A stretch of 64,000 nucleotides of DNA. Source: Dermatophagoides farinae. Lineage: Eukaryota; Arthropoda; Arachnida; Sarcoptiformes; Pyroglyphidae. Both the position numbers and the translations under genes were made by a program. Below, one piece after another: positions 1-64,000 of the stretch. The notes beneath the pieces are model-generated. The model saw only the letters and a program-made list of their open reading frames with translations. It did no database searches and was not told the origin of the DNA. Location: assembly GCF_024713945.1 (NCBI RefSeq), contig NC_134677.1, positions 4,963,001 to 5,027,000 on the forward strand, given 5' to 3'. Positions within the stretch are counted from its first letter, which is position 1. Each line of letters begins with the position of its first letter.

Positions 1-1705
1 TGGCCGTGAAGGATTGCTTGATACGGCGGTTAAAACGGCCGAAACTGGTTACATGCAACGGCGGTTAATTAAAGGCCTTGAAGATTTAGTTGTACATTAT
101 GACTACTCTGTACGTAATAGTGATGGCGAAATCATTCAATTTGATTATGGAGATGATTGTCTCGATCCGATCAATATCGAATCTGATGATATGTTTGCTG
201 ATTTTGGATATTATTGGAATCACATACTCAGCATCAATTCATATCCACAAGAACCAACACTAAATTGTAATCAGATTCGCTGCTCTGTGCGTGAAATTTT
301 AAAACGTAAAGAATTTAAGGATTCCATACTTTCATTTTATGAGGAAAAAATCCAGACATTTTTCAATGATCAAGTTATTAAACAATTGGAGAGGCTGGAA
401 ATTAAAGAACACTTATCTAATATTCAAAACGAGGGACACATTCGAATTTGCTCTGGTCATGTGGAATCATTCTTGCAACGAATTCGTCATAAATTGATGG
501 AATCAAAAATCGATCCAGGCACAGCGATTGGTGCCATATGTGCTCAATCGATTGGGGAACCGACAACGCAGATGACATTAAAAACGTTCCACTTTGCGGG
601 CGTTGCCTCTATGAACATCACTCAAGGTGTGCCTCGTATCACTGAGATTATAAATGCGACAAAAAATCCATCGACGCCGTTCATAAAAGCTCATCTAATT
701 GATCCAACATCGGTTGAGTTGGCTGAAACTGTCAAATTAAAAGTAGAAAATGTCTACTTGGATCAAATTTGTGAGAAAATCTATCAGACCTTTATTGATG
801 GGATATTATGCTATATACTTAAACTAAATCAATTGGTCTACAAACAGGTGAGTGATGATGATATGCTTTGCACTGTTGATCGGAAATAATTTGTTTATGT
901 TATTACAGTTACATTTAAATGAGAGCATGGTTGAAGAGGCGATCAACGCACAACTCAAGCCGGATATTTGCAAGATTATCTTTCCTTATGTAAAAATCTT
1001 TCCTAACGTTCGTCGTATGATCTATCTTCCTCGAATGTTCGAAGATGATCTGGCTAAAGTGTTTATATCTGGAAATCGACACGTACAACGTGCTACCATT
1101 CACGAAGACGGTGGCAAATATTACATAATGATCGAAGGAAATGGGTTTCTTCATGTTCTCGGGACTGATGGTGTCGATTCTCGGCTTACCAATTCGAATA
1201 ACATCCACGAGGTTGCTGCTGTGTTGGGCATTGAAGCTGCTCGTGCTACAATAATTAGTGAAATTAAAACGACAATGAAAGGACATGGTATTACGATCGA
1301 TGAACGGCATCTGATGCTATTGGCCGACACAATGACTGCTTCTGGCCATGTTGTTGGTATGACACGATCTGGCTTCTCAAAGGTGAAAAGTTCCACAATC
1401 AAAATGGCATCGGTAAGTGTTTAATGAATTTCGAATAATTAAGCTCGTTCTACTTTCTCTTTATTTTTACACAGTTTGAAAGAACTATTGATAACCTTTA
1501 TGAAGCATCTTACTATAATAATCGAGATTATCTTCTTGGTGCATCCGAATGCATTATTGTCGGTGCACCTACCAAAATGGGAACGGGATTTTTTGACATT
1601 GTACCTGATTTGCGATCATCTTCATTGTCATCAACCATCTCTAAAAGTATTGATTACAAACATCGAAAATCTAGAGTGGATTTATTTGATGGCATAGAGC
1701 TTTAA
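1..1705 (+). CDS. POLR3A: DNA-directed RNA polymerase III largest subunit RPC1, C-terminal part (5' end outside window)
   Basis: This is the C-terminal part of the catalytic subunit of nuclear RNA polymerase III, which transcribes tRNA and 5S rRNA genes. Coding exons are 1-847 (open at the window edge), 909-1412 and 1475-1705; both introns (61 and 62 bp) are phase 0 with GTGAGT and GTAAGT donors. The frame enters with GREGLLDTAVKTAETGYMQRR, and the segment around 520-660 (AQSIGEPTTQMTLKTFHFAG, then GVASMNI) is the trigger-loop region. FHFAGVASMNIT is characteristic of Pol III rather than Pol I or II. The last two exons hold the cleft/jaw-proximal C terminus, with GHGITIDERHLMLLAD and ASECIIVGAPTKMGTGFFD. 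A stop at 1703-1705 follows DGIEL. No disruption is visible. The family assignment is from remembered alignment. Confidence 0.96.
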
Positions 1706-1813
1706 AATAGAACCCCACATACTATGTGATAAGTCAATCCAAAACATTTTTTTGTATATACTGGTATTATTCGAGTAATTTTTTGCATTTCATTTTTAAT
1801 TAATTTTCTCATT

Positions 1814-1841
1814 AATAAAGAAAAATTATCCAAACAATAAA
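1814..1841 (+). promoter_or_regulatory. Polyadenylation signals for the RPC1 gene
   Basis: Two AATAAA hexamers (1814-1819 and 1836-1841) lie about 110-135 bp after the RPC1 stop codon. They are the first canonical signals downstream. Assignment is by position only. Confidence 0.45.
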
Positions 1842-2482
1842 ATTTAACTAGTTAATAAATCTTGTTTAACAATTAAAGTTTATTTCAGAATCAATCAATA
1901 TTTTTATGATCCTTTGTTTCTAATGAAGTAATAAATTTTTTTATTTTGTTTCGTTTTCGAACATTATCAATATTCATGAATCTGTTCGAAAATATTACAT
2001 TCCAAGAATTTTTTTTATTTTGAAATAAAAATCATTTTTTTTATTATGACAGCATCATAATTTGAAATTTAAATGGACAGATAGACATAAAAACATTTCT
2101 AAAACTTCCAATTTTGTTCAATAATTTATCAATGAGATCGAATCGAATGAACATTTGAGAAGCTAACCAATACAAAAATAGCCTTGTCTAAAAAAAATTT
2201 CACCTCATATTTTTTCGGTCAATGATCATTTATTGATTGGGATCTCATTCTTGTATATGATTCATCTAACATTCAAAATATTCATTATTCTTTTTATTCT
2301 TTCTTGAATAATTATATTAAGAAACTTTGTCTTGAATATAAAAACACAACGAAAACCCACGGTCGTTGCTGAAAACTTGGAAAATTTATGATCATGAAGA
2401 AATTCGGCCATCAAATACACATTCATATCGATCTAAATCATGACTAAACTTTAAATTAACTCAAAATTTTATTGTGATTTGA

Positions 2483-2488
2483 TTTATT
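2483..2488 (-). promoter_or_regulatory. Polyadenylation signal of the group 7 allergen-like gene
   Basis: AATAAA on the minus strand about 40 bp beyond the stop codon; a second hexamer lies at 2468-2473. Assignment is by position and sequence only. Confidence 0.5.
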
Positions 2489-2524
2489 AGAATTAGTGTA
2501 AAAAATATTCGTGAAATCATTAGT

Positions 2525-3234
2525 TTAAAGATGAATGTATTTCAATTCATTCTCTAAAATTGGACGAACTGTTTCATCGACAGCATCGATAATCTGTGCA
2601 TTGAACAATTTAACAACTCCACTGGTAATAATGTCGATGATATCCTCAATGAATTTGATGTGTTCTGCATCTTTCAATCGGAGATGAATTTTAGAGATTT
2701 CATTGATATAAAACGAGTCGAGAGTGATATTTGTGCCAACTTTTAAACCAATATCAAAGTTCATGCTTTCGATATGTGCGACAATTGGAATTGCCGGAAT
2801 CGACGGGAACGAAGCTATATGGCCAGAAATATCAGCATCTAATACTACTTCTTTAGTAGTGACCAATTCGATGTTGACATTGATAGATCCATCTTTGCTT
2901 TCGATCTTACAATTGCCCATTCGTTTTAACGTATCAAAACCTTGAATAACACCTTTGGAAATTTTAAGATGACCACTGATTGGGATTATTCCGATATTTT
3001 CAGTAATATCTTGTTCATAATCTTTGTGAAGTTTCATTGGATTTAAAAGTTCCGATTTGAGGAGACCACCCAACATCTGATCAGCGAGATTGTTCATGGC
3101 ATCTTGCTTTTTATCAGCTTGAATTTTAAGTCAAAAATCATTCAATTGCATATTCTAAATTATTTATTATTTTACTTACCTAAAACTGTTCCAGCGACCA
3201 AGCAAAACAAAGCACAAGCATAGACAGATTTCAT
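2525..3234 (-). CDS. Group 7 mite allergen-like secreted protein (Der p 7 / BPI-like fold family)
   Basis: Two exons on the minus strand: exon 1 at 3180-3234 and exon 2 at 2525-3117, joined across a 62-bp intron (donor GTAAGT, acceptor TTCAAG, phase 1). The product is 215 residues, the length I recall for Der p 7. Residues 1-19 (MKSVYACALFCLVAGTVLA) form a clean signal peptide, so it is secreted. The block NIGIIPISGHLKISKGVIQG, followed by LKRMGNCKIESKDG, matches the conserved core of group 7 allergens in order and spacing. The family has a super-roll fold related to LPS-binding/BPI and juvenile-hormone-binding proteins and is thought to bind a lipid; its exact ligand is uncertain. Overall similarity to Der p 7 looks moderate, so this is probably a paralogue or an orthologue from another genus. 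It is convergent with RPC1. Confidence 0.85.
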
Positions 3235-5356
3235 TTTTTATTGTTTCATATAGTGTTCAATTTTTTCAATCAAATTCATTAACTCGTGGCTTAAGAGATG
3301 AAAAAATTTTTCTACTTTTATATAATCCTCTGGAGGTAAAAATCACTCTTGTGATTAAAAAAATCGATTTCACTCTTCCACATGATTATCTCAACTGATC
3401 AAAAGGACTCATCCTTGAAAATGCATTTGGTAATCTATCTCTTCTAATTTTCTATATCTTATAAATCGATTGGAAATTTTTTAGATAACATCTCCGATAG
3501 TTCCAAACCTCTTTGATAATTGATAAGATTGAAAATTTCTACTTGAGAAGATCAGTCATCAGATCATCATAATAGATCAGATATCCAAAAGTTTTTTGTG
3601 CTTGAATTTCAAGGATTTTTTATTTGTCTTTTTCAATTACCGTAATTACGCACCTATAGTACGCGATCACCGTAACGCATAGGTACTATACACAGAGCGG
3701 ATTATACAGAGGTTCTTTCTACATTTTTGTAAATTTTCAACTATGAAGTTGACATACTGCATTCAGTGCGGCCTATAGGCGCGAAATTACGGTACATTGT
3801 TTGACCAGTACAAATTCTCTCAAGTACACTTTGCATTTGTCAATCTAATACACGTAATTCCAGCTTCAATCTTTTCCTATTTGATAATTGGTTTATTTCA
3901 ACATAATAAAGATGACTAAAATTGGCTTGTTTGATTAATTTTTGATTTTTTATTGGGTTTTTTCGGGAACCCATTCAAATATATAGCGTTTTAGAAATTA
4001 CTTTTCAACGGATTCAGCAAAAAAAAAATTGTCGGAACTCTAATGTTTTCTTGTCTTACGCATTTCTCACCTTTTCAGTGCATATCATTTAAATTCTTGC
4101 ACACTCATTCTTTATGATTTACTCACCTACATGGCGAGTATACAAAATTCGTGTTTTTTTTACTGTACATTAATGTTTTTATTTCTTTTCATCCAATGTT
4201 TGTATTTAGCACCTTCTTTGATTCAGCGATTTGGTAATATATTCAATTGATTGGAATCTATAACGAACCAAAGAAACAAGATTTAATTTTTTCTGTTTTT
4301 TTTTTGTTGATTGTCAATATGCAATTCTATGTAAACGCATAATGTACATTTTGTTTATTCTTAATTGTTGTCTTATCACCGTTTGTAATCAATCCAATTT
4401 CAATATTTACTTGTCATATTTTTTGGATTTAATAGTTGTATGTGAACAATGAAATCGATAGTATTTTCCAATAAGCTTGAAATTATGTAAAAATTTTCTA
4501 TGTATCATCATCATGAAATAATGCTTATCACCTTTTGTTTACCGAATCCTATCCTAATGACGATGTATAGCTGGGTATTGTAATGAGAGATGTTTATAAT
4601 ATACATGTGTGAATACCATATAATGATAATGATGTTGATGGCAATCATAATCCACATTGTAAATTTCACACCTTTTCTTATTTTTTTTTTTTTTTTTTTA
4701 GTATGTTTAAGCCATTTAGGGTTGCAAATTTTTTTCGGGGTTTTTTCTCGGTTCATTTTATTTTTCATTGATCTTTCTGTTTGGTGAAAACTGAATTAAA
4801 ATTCATCATTGTTGATAATAACATCGAGAAAACTATGACAATGACGAATACAGCATATTGATATTGTTTATAGAATGACGTTGACCATCATTCTATTGAA
4901 GACGAATCTAAATTTGTTAGCATTATTATTATTATTATTATTGTCGTCGAATGTTTTTGTTGTTGTTTTTTCATCATTTCATTCAAATTACTTTTTTCAA
5001 TTATGGCATTTAGTGATGGTGAAATTACATTTATACATGTATAAAAAGACTAGTAACCTATCGTGAATATATTTAATCATTGTGACCGTCGTAGTTGACT
5101 ATCGATGTCGATGGTCGGACAATAATTCCTTAATACACCAATTCATTTATTTAATATATACATTTGTTATCATCTCAAGTCATGTGCAAAATCCGCCATA
5201 AATCTATTATTGTATGACACAAGATGCTGAACACAGAAAACCAGGAAATTCAATGTTTATAACAACGACTATTTAAATAGTTTTTTTCAAAGTTAACATC
5301 AACGTTGATTTGAAATTTAAAAATATTCACTTTATATTTGGAATTGCTATTACAAT
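3235..5356. other. Intergenic region with one miniature inverted-repeat element
   Basis: The stretch holds a TA-flanked inverted-repeat element at 3638-3794, long T tracts and a short TTA repeat near 4922-4941. Small open frames near 4511-5066 are homopolymer-rich and overlap one another on both strands, so they are not called as genes. The divergent promoters of the flanking genes should lie at its two ends. Confidence 0.5.
3638..3794. mobile_element. TA-flanked MITE-like element with ~22-bp terminal inverted repeats
   Basis: The left end reads TACCGTAATTACGCACCTAT, and the reverse complement of the right end reads TACCGTAATTTCGCGCCTAT. The arms agree at about 18 of 20 positions, and TA sits at each boundary as expected of a Tc1/mariner-type target duplication. 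The 157-bp element has no coding capacity and is markedly richer in CG dinucleotides than its surroundings. The superfamily assignment is an inference from the TA flank. Confidence 0.7.
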
Positions 5357-6346
5357 ATGAAAATGAATTCTCGAAATCTTCATAACATAATTATCTACAT
5401 GATGATCATCTTGTTTTCTTGTTCTTTTAAAAAATCACTACAGCTTGGAATATTCGACATGTTCGAACTCTATGATGGAGTTCAGTGTTCAATAGAGATT
5501 GTACAATTATTTCTTGTTAATTACAATCAACCTATCTGTTGTATTTATTGGAAAGTGAAAAATTTTTTTGAAAAACAAGCCATCTCAAAATGTGATACAC
5601 CCGAAAATGTTCAAAAATTATTATCCGGTGAAGTGATCAAAGATTACGTAGATTTTTCTCAATTAAATTGTTCACGTTATCCTGAAGATTCTCCAGATTG
5701 TGATCGTCTTTGGTCAATCGTTTTAACGGTCCTAATTGGACAGATAGTATTATTTTTCCTATTCTTTTTGGCAACCATTTTTTTAACCTGTTGGTTATGC
5801 CGTTTACGAAGATATCGTCAAAATGAAAAATTGATGAAAGCAAAATTAATGATGAACGATATGGAAACAAGTTCATTGACAATTAGTGATCAATTTGAAG
5901 ATTCTGATTCAGAAATGACGGCAAATCATTCATCAATGCGATATCTAATAGACAGTATTAATCGTAATATTATTACAATTAATGATTATAATCCAATCAA
6001 ACAACAATATGATAGCGATACGGACGATCGAATAATCATTGCAAACAAGACAATGACAGTGAATATGGCTAATAATTTATTCATTGATGAAAATGACGAT
6101 GATAAAAAAATTAAGGAAGAAAAAAATATTGAAAATTATCAGACAATCACAGCTGCAGCAAACATTCAAGGAAATGCTTTTATGCCATTCGTATTGAATT
6201 CACCATCGCCAGTATACCATTCAACATCGAATGATAATGATATTTATAATAAAGTAAACGATCAAATTAAAAATGATATGGATGATTTTGATGATCCGGC
6301 AGCAAAAACAAATAAACAATTCGATTCAATGGAGGATTTCGTTTGA
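5357..6346 (+). CDS. Unrecognised type I single-pass membrane protein with acidic cytoplasmic tail
   Basis: An intronless frame of 329 residues. I do not recognise the family. Residues about 9-24 form a hydrophobic signal-peptide-like stretch. A short extracellular part (about 30-117) carries six cysteines (44, 61, 62, 79, 105, 115). Residues 119-146 are one strong transmembrane helix, followed by a basic stop-transfer cluster (CRLRRYRQNEK). The remaining ~175 residues are hydrophilic, rich in Asp, Asn and Ser, and look disordered; they end in DSMEDFV, which might be a PDZ-type tail. The layout suggests a small cell-surface receptor or adaptor. The length, single ATG near the start and good codon structure argue that it is real, but a spliced 5' exon cannot be excluded. 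Confidence 0.72.
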   Translation: MKMNSRNLHNIIIYMMIILFSCSFKKSLQLGIFDMFELYDGVQCSIEIVQLFLVNYNQPICCIYWKVKNFFEKQAISKCDTPENVQKLLSGEVIKDYVDFSQLNCSRYPEDSPDCDRLWSIVLTVLIGQIVLFFLFFLATIFLTCWLCRLRRYRQNEKLMKAKLMMNDMETSSLTISDQFEDSDSEMTANHSSMRYLIDSINRNIITINDYNPIKQQYDSDTDDRIIIANKTMTVNMANNLFIDENDDDKKIKEEKNIENYQTITAAANIQGNAFMPFVLNSPSPVYHSTSNDNDIYNKVNDQIKNDMDDFDDPAAKTNKQFDSMEDFV

Positions 6347-6439
6347 AATTTTTCATTTAATTATATACAAATACTCATCATTGACAATTGACATTTACAG
6401 ATTTGAATGCTAAAAGCATCATCATTTTGTCTTCCGTTA

Positions 6440-6445
6440 AATAAA
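6440..6445 (+). promoter_or_regulatory. Polyadenylation signal for the membrane-protein gene
   Basis: AATAAA about 95 bp downstream of the stop codon of the intronless membrane-protein gene. Confidence 0.45.
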
Positions 6446-7551
6446 TTTTTTTCTTTATTGATCTGTGTTCCATTGAATTTATAAACTAATTTTGCCATGA
6501 TAAAGTACTAATTATTAAATATTTTATTATAAAAAATTTCAATGTCCCAATCTGTAATTGTAATAATTCTCATCACCAAAATGATGATGGATAAAACTTT
6601 CTTTTTTGCAGAACGATTGATGTGAATAAAAGTATTAAAAATTATTTATCAACGAGAATTTAATTCCATCATATTTGTATTGTATGCAATCAACAGCAAA
6701 TGTTTAATTGTTATTGTGGGTTTTTTTTCAAATTCTTAACGAAAGTATTATAATATTACTGGCTTGCTGTGGCAATTAACTAGATAAATTTAAATTGGTA
6801 AAATTTCCAAGAAATAGTTGAGGAAATTTATGGTCAAATCATAAAGTAAATTGAAATAAAATATCATCATTACTTTTTTGGCAATATTTATATATTCAAA
6901 ATAAATGATGTTGATTGCACACATTGCATTTAAAGCATTCATCATTTTGTTCAATATAATATGTAAAATCAAATGAAGGCCATTTAAAAACAAAATCAAA
7001 AAAAAGGATTTCCTCCTGGCATATTCCATATCTTTGAAGGACGATTGTACCAATATTGAAAATCGATTCTATAAAAAAAAGAATCAGATGAAATAATGTA
7101 GAGAAAACTTTAAACAGGATAAAAATTAATGTCAAAATATATGCCATGATCACTATGTTCTTGTGAATTTAGTTTAAAATAAAAATTATTGAATTGAAAA
7201 AAATTTTCAATAAAATCGTACATGTACTGATTTGATGGTGTAACTAGATTCTTATATCATCTCATATAATCAGCGTGCACGAAATCAATTAATTTCTGTT
7301 TTGTTTTCATTACATTTCACAAAATGTTATAATATCATGTAAATTAAAATCATCTTTATATTGTTCATGTAGTTGAAAACGATATTTTCATGATCAAGGT
7401 CGTTATCATCGGTGTAGTCGTCGAACGCCATAACAGATAATCATCGGATAAATTGAATTTATTTTAACAAAACAATCATATATGAAAGGATTTTAGCTGA
7501 ATTATTTAATCAAAATTTTCGGCAACGTATTGTCTTCTTTTTTTTGTATTT

Positions 7552-7607
7552 ATTGTAACTTGTGGATGGCTTTGCAATTAGTTTGCAATGTATCCACAAG
7601 TTACAAT
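7552..7607. repeat. Perfect 16-bp inverted repeat with 24-nt loop
   Basis: Left arm ATTGTAACTTGTGGAT (7552-7567) and right arm ATCCACAAGTTACAAT (7592-7607) are exact reverse complements. The 24-nt loop contains TTTGCAA twice in direct orientation. The arms do not extend, and no target duplication is obvious. It could be a hairpin RNA, a tiny element remnant or a bidirectional protein site. Confidence 0.75.
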
Positions 7608-7762
7608 GACAACTACAATATTTTCGCCAGGTCAGCTGCTTATTGTGATGATCATTTTGATTTTATACTCTTTTAATAAAAATTTACTGTGAATTTTGTT
7701 TTTTAAAACAAACCTGGTAAATGAAAAGTTTTATGGGGTGGATTGACAGTAGTGAGTGGAGC

Positions 7763-8539
7763 CTAGACAAATGTTGCATATGAATTTGGTTGTATGTACG
7801 GTTCGTATGAAAATGTTGATTTCGACAGATAAGATGTTTTTGGTTGTAATTGATAATGATAGTATCTTTGTGGAAAATTTCCGGTGGTTTGTTCTATAAA
7901 ATAAATACTGCCTCCTAGGAATGACGTGGTTGGCTGATGACCATATCCTTGTCCGCCCGTCAATTTTTGTAGAAATGATACCCGATCACCATTTGAAGCG
8001 TGGTATTGATGTAATTCAGGTGATTGATTCTTAAGAAAGTTGGTAACCGGTTGAGGATCATGTACCGAATTAGGATCAGTCGCTTTATTGATTAATAATT
8101 CAATGATATCATTATTATAAGGAATTGAATTCGAAGATTTGGCATTGGAATGGCTATTCGAAGCCAAAGCGGCATAATCATTTATAGCAGTTTTAGGTCT
8201 TTTTTTCGAGTTTTTTATCCGCGGTGAATTTGGACTATCTTTTTCGACCAAAAGTTGTGTAATCGGAGCAATTGCATTGATTTTTGTAACCGTGGTTTCC
8301 GGTATCATTCTTGGCTGCGATAATGTCGACATAAATGACAATGTTTGATTTGTCATTGTTTGTGTAGATGGCTTTAAAGAGGTTTGAAATAATAACTGAA
8401 TCGGAGACCTTTCCCTTGGCAAAATTGTTATGGTTAACGATGGAGATGCCATTTCATTTACCAATGTAATCTGTGGTTGTAAATGCAAAGGCATGTATTG
8501 GCCAACAACAATTGTAATTATACATGTTGTTGATATCAT
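7763..8539 (-). CDS. Unrecognised secreted Ser/Thr/Gln-rich protein
   Basis: A minus-strand frame of 258 residues counted from the ATG at 8537-8539. I chose this start because the first codons of the open frame upstream are TTG and the frame is closed by TAG a few codons earlier. The first ~14 residues (MISTTCIITIVVGQ) resemble a short signal peptide. The body is rich in Ser, Thr, Gln, Pro and Asn with no cysteine cluster. The C-terminal third has Tyr- and Gly-containing motifs (GGQGYGHQP, QRYYHYQLQ, YEPYIQPNS) reminiscent of cuticle or other extracellular-matrix proteins. An AG acceptor just upstream and a GTGAAT about 65 bp further allow a 5'-UTR intron. Function is unknown. Confidence 0.6.
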   Translation of the reverse strand: MISTTCIITIVVGQYMPLHLQPQITLVNEMASPSLTITILPRERSPIQLLFQTSLKPSTQTMTNQTLSFMSTLSQPRMIPETTVTKINAIAPITQLLVEKDSPNSPRIKNSKKRPKTAINDYAALASNSHSNAKSSNSIPYNNDIIELLINKATDPNSVHDPQPVTNFLKNQSPELHQYHASNGDRVSFLQKLTGGQGYGHQPTTSFLGGSIYFIEQTTGNFPQRYYHYQLQPKTSYLSKSTFSYEPYIQPNSYATFV

Positions 8540-9354
8540 TAATAGCAACAATGACGACCGGATCTATTTCATTCATTCAAATCAATAGTGAAGAAAAAAA
8601 TCAATGATTATCACATAATTATTCATAGAAATTCACCTACATTCATTTCTCATTCAATTAAAAGCCCACAAATAAAGTTATGACAAAGAATTGGAAAAAA
8701 TATTTATGATTTTTTACATTTATATATGATCAGATAATTCAATGAACTAAACCATATTGCTGATGATGATGATATATACAGTAATGATGATGGCTATGAG
8801 CAAACGTACACACAACTTTCGATGGTGAACTTGTTTTTAATTTTCCTCTCATTACGACACCATGATCTTATCGACAATAAATCGTTTATCGTTATTCTTT
8901 TTTTGCTGTTTTTATTTTTTACTTCTATGTATTAAAAAGATTGTTTTCGATTGAAATAACATTCTTCAGAAAAGATTTTTTCATTTTCAACACAGTTGTA
9001 TTTGGATGAGTTGTCACGTAAGGAATAACGAATCAAAAACAACGTATGACCAGCATCGAGAAGAGAATATAAGATTTAAATTGAAGAAAAGAAGAAACAG
9101 AACAAATCGACATTTTCTTCGCATGTGTATTGAAGAATAGATTTTTATCAATTGAAAATTTAAAAAAAAATGAATGATATAAATTGAAATAAATTTTTAT
9201 CTGTTTTTATTAATTCATTTTCTTTTTACGTACGACAATTAGAACAACAACATTTATCTGACGATGATCGATTATCAAATGACATTGAATTTGATAATCT
9301 TGGTTAATATTGGCTGCAACATCGATTCTTTGGTTATTGAAATATTGATTCTGA
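8540..9354. other. Intergenic region downstream of the ABC transporter
   Basis: The spacer contains the promoter side of the secreted-protein gene and the 3' flank of the transporter. A minus-strand AATAAA at 9206-9211 lies about 145 bp beyond the transporter stop and is the likely poly(A) signal. No further gene was seen. Confidence 0.5.
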
Positions 9355-12300
9355 TTATGACGTCGAAGAGTCGCCACTATTATAAAGTTTCCAATACTTT
9401 TTTTTCAATACTATCAATTCATCATGAGTGCCTTCTTCTACATTTTGGCCACGATCAATGACAATAATTTTATCCGAATTAACAATTGTTTTTAAACGAT
9501 GTGCGATAACTAAACAAGTGCGATCTTTTGATGCTTGATTCAACGCATCCTGAACAATCTGTTCGGAAGCTGTATCCAATGCCGATGTAGCTTCATCCAA
9601 TAATAATATGGATGGATCACGAACTAAAGCCCGAGCAATAGCGATACGTTGTTTTTGACCACCGGATAGTTGTGCACCTTTTGAACCTACAGGTGTATCA
9701 TAACCTTGCGGCAAATTTTTGATGAAATCATGAACATTTGCCATTTGAGCAGCATGAACTATTTCATCAAATGGAACTGTTTCACGGAAATTATCACCAT
9801 AAGCAATATTATCTCGTATGCTATAACTAAAAAGTACTGGTTCCTGTGATACTAATGCCATCTGTGATCGAAGCCAATCAACATCCAATTCCAAAATGTT
9901 CTTGTCGTCCAGATACTTGGAAAAAATGGAAAAATTTAGGATTGTGGTTTAAAATAGCCAAAAAGAAAATAGCAAGCGCAGAAAATAGCCTCGTTTACTA
10001 ATCAATAGATTGTACGGAGTTTTGTTTGGAAAAATATGGTAGCCTTAAAGCCAAATTTAGTTTTGTACCGTAATTTAGCGACGATTACCCGTAGATTAAC
10101 AATGATTTTTTGCTCAAAAAAAACTTACCACTTTTCCACGTATGCAATCATAGAAACGTTCCAATAATTGTATGGATGTCGATTTACCACAACCGGAAGC
10201 TCCGACTAGACTAACTTTTTCACCTTTGGAAGCTTTGAACGACAACCCATTCAAGATCGGTAAATTTGGTCTTAATGGGTAATGAAAATGAACACCACGA
10301 AAAGAAATTTTGCCATCTGATCGACCTTGATTTGTAAATTTTTCTTGCATCAAATATGCTGGCATCAGATCTTTAATGGGTTTACGATCAATCATCTTGA
10401 ATATGTTCAATGCAGCAATTTTAGCTTTTGTATAATCAGATGATAGCACGGCACTTTGTCCAACAACAACAGAACCCCAGATCATAGATTCGACGATTCT
10501 AAGAAAAAGAGTATTTTAAGATTTATAGACTGAAAAAATCCAAATGTAAGAAACTTACTTGAAAAAATTTCCCGAATCAAGCAATCCTTTTGAGATCAAA
10601 AATCCTCCATATAGAAAAACTATAGTGTATGCGAAAAATTGTACACCCAATGCAAACGAAATCATCAATGCTTTGATGAAACATTTCCATTTAAATGATC
10701 GATAATTTTTCATTAATGTATCTTCAAATTTATCAAGAAAATATTGTTCTTTATGTAGTGAAACCACTGTTCGAATGGAATTGATTACTTCAATAATAAT
10801 TTTCGAAGATTTTTCAGATGATTCATTTTCATTACCAGCTTGAGATGAATAAGCTGAACTACTAATAACCGATGCAAATGCAATCAATGGTAATAATGTC
10901 ATCGATAAAAGTGATAGACGCCAATTACACATAAATCCCATGACCACTGATACGATCAATGTAGATACTGCTTGACAAATCATCGAAACACGCAGACCAG
11001 TGGCTCCTTGAACGTTGGCAGCGTCATTTGCTAAACGACTACATAAAGCACCGGCACTATTTTCTGGATTATCAAAAAAGGTAACTTCCTGTTGAAGAAT
11101 AGCCGAATATGCCATTATACGAAGCCGTTTAGTAAGTTTCTCTCCAACTATTCCAAATAATGAAATTTGAATGATACAACAAATGAGAATACAGGTTGCT
11201 AATATTAGGAAATACATGGCATAGATGTTGGTTTGTTCTTGAATGTAATCGGATTGAGACTTGATATCGTACAACGTAAATAAATAAACAAATTCACCAA
11301 AGATGAATGCATAGATTGGCGTAGAAAGACCATAAAGGAGTGCTGCAATGAATGCTATTATGAAATAGAATTTATCCATCCAAATAAGTTTTATAAGACG
11401 CATATGTGGGAATTTGTTACGTTTTAAATTTTCTAAATCTTCTTTGGTTATCTCTTCATCATCCTTATAGCAATCGGCAACACTTCCATTTTCGCTAACC
11501 ACTGTTCCGGCTTTTGGTCGGATCACACTTTCATACGTTAATGTTCGAGTTCGAGAAACTGGTATTGGTCGACTTGGAGAGGCTAAAATCTCAAATTGTG
11601 AATGTGTTGCTCGACGTTTCTGTTGTAGAGTAAGCGGTTCTAAGGTTGATGATTGTGATTTTAATAATGTCTGTTTTTTTGGCAGAACTGGTTCATTTGT
11701 TTCTATCTGTTGAGCCATGACCAAATTGAAATATTTATTTTTAAGTTTCATCAAATGTTGATGTGTTCCTTGTTCAACAAGACGACCTTGCTCAATAAAC
11801 AGAATACGATCTGCATTTTTAATGGTTGATAATCGATGAGCAATAATAATGGTCGTTCGACCTTTACTAGCTTGATTCAATACTTCTTGTACAATGTGCT
11901 CGCTTTCCAAATCTAATGCCGATGTTGCCTCATCCAATAATAAAATCTTTGGATTAGAAATCAATGCACGAGCAATAGCGATTCGTTGTTTTTGCCCACC
12001 CGATAATTGTTTACCTCGATCACCAACATATGTCTTATATTTGTCTGGTAATTTACTGATAAATTCGTGTGCATTAGCTGCGATTGCGGCTTGTTCAATA
12101 TCTTCAATGGTTACATTGTCCATCTGATCGATTGGCATACCCATACGAATATTCTCTTCGATTGATGTGTCAAACAATACTGGTTCTTGTCCGACGACAC
12201 CTATTTGTCCGCGAAGCCAACCCGTATGAATATCACGGGTATTTACACCATCTAACTGAATTTCACCACTATCTGGATCATAATAACGCTGAATTAACTG

Positions 12301-13837
12301 AATAATGGTACTTTTGCCAGAACCAGAAAATCCAACGAGTGCCACGATTTCGCCACATTTGATTTTTAGATTTAAGCCTTGTAGAATTCGGATATCTGGC
12401 CTTGTTGGATAGCCGAAATAAACATTTTTGAATTCTATATCAGTTTTGAAATTTGTTCGTAAAGTTTTTCCTCGGGAATGCATAGAATCAATTTTTGATC
12501 GTCGTTCGAGGATATCCATGATTGATTTGGCCGATGTCTTGCCAATCTGAAATGATTCATAGAATGGTGCAGCGTAGCCAATATTGTAACCACATCCGGT
12601 TATGCCTGTTATAAAAACAAGTTTATTATATAGTGATATGTAATTAAATTAATTCAACAATACCCCAGAATATGATGACAATATCGTCAATTGTATAGAC
12701 ATCAGTAGGTGATATGATTAACTTTACACCGTACCATAAACCAACCGCAAAGCTTACATACAATGTAGCCCAATTTATCGAATTTCCGATAGCGTTGACA
12801 ATGTTTCTTTTGAATCCATACACCATGGCAGGATGTAATCGTGTTTCATAGCGTTTCAATTCTTTATATTGACCACTGAAAGCAAAGACAGTTCGAATGG
12901 CTGAAATGGCTTCCTCTGCCACCGAACTAGCCGATGAATATTCTGTCAATTCTTTTTGTGTATAATGGCTTTGAAACTGTGAATAAGGTATATTAATATT
13001 GATATTTTTTGAATGCCAAGGTCATGTTTCTCTATTTACCTTTGTCATAACGAACGAAGTGATAACAATCAACGGAGCCATAGCAACGATAGCCAAAGAT
13101 AGTTTCCAACCATACCAGAATCCAATAATAAGATTCATTGCTGCACCTACAACATTATATATCAAAAGTCCAAGGTTTTCGTTAAAACCATTTTCGAATT
13201 TTTTGAAATCACTATTTCAAGAAAAAAATAATCAATTAATGAAAATTAAAAATAGATTCAATCAACCGAATCGTCAATCGTATGTTATTGTCAATTTTGA
13301 TTGATCACGAAAAACAACATACCTGGCTATTCTCGCTGCAAACTCTCCGGAATTATGTTGATCATGCCATGCTAGCTCTTGCGTGATAATTGAATGAAAA
13401 TATCGTCGCTTTATATTGTTCGCCAGATTGAAGGCCAATAATTGAAATGAATATAGAGTGAGAAGATTGCCAACAACAAATAGTATGAAAGAAATGAATG
13501 TCAATCCTGACCAATAGTAGACATTGTACATGAATTTATCACGTGTTTCATCATGGGTTTCCGTTTGATTTGGATTTTCATGTTCAAATTGTACGAACAC
13601 ACCGACCACTTTACCAAACGTTACGTTCAACAATGGCCAATTCACACCGGCCAATGTAGAACCAAAAATACCAATAAATATAAATAAATGGTCATATTTT
13701 GTTGCATATTTTAGCTAAAAAAATAATTTATAAATTAACTAATTTTTGAACATTAAAAAACTCACAATTTGTCCCAATGATGCAGATGTACGTTTGTCAC
13801 TGTTGATCTTTTCGGAAATTTTTTTCCTTTGATGCAT
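9355..13837 (-). CDS. Full-length ABCB-type transporter (P-glycoprotein / multidrug-resistance family)
   Basis: Seven minus-strand exons: 13766-13837, 13323-13714, 13040-13211, 12664-12976, 10559-12605, 10129-10498 and 9355-9915. They join in frame to 1308 residues, the usual size of a TMD-NBD-TMD-NBD exporter. NBD1 has Walker [10 protein letters not shown] (about 408-416), LSGGQKQR (from about 517), [12 protein letters not shown] (about 537) and the IIAHRLSTI switch. NBD2 has GASGCGKST (about 1098-1106), LSGGQ (about 1205) and [11 protein letters not shown] (about 1225). Both half-transporters keep all catalytic motifs, so the pump should use ATP at both sites to export amphipathic compounds at the plasma membrane. 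The start is the first Met of the frame ([10 protein letters not shown]); a stop lies further upstream. Introns are 51-213 bp. A homologous role in xenobiotic or acaricide efflux is an inference from the family. Confidence 0.95.
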
Positions 13838-15919
13838 GTTCAGAGATGTTCCTTTATTTCTTTCTTTTCGATCCGGATTTAACTTGGATTCAAACAGATC
13901 GTAGTGAAAAATAGCAACGATCGATCAATTGTACGAATGTTCAACATAAAATTTATGTTGGTAAAAGTATTCATGCGATTCGAGAGAAAAATTGATTTTT
14001 TTTCGGTCAAATGCGAATGAAAAGATTCAACGTTAAATATTTGATAATGATAAAGAAAAGAAATGATTTTATTCGTTGATGTAGTTTCGTTAATGGAAAA
14101 TAGTTTAAGAAAAATGTATATTTATAGTGTATTATTATTAGATTCAAACCAAACAAAAAAATCCTAATTTAGTTTTGTTTTTATACAATCTATTTTACAT
14201 TAGATTAAATGCAATAACAATCGACAAAGAAAAGACTATAGTTTAAAAAAAAATGTAAACCATCAATCAAGTTTCCAAAGTCTCAAGTTTCATCCACAAA
14301 AATATTTTCAACCCAAGACATTTTTTATTAATCATCATAATAATCATTCGATGTCATTGTGTATCATAAAAAAATGGACATCATTAATAATCTAAGTCAA
14401 AAATAGGAATGTTTGATCAAATGTATTAGCAATAGATTAATCGAAAAAGTTGTTTGACATTGATTTAATCATAGTTACTAAAAAAAATTTCTTATAAATT
14501 GGAAATTTTCAAGAATTTAAAAAAATATATCGAGCACAATTAACCTATTTTGTAAAAATCAAAATCTGATGAAATTGTTATTTTTAATGGTCTAACTTTT
14601 GATGCAGCAAATACAATTATCCCCATATTGAAATACATGAAATTGAAGTATATGATTTTGAAAAGTTTGAAAATAATTCTTTAAATCTTTAATTTTCATC
14701 ATAGAAAAGAATGCAACAAGTGATATAACAATACCAAATAAGGTTCCATATCATTAACAATAAAACTAACATTGTTCAACAATCAATGATCATAAAAAAT
14801 ACGATGACATTTCCACGTGTCTTTGCCAATAATTATTATTATCATTTTATTATTTAATGATAAATTACAACCGTGGAATTTGTACTTTCATATATCCTAG
14901 ATCAGTGATTCCCAACCGGTGGTTCGCGAACCCCTGGGGGTTCGTGGGATATGCAAAAGGATAACTTTGTATGTACTAGAATTTTGTAAAGAAAAAACCC
15001 CCGGGGGTACGCGAAGAAAAAAAGGTTGGGAAACACTGTCCTAGATCAATACTAAACAATTTTAGCACTGATTCTTTTTGGCATAATTTTTTATAATACA
15101 AAACTGACCAAATAACATTAATGAATATCGAGATAATAACTTGAACTACAATGATTTTTTCTTCTATTTAGAATTAGAAAATCATTTCCAATTTTGTTTC
15201 GCCAAAATAATCTAAACAACAGCCATATTAACATATCAAAACAAGATACAGTTAATTTATTTTGAAAACAAAACACATATAGTCTGCAAATCTATACATC
15301 ATCATCCCTGTGGCTCTAAGAAAAATGTTTCAAAACTGGCGTTCTCATTTATTTCCTTACAATTGCTATTTTTGGCATTCACATCATCATCATCGTTGCT
15401 TTATTGGTGGATCAGGAAAGTCCAGTTTTTCTTAATCTGCGTTCAAGTTTTTCCTCATTTATTTTGTTTATTTCATCAATATCTTCATTGCTTCAACGAT
15501 GAGAAATGGCTGAATGTTTCCGGTTTTCCGGAATTTATTGTTGTTGAAAGTTTTGCATGTATGTACGTGCAAATGTCGGAGTATATAACAAATTGAAAAA
15601 AAATTCATACAAAATAATTATTAAAAAAAACTGTACGATAAGCAAATACATTAAGTAAAAGAGATCGAGGGAAAAATAACATTGGAATACTTTCTATTAG
15701 TCGGAATTATTTTTTAAATGTCAATAGTGTTGACAAAATTTTGGAAAACGGTTTTTTTGGTCAGAACAAAATTGTAGTTATGATTATTATGATAAGGGTT
15801 CTAATTGCCAGGGTGCCAGCATTTTTCTTTTCGACCACTTTTGATCGGGTATTAGAATTCTCATTTATATGTTTTTTTTTCATTTCCTACATAGATTATG
15901 ATGAGAATTTATATCTTGA
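13838..15919. other. Intergenic region with a hAT-type MITE
   Basis: About 2 kb between the 5' end of the ABC transporter and the next minus-strand gene. It contains the complete inverted-repeat element at 14903-15038. Short frames at 15363-15923 lack codon structure. The transporter promoter should lie at the left edge. Confidence 0.5.
14903..15038. mobile_element. hAT-type MITE with perfect 8-bp target-site duplication
   Basis: The 136-bp element begins CAGTGATTCCCAACC and ends GGTTGGGAAACACTG, so the termini are inverted repeats of hAT type. Subterminal palindromic pieces (around CCCCTGGGGG and CCCCCGGGGG, with CGCGAA/TTCGCG) continue the symmetry inward. TCCTAGAT occurs immediately outside both ends (14895-14902 and 15039-15046), an exact 8-bp target duplication. 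It has no coding capacity, so it must have been moved by an autonomous hAT transposase elsewhere. The intact duplication suggests a fairly recent insertion. Confidence 0.92.
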
Positions 15920-16424
15920 TTAGTATTCAGCACCATAACCAGCATCATGACCATAACTATCATGTTGAACATAGCCTGAATCTTTGTGTGAATCTTTATA
16001 GGAATGATCATAAGAATCTTTGTATGAATGTTCATAATTATCTTTGACATAGACAGGCTCTTTAACCGGTACGGGTATAGGAACCGGTTCTTTGACGGCA
16101 ATTTTGATGGGAACATGTTCTTTAACCTTGATAGGGACGGGAATCGGTTCCTTTTGAATATAATGTTTTTTCTTTTCTATGATTCTATAAATAAACAAAA
16201 CAAAATAAAATGATTAAGCCAAAAAAAAATTCTCAATATAAAACTCACGGAATCGGAAGTGGCAGTGGCAGTGGCAGCGGAAGTATGATCTTTTTTGTAT
16301 TCAACAAATTCAAAAGTATATATAAAAGTAATTGTTTTCTTTTTTTATGGGCTTCAACTTCTTTTGACAACATAACAATAGTGACGATCACAATCGTAGC
16401 CATTAACCAGAATATAAAACGCAT
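15920..16424 (-). CDS. Small secreted Lys/Pro/Val repeat protein
   Basis: Two minus-strand exons, 16249-16424 and 15920-16184, joined in phase 2 across a 64-bp intron (GTGAGT donor, TTATAG acceptor), give 146 residues. Residues 1-25 (MRFIFWLMATIVIVTIVMLS, then KEVEA) form a signal peptide. A Leu-Pro run (PLPLPLPLPIP) spans the splice. It is followed by alternating KEPxPxPV units (KEPIPVPIKVKEHVPIK, KEPVPIPVPVKEPV) and a C-terminal Tyr/Asp/Ser/His tail with repeated SYKDS and GYG motifs. This architecture resembles arthropod cuticle-associated or other extracellular structural proteins, but no named domain (such as the R&R chitin-binding motif) is visible. Exon 1 has a competing open frame, so its reading rests on the join to exon 2. 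Confidence 0.66.
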
Positions 16425-16913
16425 GATGAATTCAAATTATCACAAATTCATATACAACACATAAGAAATCGAATATGAAAAAAACAGTGATAAAAAAAGT
16501 CAAAAAAATTAAGAAAACAAAAAATAAATGAAAACCAAAAATTATCTTATGAATGCTCTCCGTACAACAGTTTGATTTATATACTCATTTTTGTTACGTT
16601 TTTTTTTTGAATTATACTTCCATTCATAAGATTACTAAAACTTTCTCTCATTAGGATTTTTTTTGCATCCCTTCCTCTCACTGATCACAAAAATGATGAG
16701 TTAAAGTCGTCCACTCAATAATTGTGAGGAAATTTTATTTTCGAAAAGAAATTTCCGCTAACATATTCGGATTTAATAGATTCACTAAATTAGCTTCGCA
16801 ATAATTAAGTAGGAAGTTTTTTTGCTTCCAACCGATCTCAATCAATAATAAAAGATTTTTATCTAAAATGAGAAAAAAATCAGCAATGAAATATATATGG
16901 ACAAAGGCAATGA
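16425..16913. other. Short intergenic region; left edge of the ClC duplication at 16800
   Basis: No gene is seen. A minus-strand AATAAA at 16734-16739 could serve the downstream ClC copy. It lies outside the duplicated unit, so the two copies cannot share the same poly(A) site. Confidence 0.5.
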
Positions 16914-19900
16914 TTATCTAGATTGATTATTTATTTCCATAACTTCAGTGAATGATGTCAATGTATCTTCATGGTGAGGATCAAATTCAATATTGTATAA
17001 ATAATTGTTAGCTTCTTCGGAATCTTCATGTGGTTGCAATAGACCTTGATTCAGCTTATCGATACCATTTTTGAGCTTTTTTTAAAAAAGAGTTATTTTT
17101 GAAATGATCAATATTAATGAATAAGAAATCACTTATAAAAAAACTCACATCTGCAAGATCAACAAGACCAATTAAACGTCCAACTGAAGTGACATATGCC
17201 CGCGATAAGCTCAACATTGAGAAAAATAGATGAACTTTATAGATGGTTGTACGTTCAACCAGTTGAAATGGTGCTGGATCAATACAACAATCGTTAAAAT
17301 CTACAACGGTATTTAATTGTTCCTCTTCCCATTTGTGTTGCTCTTCTGCTGTCATGTCAATGACACGTTCACGAGGCTAAAATTATGTTCATGAATGAGA
17401 TATCTAATGATTTCAAGTCATGATATTCTTACCAATTGAACGCTTCGTTCAATGATGGGTGGTTTTGTTGTCATACTTTCGGCTGATTGTTTCAACTTGA
17501 ATAAATGTCTCTTTAAAAATTCTTGATAAATATAAATGTTTTACTTACTGGATTCGGATGTGCATCTTCAAGATGTAAACTTTTCTGAAAAATATTTTCA
17601 AATACCTGTCGTAAACGCGAATCCTTGCGGATACTTGAATTGGTATTTATCGTAGAATGAGGTGAATATGTAGTTATAGTAAATGTTTGTTTCAAGATCG
17701 ATTTAGGCTTCACAGGTGATCTTCGATCGATCGCTGATTGATTAATTCGTTTGTCTTCATAATCATTCGATGAAACTAAGCTGACATTAAAACGAGATTT
17801 ATTCGTCGGTGATGGAATTTGTTCATAATCCATGAACGGAGTTATGAATTGAATTGAATCTTCATCACTTTCTGTCTCAATACCAAGAGCATATTCTTGA
17901 AGACTATTCTTTCGTACTACTTCTTGTAATCGACGTTCACGGCATAGAAGACAATCAACAATTCGTTCCAATTCATCACGTTGAACTGAACCTAACAAAA
18001 TCATATTCTTGCAATTATCAACCAAGGGAAATGTCCGTATTTCAGGATTATTAGATAACAAATTTACTATATCACGATAAGTAAAATTTTTTAGCCATAC
18101 AAAAACCAAATTACGGACCATAATATCATCGACAAAAATGTTATGTGCCAATGAATTAGCAACCATGATCGGTGGCAAAAATGGTAATTTTTTGATCTGT
18201 ATAACTGAATCATATATTGATAACTCCAATTTTTGACTGATTGCATTTGATATGAGTACAGATAAAATAACCGGTATCATATGGCTCATTTGGCCAGTCA
18301 TTTCGAACACGATCACCGTAATACTAATTGTATGTGTAACAGCTCCGGTAAATGCAGCAGCGCCTATATCAATGAGAGAAAATCAATCAAATTAACTCAT
18401 CATTTCATCAATAAGCAAGTTTTGTTTTTTTAATGTGGAAATGATGATAAGCTTACCAACAACAGAATAACCACCAGGTACAATTGGTATGGTATAACCA
18501 CTAAATGATATACCGTCTGGAAAACAAGCAGCCATAATTTCACCTACTAATCGGCCGAAAGTGGCACCAATTTTGAAAACTAAAGTGAAAAAAACGATTA
18601 CAGAATTGAATTTATAGATAATTAAAAAAATTGTAAGTACTTGGTATGAACAATCCATGTGGAACTGGTATGGTAGATGCCAAAATCGACATCCAAAACT
18701 ATTGGAAGTCGAAACGATTTTTAATTAACATGTAAAATGAAATACACTAAATCCTACCGTATTGAAGATGGTAATGATGAGGTTAGTATAAATGCTTGTA
18801 TGGTTAGTGGACCAATGTTGGACCATCGTTAAATGTTTTGAATCATTACTACCATGTACATCCCAAGTTATGTTGCTGAACAATTCTTTAAATGTTTGTG
18901 GATTGGATAGCTACGTTAAAAAATCGAATAAACAATTACGAATATCAATTCAATTAGATTCGACAAAATGTCATTGTAAAAACATACAAATGAGGCCATG
19001 TATTGTCCCATAAAAGGTGGAAACGAAATGGACATCAATAATAAAGTTACCACGGTTGGATATACGAATCGACTAGAAAGAATAAAAAAATTAATTCAAA
19101 TTTAAATAAACATTACAATTCGTTAAATCAACTGATTATCAAGGCTGACAAGATAATTTAAAGAATTTTTTCTTGTTTACAATACTTTTTTTTTAGAAAT
19201 GCATTCAACGTTTTCTGATTCCGGATGTAATGAACGAGCCAGCGATGACAACGAACATAAAAGGCACCACCAAAACCACAAGCAACACCGATAAAAGCAA
19301 ATACCAATAATTCTTGTGGATCGAATGGAAAATCAGTACGAAAATTTGTTTTGAATAATGAAGTCAATGCAGCTATAGAACAAAAGAAAAAAAAGGATGA
19401 ATGAATAATCATCATTGCTATATCATGTTTTAATGATTTTTTTTTGTTTAGTTAGTTTGGATAGTTTGAAGAAAAAAAAAATGAAAATAATATGCATATG
19501 AAAATCAAAATATGAGACCTTCTTTACGAAAGAAAACTGTCAACAAACGCCAAAAGGTTGCTGCAGAGCAAGCGGAAAAGAACCCACGCCAATAACTTCG
19601 AATAGCAAAAAAATCCGTGGTTACTTCTACTGAGAATAATACACCACCTATTGGTGAATAAAATGTGGTGGCAACGCCTACGGCACAAGCCACAGCCAAC
19701 ATTTCGGTGGTTCGTGCATCACGATCATATACATGCTGAAATGACCCAATCACTTTGGATAAGATTGTTGCTACCATTGAACATGTATGTACAAAACTAA
19801 AAAAAGAAAATCTTATCAAATCTTAATAAAATTAGAAAGAGACAAAACTTACGGTCCTTCCTTGCCAAATGGCAATCCACTGCCCAATATACACGCCAAA

Positions 19901-20680
19901 CCGATTAATTTGGCAACCAATGTCCGAAATGATAGATATTCATGAAGAATCACTCCGCGTAATATAGTTTTCATTTCAGGTATACCCGATCCAGTTGCCT
20001 GTGGCGAAATGATACCAACTACACCGGTTGCAAACACAAGAAGCAAGACGGGAAATGTTATCCAACCAAAATATCTAATCACAATGTTATACGTAAAAAG
20101 TTGATCGTACAATAGCACACGAGTTTGATGACATTGTAAAACGAAAACTAATTTTATTTAGAAATTATATTTTTTCTAGGTGAAATGATTGTCGAAAATA
20201 TCCATACTCACAATCAAGGGTAAAACTAATGATAGCCATCGTGATACCCAATAAAGCAAGGAATGGCCAATCTTCGTCAATAATACCCAATGTATATTTC
20301 CATATGAAACCAAAACATCCTGAATTTATTGTAAGAAAATATTTTGGTCACGAATATTCCTGAGAATACATTTTCAATGACAAACCTGATATTGCACGAA
20401 AAAAACTTGATTCTCGTATTAGTGATATCGGTTTGGCACCCCTTGAACGGCTTGATGCAAGTGAACGTGAAAATCTGGCTAAATCTTTTTTATATTGGCC
20501 ATACATCTAATAAACATTGAAAATCAAATTGGTCAGTCGAATTCATGTTTTATTAAAATGAAAAAATATATTTTTTATTGGAATAAAAACACAAAAAACT
20601 AATGCAAAAAATTAAAAATTCATTCCACTTACCAAAGTCTGTTCGAAATCCATAGTATTTTCAATTTGTAGATTGACCAT
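16914..20680 (-). CDS. ClC-2-type voltage-gated chloride channel, copy A (downstream, more diverged)
   Basis: Fourteen minus-strand exons: 20633-20680, 20386-20506, 20212-20319, 19853-20147, 19519-19796, 19186-19372, 18988-19072, 18758-18910, 18641-18698, 18457-18579, 17549-18363, 17433-17495, 17149-17376, 16914-17075. They join to 907 residues, close to vertebrate ClC-2 (about 900). ClC anion-path motifs are intact: GSGIPE (about 145-150), GKEGP with the gating glutamate (about E189), and GLFIP (about 440-444, family GxFxP). The cytoplasmic C terminus carries two CBS-type segments (from [10 protein letters not shown], about 565, and [12 protein letters not shown]... in exon 13). Such channels carry resting and volume-regulated chloride current at the plasma membrane. 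Relative to copy B it has departed from family consensus at several sites ([23 protein letters not shown]). Exon 5 uses an odd donor, GTCTCA. Confidence 0.94.
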
Positions 20681-21900
20681 TATGATGGTGTAATTATTAT
20701 GTTCTTTGTTGACGATTCAATTCAAAATGAAACCAAGGCATTAAACGATCAATCGACAATCAATTAGTTATAATTACCCATCAGAAAAATTATTTGATTG
20801 ATTGCTGTTTGTTGTTTGATTTTGTTGATTGATGTTTGATTTAACAATCAAACACTTTATCATTTTTTTGACGACAAACCGACATAATCCAAAGATGGGA
20901 AAAAATATCTAAAAAAGATCTCTTTTGATTTGCATATGAGAAACCGGAAATATGTATATGTATGTTTTTGTGTAACAAAACAAATCAACTGCTTATGACG
21001 AGATAACGAGATCTTGATATTATTATTTAGTTTCTTCTATAGAAATAAAAACATTTCGTTAGACAATTTCGTTTATTTACAACCAGAAATCTAAGTGCGA
21101 AAATTTTATTTGTATGGTTCATTCGCACTAGTTTTTAAGTCTCTATTATCATCATCAAGGTCAGTTTCTGGCTCTGGATGTCAATCATTAAATTATTCAT
21201 TTTTTTTGCAAGTTAGGTCGTTGATTGTTTGATCACTGCCGCTTGTATGATATAGTATTTAATTAATTTATTGATCATCATAATCAATCAGTTGAATGGA
21301 ATAATTTTTATTTTTAATGACAGTTGATTTGAATATTGATAACTGCTACAAGGTCAAAAAATTATAAACATATAAAATACAGTAATACCCCGCTTAACGC
21401 GGGGGTTACGTTCCAAAAATTCAGAGCGTTAAGCGAAACAGCGCTAAGCGGGGCTATCTTTACATAATGCATTTTTACCCTTCATATACAATGTAACAAT
21501 GTAATGCAATGTAGGGTAATTATACAGCGTTATATCGAATCAACGCTAAACGGGGCAGCGTTAAGCGGGGTATGAGTGTATAAAAATAAAATGAGAAAAA
21601 AAAATGATCTACTGCTACAATGCCATCTTGCGGCCAAAATGAGATTAGAGCAATTTAATTTCATAATTACAAGAATAATCGGGAAATGAGTATTGATGAC
21701 AATAAATAATTTGTTCTTATTCAAGCTGAAATAAGTTGTACAAACGAAAAAAAAAATTTCTGCTTGACTTGTTTTGAGTTTTTAATAATTAAGTCGGAAG
21801 TTTTTTTTTTGCTTCCAACCGATCTCGATCGATAATAAAAGATTTTTATATAAAATGAGAAAAAAATCAGCAATGAAATATTTATGGACAAAGGCAATGA
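20681..21900. other. Spacer between the two ClC copies; 5' flank of copy A plus 3' flank of copy B
   Basis: The region up to 21783 is the upstream flank of copy A and is the paralogue of 25637-26516. It keeps an 8-bp inverted repeat (GTTTGATT-TAAC-AATCAAAC) near 20832-20851 that copy B also has. It contains the MITE at 21380-21578. From 21784 to 21900 lies the 3' flank of copy B. No separate gene is seen. Confidence 0.55.
21380..21578. mobile_element. TA-flanked MITE inserted in the 5' flank of ClC copy A only
   Basis: The left end is CAGTAATACCCCGCTTAACG; the reverse complement of the right end is CACTCATACCCCGCTTAACG. A TA dinucleotide lies outside each end (21378-21379 and 21579-21580). 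The arms are GC-rich against an AT-rich interior, a pattern typical of pogo/Tigger-like or mariner-like non-autonomous elements. The 199-bp element lacks coding capacity. The paralogous position in the other ClC flank (about 26321-26330) has no insertion. Confidence 0.9.
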
Positions 21901-24900
21901 TTATTTAGATTGATTATTTATTTCCATAACTTCAGTGAATGATGTCAATGAATCTTCATGGTGAGGATCAAATTCAATATTGTCCAAATAATTGTTAGCT
22001 TCTTCTGAATCTTCATGTGGTTGCAATAGACCTTGATTCAGCTTATCGATACCATTTTTGAGCTTTTTTAAAAAACATTTTTGAAATGATTAATATCAAC
22101 GAATAAGAAAATCACTTATGAAAAAACTCACATCTGCAAGATCGACAAGACCAACTAAACGTCCAACTGAAGTGACATATGCTCGCGATAAGCTCAACAT
22201 TGAAAATAATAGATGAACTTTATAGATGGTTGTACGCTCAACAAGTTGAAATGGTGCCGGATCAATACAACAATCGTTAAAATCTACAACGGTATTTAAT
22301 TGTTCCTCTTCCCATTTGTGTTGCTCTTCTGTTGTCATGTCAATGACACGTTCACGAGGCTAAAAAGATGTTCATGAATGAGATATCTAATGATTACAAG
22401 TCATGATATTCTTACCAATTGAACCCTTCGTTCAATAATAGGTGGTTTTGTTGTCATACTTTCGACTGATTGTTTCAACTTGAATAAATGTCTCTTTAAA
22501 AATTCTTGATAAATATAAATGTTTTACTTACTGGATTCGGATGTGCATCTTCAAGATGTAAACTTTTCTGAAAAATATTTTCAAATACCTGTCGTAAACG
22601 TGAATCCTTGTGGATACTTGAATTGGTATTTATTGTAGAATGAGGTGAATATGTAGTTATAGTAAATGTTTGTTTTAAGATCGATTTAGGCTTCACAGGT
22701 GATCCTCGATCGATCGCTGATTGATTAATTCGTTTGTCTTCATAATCATTCGATGGAACCAAGCTGACATCAAAACGAGATTTATTCGTCGGTGATGAAA
22801 TTTGTTCATAATCCATTAACGGTGTTATGAATTGAATTGACTCTTCATCACTTTCTGGCTCAATACCAAGAGCATTCTGTTGAAGACTATTCTTTCGTTC
22901 TACTTCTTGTAATCGACGTTCACGGCATAGAAGACAATCAACAATTCGTTCCAATTCTTCACGTTGAACTGATCCTAACAAAATCATATTCTTGCCATTA
23001 TTAACCAAGGGAAATGTCCGTATTTCAGGATTTTTAGACAACAAATTTACTATATCACGATAAGTACAATTTTTTCGCCATACAAAAACCAGATTACGGA
23101 CCATAATATCATCGACAAAAATGCTATGTGCCAATGAACTAGCACCCATGATCGGTGGCAAAAATGGTAATTTTTTTATCTGTATAACTGAATCATATAT
23201 TGATAACTCCAATTTTTGACTGATTGCATTTGATATGAGTACCGCTAATATAACCGGTATCATATGGCTTATTTGGCCAGTCATTTCGAACACGATCACC
23301 GTAGTACTAATTGTATGTGTAACAGCTCCGGAAAATGCAGCAGCGCCTATATCAATGAGAGAAAATCAATCAAATTAACTCATCATTTCAATAATCAAGT
23401 TACCAACAACCGAATAACCACCAGGTACAATTGGTATCATATAACCACTAAATGGTATACCGCGTGGAAAACAAGCAGCCATAATTTCACCGACTAATCG
23501 GCCAAAAGTGGCGCCAACTTTAAGAACTAAAGTGAAAAAAACGATCATAGAATTGAATTTATAGATAATTAAAAAAATTGTAAGTACTTGGTAAGAACAA
23601 TCCATGTGGAACTGGTATGGTAGATGCCAAAATCGACATCCAAAACTATTGGAAGTCGAAACGATTTTTAATTAACATGTAAAATGAAATACACTAAATC
23701 CTACCGTATTGAGGACTGTTATGATGAGATTAGTATAAATGCTTGTATGGTTAGTGGACCAATGTTTGACCATCGTTAAATGTTTGGAATCATTACTACC
23801 ATGTACATTCCAAGTTATGTTGCTGAACAATTCTTTAAATGTCTGTGGGTTGGATAGCTACGTTAAAAAATCGAATAAATAACAATTACGAATATCAATT
23901 CAATTAGATTCGACACAATGTCATTGTAAAAACATACAAATGAGGCCATGTATTGTCCCATAAAAGGTGGAAACGAAATGGACATCAATAATAAAGTTAC
24001 CACGGTTGGATATACGAATCGACTAGAAAGAATAAAAAAATTAAATCAAATTTGAAGAAACATTACAATTCGTTGAATAAACTGATTATCAAGGCTGATA
24101 AGATGATCTAAATTTTTTCTTGTTTACAATACTTTTTTTTCAGAAATGCATTCAACGTTTTCTGATTCCGGATGTAATGAACGAGCCAACGATGGCAACG
24201 AACATAAAAGGCACCACCAAAACCACAAGCAACACCGATAAAAGCAAATACCAATAATTCTTGTGGATCGAATGGAAAATCTGTACGAAAACTTGTTTTG
24301 AACAATGAAGTCAATGAAGCTATAGAACAAAAGAAAGAAAAAATGATGAATGAATAATAATCATTGCTATATCCTGTTTCATTGATTTTTTTTTGTTTAG
24401 TTTGCTATTTAGATAGTCCGAAGAAAAAAATGAAAATAATATGCATATGAAAATCGAAATATGAGACCTTCTTTACGAAACCAAACGGCCAACAAACGCC
24501 AAAAGGTTGCTGCAGAACAAGCGGAAAAGAACCCACGCCAATAATTTCGAATAGCAAAAAAATCCGTGGTTACTTCTACTGAGAATAATACACCACCTAT
24601 TGGTGCATAAAATGTGGTAGCAACGCCTACGGCACAAGCAGCAGCCAACATTTCGATGGTTCGTGCATCACGATCATATTCACGTTGAAATGACCCAATC
24701 AGTTTGGACAAGACTGTTGCGACCAATGAACCTGTATGAACAAAACTAAAAAAAGAAAATTTAAGCCAATGAATAGAATTAGAAAGAGACAAAACTCACG
24801 GTCCTTCCTTGCCCAATGGCAATCCACTGCCCAATAAACAGGCCAAACCGATTAATTTGGCAACCAATGTCCGAAATGATAGATATTCATGAAGAATCAC

Positions 24901-26516
24901 ACCACGTAATACAGTTTTCATTTCAGGTATGCCCGATCCAGTTGCCTGTGGCGAAATGATGCTAACTATACCGGTTGCAAACACAAGAAGCAAGACGGGA
25001 AATGTTATCCAACCAAAATATCTAATCACAATGTTATACGTAAAAAGTTGATCGTACAATAGCATTCGAGTTTGATGACATTGTAAAACGAAAACTAATT
25101 TTATTTAGAAATTATAGTTTTTCTAGGTGGAATGATGGGCAAAAATGCCCATACTCACAATCAAGCGTAAAACTAATGATGGCCATGGTGATACCCAATA
25201 AGGCAAGGAATGGCCAATCTTCGTCAATAATACCCAATGTATATTTCCATATGAAACCAAAACGTCCTGAATTTATTGCAAGAAAATATTTTGGTCACGA
25301 ATATTCCTGAGAAGACATTTACAATGACAAACCTGATATTGCACGAAAAAAACTTGATTCTCGTATTAGTGATTTCGGTTTGGATCGTATGGCACGCCTT
25401 GAACGTCTTGATGCAAGTGAACGTGCAAATCTGGCCAAATCTTTTTTATATTGGCCATACATCTAATAAACATTGAAAATCAAATGGGTCAGTCGAATTC
25501 ATGTATTATTAAAATGAAAAAATATATTTTTTATTGGAATAAAAACACAAAAAACTAATGCAAAAAATGAAAAATTCATTGCACTTACCAAAGTCTGTTC
25601 GAAATCCATAGTATTTTCAATTTGTCGATTTTCCATTATGATGGTGGTTTGACTGTGTAATTATTATGTTCTTTGTTGACGATTCAATTCAAAATGAAAC
25701 CAAGGAATTAAACGATCAATCGACAATCAATTAGTTATAATTACCGATCAGAAAAATTATTTGATTGATTGATGTTTGATTTAACAATCAAACACTTTAT
25801 CATTTTTTTTGACGACAAACCGACATAATCCAAACATGGGAAAAAATATCTAAAAAAGATCTCTTTTGATTTGCGTATGAGAAACCGAAAATTTGTATAT
25901 GTATGTGTTTGTGTAACAAAACAAATCGACCGCTTATAACGAGATAACGAGATCTCGATATTATTATTTAGTTTCTTCTATAGAAATAAAAACATTTCGT
26001 TAGACAATTTTGTTTATTTACAACCAGAAATCTAAGTGTGAAAAATTTTATTTGTATCGTTCATTCGCACTGGTTTTTAAGTCTCTATTATCATCATCAA
26101 GGTCTGTTTCTGGCTCTGGGTGTCAATCATTAAATTATTCATTTTTTTGCAAGTTAGGTCGTTGATTGTTTGATCACTGCCGCTTGTATGATCTAGTTTT
26201 TATTTTCGAAATTAATTTATTGATCATAATAATCAATCAGTTGAATGGAATAATTTTTATTTTTAATGACAGTTGATTTGAATATTGATAACAGCTACAA
26301 GGTCAAAAAATTATAAACATATAAAATGAGAAAAAAATGATCCACTTCTACAATGCCATCTTGCGGCCAAAATGAGATTAGAGCAATTTGATTTCATAAT
26401 TACAAGAATAATCGGGAAATGAGTATTGATGACAATAAATAATTTGTTCTTATTCAAGCTGAAATAAGTTGTACAAACGAAAAAAAAAATTTCTGCTTGA
26501 TCTGTTTTGAGTTTTT
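21784..26516. repeat. Tandem duplication, unit B (contains upstream ClC copy)
   Basis: Second unit of the direct tandem duplication, collinear with 16800-21783. Homology stops at 26516, after GTTTTGAGTTTTT, where this copy continues into unique sequence (CTATTTTGTC). No microhomology or mobile element is evident at the junction. Confidence 0.9.
21901..25636 (-). CDS. ClC-2-type voltage-gated chloride channel, copy B (upstream, more consensus-like)
   Basis: Fourteen minus-strand exons: 25589-25636, 25333-25462, 25159-25266, 24800-25094, 24468-24745, 24133-24319, 23938-24022, 23705-23857, 23588-23645, 23404-23526, 22532-23346, 22416-22478, 22132-22359, 21901-22062. They join to 910 residues with the same intron phases as copy A. 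Exon 2 has three extra codons. [15 protein letters not shown] and GLFLP are present, as are both C-terminal CBS-type segments. Copy B keeps [25 protein letters not shown] and [14 protein letters not shown], which match ClC-2 channels more closely than copy A does. It is probably the copy with the ancestral function. Exon 5 shares the non-consensus donor GTCTCA. Each copy has its own upstream flank. Confidence 0.95.
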
Positions 26517-27026
26517 CTATTTTGTCATATAAGGGGCTTACGGTGGATTCTATTTTTTTTAGTTTGAAAATTGTGTGCATGAATTTTTTTTTCTACTTTC
26601 TTTCCATTTCCCTGTCCAGTGTGTTTCTTGTTTGCTAATAATTGTAAAGACCAATATAATATAAAAAACGCATCCATAACGTTAGCAATCGATCGATCTA
26701 TGTGAAACAGTATGTGGCAATGGCAGTGTATTTGGCTTACAAATGTCAGAACCAAAAAAAAAGCCAATCGGGCCAAGGCGTCAGAAAAAAATGCTGAAAA
26801 AAATTGAAAAGAATAACAATCGATTGTATGTCAGTGTGTCGATGTCAGGCCAAAATGAGCCGAAGAATAAAAATAATAAAAATGAATCGCGTTCGCTTCA
26901 AAATCTCAATCTCTGGGACAACCATTTGGAAAGCATAAAAGCGAAAGGGAGTGCGAGATAATAAATCATCGCTGTCTCTCCATAGAATGAAAATATAACC
27001 AAAGAATTCATCCATAGCCCCAAAAA

Positions 27027-27061
<35 letters not shown>

Positions 27062-28833
27062 TCAGAAAAACAAGATATAATCAACTCTGTTGGGACATCA
27101 TTTCATGGGGTTCAAAAACAAAACATTATGACCACCAAAAAACAGAGTTTTATTTGGTTTGAGAGAAACAAAATTTTTATCGATTTAATGGATACAAATT
27201 TTTCTCTGATTCTGTTTTGATCCGTGTAATAGCAAAAAAAAATATTAATTATGATTGATCTATAGATTGAATGTATCGATAAATCAAAATTATCAGATAA
27301 TCTTGAAAAAAATGAAGATTTTCGATTGTCAATAGCAACAAGGACCACACATGAGTGATCAAATATTCCACTTGTAACGTATGAATTCCAAGGACACTTG
27401 AAAGACGACAAACAAACATCCACAATGATTATCAAATATTTGAAGGCAATGTTTTCTAAGCCTTTTTCACCATCATTTTCTTAAAATAAAATCGTCCATG
27501 TGTTCGTGTTTATGTGTGCTGGATAAAACTTATTGAAGGAATTTTTTTTTCTTTATCAAATTTATTCTGATTTGTCAGTTATGATTTGTGCTATTAGAAA
27601 ATTTTATTTGATTTTCTTCTTCTTTTTCTTGGGTGGAGAGAAGAAAAAACGAATAAAAAACTTGTCTTGATTCGATTATTATGTTGATTTGTTCACAAGA
27701 TTTTTATTCTTTATTTTTGGTTTCAATTTCAAAGTTCAAGTTTGAAAACCATTGAGATATTCATCATCAATTCTTTGCTCATTACTTATGTTTCTTTCAT
27801 TCAATTGGTTTTATTTGTTGTTTCGAAATTGTTCTATATAACAGGAATCAATTTTGGGCAAAAACTTTACATCATTATCATCATCATCAGCAACAACAAC
27901 AATTGACGGCTATTGTCAAGAATCATCAGGCATAAATACATACAACTTTTTCCATCCAATATTGGCTTAATGTTTGATATTTTTATCTTGTTTGTTTATT
28001 TGTTCCAATATATTTCATCGTATCATTGAATCATCACGGATCATCATCGTCATCATCATCATCCATCGTGATTGGCATCATACTATAACACACATACACT
28101 TGTACACATATCTATTGGAAATTATCAAGAGGGTCGAATAAATGTGATGATTACATTAAATAGGATTTTTTATCTTGTTGTAGACGCAAAAAGTAAAAAA
28201 AAATGTTAGAAAATGAAAATGATGATGATGATGATGAAAGGTTTACTTCTGATGATATTTGTCCCTATAGAGGTTTCTCAAGAGACTTAATTCTTTTTTC
28301 TCTTTATGATTCTTTATTTGTTCGTTCATTTTTTTTTCTCTTTTATTTTTGTGTAATCATTACTTTTTCATGGTACGTTGAACGCCCTTTTTTCATCTTT
28401 TTTTTTGAATTGAAAACTAAAAACTACATTTTTTTCATAATCATTTGAACATGTACAGTGCAGTATCATCATCGTCGTCGACATCAACATATCAACATCA
28501 TCGTCAATTGATAAATTACTTTAGTGGAAAAATAAGAGGAAAAAAAAAAGTTAAACATCAACAAATCGACATAACAATCGGACTCATCGACAATACGTAT
28601 AGTAACTCTAGAAAAAAGTTTTTCGTCTATTTTGCTCAGATCGTTCAGGAACTACTACTGATAACCATTCCATTTGTTAGATTTACAAAGAACAAAAGCG
28701 ACAAGAATATTATTGCAATAGTTCGACGAAATAGTTTTGTTTGAAACTTCAGTGTAAGAAATCTTCAAACTAAAGTGAAAGTTAAAGTCAAGTAAGTTTT
28801 CAGTCGACGGCAACCAATTCAATTGTGAAAAAA
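25637..28833. other. Intergenic region upstream of ClC copy B
   Basis: Up to 26516 this is the duplicated 5' flank of ClC copy B; beyond that it is unique A+T-rich DNA with an (ACC)n/(ATC)n tract at about 27028-27063 and several (ATC)n tracts. Two uninterrupted small frames (26743-26961, 72 codons, basic; 28451-28744, 97 codons) were seen but not accepted as genes. The second lies just upstream of the dioxygenase gene and may be 5'-UTR. Confidence 0.5.
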
Positions 28834-30152
28834 ATGTTGAAAAATTCGAATAACAAAAATGATGAAAATAATTTGGATCTTGATGCTATTTCCACTCTAT
28901 TTAATCGTGATGGATTTGTTTTGATCGAAAATTTTTTGCCAACAACGATGATCGATGAGTTGTTAATCGAAACGAAAAATTTAGTTGAACAATTTGATCC
29001 GCAACAAACATTGAACAATGATAATGAAGAAGTGACCATATTCTCTGCAGGACAAAAACAATCAACTAATGAATATTTTCTTGGGTCAGGTGATAAAATA
29101 CGGTATTTTCTCGAACAAGATGCATGGGATGAAAAAAATAATTCTCTCCGAGTGCCGAAAATAAATTCATTAAATAAAATTGGTCATGCATTACATTGGT
29201 TGAATCCAGTTTTTAAACGATTTACATTCCAGCAGCGTTTTCAAAATATTGTTCGATCGATAGGTTTCGAAGATCCATTGGTCGTACAAAGTATGGTTAT
29301 ATTTAAAAATCCACGCATTGGCACCGAAGTTCCTGATCATCAGGATGCAACATTTCTATATTCAACGCCTGATCCACGTGTGATGGGAGTCTGGTTACCT
29401 CTTCAAGATGCTACGGTAAGTTTTAAAACTGAATTTGAATTTCCAATCATGTTTATTGCGAACTCATAGGTCGACTTTTAATTCAATTTAGGCAGTCTTT
29501 TTTTTCATTTTTTTCATACTTTTCATACTCGGTAATTGAATTATATCATGATGATGATCCAAAATTTTGAATTCAAAATTTTATTTATTGAATTTTTATT
29601 TTTATTTTGTTTTTAAATGTCCCAAAGGAAACCAATGGTTGTTTACAATTCATTCCAGGTTCACATCGTACACATCCATTACAAAAACGTTGGATACGTC
29701 ACCTAGATCCTATAGATGGCCGTGTATACATGGAATATGTACATCGTGATTGGTACAGTATTCCAGGCAACAATCACCATATTGACAGTGATGAAAAAGA
29801 ATTGTTGAATAAATCAAAATTCATATCGGTACCAGCTTCGAAAGGTTCTTGTTTGTTGATCGATGGCCTAGTCGTTCATCGAAGCGATCCGAATTTATCG
29901 GATAAAGCAAGACCAGCTTATACATTCCACATATTTGATCAAGGATTTGTTCATGATAAGTATGATGATGATGAACGAAAAATCCTAGAACATCAATCAA
30001 CAACAACATCGAAGCCAAAACCAAAACCAAAACGGCAATGGAATCCGTTTAATTGGATTCAACCAACCGATCAATACTCGTTTCCACGCTTATATCGGAA
30101 TGGTCATGATGATGATAATGATTATGATGGCGTTTCCTCAGACTTCAAATGA
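28834..30152 (+). CDS. PHYHD1: Phytanoyl-CoA dioxygenase domain-containing protein (PHYHD1-like)
   Basis: Two exons, 28834-29415 and 29628-30152, joined in phase 0 across a 212-bp intron (GTAAGT donor, CCCAAAG acceptor), give 368 residues. The fold is the double-stranded beta-helix of Fe(II)/2-oxoglutarate oxygenases. The iron ligands are visible as PDHQD (H169, D171) and VVHRSD (H278), and the arginine expected to hold 2-oxoglutarate lies in SDKARPAYTFH (about R289). The stretch ETNGCLQFIPGSH is typical of PHYHD1. No targeting signal is seen, so it is likely cytosolic; the physiological substrate of PHYHD1 is not settled. About 65 residues after the catalytic domain form an unusual basic/Asp-rich tail (KPKPKPKRQWNPFNW). 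I start at the ATG at 28834 because the three codons before it begin with GTG. Confidence 0.93.
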
Positions 30153-30693
30153 AATGTTTTTTGTAGAATTCAGTATGGTGATGATGATGATGATGAAACA
30201 ACAAATATAATCGAAATATAAGCAAAAACAAGAAAAAAGTCCCGAAAAAAAATTCCCTCTTACCACCATTATCATCATCATCAAAAACAACGCCACAAAA
30301 AGTAACGATCCATTTGAATCCGATTGCCAGAATCTATCTTGAAAAAAACATATAATTCATAATATAATATTATAAATTACATACAAGATATATATGTAGT
30401 TACATACATACATACATTATTACATCCTTATAAATATACATACATTTCCGTTTCATTTCATTTTTTTTCTCTCAAATATGGTCTTAAGACATTAATCTTG
30501 AAAAAAAACTAAACCAATAATAATAATAATAATAGAGATCGATTATTGATCTTTTTCGATTTTTGTTGTTGTCATGATTCTAACATTTTTTATTTTATTT
30601 TTATACTAATCATCAAATCCATAATGATAAAATGTATGAATGAATTGGTGATTCACAAAATGGCAAAGTTGAAAAAGAGATGAGTGATTCATT

Positions 30694-30731
30694 CATACAA
30701 GACACAAATTATATAATTTGTGTCTTGTATG
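30694..30731. repeat. Perfect 38-bp palindrome
   Basis: CATACAAGACACAAATTA (30694-30711) is followed by TA and by its exact reverse complement TAATTTGTGTCTTGTATG (30714-30731). There is effectively no loop, so it can form a cruciform. It lies about 540 bp downstream of the dioxygenase stop. No flanking target duplication is visible. Confidence 0.9.
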
Positions 30732-31563
30732 CATATATCAATGATCTGAGACCCGATGCAAATAATAATACCAATGATTATAATCAAAATGTCAAACATT
30801 CTTCTAAACTAATGTTGTTGATGATTTTTATTAGTTTCAACCATGGACATTTTTTTATTCAATTTTCATTTTTAGTTTTTATTCTATTTTATATTCTAAA
30901 ATGATTTGATAAAAATCGATAGTAGTGAAAATTGTTTATAATTGTAAATCAAACCTATGTTAAAAAAGCATTTCGGAAAAAATTATTACATCATTATTAT
31001 CCAAAAAAAACATTTGGTTGGCTATCAGAAACAACAAATAATGACCAACAAAAGCATTTCGAAACATCCAATCAAATAGACTACAAACAAAAACAAAACG
31101 AAAAAATATCCGTTTAGACAATAATAATATCATTTTAGGAGGATCCGTTCTCATTTATATATTATTACATTACATCATTTTGTTCATCATCGTTCTGATT
31201 GTCTAAATATTTTTTCTAAAAAAAAAAATATTCAATTATTACAACCATCTAATTGGTGATCGTTACAAACAAACCTATAGCCACAAGCGAGAATCAGAGG
31301 GAAAAAAATTTCTAAAATGAAATTTGAAATGATGATTCGCAATGAGATAATATGACAATTTCTGGTGATGATGATTCTCAAAAATTTTTTTCATTTAACA
31401 AAACATATATTAGCCATTTATAGTTACTACTAAATGTCATTTTATCGTTAATCGAAATGGTACTCTTATAACAAACAAATCATTATTTTCTTCATGGCCT
31501 ATAGGCGTGCGATCATGAGAGAATAAACAGTTGTCATCATTTTTTAATATTATTATTTCTACA

Positions 31564-31587
31564 AGAGGAAAAAATCGTTTTTCCTCT
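31564..31587. repeat. Short hairpin, 10-bp stem
   Basis: AGAGGAAAAA and TTTTTCCTCT are separated by ATCG. The purine/pyrimidine arms make this partly expected by chance in such sequence. Confidence 0.5.
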
Positions 31588-31732
31588 TTTTTTCAATATT
31601 CTTAGAGCTAATTTCGGTTTCATTATTATTATTATTATTGAATCATCACAATAAAAAAACGAACATCGTAAACCATACAAACCAGAAATAATTTCCGGTT
31701 TTTTGCCTTATGTTTCATTTCTCATTTCTTGT

Positions 31733-31757
31733 TGTGTGTGTGTGTGTGTGTGTGTGT
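31733..31757. repeat. (TG)n microsatellite
   Basis: About 12 uninterrupted TG units. Confidence 0.9.
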
Positions 31758-33227
31758 TTGGGATTTTTTTCACCACTTTTGCTTCATTTATCGTTTATTA
31801 TTTAACATTGTTAATGTTTTTTATTATTTATCTTTTTTGTTTGTTTGCCATATCAGAATTTGCTGTTCATGAATCGAATGCAATACAAACAAACAAAGAT
31901 GGATTAAGAGAGAGAAAGAGAAAAAAAAATACGAATGCATCCCAAATGTAGAAGATGAATGAGTGATTAGTATATGAATATAAATTGAATAGAAATGTGA
32001 AAGCCAACAAAAAAAAGACCATTTCGATGATGGTACAACAACATTCTCTTTGTGTATATGCGTGTGTCTGAATTCGATTGATCCAAGAGCATACATCGTA
32101 TGATTTTCTATGATGGAAATGGAGAATAAAAACAGCATTCATTTATTTATTCACATTATACATTAAACTTTTCAATTAATCCCTTGTTTTTTTTCTGGTG
32201 AGGCATGTTCATATGTGTCATGTCGATGGGACATTTATTTGTATGAAATTCGAAAGAAACAACAACTAGATGTGTGACAAAAATTTCAGAATGATGATTA
32301 TTGTCATCAGTTGTGATTGGTAAATGGAAATTAATTCAAGACCTTTACATGAGAAAAACAAGAAATAAATGAAAATCAATGATTGATCATCGTCATAATC
32401 ATAATCGAAATGAACGTAAATCGTTGACAACAAGAATAAAATTTCACCATCACGCAAATAAACGCCCATTTTTAGATTCCTTGTCCGATGTTGGACCATT
32501 CGAATGGAACATGGGCTCATACTTGAAACTTGATACGCATAGCTAGGCACACAAAATAAAAATCGATCTTTGACAAATGTAATCATGAGAAAAATGAATG
32601 AAATATAAACGAATTGTAGTGTTACAATGATCTAAATTTTTGTTTTATTTGATATTTAGGTGATCTGATTCAATTTTTTTAAATTTTTTTTCATTATTGG
32701 GTTTTGAAAGCCATTTTGTTTCAAGTATGGCTATCGATAATTGTGTCAATTTGACATCAAATCCTAGAAATCTCGTTTTCGAATCAAATATCTATATTGT
32801 TTTGTTATGCTAGCCATGTTTGCTTATTAGTTATTTTTGCATTGTTTTTTTTGTCTTTTTTCCGTAGGATAAAATTGGTGTTTGTTTGCTGGTGGTGTGT
32901 ATTGGATACCAATCAAAAATGAGATCCGTTCATTCAATAATTGGAACAATTTTTTCTGATTGTTTTTGATATATGTCCTAGTTTAATATGACGTAGTGGG
33001 CAAATAGACGATCCAAAAAATTTGTTAATTAGGGTATATATGTACGAGATAATCGTATAAAACATCATTGATCAAATTTGTCGATTAGCATCATTAAACA
33101 AATATATTGTAATAATCATCTTCATCGATTAATAAATAAATCAATTGATAAGTATATTGATCATCAGTTACGGTTTTAAATCTATTCTTATAAATAAAAA
33201 TATTCATCATTTATCAATCGAAGAATC

Positions 33228-33776
33228 ATGTTAAACTTACAAAATAGAATGGCCATATTGGTTGTATTGCTTTCCGTCATTCATATCATTTATGGAGCGC
33301 CAAGAAATGTTGATGATCTTGATGATTCCCGTACGATTATATTCTCACAAGTTCCGATGAATAATCTTGTGCGAAAATGTTTGGAAAATATTCCACTTAA
33401 ATATCGTGAACGATGTCTAAGAGAATCATTCGAGCAATATGCTGGCAGTCTATACCCACAGAAAACACGTTGCTGTACAAAATGGTCACAAATGGAATGT
33501 TTAACTAAATATACGTACAATACCATCTATTGTGATATACATCAACAGCAAAATGTCCATAGATATTTTAATCAGATACGAAGCACTTCGGCTGATGGTT
33601 CACCTGAATGTGTTGATTATCGTCCCATCGAAGAAGAAGTACGAAATTGGTCATCGGATTTAGGACGTGTACCAAAATGTGCTGCCAACGTGGAATTGGA
33701 ATTTCTGGAAAATATTCGTGAAAATCATAACGATGAACATCAATATGATGAACAATCAGAACCACAACAGCAATAA
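33228..33776 (+). CDS. Unrecognised secreted eight-cysteine protein
   Basis: An intronless frame of 182 residues. Residues 1-23 (RMAILVVLLSVIHIIYG core) form a signal peptide with likely cleavage before APRN. The mature protein has eight cysteines (51, 63, 82, 83, 91, 102, 128, 151), including an adjacent CC pair, so four disulfides are plausible. The C terminus is acidic and Gln-rich (DEHQYDEQSEPQQQ). I cannot assign a family; spacing does not match defensins, knottins or Kunitz domains. The ATG follows an AT-rich leader. AATAAA lies at 33841-33846, 65 bp after the stop, which supports a compact gene. The next gene downstream on the same strand is also intronless and secreted. Confidence 0.75.
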   Translation: MLNLQNRMAILVVLLSVIHIIYGAPRNVDDLDDSRTIIFSQVPMNNLVRKCLENIPLKYRERCLRESFEQYAGSLYPQKTRCCTKWSQMECLTKYTYNTIYCDIHQQQNVHRYFNQIRSTSADGSPECVDYRPIEEEVRNWSSDLGRVPKCAANVELEFLENIRENHNDEHQYDEQSEPQQQ

Positions 33777-34444
33777 TTATTCTAAGAAAAAACGAATCAA
33801 AATCAAAATTTTCTGATAGAAATTTTTTTTTCTGACACTAAATAAATCAATATCAAGCTAAAATAGCTTCCAAATTAAAATTGAATATATATAAAAAAAT
33901 AACGTGTTCATACAATACAAGTACATTTATTTGCAGAGTGTAAACCGGAATAAAATGACATTCATAACGATTTTAGTGCCATCTAAAAAAGGAATTTTCT
34001 TTGTTTGAACAATGAAAAATGACATTGACATCTGAATCTCAGTATAGAAATTTTGACCGATAAATAAATCGAAATATGAGATTAACCAATTATGATCATT
34101 TTGTTTGTGACTCAGAATGACAGTAAATTTAAAAAAAACATTTTTTAAACATGTTTTTTTACTTGATTACTTGTCTTGATATCAAAATCGAGCATAAAAA
34201 TCGATGAAAATTTTCATTGTTGTTTTCATTGTGATTGTTCATCAGTGGTCGAATTCATCATAATTTTCCTGACATCGGTGAAATTGTTCGATTTTCTCAT
34301 CTCTCGATAATAAGCATCAATTTTGATTTTAATAATTTTCACTTATTTCTATTAATCGTTTCCAAGGTTTGCTAAAATTGATTTTGTCGATAATTTATTT
34401 CATTTTTTTTCGTTATTATCCGATAAGAATAATCGAAAACAAAA
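33777..34444. other. Spacer between two secreted-protein genes
   Basis: Holds the poly(A) signal of the left gene and presumably the promoter of the right one. A 32-bp motif (33918-33949) recurs at 49815-49846. Nothing else was recognised. Confidence 0.5.
33841..33846 (+). promoter_or_regulatory. Polyadenylation signal for the eight-cysteine protein gene
   Basis: AATAAA, 65 bp beyond the stop codon. Confidence 0.5.
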
Positions 34445-35485
34445 ATGCTGAAACCAATTTCTGGATCAAATTATTGGATCGTTTTGGCAATCATTGTTGG
34501 ATTAACAACAACATTGATTCTATTACCAATGAATGCTGAAGCTGCATCTTCTCATCGTTACCGTCGACAAACGGATTCATCCTCGACCGCTTTGACTACA
34601 GCATCATCATCAAATGCAATGATTACATTGTCCAATCTGATTTTACCGACCATTCGTGCCATAATTCAAGCACCCGTAAGATTAATACAAGAACTAATTT
34701 CTGAAATACGATTGTTTTTAAGTTCACATAATTTCACCGAAATGTTGGACGCAAAATTTCTTCGAACATTATTACAACGTCTACCCGAACGAATTGGTCA
34801 TTACTGGCTTACATTTGTCGAAATGGAAAATGAATGTATTCAACGAACATTATGTGATGTTGCCGATTTTACCACTCATCATGTTCCACATTGGGTTAAG
34901 CAAATATTGCTCATTTATTTCACTACATTCAATCAAAACGTTTATTTCGAAGCCATTAACAATGGTTTAATTGCTCATAATTGTCAGGCAAAATTTAGCC
35001 AATGTGATCCTAATTCATTTTTAAGCCGTTTATCGAATAACATGTCTCAATCCATCCATACAACTGTTGAACCGATTCGTGTGGCATTTTCCGAATTTGT
35101 TAATGTAACCGTTTCAGCATTAGATTCTATGGCATCGACCACTGAACCATCAATTCATCCAAAACCAATTCAAGAGACCAACTTTATTCAAAATGGTAAT
35201 ACTGCAGACGAATTTGAAGAAGAATTTGATCTTAATGAACGTTCTGGTTTTATTTCTACAAATAACCAAACTCGTCTCGATAATGTTCATCAAGACCAAC
35301 CAATGCATGCTATGGATCAACATCATAATGCTTTTGCATCAAATCACCAACAACCACCACAGGTAATCAGGCCACCACCAGCAGGTTGGTCACCGGCTAT
35401 GTCAGTAAATCGACAACCACAATATTATCAGCACATGATTCAATCATCACAACCTATGATGATACAACCACAACAACATCCATAA
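34445..35485 (+). CDS. Unrecognised secreted protein with conserved-looking four-cysteine core
   Basis: An intronless frame of 346 residues. Residues about 11-33 (WIVLAIIVGLTTTLILLPMN core, then AEA) form a signal peptide, followed by a basic RYRRQ site (38-42) that could be a proprotein-convertase cleavage point. The central part (60-225) is amphipathic-helical with four cysteines at 131, 137, 180 and 187 in a C-x5-C ... C-x6-C arrangement (ECIQRTLCDVADF ... HNCQAKFSQCD). Sequons occur at NFT, NMS and NVT. The last ~110 residues are low-complexity His/Gln/Pro. Arthropod secreted families with paired cysteines look similar in outline, but I cannot name this one. AATAAA lies at 35713-35718. 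Confidence 0.75.
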   Translation: MLKPISGSNYWIVLAIIVGLTTTLILLPMNAEAASSHRYRRQTDSSSTALTTASSSNAMITLSNLILPTIRAIIQAPVRLIQELISEIRLFLSSHNFTEMLDAKFLRTLLQRLPERIGHYWLTFVEMENECIQRTLCDVADFTTHHVPHWVKQILLIYFTTFNQNVYFEAINNGLIAHNCQAKFSQCDPNSFLSRLSNNMSQSIHTTVEPIRVAFSEFVNVTVSALDSMASTTEPSIHPKPIQETNFIQNGNTADEFEEEFDLNERSGFISTNNQTRLDNVHQDQPMHAMDQHHNAFASNHQQPPQVIRPPPAGWSPAMSVNRQPQYYQHMIQSSQPMMIQPQQHP

Positions 35486-38400
35486 AGCTATGATGACATA
35501 TCTTTAATAATCTAATTTCATTTGATTTACAACCAAACAGTCACAGATTGTTGAATTGATCATATTGTTTTTATCGGATTTTTGTTTAATTATTCATAAT
35601 AATTATTGTATACAATTTTCAATTGTTGTTTTTTATTTGTATTCTTATTCTTGTTATCAATTATCATTCTGATCTATCTGAATCTGAAATATATCATTAT
35701 GATTATAAGTAAAATAAACTAAAAATTAAATTTTTAACCATTTTTTAAAATTTATGTTGATCGAAAATTTTGATTGAAATTATTCTCTTACAATCAATAG
35801 CTATTAGACGGATGACAAACATTGATCATCAGAAAAAATCGAAATTATTGTCAAGAAAAATTCCAACAAATAAATTCAACAAATTTATTTAACATTTTAT
35901 TTTCGATTTCGATTCTAACCATATCCTCTATATATATATATAGAACTTTCATTTTGTTAGAAAAAAGCTTCCCAAATTGGAAAAAGAAAAAGATCCAATA
36001 ATTCTACTATGTTATTATCATGATCATCATTATTCTGGGCACGTAATTTCATATAACATGCATACATGTTACAAACAAACCAATGGTGAGTCCCTTGACA
36101 AACCGAAAAAAAATCCGTCCCTTGCTTGATCTTTCTAGATCTTCGTTATGTTTATGTGGATGTGATAAATATCAAATTTAAGTATGTGGAAATAAAATGG
36201 TCGAATAAAAAAAACGAAGAAAAAACTAGGCCACTGATAATTTTAGAAAGATATCTAGATAAATAGATAGTATCTTTTTGTTGTGATAAACGACAAAGAC
36301 CCTAACATACAATGGCATAGCTAAGTTACTAAGAGTGATTCAAAAATGAATGAAAGAATGTAAAAAAAAGAAAATCTGGCTCCATGGAACCATATGATAT
36401 CAGAAAACAAGCAAAAAATCCCGGCAACCATAGTGGAACTTGGAAAATTTTTAGCTTTCGCTACTGCTTCAGATGTATCTGACTGTTTTAGTTTTATGGT
36501 TAGTATATTTGGCCTTTTGATGATGTTCTGAAATTTTTCTGTCATACATTTATTTTTCTGACAAGCAAACCAAGTCTATGTGTTTGTCTGAGTGTCTTGC
36601 TTTTATTGTGTATTCAAAAAAAAAACTCATTCTTTTTTATTTGATCATCCTAACAATTGGAAAAAAAAATTTAAAACAAAGAAACATGAAAAAAATGAAA
36701 GAATTAATGAACCACTAAAATGAAAGAAATGTGCACATCATTGTGTGTGTGTGTGTGTGCGACAAAGAGACAATGTAATCAATCATTCATTCGTGTATAT
36801 TTGACAATGACAATGAATACAATGAAAAGTATAACAAATTTTGATTGAAAATAGCACAAGAAAATTAAAAACTGCTTCTTTGTATCATTTTGATAATAGT
36901 TCGTGTGAGCCAAGCTAAATGAAAAGAATGAATTACAAAGGCTATAATGTTCGTTACGAATTTCGTGATCTCAATTGGATTGGTTTAATTAAAATCAATT
37001 CTTTTTTTTCTCATTTCTGATTTTTCTTATCTTTTGTTCAGTCAATTGATTATTATTAGTCTGTCTGATGATCAATTTTGAAAAGGTTATTTTACCAAAA
37101 GCTTATTGGCCTTATTGGTAGAAAAAATAGTGGATAATTTTTAAAAAGTCATATGACGATGGCAACCATCATAATGATAATGATGATGGTAATTAAATAG
37201 ATAAACTAAAGCCACGTTGAAATTTATTTTTATCAAAGTTTTAAGGCTAGAAAAAAAGATTATGAATTATATTAATTATCATCATTAGAAACTTTGTATC
37301 TTCATAATATTGATTGGAATAATAAGCCTTCCTTGTTTGATATTAATGCATTATTCGGCTTTATGTCTAGATTCTTGAAAATTTTTTGTTTAAAATTATT
37401 TATTTTCAAGATTTATTTCTCAATTCTCAATTTTCATTTCACCATTTTCACAATTGGTCATCGATAGTGATTTGGTTGAAAAACTCTATAGTTTATTATG
37501 ATAAATGGTCAAATATCTATTTAATCTCTTAGCTTTTTCTTTGCTAAACAAATGACATAATTTTCTTTAATCATTGATTTTTCTTCCACTTATTATTGAT
37601 TGCTTGGCTCATCAATAGTCATAATATTTGTATATATGTGTGTTTGTTTGTATGATTGAAAAATTAATCCTACATTTTTTTTTCTCTCCATGCTATCAAT
37701 TTCATTCCATAATAATAATTATTATTATTTTATTATTAGTATTATGATTCGAATCGGAAGTATCAAATACAGAAAAAGATGATAAGAATTATTATGCTTC
37801 TTTACAATGATGATGATGATGATGATGACAACAAACATTGAACAAACATATTAATTAACTTTAGATCCGATTTCTTTCTTGTTGAGAGATCTTTTTGACG
37901 GAATTTACTCAGAATAATAATGTTATTGTTCACGTTTTTTTTCCTGAGAACATTCATTCATTTTTGAGATGGAAAATGTTGAAAAAAAATTTTTGGTATC
38001 AATTCTCATTCATGACGGTTCTGTGTTGTGGTCAAATAACAAATCAAAATAAAAAAACGATGATAGAATATTTAGCAGGCAATTCTTAAATCCACTAATT
38101 TGAACGTTGATCATCATCATCGTCATTATATTGGTTGGGTTGCTGGGTTTTTTCTCTTATACTATCTCTATTTTATCTTATTTCTATTGAATATAATTAG
38201 CTGTTTTTGATTAAAAGACGAAAAATATCCAAAATAACTTTATTATTTCTGTTTGGACAAACAAAGAATCAAGCCAAATCAAATTGATCGAAAATAAAAT
38301 GAATGTTTGTTGTTAAAGATGTTGTATTTCGATTATTTTTTTCTTTACTTGATTGTTGTTGTTACCAACAGTAGAAATGATTATTTTAGAAAAGAAGCTA

Positions 38401-41354
38401 AATTCTTGTGATCTATGATGTGATATGTGTTGTTATGTGCGTGTTTGATTGCAATTCAAAATCGGTAATAGATTTTTTCTTTTGACTGCACGATTTTTTT
38501 ATTATTTGGGTAGAATTTACGGGGCCGAAATACTAGTTTATGTATAGAAAAGGTTCTTGTAACTTTATCTTGATTTTAAATAAATGATATGATGTTTCTT
38601 TTGTTGTTCTTTGGCTGTTAACCATCAGAATTTTTGAAAGCCCAAAAATTTCATCAGTTTTATTATTATTTTTTTGGAATATTAGATAATATTTAAAAAA
38701 CCATATCAACATAAATTATGGTTGTTTATGTGTTTGCATAAAGTTTTGATAATTTTTTTCTCATTTCCTCATTTTTTCCATAGAATCATCAATGATCATC
38801 ATATTTCTATTATTATTATTCAACATCGGATCTAATCTTATGACGATGATGATAATCACCATTATTATGAATATTATGGCTCTATAATCTTTAGCATCAT
38901 CAGTAAATAATCATAATGAATGAACGTATTGAATTGAATGTTTTGTTGCATAGTGAGTTCTTGTTCCATATATCAAATAATTTATTCATAGTAAATAAAA
39001 ATGTTTGGGTGTATGCATGTATGTTTATGTAACAGAAAAAAATACCAATCCATAAAATACTGATTTTTCATATATGATGAATCACACAAAACCTTGCATA
39101 TAAACCGAGCCATCACGATTTTAGAGAGTGAGATTCGTTCATTAATCACAAAATGAACTAGAAATTTGTGTTTTTTTTTTTGTTGAAAGAAAGTTTCAAG
39201 ACTTGAGATTGCAATGCAGTGAATAATGTTTAAGATTTCTATACGTTTTCTATAGGTATTCAATCAGCAATCAATGAACAACGACAAAAAGGTGGTGACC
39301 AAAAACGCTCGATGATGATGATTATTATGGATTTTTCATTATCGTCATGATAATCATTATTGTTTTATTATTATTATTATTAAAATATCCATTGATGAAG
39401 ATGATGGTCATAATAATCTAATATATCGTTATTATTACATTTGTGGCACAAACACATTCAAATATTATTATTATTAGTAGAAATTCAAAACAGGCTAAAA
39501 AGACAATGAAAGATTTCACTGTTTTCTATATTCATAGTGGTAGTACATTGTATTCTATGGTATTAAGTATTATAGGGCGTAGGCTCGGAAATTTGTTGAA
39601 AACATTTCCGTCATTGAATTATTATTTTTTTTTAAATTTGAAACTACAATCTATTTCCTCAACAACAAAAAAAAATTGTCTTCAATTGACAAATAAATCG
39701 ATCATATCTCTTTCTATCATTTTTATGCATATATATTGGTTTTTTTTCTTTGTCATTATTCTAATTATTATTAATATCAATCAAATCAAACTAAAAAAAA
39801 TGAATAAAATCGGAAATTCTGCCGGTGATAATTCTAGCAATTCTGCCCATACAATATGACAATTATAAATCAACCACATGCAATCCTATGTTCAAATTTT
39901 AGGAAAAAAACGGAACACACCTTTTTTATTTGTGTGAATGAATTCCAAGGTTTTTTTTCATAGAATAGATAATAAAATCATAGAATCAAATTATTGTGAG
40001 TGTGTGTGTGTGTCCTTGAAAATTCATCATCATTATAGATAATAATCAGTCAGGTTTCTACCTATTAATCTTTTATAACTTGTACCATTTATAATTACGT
40101 AAAGATATATAGAGTTTGATAAAATCTGTTATTATAAAACAAAACTGAACAAACGGTGAAAATTTTCATATTAGAGAAAAATTGAAAGTTATGGTCACAA
40201 CGATAACAATGATAATAAAAAAGAAAAAAAATAACTCTCTATTCTGTTTCGATTCTTTGCATACCATGACATCATCATCATCGTCATTGATGTTCATGTT
40301 ACTATTTGACTTTAACAACTATACAAAAAAAGCTGTCGATGAATATGTAATTGATAAAACGATCCATTCTTCTATATCAGAGCCTTTAAAAACCTTAGGC
40401 TGTTTTTTTTAACATATATTTTTTCTTCGTTTTATCATCATTAGCGAGCACAGTAAATCGATGGATTATTGATTTTTATGATGACAGTACAACAACAGTA
40501 TTATTTCAAAAAAAAAAAAAAATGTCAACGAATCAGCCCGTTGCGTTTAGAGAAAAGAATTCTCGTTTATGATAAGTGTGATAATTTGATGAAAACTTTT
40601 TTATGCTTTCCTTTCTTTTTGGTTTTCACGCCTTACCACTTTTTTTGGATTCATATTTCTTGAATTGTTCAGTTTTATCTTTCCTTTTATTCTTTCGTCA
40701 CCCATAAACGCCTACAAAATACAATCATCGATTTCATTACCAATTTCAATTTTAGATACCTATTCGATTCGATTTCATTGATAGAGAATTTTCTGATAAA
40801 AAGTTTTTTAGGAATCATTTTTGTGTGTATGTCCATGTGATAAAAATGCATGATCATTGTCAAAATCAAGTCAAATAAATTGTCCAAAATTTTTTTCCAA
40901 AATGTTTTCAAACAAAGAGAAAAAACAAAAAATTTATTATTTAAACCATAACTACAGTAACTAATGGATAGATAAAATGAAACTAACGACATGAATCATG
41001 GAAAGAACCAATGCTTTATGGTCATGTTCTACAAATTATCGTTCCATCACTAGTGTGTGTCATGACAACATTGGGTGATAACCACCACACACACACACAC
41101 ACGCAGATGTTTTATTTTTAATTATTTTGACAGTTTTTCCTGTCCTGTTGTTTTATTCGATGTTCGGTACAAGTTTTTTTTGGGTTTTTGTTGTTGTTGT
41201 CAATCTATTGTTCGTATATTTCCAAAAACTATCCAACCAAACTGATACACGCACAGATGAACGACAACATAAGGACATTTTGGTCAATTTTTGTTTGTTT
41301 TGTTGTATTGTACAAATCATTTTTTCAAAATGTTTTTAATTTAAATGAATCAAC

Positions 41355-41355
<1 letters not shown>

Positions 41356-41409
<54 letters not shown>
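41356..41409 (+). repeat. Run of 54 consecutive A
   Basis: An uninterrupted poly(A) tract, far longer than any other homopolymer in the window. It is followed by CACCATGGATACATTTGCCG. It may be a retroposition tail, an expanded homopolymer or an assembly artefact. Confidence 0.9.
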
Positions 41410-41410
<1 letters not shown>

Positions 41411-43167
41411 ACCATGGATACATTTGCCGGGGGATTCATGATGAAGCCAGTCGATTGTAAATTCCAATGAACGCGATGATGAGCAATGAGAACCATTATA
41501 AACAAAAAAAAATATTCCGTTAGTCTACTCTCTCATTTTTTGATAACGAATACTGAATGCTGTGACAAATTTCTCTAGTTAATTTCGTTTATATTCTATC
41601 TGTTTATCTCTCAAAAATAGTATTATTTGTCGGGAGGATGATTTTTCATCACATTTCCATCATGGACTGAAGTTTTTTTTAGAACAACGAAAAATCTGTA
41701 GATAAATTTTTCAGCTTCCTTTGGTTTTATGTTTGCTTGAAAATTCCTGAAATTGAAATTTTTCAATTGTTTTTTTGTCTTCTTCACAAAAATTTATAAT
41801 GTTGTTTTTTTTTTTTTTTTTTGACTGTCATATTCTATGCCATGTGCATGTGATTCCCATGGAAACGAAAAAAAAAACATCAAACAAAGGAAAAAAGTAC
41901 GCCCTAAAATATGTTAAAATGAATTTCGAATCGACCGTTTGGAATGAAAAGAGAGAAAAGATCAATTATGCTGCAGAATGAACATGCAATTTCACTATCA
42001 TATCTATACGTTTCATATTCAATCAGTCAGTCAACCGTTCGATTAATCATTGTAACATTCCATTCGAAATGAAAATGACAATCAATATTCATATTCATAT
42101 TCATAACAGTGAAGATATTTTTTTTTTTTTTTTTTGGTATTCGAAGTACCTTATTTTCATTTTCATACACCTATTAATAGCACATAATATATATGTGTAG
42201 AATAATGTTAAAAATGTATAATTTGCTTTGAATAAGATTAATATGAATTACATTTTTTTTAAATGAAAAAAAATTCAAATGAATCATTTCAAATAGACAT
42301 GATTCGAATAATCAAAAATTACAGAAAATCGTAAAATTTTTTCAATTTATCACAATCAATTGTTAAAAATAACATGTAAAAGAGATAAATTGCTTTGAAC
42401 AGATATTTGATGGGGAAAAAAACATAACTAAATATATACAACTATTATAAAAATTCGTGTTCATTACCCAAATAATTGGATTACATTTGTAGCGGATTAT
42501 ATCGTTATTATTATTATTGTTATGTTGTTTTTTTGTAAAAAAATTTATTTATTATTTGATTTTGTTTTTTTTTCGGCAGAAAAAAAATGAAAACCTGTGA
42601 AAATGAAAACGTCAAAAAAAATTGACATGAAGAAACATGACCAAAGCAAAACAAAAAAAAAATTCAATATACAATGTTTTAATTCCAAAAGCTTATTATT
42701 GTTTTCTCGTGTTGCAGTGATGATAAATTTTGTTCCTATATCTTATTTTAAGAATTTGATCGGATAATGAAATAGAATCTAGACATTGCAAAAAATGTGT
42801 GTAAACAACAACAATGTTCAAAAAAAAAAAAAAACAAAACAAAAACATCAATGTTCATTTTGATTGTAAATGATGGCTATGAAGTTTGAAAAAAAAACGG
42901 AAACATAATCAACTATTATCAAAAACTATTGCCACTGAAAAATGTAAAAGAGAGAGAGAATCAACCCTTAACATCTCTAATCAAATTCATTTGTTCCAAG
43001 AAAATAGAAAAAGGAATTTTTTTTTTAGTTGTCTTTCCTAGTAAAAATTCCAAATGAATATTATGATTCTTCGGGCTATATATTCATAATGATGCTGCTA
43101 TGAAGAAATATACATACATAATACAATTTTCCAATATGATTGTTTGAAAATTAAATGAAATTTTTCT

Positions 43168-43190
43168 TGTGTGTGTGTGTGTGTGTGTGT
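43168..43190. repeat. (TG)n microsatellite
   Basis: About 11 uninterrupted units; the minus strand gives the Thr-His run seen in a spurious frame. Confidence 0.9.
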
Positions 43191-46100
43191 ATGTCCCATT
43201 TTTTTTTCTATAAATTCTTGCTGTCGAAATAAACGATGTTGGTGAAACAAGAAAGCAACTCGAGAAAAAAAATGTGCATTATGATGTCTATTTGAAGTAT
43301 GCCTACACGTTATTTCGATTTTGATCGAGCGAAAAAAAAATGAATCCATTTTCCAGAATATATTTATATGTATGTTTGTCAGTAAAACCAAAAAATGTAT
43401 GTGTGTGTGTGTGTGCCAATCCAAAAAGATGAATAGACGAAACGAATCAAGTAAAAAAAAAAGAAAAAAAATTTTAGCTTCATTTTTATTTCTTTTTTCA
43501 TTCATTGCAATTTTTTTTGAAACGTGTATTTGTTTGATAGTGTACCGTAAGTATATAGTCAATTTCTAATCAGGAATTTCATTTTTTTTTTCTTACGCCA
43601 TGTTCACAATGTTTTTCTATCATGGAAATTTTGTTCTACTTATGTGCAGTGAGCCAATCGAATAGCTAATGTAAATACATACTATATGATAATGTTGTAA
43701 TGTCATATAAGATTGTTGGAAAAAACTTCCGATTTCAAAATCTCATTTTATAAGGCCTGATATAATACAATGAATATACAATGATAGAAAATCATTCAAG
43801 CTTCAATGTTTATGATTTTCAAAATGATCTTAATGAATGGATTCATGTGAAACAATGTTTAACGATGTAAATGATGATAATTGTCATTATACTCAATAGT
43901 TTTGATCATTATGGCAAAAAAAATAATAATGAATCGGCATCAGTGCTTTCTTTCTTTATGTTGTTCATCATCATTTGCAATATGAAAACTTTTTCTCATA
44001 CATTTTTATTCTTATTTTTTATTTCAATTTCTGAGAAAATCGATAAAAAAATCGTATATGCATAGGAAATTTCAGGTTTTTCTGATCGAAAAATGTCCAA
44101 GAATACTTTCCACTCTAAATTCATTGCTGATCAATCGTTTTCATTCGATCGTATCGAATTGACTTCATTATTTTTTTTTTAACATTGTAAATGTATAATG
44201 TTTTGGAATTTTTCAATAGGTGAATAGAACAAAAACAATGTAACAACTCTAGAATTTAAACATTCAGAATTGTTCCAAAATTTATTGATCATTATAAAAA
44301 TGAAATAAAGGTTATTAAAAAATTTTACATACAGGCTACATTGAAACAGAAATAATTCATTTTAATCCGAAATAATCTTCAAATAAATGATTGGCGATCA
44401 GCAAAAAAAAAAATACAAATTTTTTTGAATATACAAAAATTTATTATCATTTTACAGCCTTTGAATTTCATATTCTAGCCATATAACATAAGCTCGAAGA
44501 ATCCCTAAACTTGTAATTGATTTCGTTCATTATGATTTCCACCGATTCAATCTTGCTTATTTATTTCAATACAATTTTGAGCGATTTTTTTCAGATTTTT
44601 TTCATTTTGCTCTTTATTGTATTTCAATTCTGTCGTTCCACTGGGGTGTGAACGTAATGTTTAGATTCTGGAAAAAAATCCAGCTTTGATCAGCATTTTT
44701 TCTTAATATATTGTGTAGAATAAAAGAACAAAAAATAATTTTTTGACGCTCAATGTGACTATAAATGGTGAATTGTTTTTTGGAATCTTCTTCTACGAAA
44801 AGAAAATTAATGGTACAGATTCATCATTATAATCATCATCATCATCATCATTTTTGCAAGATTTTCATTTTTTATCAAAATATAGAAAATATATAAAAGA
44901 ATAATTTTTCGAAATAAAAAATATTCTATAATGATAATCAAGGAATGAAAATTTTCAATTGAACGCCCATCAAAAAAAAAATTCAACAAACATGATAAAA
45001 ATGATTCAATGGAATTTGCTGTAGCTGTCGTTTACATGGATAAATGAATTATGGACAATAATTCAATGAATATGAACTATCAATGATTATGATGATGATG
45101 ATGATGGTTGCTGTCAAACCATTATATACAAGATGGCCATAAAACTATTCAAAAAAAAAAATTTCCAGCCAATGCAGCATATAATTCATTTTTCTATATA
45201 TTCTATCTTTTCCCTCACTATCCGAATAGTCCATTCATTTTTTTTGTTGTTGTTGTTCCATTCTTTTGGAACTTGGTACCGGCTATTATCTTTATGAATA
45301 GAATATTTAATGTTGTTGATGATGATAATATAATAGTATAATGATGTACAATGTCCATATTCTGTTAGTCATTTTTCCTATTTTTTCAAACTATTTTCTT
45401 GTTATTTTTTTTTCTTTAAAAAAAAATATTCTCTGATACTAACTTCAACTGGAACTAAAACTCTGGTTTTGAATGAATAAAGATGAATAATATTCACTAC
45501 GACAAGACACTAGTTTACAAAACTATAGGAAAAAAAAGTTGTTTTGTTGTTCAATTCCGTTGTTCCATTTTTGGGAGTGTGTCACCGTTAGAAAAATAGT
45601 TATAGTTTACCGTAATAATCTTGTAAATGTTAGTTTATTGTTGAATCAAACTTGTATCGAAAATGATCCATTCATACAAATCTATTGAATTTGTTTTTGT
45701 TATACATACACAAACAAGAACACGGCATTTCGAACATTCGATGTTGAATCCTCAAAATTCCCATATATATTCAATATGGACAGGTTTTATGAAATAATAA
45801 TGTCTATAATGATGGTTCGAACATGGAAACCCAAAATTCTTCCTGGAAATTTGAGCAAATCCGATAGAGAGAAAGAGAAAGAAAAAAAAACACAATACAA
45901 GCAAATAAAAATTGATCCTAGTAGAACAAGAATTTACAAAAAAAAAAAACAAATTGCAAAAAAATACGAAATAAACAAACATTACCAATGATGAACCTGA
46001 AAAATATGCTCTTGGTTTCCGAATAAAACATTGATTGATTAATAGAGTTGACAAAGAAAAAAATCCCCAAGATTAATCAAAAAAAAAAACGATGCGATTG

Positions 46101-47942
46101 CATTAAAAACTAGGGCCAAAGTTTCTAATGACAACGACGAAAACAACAACAACAACAACAAAAATAAAAAAAAAACATATGGAAGACTAAAATGTTCAAT
46201 ATTACCGTAATAATGCATGTTTGTGTATTTCATATTTTGCTTTCAATAATTCTATTCCTTTTACGTAATTTCAATTGCACAGAAAGGTAAAATGATGAAA
46301 ATAATTTCATCCATTTTGTTTGTTTTGACGTGCTTTCGTTGTATTCATCATTGATTATTTCATAACTTTGACATCATCCTGTTATTTTTCCTTTTTCTCA
46401 ATTTTGTTTTTTCATTTACGTTTATCTGTTTTTATGAATATATTGTCATAACGGAAATATGATTCGGATCGTCATATGAAATGTTGTTTTTTTTTTTGTC
46501 AATTTTCCCCTATCAAATAAGCAGTTTTATACAGAAAAAAAATATCAACATATGGTCATTGACGTCGATGTTATTGGATATTTATTTAATACATGATATT
46601 TATGTCGTACGTGAATCAAGCGGAATGATGAATTTGATTATTACGATATTTTGGAATAATGTATCTAATTTTCAATATAAATCAGTATGTTTGCCAACGG
46701 AAATTCTTTTACCAACTAACTTGGTCTGATTTCATAGTCGTGAATTAAGATATGATTGATTTTTTTTCTATTTCAAAATTTTCAATTTTCTAGTATGTCA
46801 AAATTGTGAATCATTCTTTCATTTTTTTTGTTGAAGTTTTTCTTTCTTTTCGAAATAAATGTATATATGAGCATTGTGACAAAAAAACTACATAAACTAA
46901 ATGATGATAATGATTATCGAATAGAGCAATATAGAAAAGCGATTTTAAGCTTATCGATGATCATGATCATCATCATCATTGTCGAAAAGCAATGTAATAT
47001 CAATTTTTTTTCCTATCTCTCTAAAAAACTAGAAAAAGGATGGGACATAAAACAAAAACAAAACAGCAAACCCAACAATTCCTGTGGTTTTTCCACGTTT
47101 GTCTTACTGTCATTGCTGCTGCCATTTTCGATTATAATGACGATAGAACTTATGGTCTTATTTTTTTGGGTAATGGCGTCTCTTAGACACAAAAGCAATA
47201 AGACCATCATCATCATCATCGTTTGTTGTTGTTGTTGGATTTCCTAACAAAAACAAAAATGTTCCCTATAGAAGAAAAAAAACATAAACAGTAAACAAAA
47301 AAAAAAAAACAAATGGAAACACTGGAAATTGTTACGTTTTTCGTTCTTGTTTTTATTCTCCACAACAATCGCATGATCGTGATGATGATCAAAAGACTAT
47401 AAAGTGTATGTGATTTTCTCAATTTTTTTTTCATTCGTTTCCATTCTGATCCTATCGATAATGATGAAAATTGATATACAAATTCAACCAATTCTTCGTG
47501 TATGTGTTATGCTACAGATAAATGAAAAAAAATGTCAGTAGATTGTTTTTTTTGTTAGGTGGTAGTGGTGAATGGTTTGATTTGTAGAATACAAAGCCAG
47601 AATTTACGAATTATTATTCGTATATATATATGTTCTTATGCTATTTATGGAATATTTTTATATTCAATATAATATATTATGGTTTATGGCACGCAAATGT
47701 TTGTAACATTTGTCTACCATTTGTTTGTTGAGTCTTATAGTCGTGATTTTAGGATATTTTTAATGTATATGTCGATATCTCTTAAATCAAATTGAATGAA
47801 AGCAGGCAATTGAAGATTTGAAGAAAATTCAAGTAAATGAAAAATGTGACTATGTATGTTTGTTAGTTTATTTATCTCTATGTCATTGTATTTTATTATT
47901 ATATATACAATGAAAAAAACTCTTCCAGGCTTTGGCATAGTA

Positions 47943-47982
47943 ATCATCATCATCATCATCATCATCATCAGCATCATCATCG
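47943..47982. repeat. (ATC)n microsatellite
   Basis: About 13 units with one GCATC interruption. Confidence 0.9.
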
Positions 47983-50347
47983 TTGACAATCAAAAATCAA
48001 ATCGAATGGAATGTAATGAAATTTAATGTATTCTAAACCAATTGAAATTGTCAATGTTTGTTTATATTGTTGTAAGATTCCTTACATACATGCACAACAT
48101 ACACGAATATTGAATGTTCACAAGTTTCCTGAACATTTTTTTCTATATATCTCATCATGATAGAATATAGAATAGTTTCGATTCGGCATAGTAAATTTTT
48201 TGTCTTAGTTTTTTTTTGTATGAAACCAGAACAATGTCATTATCCAGACCGAATAGGGACTGAGAAAAATAAACAGAAAAAAGCACACAGGCACACACAC
48301 ACACTTAAACACATAGTATTGAAATTATGGAATGTAATTGTGAAGTAACAAAATCTTGTCATAATAATCGTAGCAACATTGTAACCGACAATGATGATGT
48401 CAATAATAATGACAATTTATTTGGCTAGATCCTGTACACACATATATACTTTTTATTTTTCTGCTCTTTATTTCCCCACACATTCTATAATATTGGTCGA
48501 CTAATATATAAAATATTATTACAATTACAATCACAATTATTATTATTATTATTGCTCCAAGTGTTCAAATAAAAACTAACAAAAAAAATATTGACCGAAC
48601 TCACATTGAATGAGAGAGAGAAATATGAAATGTAGAAATGTTTGGTCCATGTCCGTTTATTTTGGTGTATTTGTGTGTGTGTGTGTTTATATGTGCGTGT
48701 CAACATTTGTTAAGTTCGTTTTCCGTTGATTATTGTTGTCTTTCCATATGGTGTGATTGTTTTGTATGGCGATTCAATTATGATTGAATGAGATTTTTTT
48801 TTCTCCCATTCTTTTTTTTTTTTTTTGTTATTTGGTCTGGTTTGAATTCGTGTTTTAAAAAAATTGTTTTTTTTTCGATGTTAGTTATATAACATTTTTT
48901 TTCTTTTGTTTCAAATTCTTCGAACACGTCCTATAGTAGATACTTTTGATGGGAAAAATGTAGTGATTTTTTTTTATACGGATGTGATTGATTTAAGAAT
49001 GAAACCTGATTCTTATTAAAATCTCATATACATAGTATTCGATTCTTCCATTATATTATGCACATATATTCTAATGTGTATTGAATTATGAAAAATATTT
49101 TTAAAAAGACATATAATCAATTTGAAAAGTGAAAAAAAATTCAATTTTAGCATTTTATTTATTTATATATAGAATTTTCGATATTTGTTCAAATATCAAT
49201 TATCAATAAAGTTTGAATAATAATCATTAAAATTATAGAAAATTATAATTAATAATAATAATAAGAACAAGAGCAAATAATGAATTTTTTTTCTTTGAAG
49301 ATAAAAACAATTTGAGAGCGACAGGAAGTTTACATAATGAAACAACATTTTTGAGAGACATCCGAATCAATAAATTGAATCGAATTGTTGAAAAGAAAAA
49401 AAAATAGAGTAAAACAATTTGAGAATTCTCAATGATGAAAGTTGAGGGAAGAAAAAAAACAAATGATAATGCGATTAATGGAAGATGAAGGATAAGGAAG
49501 AGAGTATAATAACTGTATGATTGAAGGGATGTAAATATCTGTGATGAGAGATGAAAAGAACATTCACCATAATGTGATAGGTCGGCATTTGAACAGCGAA
49601 TGTCAAATTTTTTACCAATTTGACTGTACAATTCTGCTCTAGCCATATTCGATTTTTTTTGTAGATTAATTAATCGGTCGGTTTGTCTGATGATGGGATC
49701 GTTTTGGTTCAAGTGAATCCTTAATAATTTTTTTTTGTTGAAGTTGAATTTGTATTTTAAGATAAACAAGAATTGGTACGGGGTACCAAAGACGAATAAT
49801 TTGTTTATAAAATGCAAGCACTTTTATTTGCAGAATATAAACCGGATTATTTTGAAAAAGTTTAACACACATACTTAATCGATATAATGAATAGGAGATA
49901 ATAATAAATCGTAGATTGAATAATTGAATAACAGAAAGAAAATTTTTTTGTTTTTCTTTTTTTTTGTATGAAATAGTAGTTGAAACATTTTAATAGAATT
50001 TTTAAAGGTGTTTAAATTCCTAACAGAAAGGAAAAAAAAGAGGAGATATTGAATTCAGACGACAGGAAAAAAGGAATTTAATAGTAATCAGCAGATGAGT
50101 ATTTTAAAGGTAGAAAGAGTGTATGTATGTCGTTTTTTTGCATTGTTTTGTTTCACAGGTAATATTGCACCGGAATCGAATTGATTGTTTTTTTAACAAA
50201 AAGGATAACGTGTGAACTGAAAACATTTTTTAAAAACAATAAGAATTTAAATAAATATTGAAGAATGAAATAATTTCAACAATAAACACTCAAACAATCA
50301 CACGCACACACATTTTTATCATTTCGATTCCAAAGATGTAAGGGGTG

Positions 50348-50351
<4 letters not shown>

Positions 50352-50377
<26 letters not shown>
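50352..50377. repeat. Run of 26 consecutive T
   Basis: Uninterrupted poly(T) directly following AGGGGTGTTAA. Confidence 0.9.
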
Positions 50378-50378
<1 letters not shown>

Positions 50379-51494
50379 GTGTTGTTGCCATCTCTGTTCG
50401 AATGAGTGAATTTTCAATCATGTCTCTATGTGTGAATGTGTGCGTGGATGGATCTCGATTATTAAATTATTTACATTAATATAAATTTTTAACATTATTG
50501 CACTGGATAAAATCATCATTTGTTTCGTTTGTATTTTGATTTAAATTTTTTTCTGTCTCTTTTTTTTCCATTTTATTTCCTTTGGTTTGTTCAATCATCG
50601 ATTAAAAATGATATTTATAATACAATAGAAATGTGTTTTAGAAAAAATAAAAATAAAATAAGAACAATGTGCCTTGTGAGATTTTATGTTGATAATAACG
50701 ATGATGATGATGATGATGATGATGAAATCTCTAGTCAAAAAACTTGGGATTCGATAAGTCGGCCAAACATTTTTGTCATCAAAATTCGAATTGTGAATCA
50801 TTTATTCAGTGTAGATAAAAAAACGTTATTGGATTCCCGTTTCCGTTTATGTGTGTTGTTAGATTAGTTTTTTGTTGTTGTTGTAAAGAATTCACAATGG
50901 AATAGACAGAATGAAAAAAAACCAAAGATTAATTTAATTGACTAGATGTTGTCGTTGCTAACAAACAGACACAAAACTTTGCCATGGGGGAAGTTGAGTG
51001 TTCCAAAAAAAATGAAAATGAAAATTCCACGCCAGCGGCCACATAAAATACAAAATGACCAAAAACAATGAAATTTTTTTTGTTGCGTCCATGTTCAAAC
51101 AATCGAACTTTATGTTTTTTTTTCAGTTCGAATCGTTCAATTATAGTCTGATATTTTATCTAAATACAAAAATCTTTTGTTTTGTAAATATTTCTTCTTG
51201 TCACCCCAATTGTCATCTTATTATTATTGTTGTTGATTGGTTCTATTGAGACTTTGTATCCATTTATGTCGTCGTTGAAATTGAAATTCAAAGAAATTCA
51301 AGGATCTATCCTTATCTTTTTCTTGTTTTTACAGTATTGAAAATTTTTCTTTCTTTCTGATTTTGGCCTTTTAAAAACGTGATTAGTGACAATCTTGTAG
51401 CAGATGCACGTACACATCACATCAGAAAACGATAATGATAGTTAGTTTTTTTGTAGTTGAAACAAATAAAATCGATTTCATTAATCGTTGCTTT

Positions 51495-51947
51495 TCAATC
51501 CTTGACATATTTATTCTCCACTAGACCAACGTCCATGGTTGATCTATATGTACAGCTGAATGATATAGCATCATTTCTTTGTGATTCCAAACATTTCAGA
51601 TGACAACAACGACAAAATATATTCCTTAATGTTTCTTTGAATGCTTCACGAAATTCGCGATTAAAATAGGCGTATATAATTGGATTCATAGCTGAATTTA
51701 GATATCCAACCCAGAATACGATATGTACGATAACTTTTGGTATTTCGGCATTCGTTATGGTGCTCAAAACATACCATATAAAAAACGGTAGCCAACATAA
51801 AATGAATGCACCCATAATGATGCCTAATGTTTTAGCTGCTTTATGTTCGCGTTTCATTTTCGATATTGTACGTTTGGTCGGTGTTGATGAACCTGATTCC
51901 GGATCAGCATCACAATGTGAATTTCGATGTGACGGTGCTGATTGAAT
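51495..51947 (-). CDS. Aminergic GPCR, 3' terminal exon (TM6-TM7 and tail); beta-adrenergic-like octopamine receptor type
   Basis: A minus-strand exon of 150 codons plus stop begins after a TTTAG acceptor at 51948-51949. It opens with the end of intracellular loop 3 ([18 protein letters not shown]...), then [20 protein letters not shown] and the TM6 CWLPFF motif. TM7 reads [20 protein letters not shown] with the NPxxY motif, followed by the helix 8 segment [13 protein letters not shown] and a cysteine cluster (FCRCCHLKC) suited to palmitoylation. KREHKAA-TLGIIMG, the W after CWLPFF, and FWVGYLNS...[12 protein letters not shown] are the pattern of arthropod beta-like octopamine receptors, which couple to Gs and cAMP at the plasma membrane. 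Subtype is an inference. TM1-TM5 are absent from the window and must lie in exons to the right, probably beyond 64000. Confidence 0.93.
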
Positions 51948-54552
51948 CTAAATATTTAAAACAGAAGAAATTAATCGGGCAAACATGACAAGATGTAATG
52001 TAATTGAAGGAATCGAATGCGAAGTTAAGAAGAATAAAAAAAATGTTGTAAGCCATGTTCGGATGATTCATTAACCAACGGATCCATTGAGATACATAGA
52101 AATAAAAAAAAGAGAAAAAAAAAGAAAAATCATCAGTATATTAAAATCATCATGATTATTAAAATTATCAACTAAACACACATTTACACATAAAATTGCA
52201 CGATAAAAAAACGGTAGAAACAAAATAAAGTCCAAAAATAATGTTATATGGGTATAAAACGTTTATAACCCATACCTTACGCATAATATACCCCGTACTT
52301 AAAACGAAAACATGTTTAAACCATGGATTAGCCGCTGGTTATTTAATGATTGTTTGAAATAAAGAGAATTTTTTATCATAAAAAGTTTGTAAATAATCAA
52401 ATGAATGTTGTTTTATCATATCATTTTATTTATTCATTTGATTTTTTTTTCTGGATGCTAATTATCTAAAGAATTCAAGAGAATTGCTATGGTGATTTAA
52501 TATGAACATCATATATTATTGTCGTATATAATCTTGTAGCTGTAGGCCGTTGATTCTTTTTTTCTTATTTATATAACGATAAAATTGAATTTTTTTCATC
52601 TATTTCTATTTACTCTTGATTCATTCATTTATTTATTCAGCTATTTCAGGTTTTTTTTCTGCCAGAATCAAAAGATTAAATTTTTCTTTTATTATCGTTC
52701 AGCGTTCTAATGAGTCGTATGAATTTGATTGCTTGATTTAATTACATTAATATGAATTCTTATTTTTTTCCAAATAGAGATACAATACTGTTGAATAAAA
52801 TTTTTATTTTTTACACATTGGCATTTTGCCCTGATGACGAAAGTAATTCATTTTTTACACACACACACAAGCACACACATAAACACTCATATATGTAGAC
52901 ATTCAAAGTACCAGATATAATTTCTATATAAAACAGAAATTCTAGAAAACACACTGCAATCCACTTTAATCATTCGGTTTCAAAAACAGCAATATTAAAG
53001 GTGTTATACAAATATTGTTGTTTGGTGTTTGGGTTTTTTTTTGCAACAAATTCTATTTAAACATATTTAAATTTATTCATTTGAATCATTTCCATGGAAT
53101 TGCATCCTATTCAATAATTATTCTAGTTTATTTTATTATTCTCTTTTTCAAAATCTCTTGCTCGCTGACTGGCTCATTCACTCATTCATTCATTTATTCA
53201 CTCACTCACTCACCCAAAAGAAGAAGAAGGCTATCAGGTCTAACAAGGTCAAGTGGAGATGATTATGTAAAACGAAAGAACAAAAAAAAAAAGACAGGAT
53301 ACAAAAAATTTCAAAGAAATTCCACTCGATGTGAATCATTTCTTTGTATTGGCCTGGTACACAAATTGTAACATCATGTTTGTTTCTATACATTCTGACA
53401 CTTGGGCCTATGTTCAGGCTATGTTTCGTTAAGATGATGTTAACTATAGTATATTAATTAGATTTTTTTGTTTTTGTTTTTTTTTGCACATTGAATATTC
53501 AAAATGAAAACAAACATGAAGTATTTTTGCTACAATAATTTGAGTGTAGTTTTTTTTGAATAAGAAATCCAATTTAAAGGCATAATTTAAACCCTTTCAT
53601 TCATTTATACAGTTTGTTGTCATTGTTATTTTTTCCATTTGCAGTAATATTATTATCATATCTCAAGTACTATAGTACACTTTAGTGGGTATCTGTGTAT
53701 GTCTTTATCACATGTTTACGTAAACAATCATCGACAACAACAACAACAACAACAATTAGAAAATCATTGAAACATGCATCCATTGTCAAACCGAACCAAG
53801 CAAAACATCAACATTGTTGACAATTTTGTTGTTTTTGATTTGTATATTATATTTTATACGACTATATTGATCTATAGAGAAAAATAATGGTGATAAGCAT
53901 AAATTTCTATTCAAACAAATTGTTGTTGTAGTCGTTGATGATTATGATGATGATAATAATTAATAATAAGTTTTATTATTGCCAACATTCATCATCAACA
54001 ACAACAAGAACGAGGACAACAATTTCATTTGCAGTCTCTATAGTGCAATTTTGATTATTATTATGAACAAAAAATCTAGCTATAGTAAAAAAAAAATCAA
54101 TGAATAGATGAATGAAAGGGAAAATTATTTTCTGTTTTTCACGTTTCATATTGTCCATTCTAATGATAATAATAATAATAATAATAATCGATACGGAAAT
54201 GTTGATTTTTTTTTCATTTGATTGAAAAGGAAAATACGGAAGTGTGCAGAAAAATAAATAAATAAATTGATGAATTCCAACATCATGACAACCTTATATA
54301 GCTGTGATGTTATTGAAAAAAAATGGACATTCTAACGGGAACAAATGACCGTTTGGTGAAAAAAAGCCTTTTTTAAAAAAAAGATTTTTTTTTATATATA
54401 TAGACATCAAACAAATGGACATGTGCATGACGATCACCAACATCATCATCATCATCATCATCATCAATGCAATTCATTTAGAACTATGGAATTTTTTTTT
54501 TACGTCAACCAAAACCATAGCAAGAATTTCAACAACAACTTCAAGAAAAAAA

Positions 54553-54572
54553 CGTGTCGTCTAATCGACACG
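54553..54572. repeat. Perfect 7-bp-stem hairpin in A-rich context
   Basis: CGTGTCG, loop TCTAAT, then CGACACG, with A-rich flanks on both sides. It is one of the few CG-containing palindromes in the gene-poor half. No function is assigned. Confidence 0.6.
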
Positions 54573-55480
54573 AGCGAAAAATAATGTCAAAAACATCTGG
54601 CGATTGTTTTGTGTTCATTTTGATGATGGGTGGTCATCTTGTTTTTTCACAAGAATTTCCAAAAAAAAAAATTTCTTGAATATTAATGAAACTGAAAAAA
54701 AATCGCAGAAAAGCCAGAAAAAAATTGTATTTGATATTCAGAATCGAGTTTTTTTTTCGTTGAAAAAATTCGTATTGTTTTTTTTCTTCCTATATGATCG
54801 GTTTCATGGTAAACAGTTTTTTTTCTGTTTTTCAAAATCATTGTAGAAAGAGATTTTTTTTTTGTTCTCATAGTGTGTTTATTATTCACTGGAAAATTGG
54901 TTATTATTTTTTTTCTTCTTTGGCTACAACAATTTTAATTTTTTTTTTCATCAAATTTTTCAATGTATCTTATTTTGCCATTCTAGCCATGATGATCCTT
55001 TTGATACTTTATTCGATACATTCGTTTAGAGTTGTTTACATTCTCACATTTGTGTATAAATTAATTAGCTTAAGATTTGATTGATTCAAATTGTGGAATA
55101 TAAAAGTGAAATTGTTTTGTCTCATAAATTGTTGAAAAAATAATTTGATCAAACAATCAGACAAGGCGTTTTCTTTTTTGTAAATATACAATTCAACCCA
55201 TTTTGATTTATATCGTACACAGAGAATCTAGCTATCACAGAATCGACTGTCTTTTCTCATTTCATAGTTTATATGTTTTCGTCGTAGATTTTCATGAAAA
55301 AATGGCTGGACTTGATTGATAAAAAAAAATTTCTTCTTCTCCTCTATTTCTTTCTTCTTTTTTTTTGGTTCTTTCATCTTTTCAATAATTGTGCTAGAAT
55401 TTTTTAATTAAATTATCATTTAGATCGAAAACGAAATTTGATCGCTTTTAATTTCGTTTCTGGTGCTGTGTACATTATTC

Positions 55481-55504
55481 GTGTGTGTGTGTGTGTGTGT
55501 GTGT
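55481..55504. repeat. (GT)n microsatellite
   Basis: Twelve uninterrupted GT units. Confidence 0.9.
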
Positions 55505-57594
55505 CAGCCGTTCAATCTGTCATCCTATTCTATTTTTTTCCTTTCTTTTTTTGGTCTAATAATGGAGAATATATAAAAAAGAGAAGAAAAAAATCGATTC
55601 CAGAATCGTTTGATATCTATTTTTTTTAGTTATTCAGCAGTTAAAAACAGATCAGACAATCATTATCATTATTATTTTTCTGGTCTTGATAATCGGTGAG
55701 AAGAAATTTCTAGTTAATAAAATTTTTTTTCTATTTTTTAAAAAACAACAAATTCATAGATTATATGTGATGTGACAATTACACAGTATTGACTATTGTA
55801 TCTGTCACTTTGAAATTTAATCAAAAATAAATTCAATTTTTTTTCCAATTGAAAACGAATCAAAAAAAAATATTGAATTTATAGATTATTAGTTTGAATT
55901 CTTCCTGAAATGATGAATACAATGAAGCCAAACACATTTGCAATATGATGACACATTGTGATTATTCTTATTGAAGAGGAAAAAAAATTTATTTTACATT
56001 ATTTGAACTGTATTCTTGTTATTTTGCTATTGTTGTTCGTGTTATTTTCAAAAAAAATTCAAGTTTTAGCTATCAAAAAAGATTAAGTTTTTTTTGAAAA
56101 TAAATAAATGAATAAATAGAAAAATAGAAAATTTCAGCTCTTTGTTCAGCTGTATACAGCAGTGCCATTGACAATGATGATGATGATGATGATGATGGTC
56201 AATTCCATTCTATGATATTAAAAAATTTTGTATTCTTGTTTGCTAGTCGGTCATTTTTATGTTCAATTTTTTTTGAATAAATGAATGAATGAAAAAAAAT
56301 AGCAAGATTGATAGGAAAATAAAAAGATATAGTGGTAGAAAAAATAACAAGTCACCTTTTTTTACATCTGATGAATGAAGGGATAAATTCTGTCTCTTAT
56401 ATGACTGAATTTTAACATTAAAAAAAATTACCATGGCTTTTATTTGGTCATAGTACAATATGGCTTTCTCGAATGGCATATGCAAACAAATTGAATCGAA
56501 CCAAACTTTTTGAATATAAAAAAAAATATAAGCGCAAAACCAAACATCTCAAAATACACAAACACATTTGAACTTGAAGGAAACAGGACAAAAAAATTTT
56601 AAAATTTAAATTCAATTCAATAAAAGGACACAGATTTTGAAATTGGTAGAATCCGACCGTAATGTTTTCTGTAAATTATGTTATACACACAAAGCATACA
56701 TCAACAATTGACTAGAAAAAAATTACTTGCACATATTCATTGGCAAACAAAATTGTTTTAACCATAAGTCAATTGTAAGTCCAAACAACGACAATGACTA
56801 CATGGATACAAAAAGAGTGATATACTGACTATGGTTAGTTTCAAAAAAAAAATGATGATGAAATTTTGGTTTTTTAAAAAATTTGATTTTTTTTAGAAAA
56901 AATTTCCGAATCAATAATGGCTGTGATGATATTAAGATTGTCAAATCAAATTTTATATTATTGCTGCTCTAACTTTTGATTATGTAATCGTAATACAAAA
57001 AAAAACCAACTGCTTCTAATACAGTGGTACCATGGTTAAATATGACAATCATCATCGTATTTTTTTTTATTCTATTTTACATACGCCATAAGAGTAATGT
57101 TCTATATAAAATGATTTTGGTGATGATCGTTTTCGTTTCTAACCCATGATGAAAAACATGTGTGTGTTTCCAATGGAATGAAATGGAAATAATGATAGTA
57201 AATTGACTCCAGGCTTCAGTAATGGACCGAATAAAAGAGGAGAAAAATTCTACCAAACAACCAACAAACCAAGCAACCAATCATTCAGTCAGTCAGTTGG
57301 TCCAACAAAAATAAAAAAAAAATTCTAATCATATTTTCAATTTTCTCCATTCATAACCGAAAAATAGATAGATGAAGTGAGAGAAATAGAGAGAGAGTGA
57401 GTGAGTAAAAAAGTGAAAAAAATTGAACTAGAAACATCATTTTTTTCATATCAAAATATGAATAATAGTGTGGTAGTGATAGAAAACTTTATTTTCTTCA
57501 TTCAAATAATGGTGGTTGTTGGTATTATGTGTGTGTTTGTGTGAAAAATGCCTCAAGGATTTTTTATCATTTTTCTTATTTTCAATTGTCGTTT

Positions 57595-57622
57595 TTGTTG
57601 TTGTTGTTGTTGTTGTTGTTGT
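57595..57622. repeat. (TTG)n microsatellite
   Basis: About nine units of TTG/GTT. Confidence 0.85.
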
Positions 57623-60600
57623 TTTCCATATACTGTCATTCGAAATCATAGGCAACCGTGTGTGCCTCATTGACATTCATTTTCGATCGTTTCATATTCG
57701 ATTCCATTACACGTACACAAATACACACACATACATTGCTGGATCTCTGCTCTTGGGCTAAGTTTTTCTCGATAATTTTATTTTCCATGATTTTTTTTTT
57801 TGTTTAGTTCCAAACTGTGACACGAATTCTACCCGACCATCATCATGATTATGATGACACAATTATTGTAATTTCGTCTTCTATTTTAGATTCTCTTATC
57901 ATCTATATATGTCAAACAATCAACCAACTAATCAACAAACGACCGACCAATAGCTTGGCTAACTAATGCAATTCAATTTCGATATTATCAACACAAGAAT
58001 CATTAGTAATTGTCATTGCCATTGTCAAATATCTTCATCATGCTCATTATTATGATGATTAGATAGTTATGTAATAGGTAGATAGATTTTTTTTTACTAC
58101 AACCAAGCTATTAATATATTCTGCCTATATAGATTGAATGATTCAAAATGAATGAAAAATTTAGAAGAATAATCAGTAGAATGAATAAAAAAGGTATACC
58201 AATCTACTGATTGAATGTCTTGTAATCATCATGATTTTTATTTTGAATCATAGAATGAAAGACTATGTGCATGTGTGTGTGTGTGTGTATGTGTATGTGC
58301 CTGTGTTAATGATTATTTTCTTTTTCTTTTTTTCCTATTCGTAATTCTATAAATCAAGAAAATAAATAACATGAGTATGTATACATCTGTGTATCAGACC
58401 GAAAAAAAACATCTTTATTCATTCATTCTATTCATCAATGAATTCACGTGTATGTGTTAGATGCGATAAGATGATGATGATGAATAGTATGATAAATTGG
58501 GACAAAAAAAATAACGTATATAAAGAAATGTTTATATAACAAGCTCTTTCAACAACAAAAAAAAACCTAAATATAAGAGAAGAAAATGAGGAAATAAATA
58601 AATACAGGAAAAGCTAAATAAGAAGACAACAACGATGACATGTTGATGCAAGAAAGAAAAAAAACCATGACATTATTTTTAATTAAGAAGTTTCAAGATA
58701 ATGATGAAAACCGAACCGACATGTATGTCCAAAGTATGTTGTTGTTGTCTTCGTCATCGTTGATGATGAAAAAAAAAATTCTTCAAGATGTTAGAATGAT
58801 GATAAATGAAAATGAAAATGAAAATAAACAAAGAAAAATAAAATCAATGTGGCAAGTAATTTTGCATGAATTTAAAAAAAAATTATGAGTTGGTTTTTCA
58901 AGTCATTGTGTGTTGATTTTCTTAAATCTTTATTCAGCATTTGTTATATTATGTCAGTATGTTCGTTCAAGTAATGAAATTGAAATTCTTATTGGTTCGG
59001 AAAAATTTTTCTTTTTCATTCATGTTTACTGTTGAAATTTTCTTCGTTTAATGCATAGAATTTTATATGAATTATACATTCCGATCCGATTCGCATTTAA
59101 TTCGTTGCAGCTGAAAGAGTTTTGGGAATTAATTAAAGGAATTGGATTGAAAAAAATACTTTTACAAAGATAAACATGGTACATACACTTATATAATAAC
59201 ATTGATGAAAATGATGTTTTTTTTCGCAATCCATATCACATGTTATCATTAAATTCATGTTTATAGCATTAGCATAGAAATTGATCAAATGATTTTCAAA
59301 TAAATTCTGGAAAATATTCTTATACAGGTAAATAGAGTTTTCTAATCTACACTATGTTAACCATTCTATACAATAATTTTTTGGTTCCAATTATATGAAA
59401 AAAAAGTTCAATTGTACTATACTTTTTGTTATGGTAGGGATGAAATTGGTATTTTACTTTTCTGTCTCACGTATACGTGGGTGGATGTGTATATACAATA
59501 TAAGGTATACTAAAATTTATCAGCTGAATATATTAATGTTTGTTGTAGCAGTGCTAGATAGCTAGCATCCACTACATGTTCATATAAGTGCGCACATCTT
59601 GAAATTTTTTTTCTATCTCTCTCTCTCTCTCTCTATCTCAAATCGTTTTTTTACATATGAAGTGTAATGAATGAATCAAAAAAAAAAAAATTCCCTACGA
59701 TAAAGCACGCAAATGAGACAAGAAAAAAAATGAAAACAACAGCAGCTATAGCTGATTGATGAAATAAAATAAATTTGATGAATAAGTAATACATTATCAT
59801 CATAACAATCATTCAAAATGTAGAATAATTCAAATGGAAACGTGAGTTTTACTTTATTTCTCTCCTTTTTCTTTTTTTATTCTATGACAAAGTTTCAAAA
59901 AAAAAAATATTCCGAATTCTACATTTATCTGATTGCGGGCGTATATTCACCTACCATATAAATTGACAATTTTTCCCATTATAACAATACAAAGTGCATA
60001 TGATGAATGAATTGAATGAATACAAAAAAAAATAAACGATTGTATGTATGCATGTATGCCATTCAATACATTCATGAAGTCTTGAACACAAAATCGAATC
60101 AAATCAAATTAACCAAATGAACGGATGAACGTATCACAAAACGATGACGCGAATGCAATGCATAGATGATTTTTTTTTCTATTCTCAAACATTTTGATTT
60201 GATTTTTTTCTTCATTTCACCTAGCAATAATGGGTGTGTGTGTGTGTGTGGTGTAGAATCACAAAAGTTTTTTTTGTTGTTGTTGTTGAATCATTATTCT
60301 AGTTTTTTCGCTTTCCATACTTTTATGAATTGATAGATTTTGTTTCCACGTCACATAGCTATAGGTATGATCACTTGAAATATATAATAAATCCATATAT
60401 GCCTAGTTTTTTTTTATTTAAATACGTATATTATACACCTATCAAAAAATAAAAACACAATAAGCGATCCAATCAACCAATCAAGAAACAAACGAAAAAA
60501 AAATTCAATATGCAAAAAGATAAAGAAAATGAAATAAAAATATTTCATTTATGGTGAGATAGTGGGTTCGCATGATAACCAAGAAAAAAAAATTTGACTA

Positions 60601-63600
60601 AAATGATCTGATAGACGTCTAGGCCATGACCAAAGAAAAAATAAATGTGAAAATGAGCAATATGAAGCATTCATGTAATTTATTATCATTTGCATATTGG
60701 TATTGCTAGCCAAATCACCATCGACAAACACATACATGGCAGTACAAATAATTCGTATTGCAAAAGATGAATTCAATGTGTGTCTGTGTGTTTCGAAAAG
60801 AAATCGATACAATTCTGAGATCATTTGATGTCTGAAAATTTTTCTACCCATATATACATTTGATGCAACTGCGAATTTTTTTTCTCATTGGAACTTGTTT
60901 TCATTTACTCAGCTTCAACACCGATTTATATTGATAATGTCTACATATATTTGAGTGTACAATAATTGTGGTACACTTTGAAATAATAAAAAAAAACGAA
61001 AAACTATGAACCAAAATGAAATATAGTATGTATATACTCAATAATATGACAATGTTCCCAGGTGTTAATTAATACTTCGACTTTTTCGTTTATTTAGCTG
61101 CTGCTGTTGTACAATTTTTTCTCTTTTTTTGTATGAACAAAAAAAAAATTCACCATTACAAATGGATTCATTTGATCATTTGATTTGGTGTTCATTAATT
61201 TCCACTTCCTTGTTTTCATTCGAAATTGGTGCTGTTTTTTTTTGTCATTCAAATTATTCATACATTCAATTCATTTATTATTTTATTTTTATTTTTGTAA
61301 GTTTCATTATTACGGTATACAGATATATAAAAAAAATGCCAATTTTAGTATGGGAAATAGTGAATATTCGCTCACTATCGGATCGAAAAGCTGTAGGCAA
61401 AAAATTGAAAAAAAAACGAGAAATGAAATGAAATTAAATGGATATGAATTAATGACGATCTTTTAAATTTATTGTTGTTTTTGTTGTTTTAAATTTCCAA
61501 TTGAAACACAAAATAGTTGCAAAGAAGATTTTGCTTGTTTGTTGTTTTAGGTTCTGTTATTGTTTTTTCTGCATAATTCTCAAGTGCTCATATAATTCAA
61601 GCTGAAAGTTTATCATTTGTTTAACTTGTTTATTTCCACTCTTGATGAATGTTTAGTTGATCCAGGAACAAACAAATTCGCAAATTTTTTTTTTGTAAAC
61701 AAACCAACAAACAAAATGATCTACTCAAACATCCTAATAATTCCAAGTTTCATCATTACGTTGTTATTTTTTTTGCTCAATTTTTTCTATTTTTAGTAGA
61801 TTGATTTGTACATATTAATAAGCCTTAGGGCTAGGATTTTCAATTCATCATAAACATATTGTTGCTTGTTGAATCCTACAAACAAACACACAACAACAAC
61901 ATCAACATTGATATGAAAAAAAACGAGATCAATTTTTTCCGTCATTCTCTCTCTTTCAACCATCTTTTGAAGCAATAGTCAGCAACTTTTTTCAGAATAT
62001 CACATATACATAAAAAACATATAATAATGACAAATGACGGAATTTTCGGATAGAAAAATAAAAATAAAATAAGATTCTGCAAACGAAAAAAGCAAAAAAA
62101 AACTGTCAACTGTTTTTTCTTTCTCTGGATTCACCAGTCTGTTTCCATCAAAAGAGAAAAGTGAATTTTTTATTTTCAAAAAACGAAAAAATCGTCATCA
62201 TTGATATATTATATATGGAAATTTTAATAAAGCTAATTATGCAGAATGGGGAAAAAAATGTGAATATCAAGAAATGAAAAATGAAAGCAAACAACAAATT
62301 TGAAATTGAAATGAATAAATGAATTTCAAGTCTTTCATTCGTTCGTTGGAAGTTTATATCTTTTTATTTTTTCCGGTCTTTCAGTATATAATGAAAAAAT
62401 CAATGAACCAAAATATTAGTATATATGTGTGTGGGTGTGTGCGAGTGCATTTGACAGCATTGTAACCATATATAATAAATAGGCGTTGATAATAATGATG
62501 ATGATGATGATAGAATCCTATCAAGTCGAGAATGACAAAGAAAACGATTTTTGTTCTTGAATTCAATTTATTTCATTTTACAGCTAATTTCGGTTCGGCC
62601 AAAGATAATTTGTTCATTCATTTTCTTTTTATCGGATCAATTTTCTTTTTGTTGTTTGATCGATGTTTTTTCTGTTTGTTCGGTTGTTATTGTCCTTATT
62701 ATTATCATCATTAATATTTTGCACAAAACTAGTGTAAGCAATGAACATCAGTTTATTATATTTTCATCTGATTTGTATTTTCCAAAATTTTTTTTTTATT
62801 TTGATGATGAAAAAATCACCAAATAAACAAAGCATAAAAAACCAAAATATATAGAAAAAATTGAGAGCAAAGAAAAAACAAAATAAAAAGGAAAGAGAAA
62901 TCATCATTTGAGGCAAAAAAAACCAAACCAAACCAAACAACAACGACAACCAAAATAAAAATTTGTCTCGTGTATGTATGAATGTATGTATGGATTGATT
63001 AAGATGAATTCGAATCCATTATGATAATGTCTTTTTTTTTCATTTGTTTGTTTCACTTTATTCGCGCATTTTTCTTTTTTATTTTATTCCCACTCAAATT
63101 GTATTTGTCGACGTTTTTTTTTCTCTTCACTATTATGCCATGTTGTTGCCTCATTCTCGTTTTTTTTTATTTGACAATTTTTTTCGATGCTCCCCAAATA
63201 GCTTTATGGTATGGTAGTATCATCAATTTGTTTTCTCTCTCTCTCTCATTCGTTCTCTCTGGCACTTCTTCTCTACAATCTCACTGACTTTTTTTTGAGA
63301 TATAAAGTGTAATAAATGAGAACGGTTTGTCGATTGGTCGGTTCGTTGACTGGATGTGATTCGATGTATGAATGGATGGATGGATGGTTGAATGATGAAA
63401 GTTTTTTTTTTCTTTTCAAACACAAGAATCTAAGCAAGAGAAAAAAATCTTTGTTACAATCTTTCCTTTTTGTTTTGTTTTTTTTACAAAATTAATACAA
63501 ATAACATCTAGATGATGAAACTTTATTTTGAGTCAAGATAAAAAAAAGCAAATAGAAAGAAAATTTATTAACATCACATTGAATTATCATCATTATTATT

Positions 63601-64000
63601 GACTATAGTTGAATGAATGAATGAATGAATAAAATGTTTCGAAATCACTGAGAACTTAAATAAATAGTTTGGCTAACTTTTACATTTGAGATTTGATAAT
63701 CAATCTGAATTAATTATAAATTGTTTATGATCAAAACAGTGATGATTTAAAAATCATGATAGTAATAATAATAATGATGAATTGAAATTGAATGGAAAAA
63801 CTTTTTGTTTTGATAAAAATAAATAGTTACATTGAACTTTGTTCCAGAGTAAAAAAAAACAAATAACAAACAATTGAAAACAAAAAAAGATTCCAAAATG
63901 AAAAACAATCATCCAATGAATTATTCGATAGCAAATTATCAATATTAACAAATATTTGTTTCATCTTCACCCTTTTAACTTCATATCATCATTTTTTTTG

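Follow-up and report, generated by a model that had tools for sequence, protein, structure and literature searches.

A divergent gene for a ClC-2-type chloride channel has very probably been doubled in the Dermatophagoides farinae lineage by a tandem duplication of about 4.8 kb, with both copies kept working. We found the pair in a stretch of 64,000 nucleotides of the D. farinae genome (hereafter the window). Duplications of this sort are ordinary and belong to gene-family biology. It is nevertheless a clean tandem chloride-channel pair in a medically important allergen source, its members naturally differ at a position known as a gating contact, and the same genome supplies a more distant third copy as outgroup. 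Should expression or gating prove to differ between the copies, the pair would offer a simple test case for the early divergence of duplicated channels; otherwise it represents an ordinary gene-family expansion. In open-access text, we found no paper on a ClC-2 tandem duplication in mites or on chloride channel protein 2 in Dermatophagoides, and none of the 20 titles listed among 53 hits of a broader search deals with these two genes; the pair may be reported elsewhere.

Tandem units and gene models

Comparison of the window with itself by BLASTN paired positions 16800-21378 with 21784-26327 in direct orientation (92.9% over 4,621 columns, with 119 gaps), and a second direct match paired 21586-21783 with 26321-26516 (96.5%). 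Counting substitutions alone, the two units (Table 1) differ at 218 of 4,691 aligned columns (4.65%), and their alignment contains 17 indels of 1-36 bases in addition to a MITE-like insertion. Unit 1 is made up of gene copy 1, the 114 bases that follow its stop codon, and a 5′ flank into which this element is inserted. The repeat borders are sharp, the window contains no N, and inspection of the borders by eye revealed no obvious microhomology at the unit junction. The arrangement was classified as a tandem duplication on the basis of two direct units, ungapped sequence and a divergence above the allelic level. A third unit was considered and rejected, the 11 matches to unit 2 among the best-scored genome candidates corresponding to the two units and to a gene on another contig, C9.

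Table 1. Coordinates of the tandem units, gene models and flanking features in the window.
Feature	Position	Strand	Basis
Tandem unit 1 (downstream in transcription direction)	16800..21783	-	self-BLAST, unit alignment
Tandem unit 2 (upstream in transcription direction)	21784..26516	-	self-BLAST, unit alignment
Unit junction (where the 5′ flank of unit 1 meets the 3′ flank of unit 2)	21768..21790	.	borders inspected
Copy 1 coding region, 14 exons, 907 aa	16914..20680	-	GT-AG gene model, open frame; Pfam Voltage_CLC E 1.2e-69
Copy 1 exons	20633-20680, 20386-20506, 20212-20319, 19853-20147, 19519-19796, 19186-19372, 18988-19072, 18758-18910, 18641-18698, 18457-18579, 17549-18363, 17433-17495, 17149-17376, 16914-17075	-	
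Copy 2 coding region, 14 exons, 910 aa	21901..25636	-	gene model; Pfam Voltage_CLC E 4e-72; best PDB match CLC-2 7xf5, 736.7 bits
Copy 2 exons	25589-25636, 25333-25462, 25159-25266, 24800-25094, 24468-24745, 24133-24319, 23938-24022, 23705-23857, 23588-23645, 23404-23526, 22532-23346, 22416-22478, 22132-22359, 21901-22062	-	
Intron 10 stretch of 36 bases, missing in copy 2; largest indel inside the genes	18408..18443	-	unit alignment
Sole coding indel, exon 2 (copy 2 +9 bases, in frame)	20434..20434	-	unit alignment, protein alignment
Copy 1 5′ flank, putative promoter region, split by insertion	20681..21783	-	unit alignment; promoter role inferred
Copy 2 5′ flank, putative promoter region	25637..26516	-	unit alignment; promoter role inferred
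MITE-like element, 199 bp, inverted ends, absent from unit 2	21380..21578	.	genome matches and ends read

With copy 1 modelled by eye and its boundaries transferred to copy 2 across the DNA alignment, the 13 introns, all GT-AG, agree without exception in position and phase, and neither spliced frame contains an internal stop or a frameshift. Seven of the 13 introns have exactly the same length, the biggest gap being that of intron 10 (93 versus 57 bases). The sole coding indel adds three residues to copy 2; in the protein alignment they lie in the segment that follows the N-terminal ball. A previous sequence-only reading had proposed head-to-tail units, each with a complete 14-exon gene, 13 introns matched in position and phase and mostly near-equal in length, and open frames of 907 and 910 residues; the self-comparison and the gene models bear out this description. 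The same reading had attributed to each gene a flank of about 0.9-1.1 kb. The larger value does not stand as such, since the 1,103 bases of unit 1 include the MITE-like insertion, without which both flanks measure about 0.9 kb.

The MITE-like element is bordered by TA on both sides (21378-21379 and 21579-21580). From 97 first-look candidates in the genome, at least 40 scored matches, including that of unit 1, show 95-100% identity, and TA is present on both sides in all 11 copies whose ends were read (again including that of unit 1). The 5′ flanks of the two genes differ at 27 of 859 columns, a lower share than in introns (56 of 994) or at synonymous sites (58 of 630), and are thus more conserved between copies than silent sites.

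Channel identity and the N-terminal ball

Both spliced proteins belong to the CLC family, their Pfam Voltage_CLC scores being 235.6 and 243.7 bits for a curated cut-off of 24.8. The pore motifs of this family, GSGIP, GKEGP and GxFxP, plus the pore tyrosine, are present in both, as are the residues aligned with Q19, T20, R363, K204, E205, F252 and Y553 of human CLC-2, among which we take E205 to be the gate and Y553 a pore residue. CLC proteins typically carry two C-terminal CBS domains; no Pfam match to CBS domains was obtained in either protein at E 0.001. Residues 9-659 and 758-863 of copy 2 align with CLC-2, and residues 785-863 with a chloride channel cytoplasmic fragment (2d4z). In the PDB comparison, which was run on copy 2, CLC-2 (736.7 bits) came before CLC-1 (637.6), CLC-Ka (462.8), exchange transporter 3 (189.7) and exchange transporter 7 (138.2). 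The ClC-2 type proposed from sequence alone is thus supported by the best solved structure for the copy searched, and the margin is small in terms of aligned identity to the two human segments (47% for CLC-2 and 46% for CLC-1 with each copy). The copies are identical to human CLC-2 (CLCN2; PDB 7xf5, 8ta3) at 351 of 751 and 354 of 754 aligned residues, and have the GKEGP gate motif and the aligned C-terminal region in common with it; unlike its human counterpart, the mite gene is a tandem pair.

An N-terminal hairpin (the ball) was reported in CLC-2 and not in other CLC homologs, with contacts that involve Q19, T20, Q153 and R363 in the human protein (PMC10942593). The 15-residue ball is identical between copy 1 and copy 2, and eight of its residues, including Q19 and T20, match human residues 14-28. 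One of the two human channel contacts is kept, R363 being conserved in copy 1, copy 2 and the C9 gene, while the position of Q153 is occupied by Gly, Ser and His, respectively; these contacts are a detail of human CLC-2 rather than a family criterion. Because of the replacement of Q153, the gating of the copies may not follow the human model.

The history of the pair most likely ran as follows. Duplication of the unit set a second complete gene head to tail beside the first, each copy being presumably transcribed from its own upstream region. Each would encode a plasma-membrane chloride channel of the double-barrelled kind, with the pore glutamate and the N-terminal ball as its gates. Dosage was probably the first reason for keeping both genes, whose gating residues may by now have started to diverge. 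The sequence-only reading had raised a dosage increase, or a split of function in ion or osmotic balance, as possible consequences. A bolder scenario, which we find unlikely, is that of a second, faster-changing mite CLC-2 lineage, now a tandem pair, whose ball-and-chain gate is being retuned, the ball being unchanged between the copies and the position of its human contact Q153 differing; since CLC channels are dimers, the two proteins could then combine in one channel whose pores are gated differently, perhaps serving salt-secreting glands. In mites, these glands serve water balance in dry air, and no paper linking the dust mite supracoxal gland to water vapor or chloride was found in open-access text.

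A third ClC-2-type gene in the same genome

The C9 gene (L015:1564-6047), missed by the sequence-only reading, is also of the ClC-2 type and shares 61% identity with each copy, which on sequence grounds indicates that the tandem pair is a later duplication within an older second CLC-2-type lineage. It is more conserved, with 393 of 755 residues (52%) identical to human CLC-2, closer than the pair, and is more likely than the pair to fill the conserved ClC-2 role. It has the same architecture of ball and channel in 11 exons; according to the comparison of gene models, eight of its 10 introns lie at pair positions, two are its own, and it lacks the pair's introns 3, 5, 8, 9 and 11. Between the 5′ regions of the pair and of the C9 gene, matches that could correspond to common regulatory sequence were only 9-61 bases long, with E 0.014 or worse, and were taken as chance.

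The CLC family is also represented in this genome by a CLC-7-like fragment of 307 aa (C2), whose top match is 7jm6 'Chloride channel protein' (336.1 bits), followed by exchange transporter 7 (330.1 bits), with CLC-2 at best 91.1, and by a CLC-3-like fragment of 149 aa (C5), with 254.9 bits for exchange transporter 3 and at best 118.7 for CLC-2. To our knowledge, flies have one ClC-2-type gene. Drosophila ClC-a is called an ortholog of mammalian CLCN2 and takes part in transepithelial transport in the stellate cells of Malpighian tubules (PMC6851788); it is likened here to the mite pair by description. Gene-family growth, with mention of tandem and gene duplication, has been described in astigmatid mites for a different gene family, the group 1 allergen cysteine proteases (PMC10722327).

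Divergence of the copies and alternative explanations

The copies differ at 130 of 2,724 coding columns and at 30 of 359 4-fold sites (dS 0.098), with a dN/dS of 0.36 (bootstrap 95% interval 0.26-0.51). At the noncoding rate, about 22 coding indels would be expected where a single one is seen (for one or fewer, P 5.5e-9); the noncoding alignment contains 16 small indels. Using the C9 gene, 37 amino-acid differences could be polarised, 18 and 19 in the two copies, and a further 35 were not. From these three lines of evidence, both genes look constrained, and the pair as a whole appears to be under purifying selection. If differences are placed at random, an identical run as long as the longest one (135 columns) is not unusual (p 0.28), and 13 runs of at least 60 columns were observed for 12.4 expected. 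The differences are unevenly spread along the units (dispersion 1.65 versus 0.96 random, p 0.007), which may reflect local gene conversion or local constraint; partial conversion could make the duplication look younger.

Merging contigs of several assemblers can create false duplications. The D. farinae assembly was obtained in this way (PMC11074847), which favours an artefact in which two haplotypes of a single gene would be laid side by side. The divergence of the units is nevertheless far above the published heterozygosity of 0.52%, 35 of 2,934 BUSCO groups are duplicated in this assembly (PMC11074847), and the small indels, the sharp borders and the absence of N also speak against such an artefact, which we consider very unlikely in view of this heterozygosity and of the transposon-like insertion in unit 1 only. 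The duplication, previously called recent, is so only in relative terms, with a silent divergence of 8-10% amounting to some 16-19 times the heterozygosity. One copy could instead be silent or becoming a pseudogene, and its frame would then owe its integrity to the youth of the duplication alone. Copy 1 at eight sites and copy 2 at six have left a residue that human CLC-2, C9 and the other copy have in common, and with one copy released from constraint dN/dS should be at least about 0.5, a value that its upper bound (0.512) reaches; this decay is made improbable by the balance of polarised changes, the frames free of stops and frameshifts, the single in-frame coding indel against 16 noncoding ones, and flanks more conserved than silent sites.

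Our preferred reading, a duplication with both copies kept working, could be refined, without being replaced, if the copies had already split or changed function and differed in gating or permeation, copy 1 being altered beyond the gate glutamate (exon 5) and copy 2 in the surroundings of GxFxP (exon 10). Exon 5 contains five polarised changes in copy 1 and none in copy 2 (p 0.02), copy 2 replaces Phe at human 463 and Ile at human 465, and the Q153 position differs between the copies. However, both regions were picked after the data were seen, the excess in exon 5 is not significant relative to the rest of the protein (p 0.06), neither are the one versus three changes of exon 10 (p 0.60), and the overall dN/dS is well below 1, so that we propose this split only tentatively. 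Positive selection was not retained, the exon 5 enrichment being marginal and post hoc, with the exon counts as the only test. The next polarised change of copy 2, at residue 285, lies just outside exon 5.

Two tandem chloride channel genes

The BLASTN comparison of the window with itself revealed two direct units, each holding a minus-strand gene for a ClC-2-type chloride channel (copy 1 in unit 1, copy 2 in unit 2). The sequence-only reading had proposed a recent head-to-tail duplication of a complete 14-exon gene, with a self-comparison by dot plot among its checks, and its coordinates, exon number and protein lengths were all right. Each gene model comprises 14 exons that join into an open frame of 907 (copy 1) or 910 residues (copy 2) and, as that reading also held, all 13 introns share position and phase; all are GT-AG, and 7 of the 13 are identical in length. 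The direction of transcription places copy 2 before copy 1, and inspection of the unit junction revealed no obvious microhomology. This tandem duplication, which involves a known type of channel, is real and looks functional.

Coordinates of the features in the window
Feature	Positions	Strand	Basis
Unit 1	16800-21783	direct	BLASTN, window against itself
Unit 2	21784-26516	direct	BLASTN, window against itself
Copy 1	16914-20680	minus	Gene model
Copy 2	21901-25636	minus	Gene model
MITE-like element, 199 bp, inverted ends, TA on both sides	21380-21578		Genome search, copies read
RNA polymerase largest subunit, last domain	852-1424	plus	Pfam RNA_pol_Rpb1_5, E 5e-22
Group 7 allergen family, open frame	2525-3130	minus	Pfam Grp7_allergen, E 9.8e-14
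ABC transporter reading frames	9355-12648	minus	Pfam scan on ORF 10555-12648
Repeat within ABC transporter frames, 69%	9393-9679 / 11730-12016		BLASTN self-comparison
PhyH-type dioxygenase frame	28786-29469	plus	Pfam, E 3.3e-20
70 bases, own reverse complement at 85.7% identity	30678-30747		BLASTN self-comparison
Rhodopsin-type GPCR piece	51495-51947	minus	Pfam 7tm_1, E 2.3e-17

The units are very probably two genes and not two alleles. They differ by substitution in 218 of 4,691 aligned columns (4.65%), about nine times the allelic level if compared with the heterozygosity of 0.52% given for D. farinae in an excerpt of the genome report (PMC11074847). The allelic reading is also opposed by the MITE-like element present in unit 1 and by the lack of any N within the window. 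The same excerpt describes a chromosome-level assembly of 62.43 Mb, with 21 scaffolds anchored to 10 pseudochromosomes and 35 of 2,934 BUSCO groups duplicated. The present genome encodes a protein, its query sequence joined by hand from a reading frame, with a single difference from solved Der f 2 (1ahk) across 129 residues; its score is 290.3 bits with Der f 2 against at most 266.7 with Der p 2, which points to D. farinae and is consistent with the mite assumed in the sequence-only reading. Among the 18 gap blocks between the units, 16 are noncoding (1-36 bases), one is coding (9 bases) and one, of 216 bases, lies in unit 2, where the corresponding stretch of unit 1 includes the element. Genome-wide searches (62,435,336 bases, 22 contigs) yielded 40 scored copies of this element among 97 candidates, with 95-100% identity, and TA was present at both ends in 11 of the 11 copies read, both counts including the copy in unit 1. 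Unit 2 lacks the element at the corresponding site, but the match there is imperfect, about ten more bases differing beside it.

Protein features and the CLC family

Voltage_CLC is the sole Pfam domain detected at E 0.001 in the two proteins (235.6 and 243.7 bits). A search of PDB with copy 2 retrieved CLC-2 (736.7 bits), then CLC-1 (637.6) and CLC-Ka (462.8), with exchangers 3 (189.7) and 7 (138.2) far lower; the margin in identity to the two human segments is small (47% for CLC-2 vs 46% for CLC-1). Pfam reports no CBS domain at E 0.001 in the C-terminal region, yet this region of copy 2 can be aligned to CLC-2 and to 2d4z, a cytoplasmic fragment. The residues corresponding to human CLC-2 K204, E205 (which we take to be the gate glutamate), F252 and Y553 (presumably the pore tyrosine) are conserved. 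Among the contacts of the N-terminal ball (human residues 14-28), R363, the partner of T20, is conserved; Q153, the partner of Q19, is not: copy 1 has Gly at this position, copy 2 has Ser and the related gene on contig C9 has His.

We identified 14 Voltage_CLC matches in the genome, at four places, a lower bound: the pair lies on contig C1, whose positions 4963001-5027000 form the window, and C9, C2 and C5 carry a single gene each. The best matches of the C2 fragment (307 aa) are CLC-7-type chains, i.e., 7jm6 (labelled only 'Chloride channel protein') followed by exchange transporter 7, and that of the C5 fragment (149 aa) is exchange transporter 3. The C9 gene (L015:1564-6047) has 11 exons, with an intron 2 of 1,184 bases, and encodes 899 residues, 61% identical to the pair (546/888 and 545/890). 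Its identity to human CLC-2 is 52% (393/755), vs 47% for each copy. Comparison of the models shows that it has eight introns in common with the pair (pair introns 1, 2, 4, 6, 7, 10, 12 and 13), lacks five others and has two of its own. From these identities and introns, the C9 gene appears as the more conserved ClC-2-type gene, nearer to human CLC-2, and the pair as the product of a more recent duplication within a second, older CLC-2-type lineage.

If the copies resemble human CLC-2 (PMC10942593) and Drosophila ClC-a, which PMC6851788 calls a CLCN2 ortholog and describes as acting in Malpighian tubule stellate cells, each should encode a dimeric plasma-membrane chloride channel, predicted to have a ball at the N terminus and a glutamate as gate. 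The pair adds to a known channel type and is of modest interest in this respect; our search of open-access literature found no paper on it among the titles listed, which does not prove it unreported.

Retention and divergence of the copies

The two coding sequences differ with dS 0.098 and dN 0.035 (Nei-Gojobori), giving a dN/dS of 0.36 whose bootstrap interval (0.26-0.51) touches 0.5, the minimum expected with one unconstrained copy, so that this ratio alone is not conclusive. It is supported by a deficit of coding indels: at the rate of the small noncoding ones (16 in 1,967 columns), 22 would be predicted in 2,724 coding columns and one, in frame, was observed (P of one or fewer, 5.5e-9). 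Residues differ at 69 of 907 aligned pairs, and the C9 outgroup polarised 37 of the 72 differing alignment columns (3 of them gapped) in a balanced way, assigning 18 changes to copy 1 and 19 to copy 2, with 35 columns left unpolarised. Because of this deficit and this balance, both copies look kept. Copy 1 departs at 8 sites, and copy 2 at 6, from residues common to its sister copy, the C9 gene and human CLC-2.

Dosage is the simplest reading of the retention of two copies. Five polarised changes in exon 5 of copy 1 against none in copy 2 (p 0.02, for a region picked after seeing the data; p 0.06 against the rest of the protein), replacements close to GxFxP in copy 2 and the presence of Gly in one copy but Ser in the other where the ball makes contact may hint at early divergence; exon 10 is split 1 (copy 1) to 3 (copy 2; p 0.60).

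The 5′ flanks differ in 27 of 859 columns, less than introns (56/994; Fisher p 0.0096) and synonymous sites (58/630; p 7.8e-7), which fits a constrained putative promoter region in both units. Gene conversion could also have produced this low divergence. The differences are unevenly clustered along the units (dispersion p 0.007), with no surplus of long identical stretches.

Divergence between the copies decreases from silent coding sites (8-10%) to introns (5.6%) and 5′ flanks (3.1%), an order opposite to that expected for unconstrained noncoding DNA.

Other features of the window

The Pfam scan covered nine long ORFs out of the 15 of at least 150 aa; the PhyH-type frame is the closest match upstream of unit 2 among these nine. 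The repeat within the ABC transporter frames probably corresponds to two nucleotide-binding domains.
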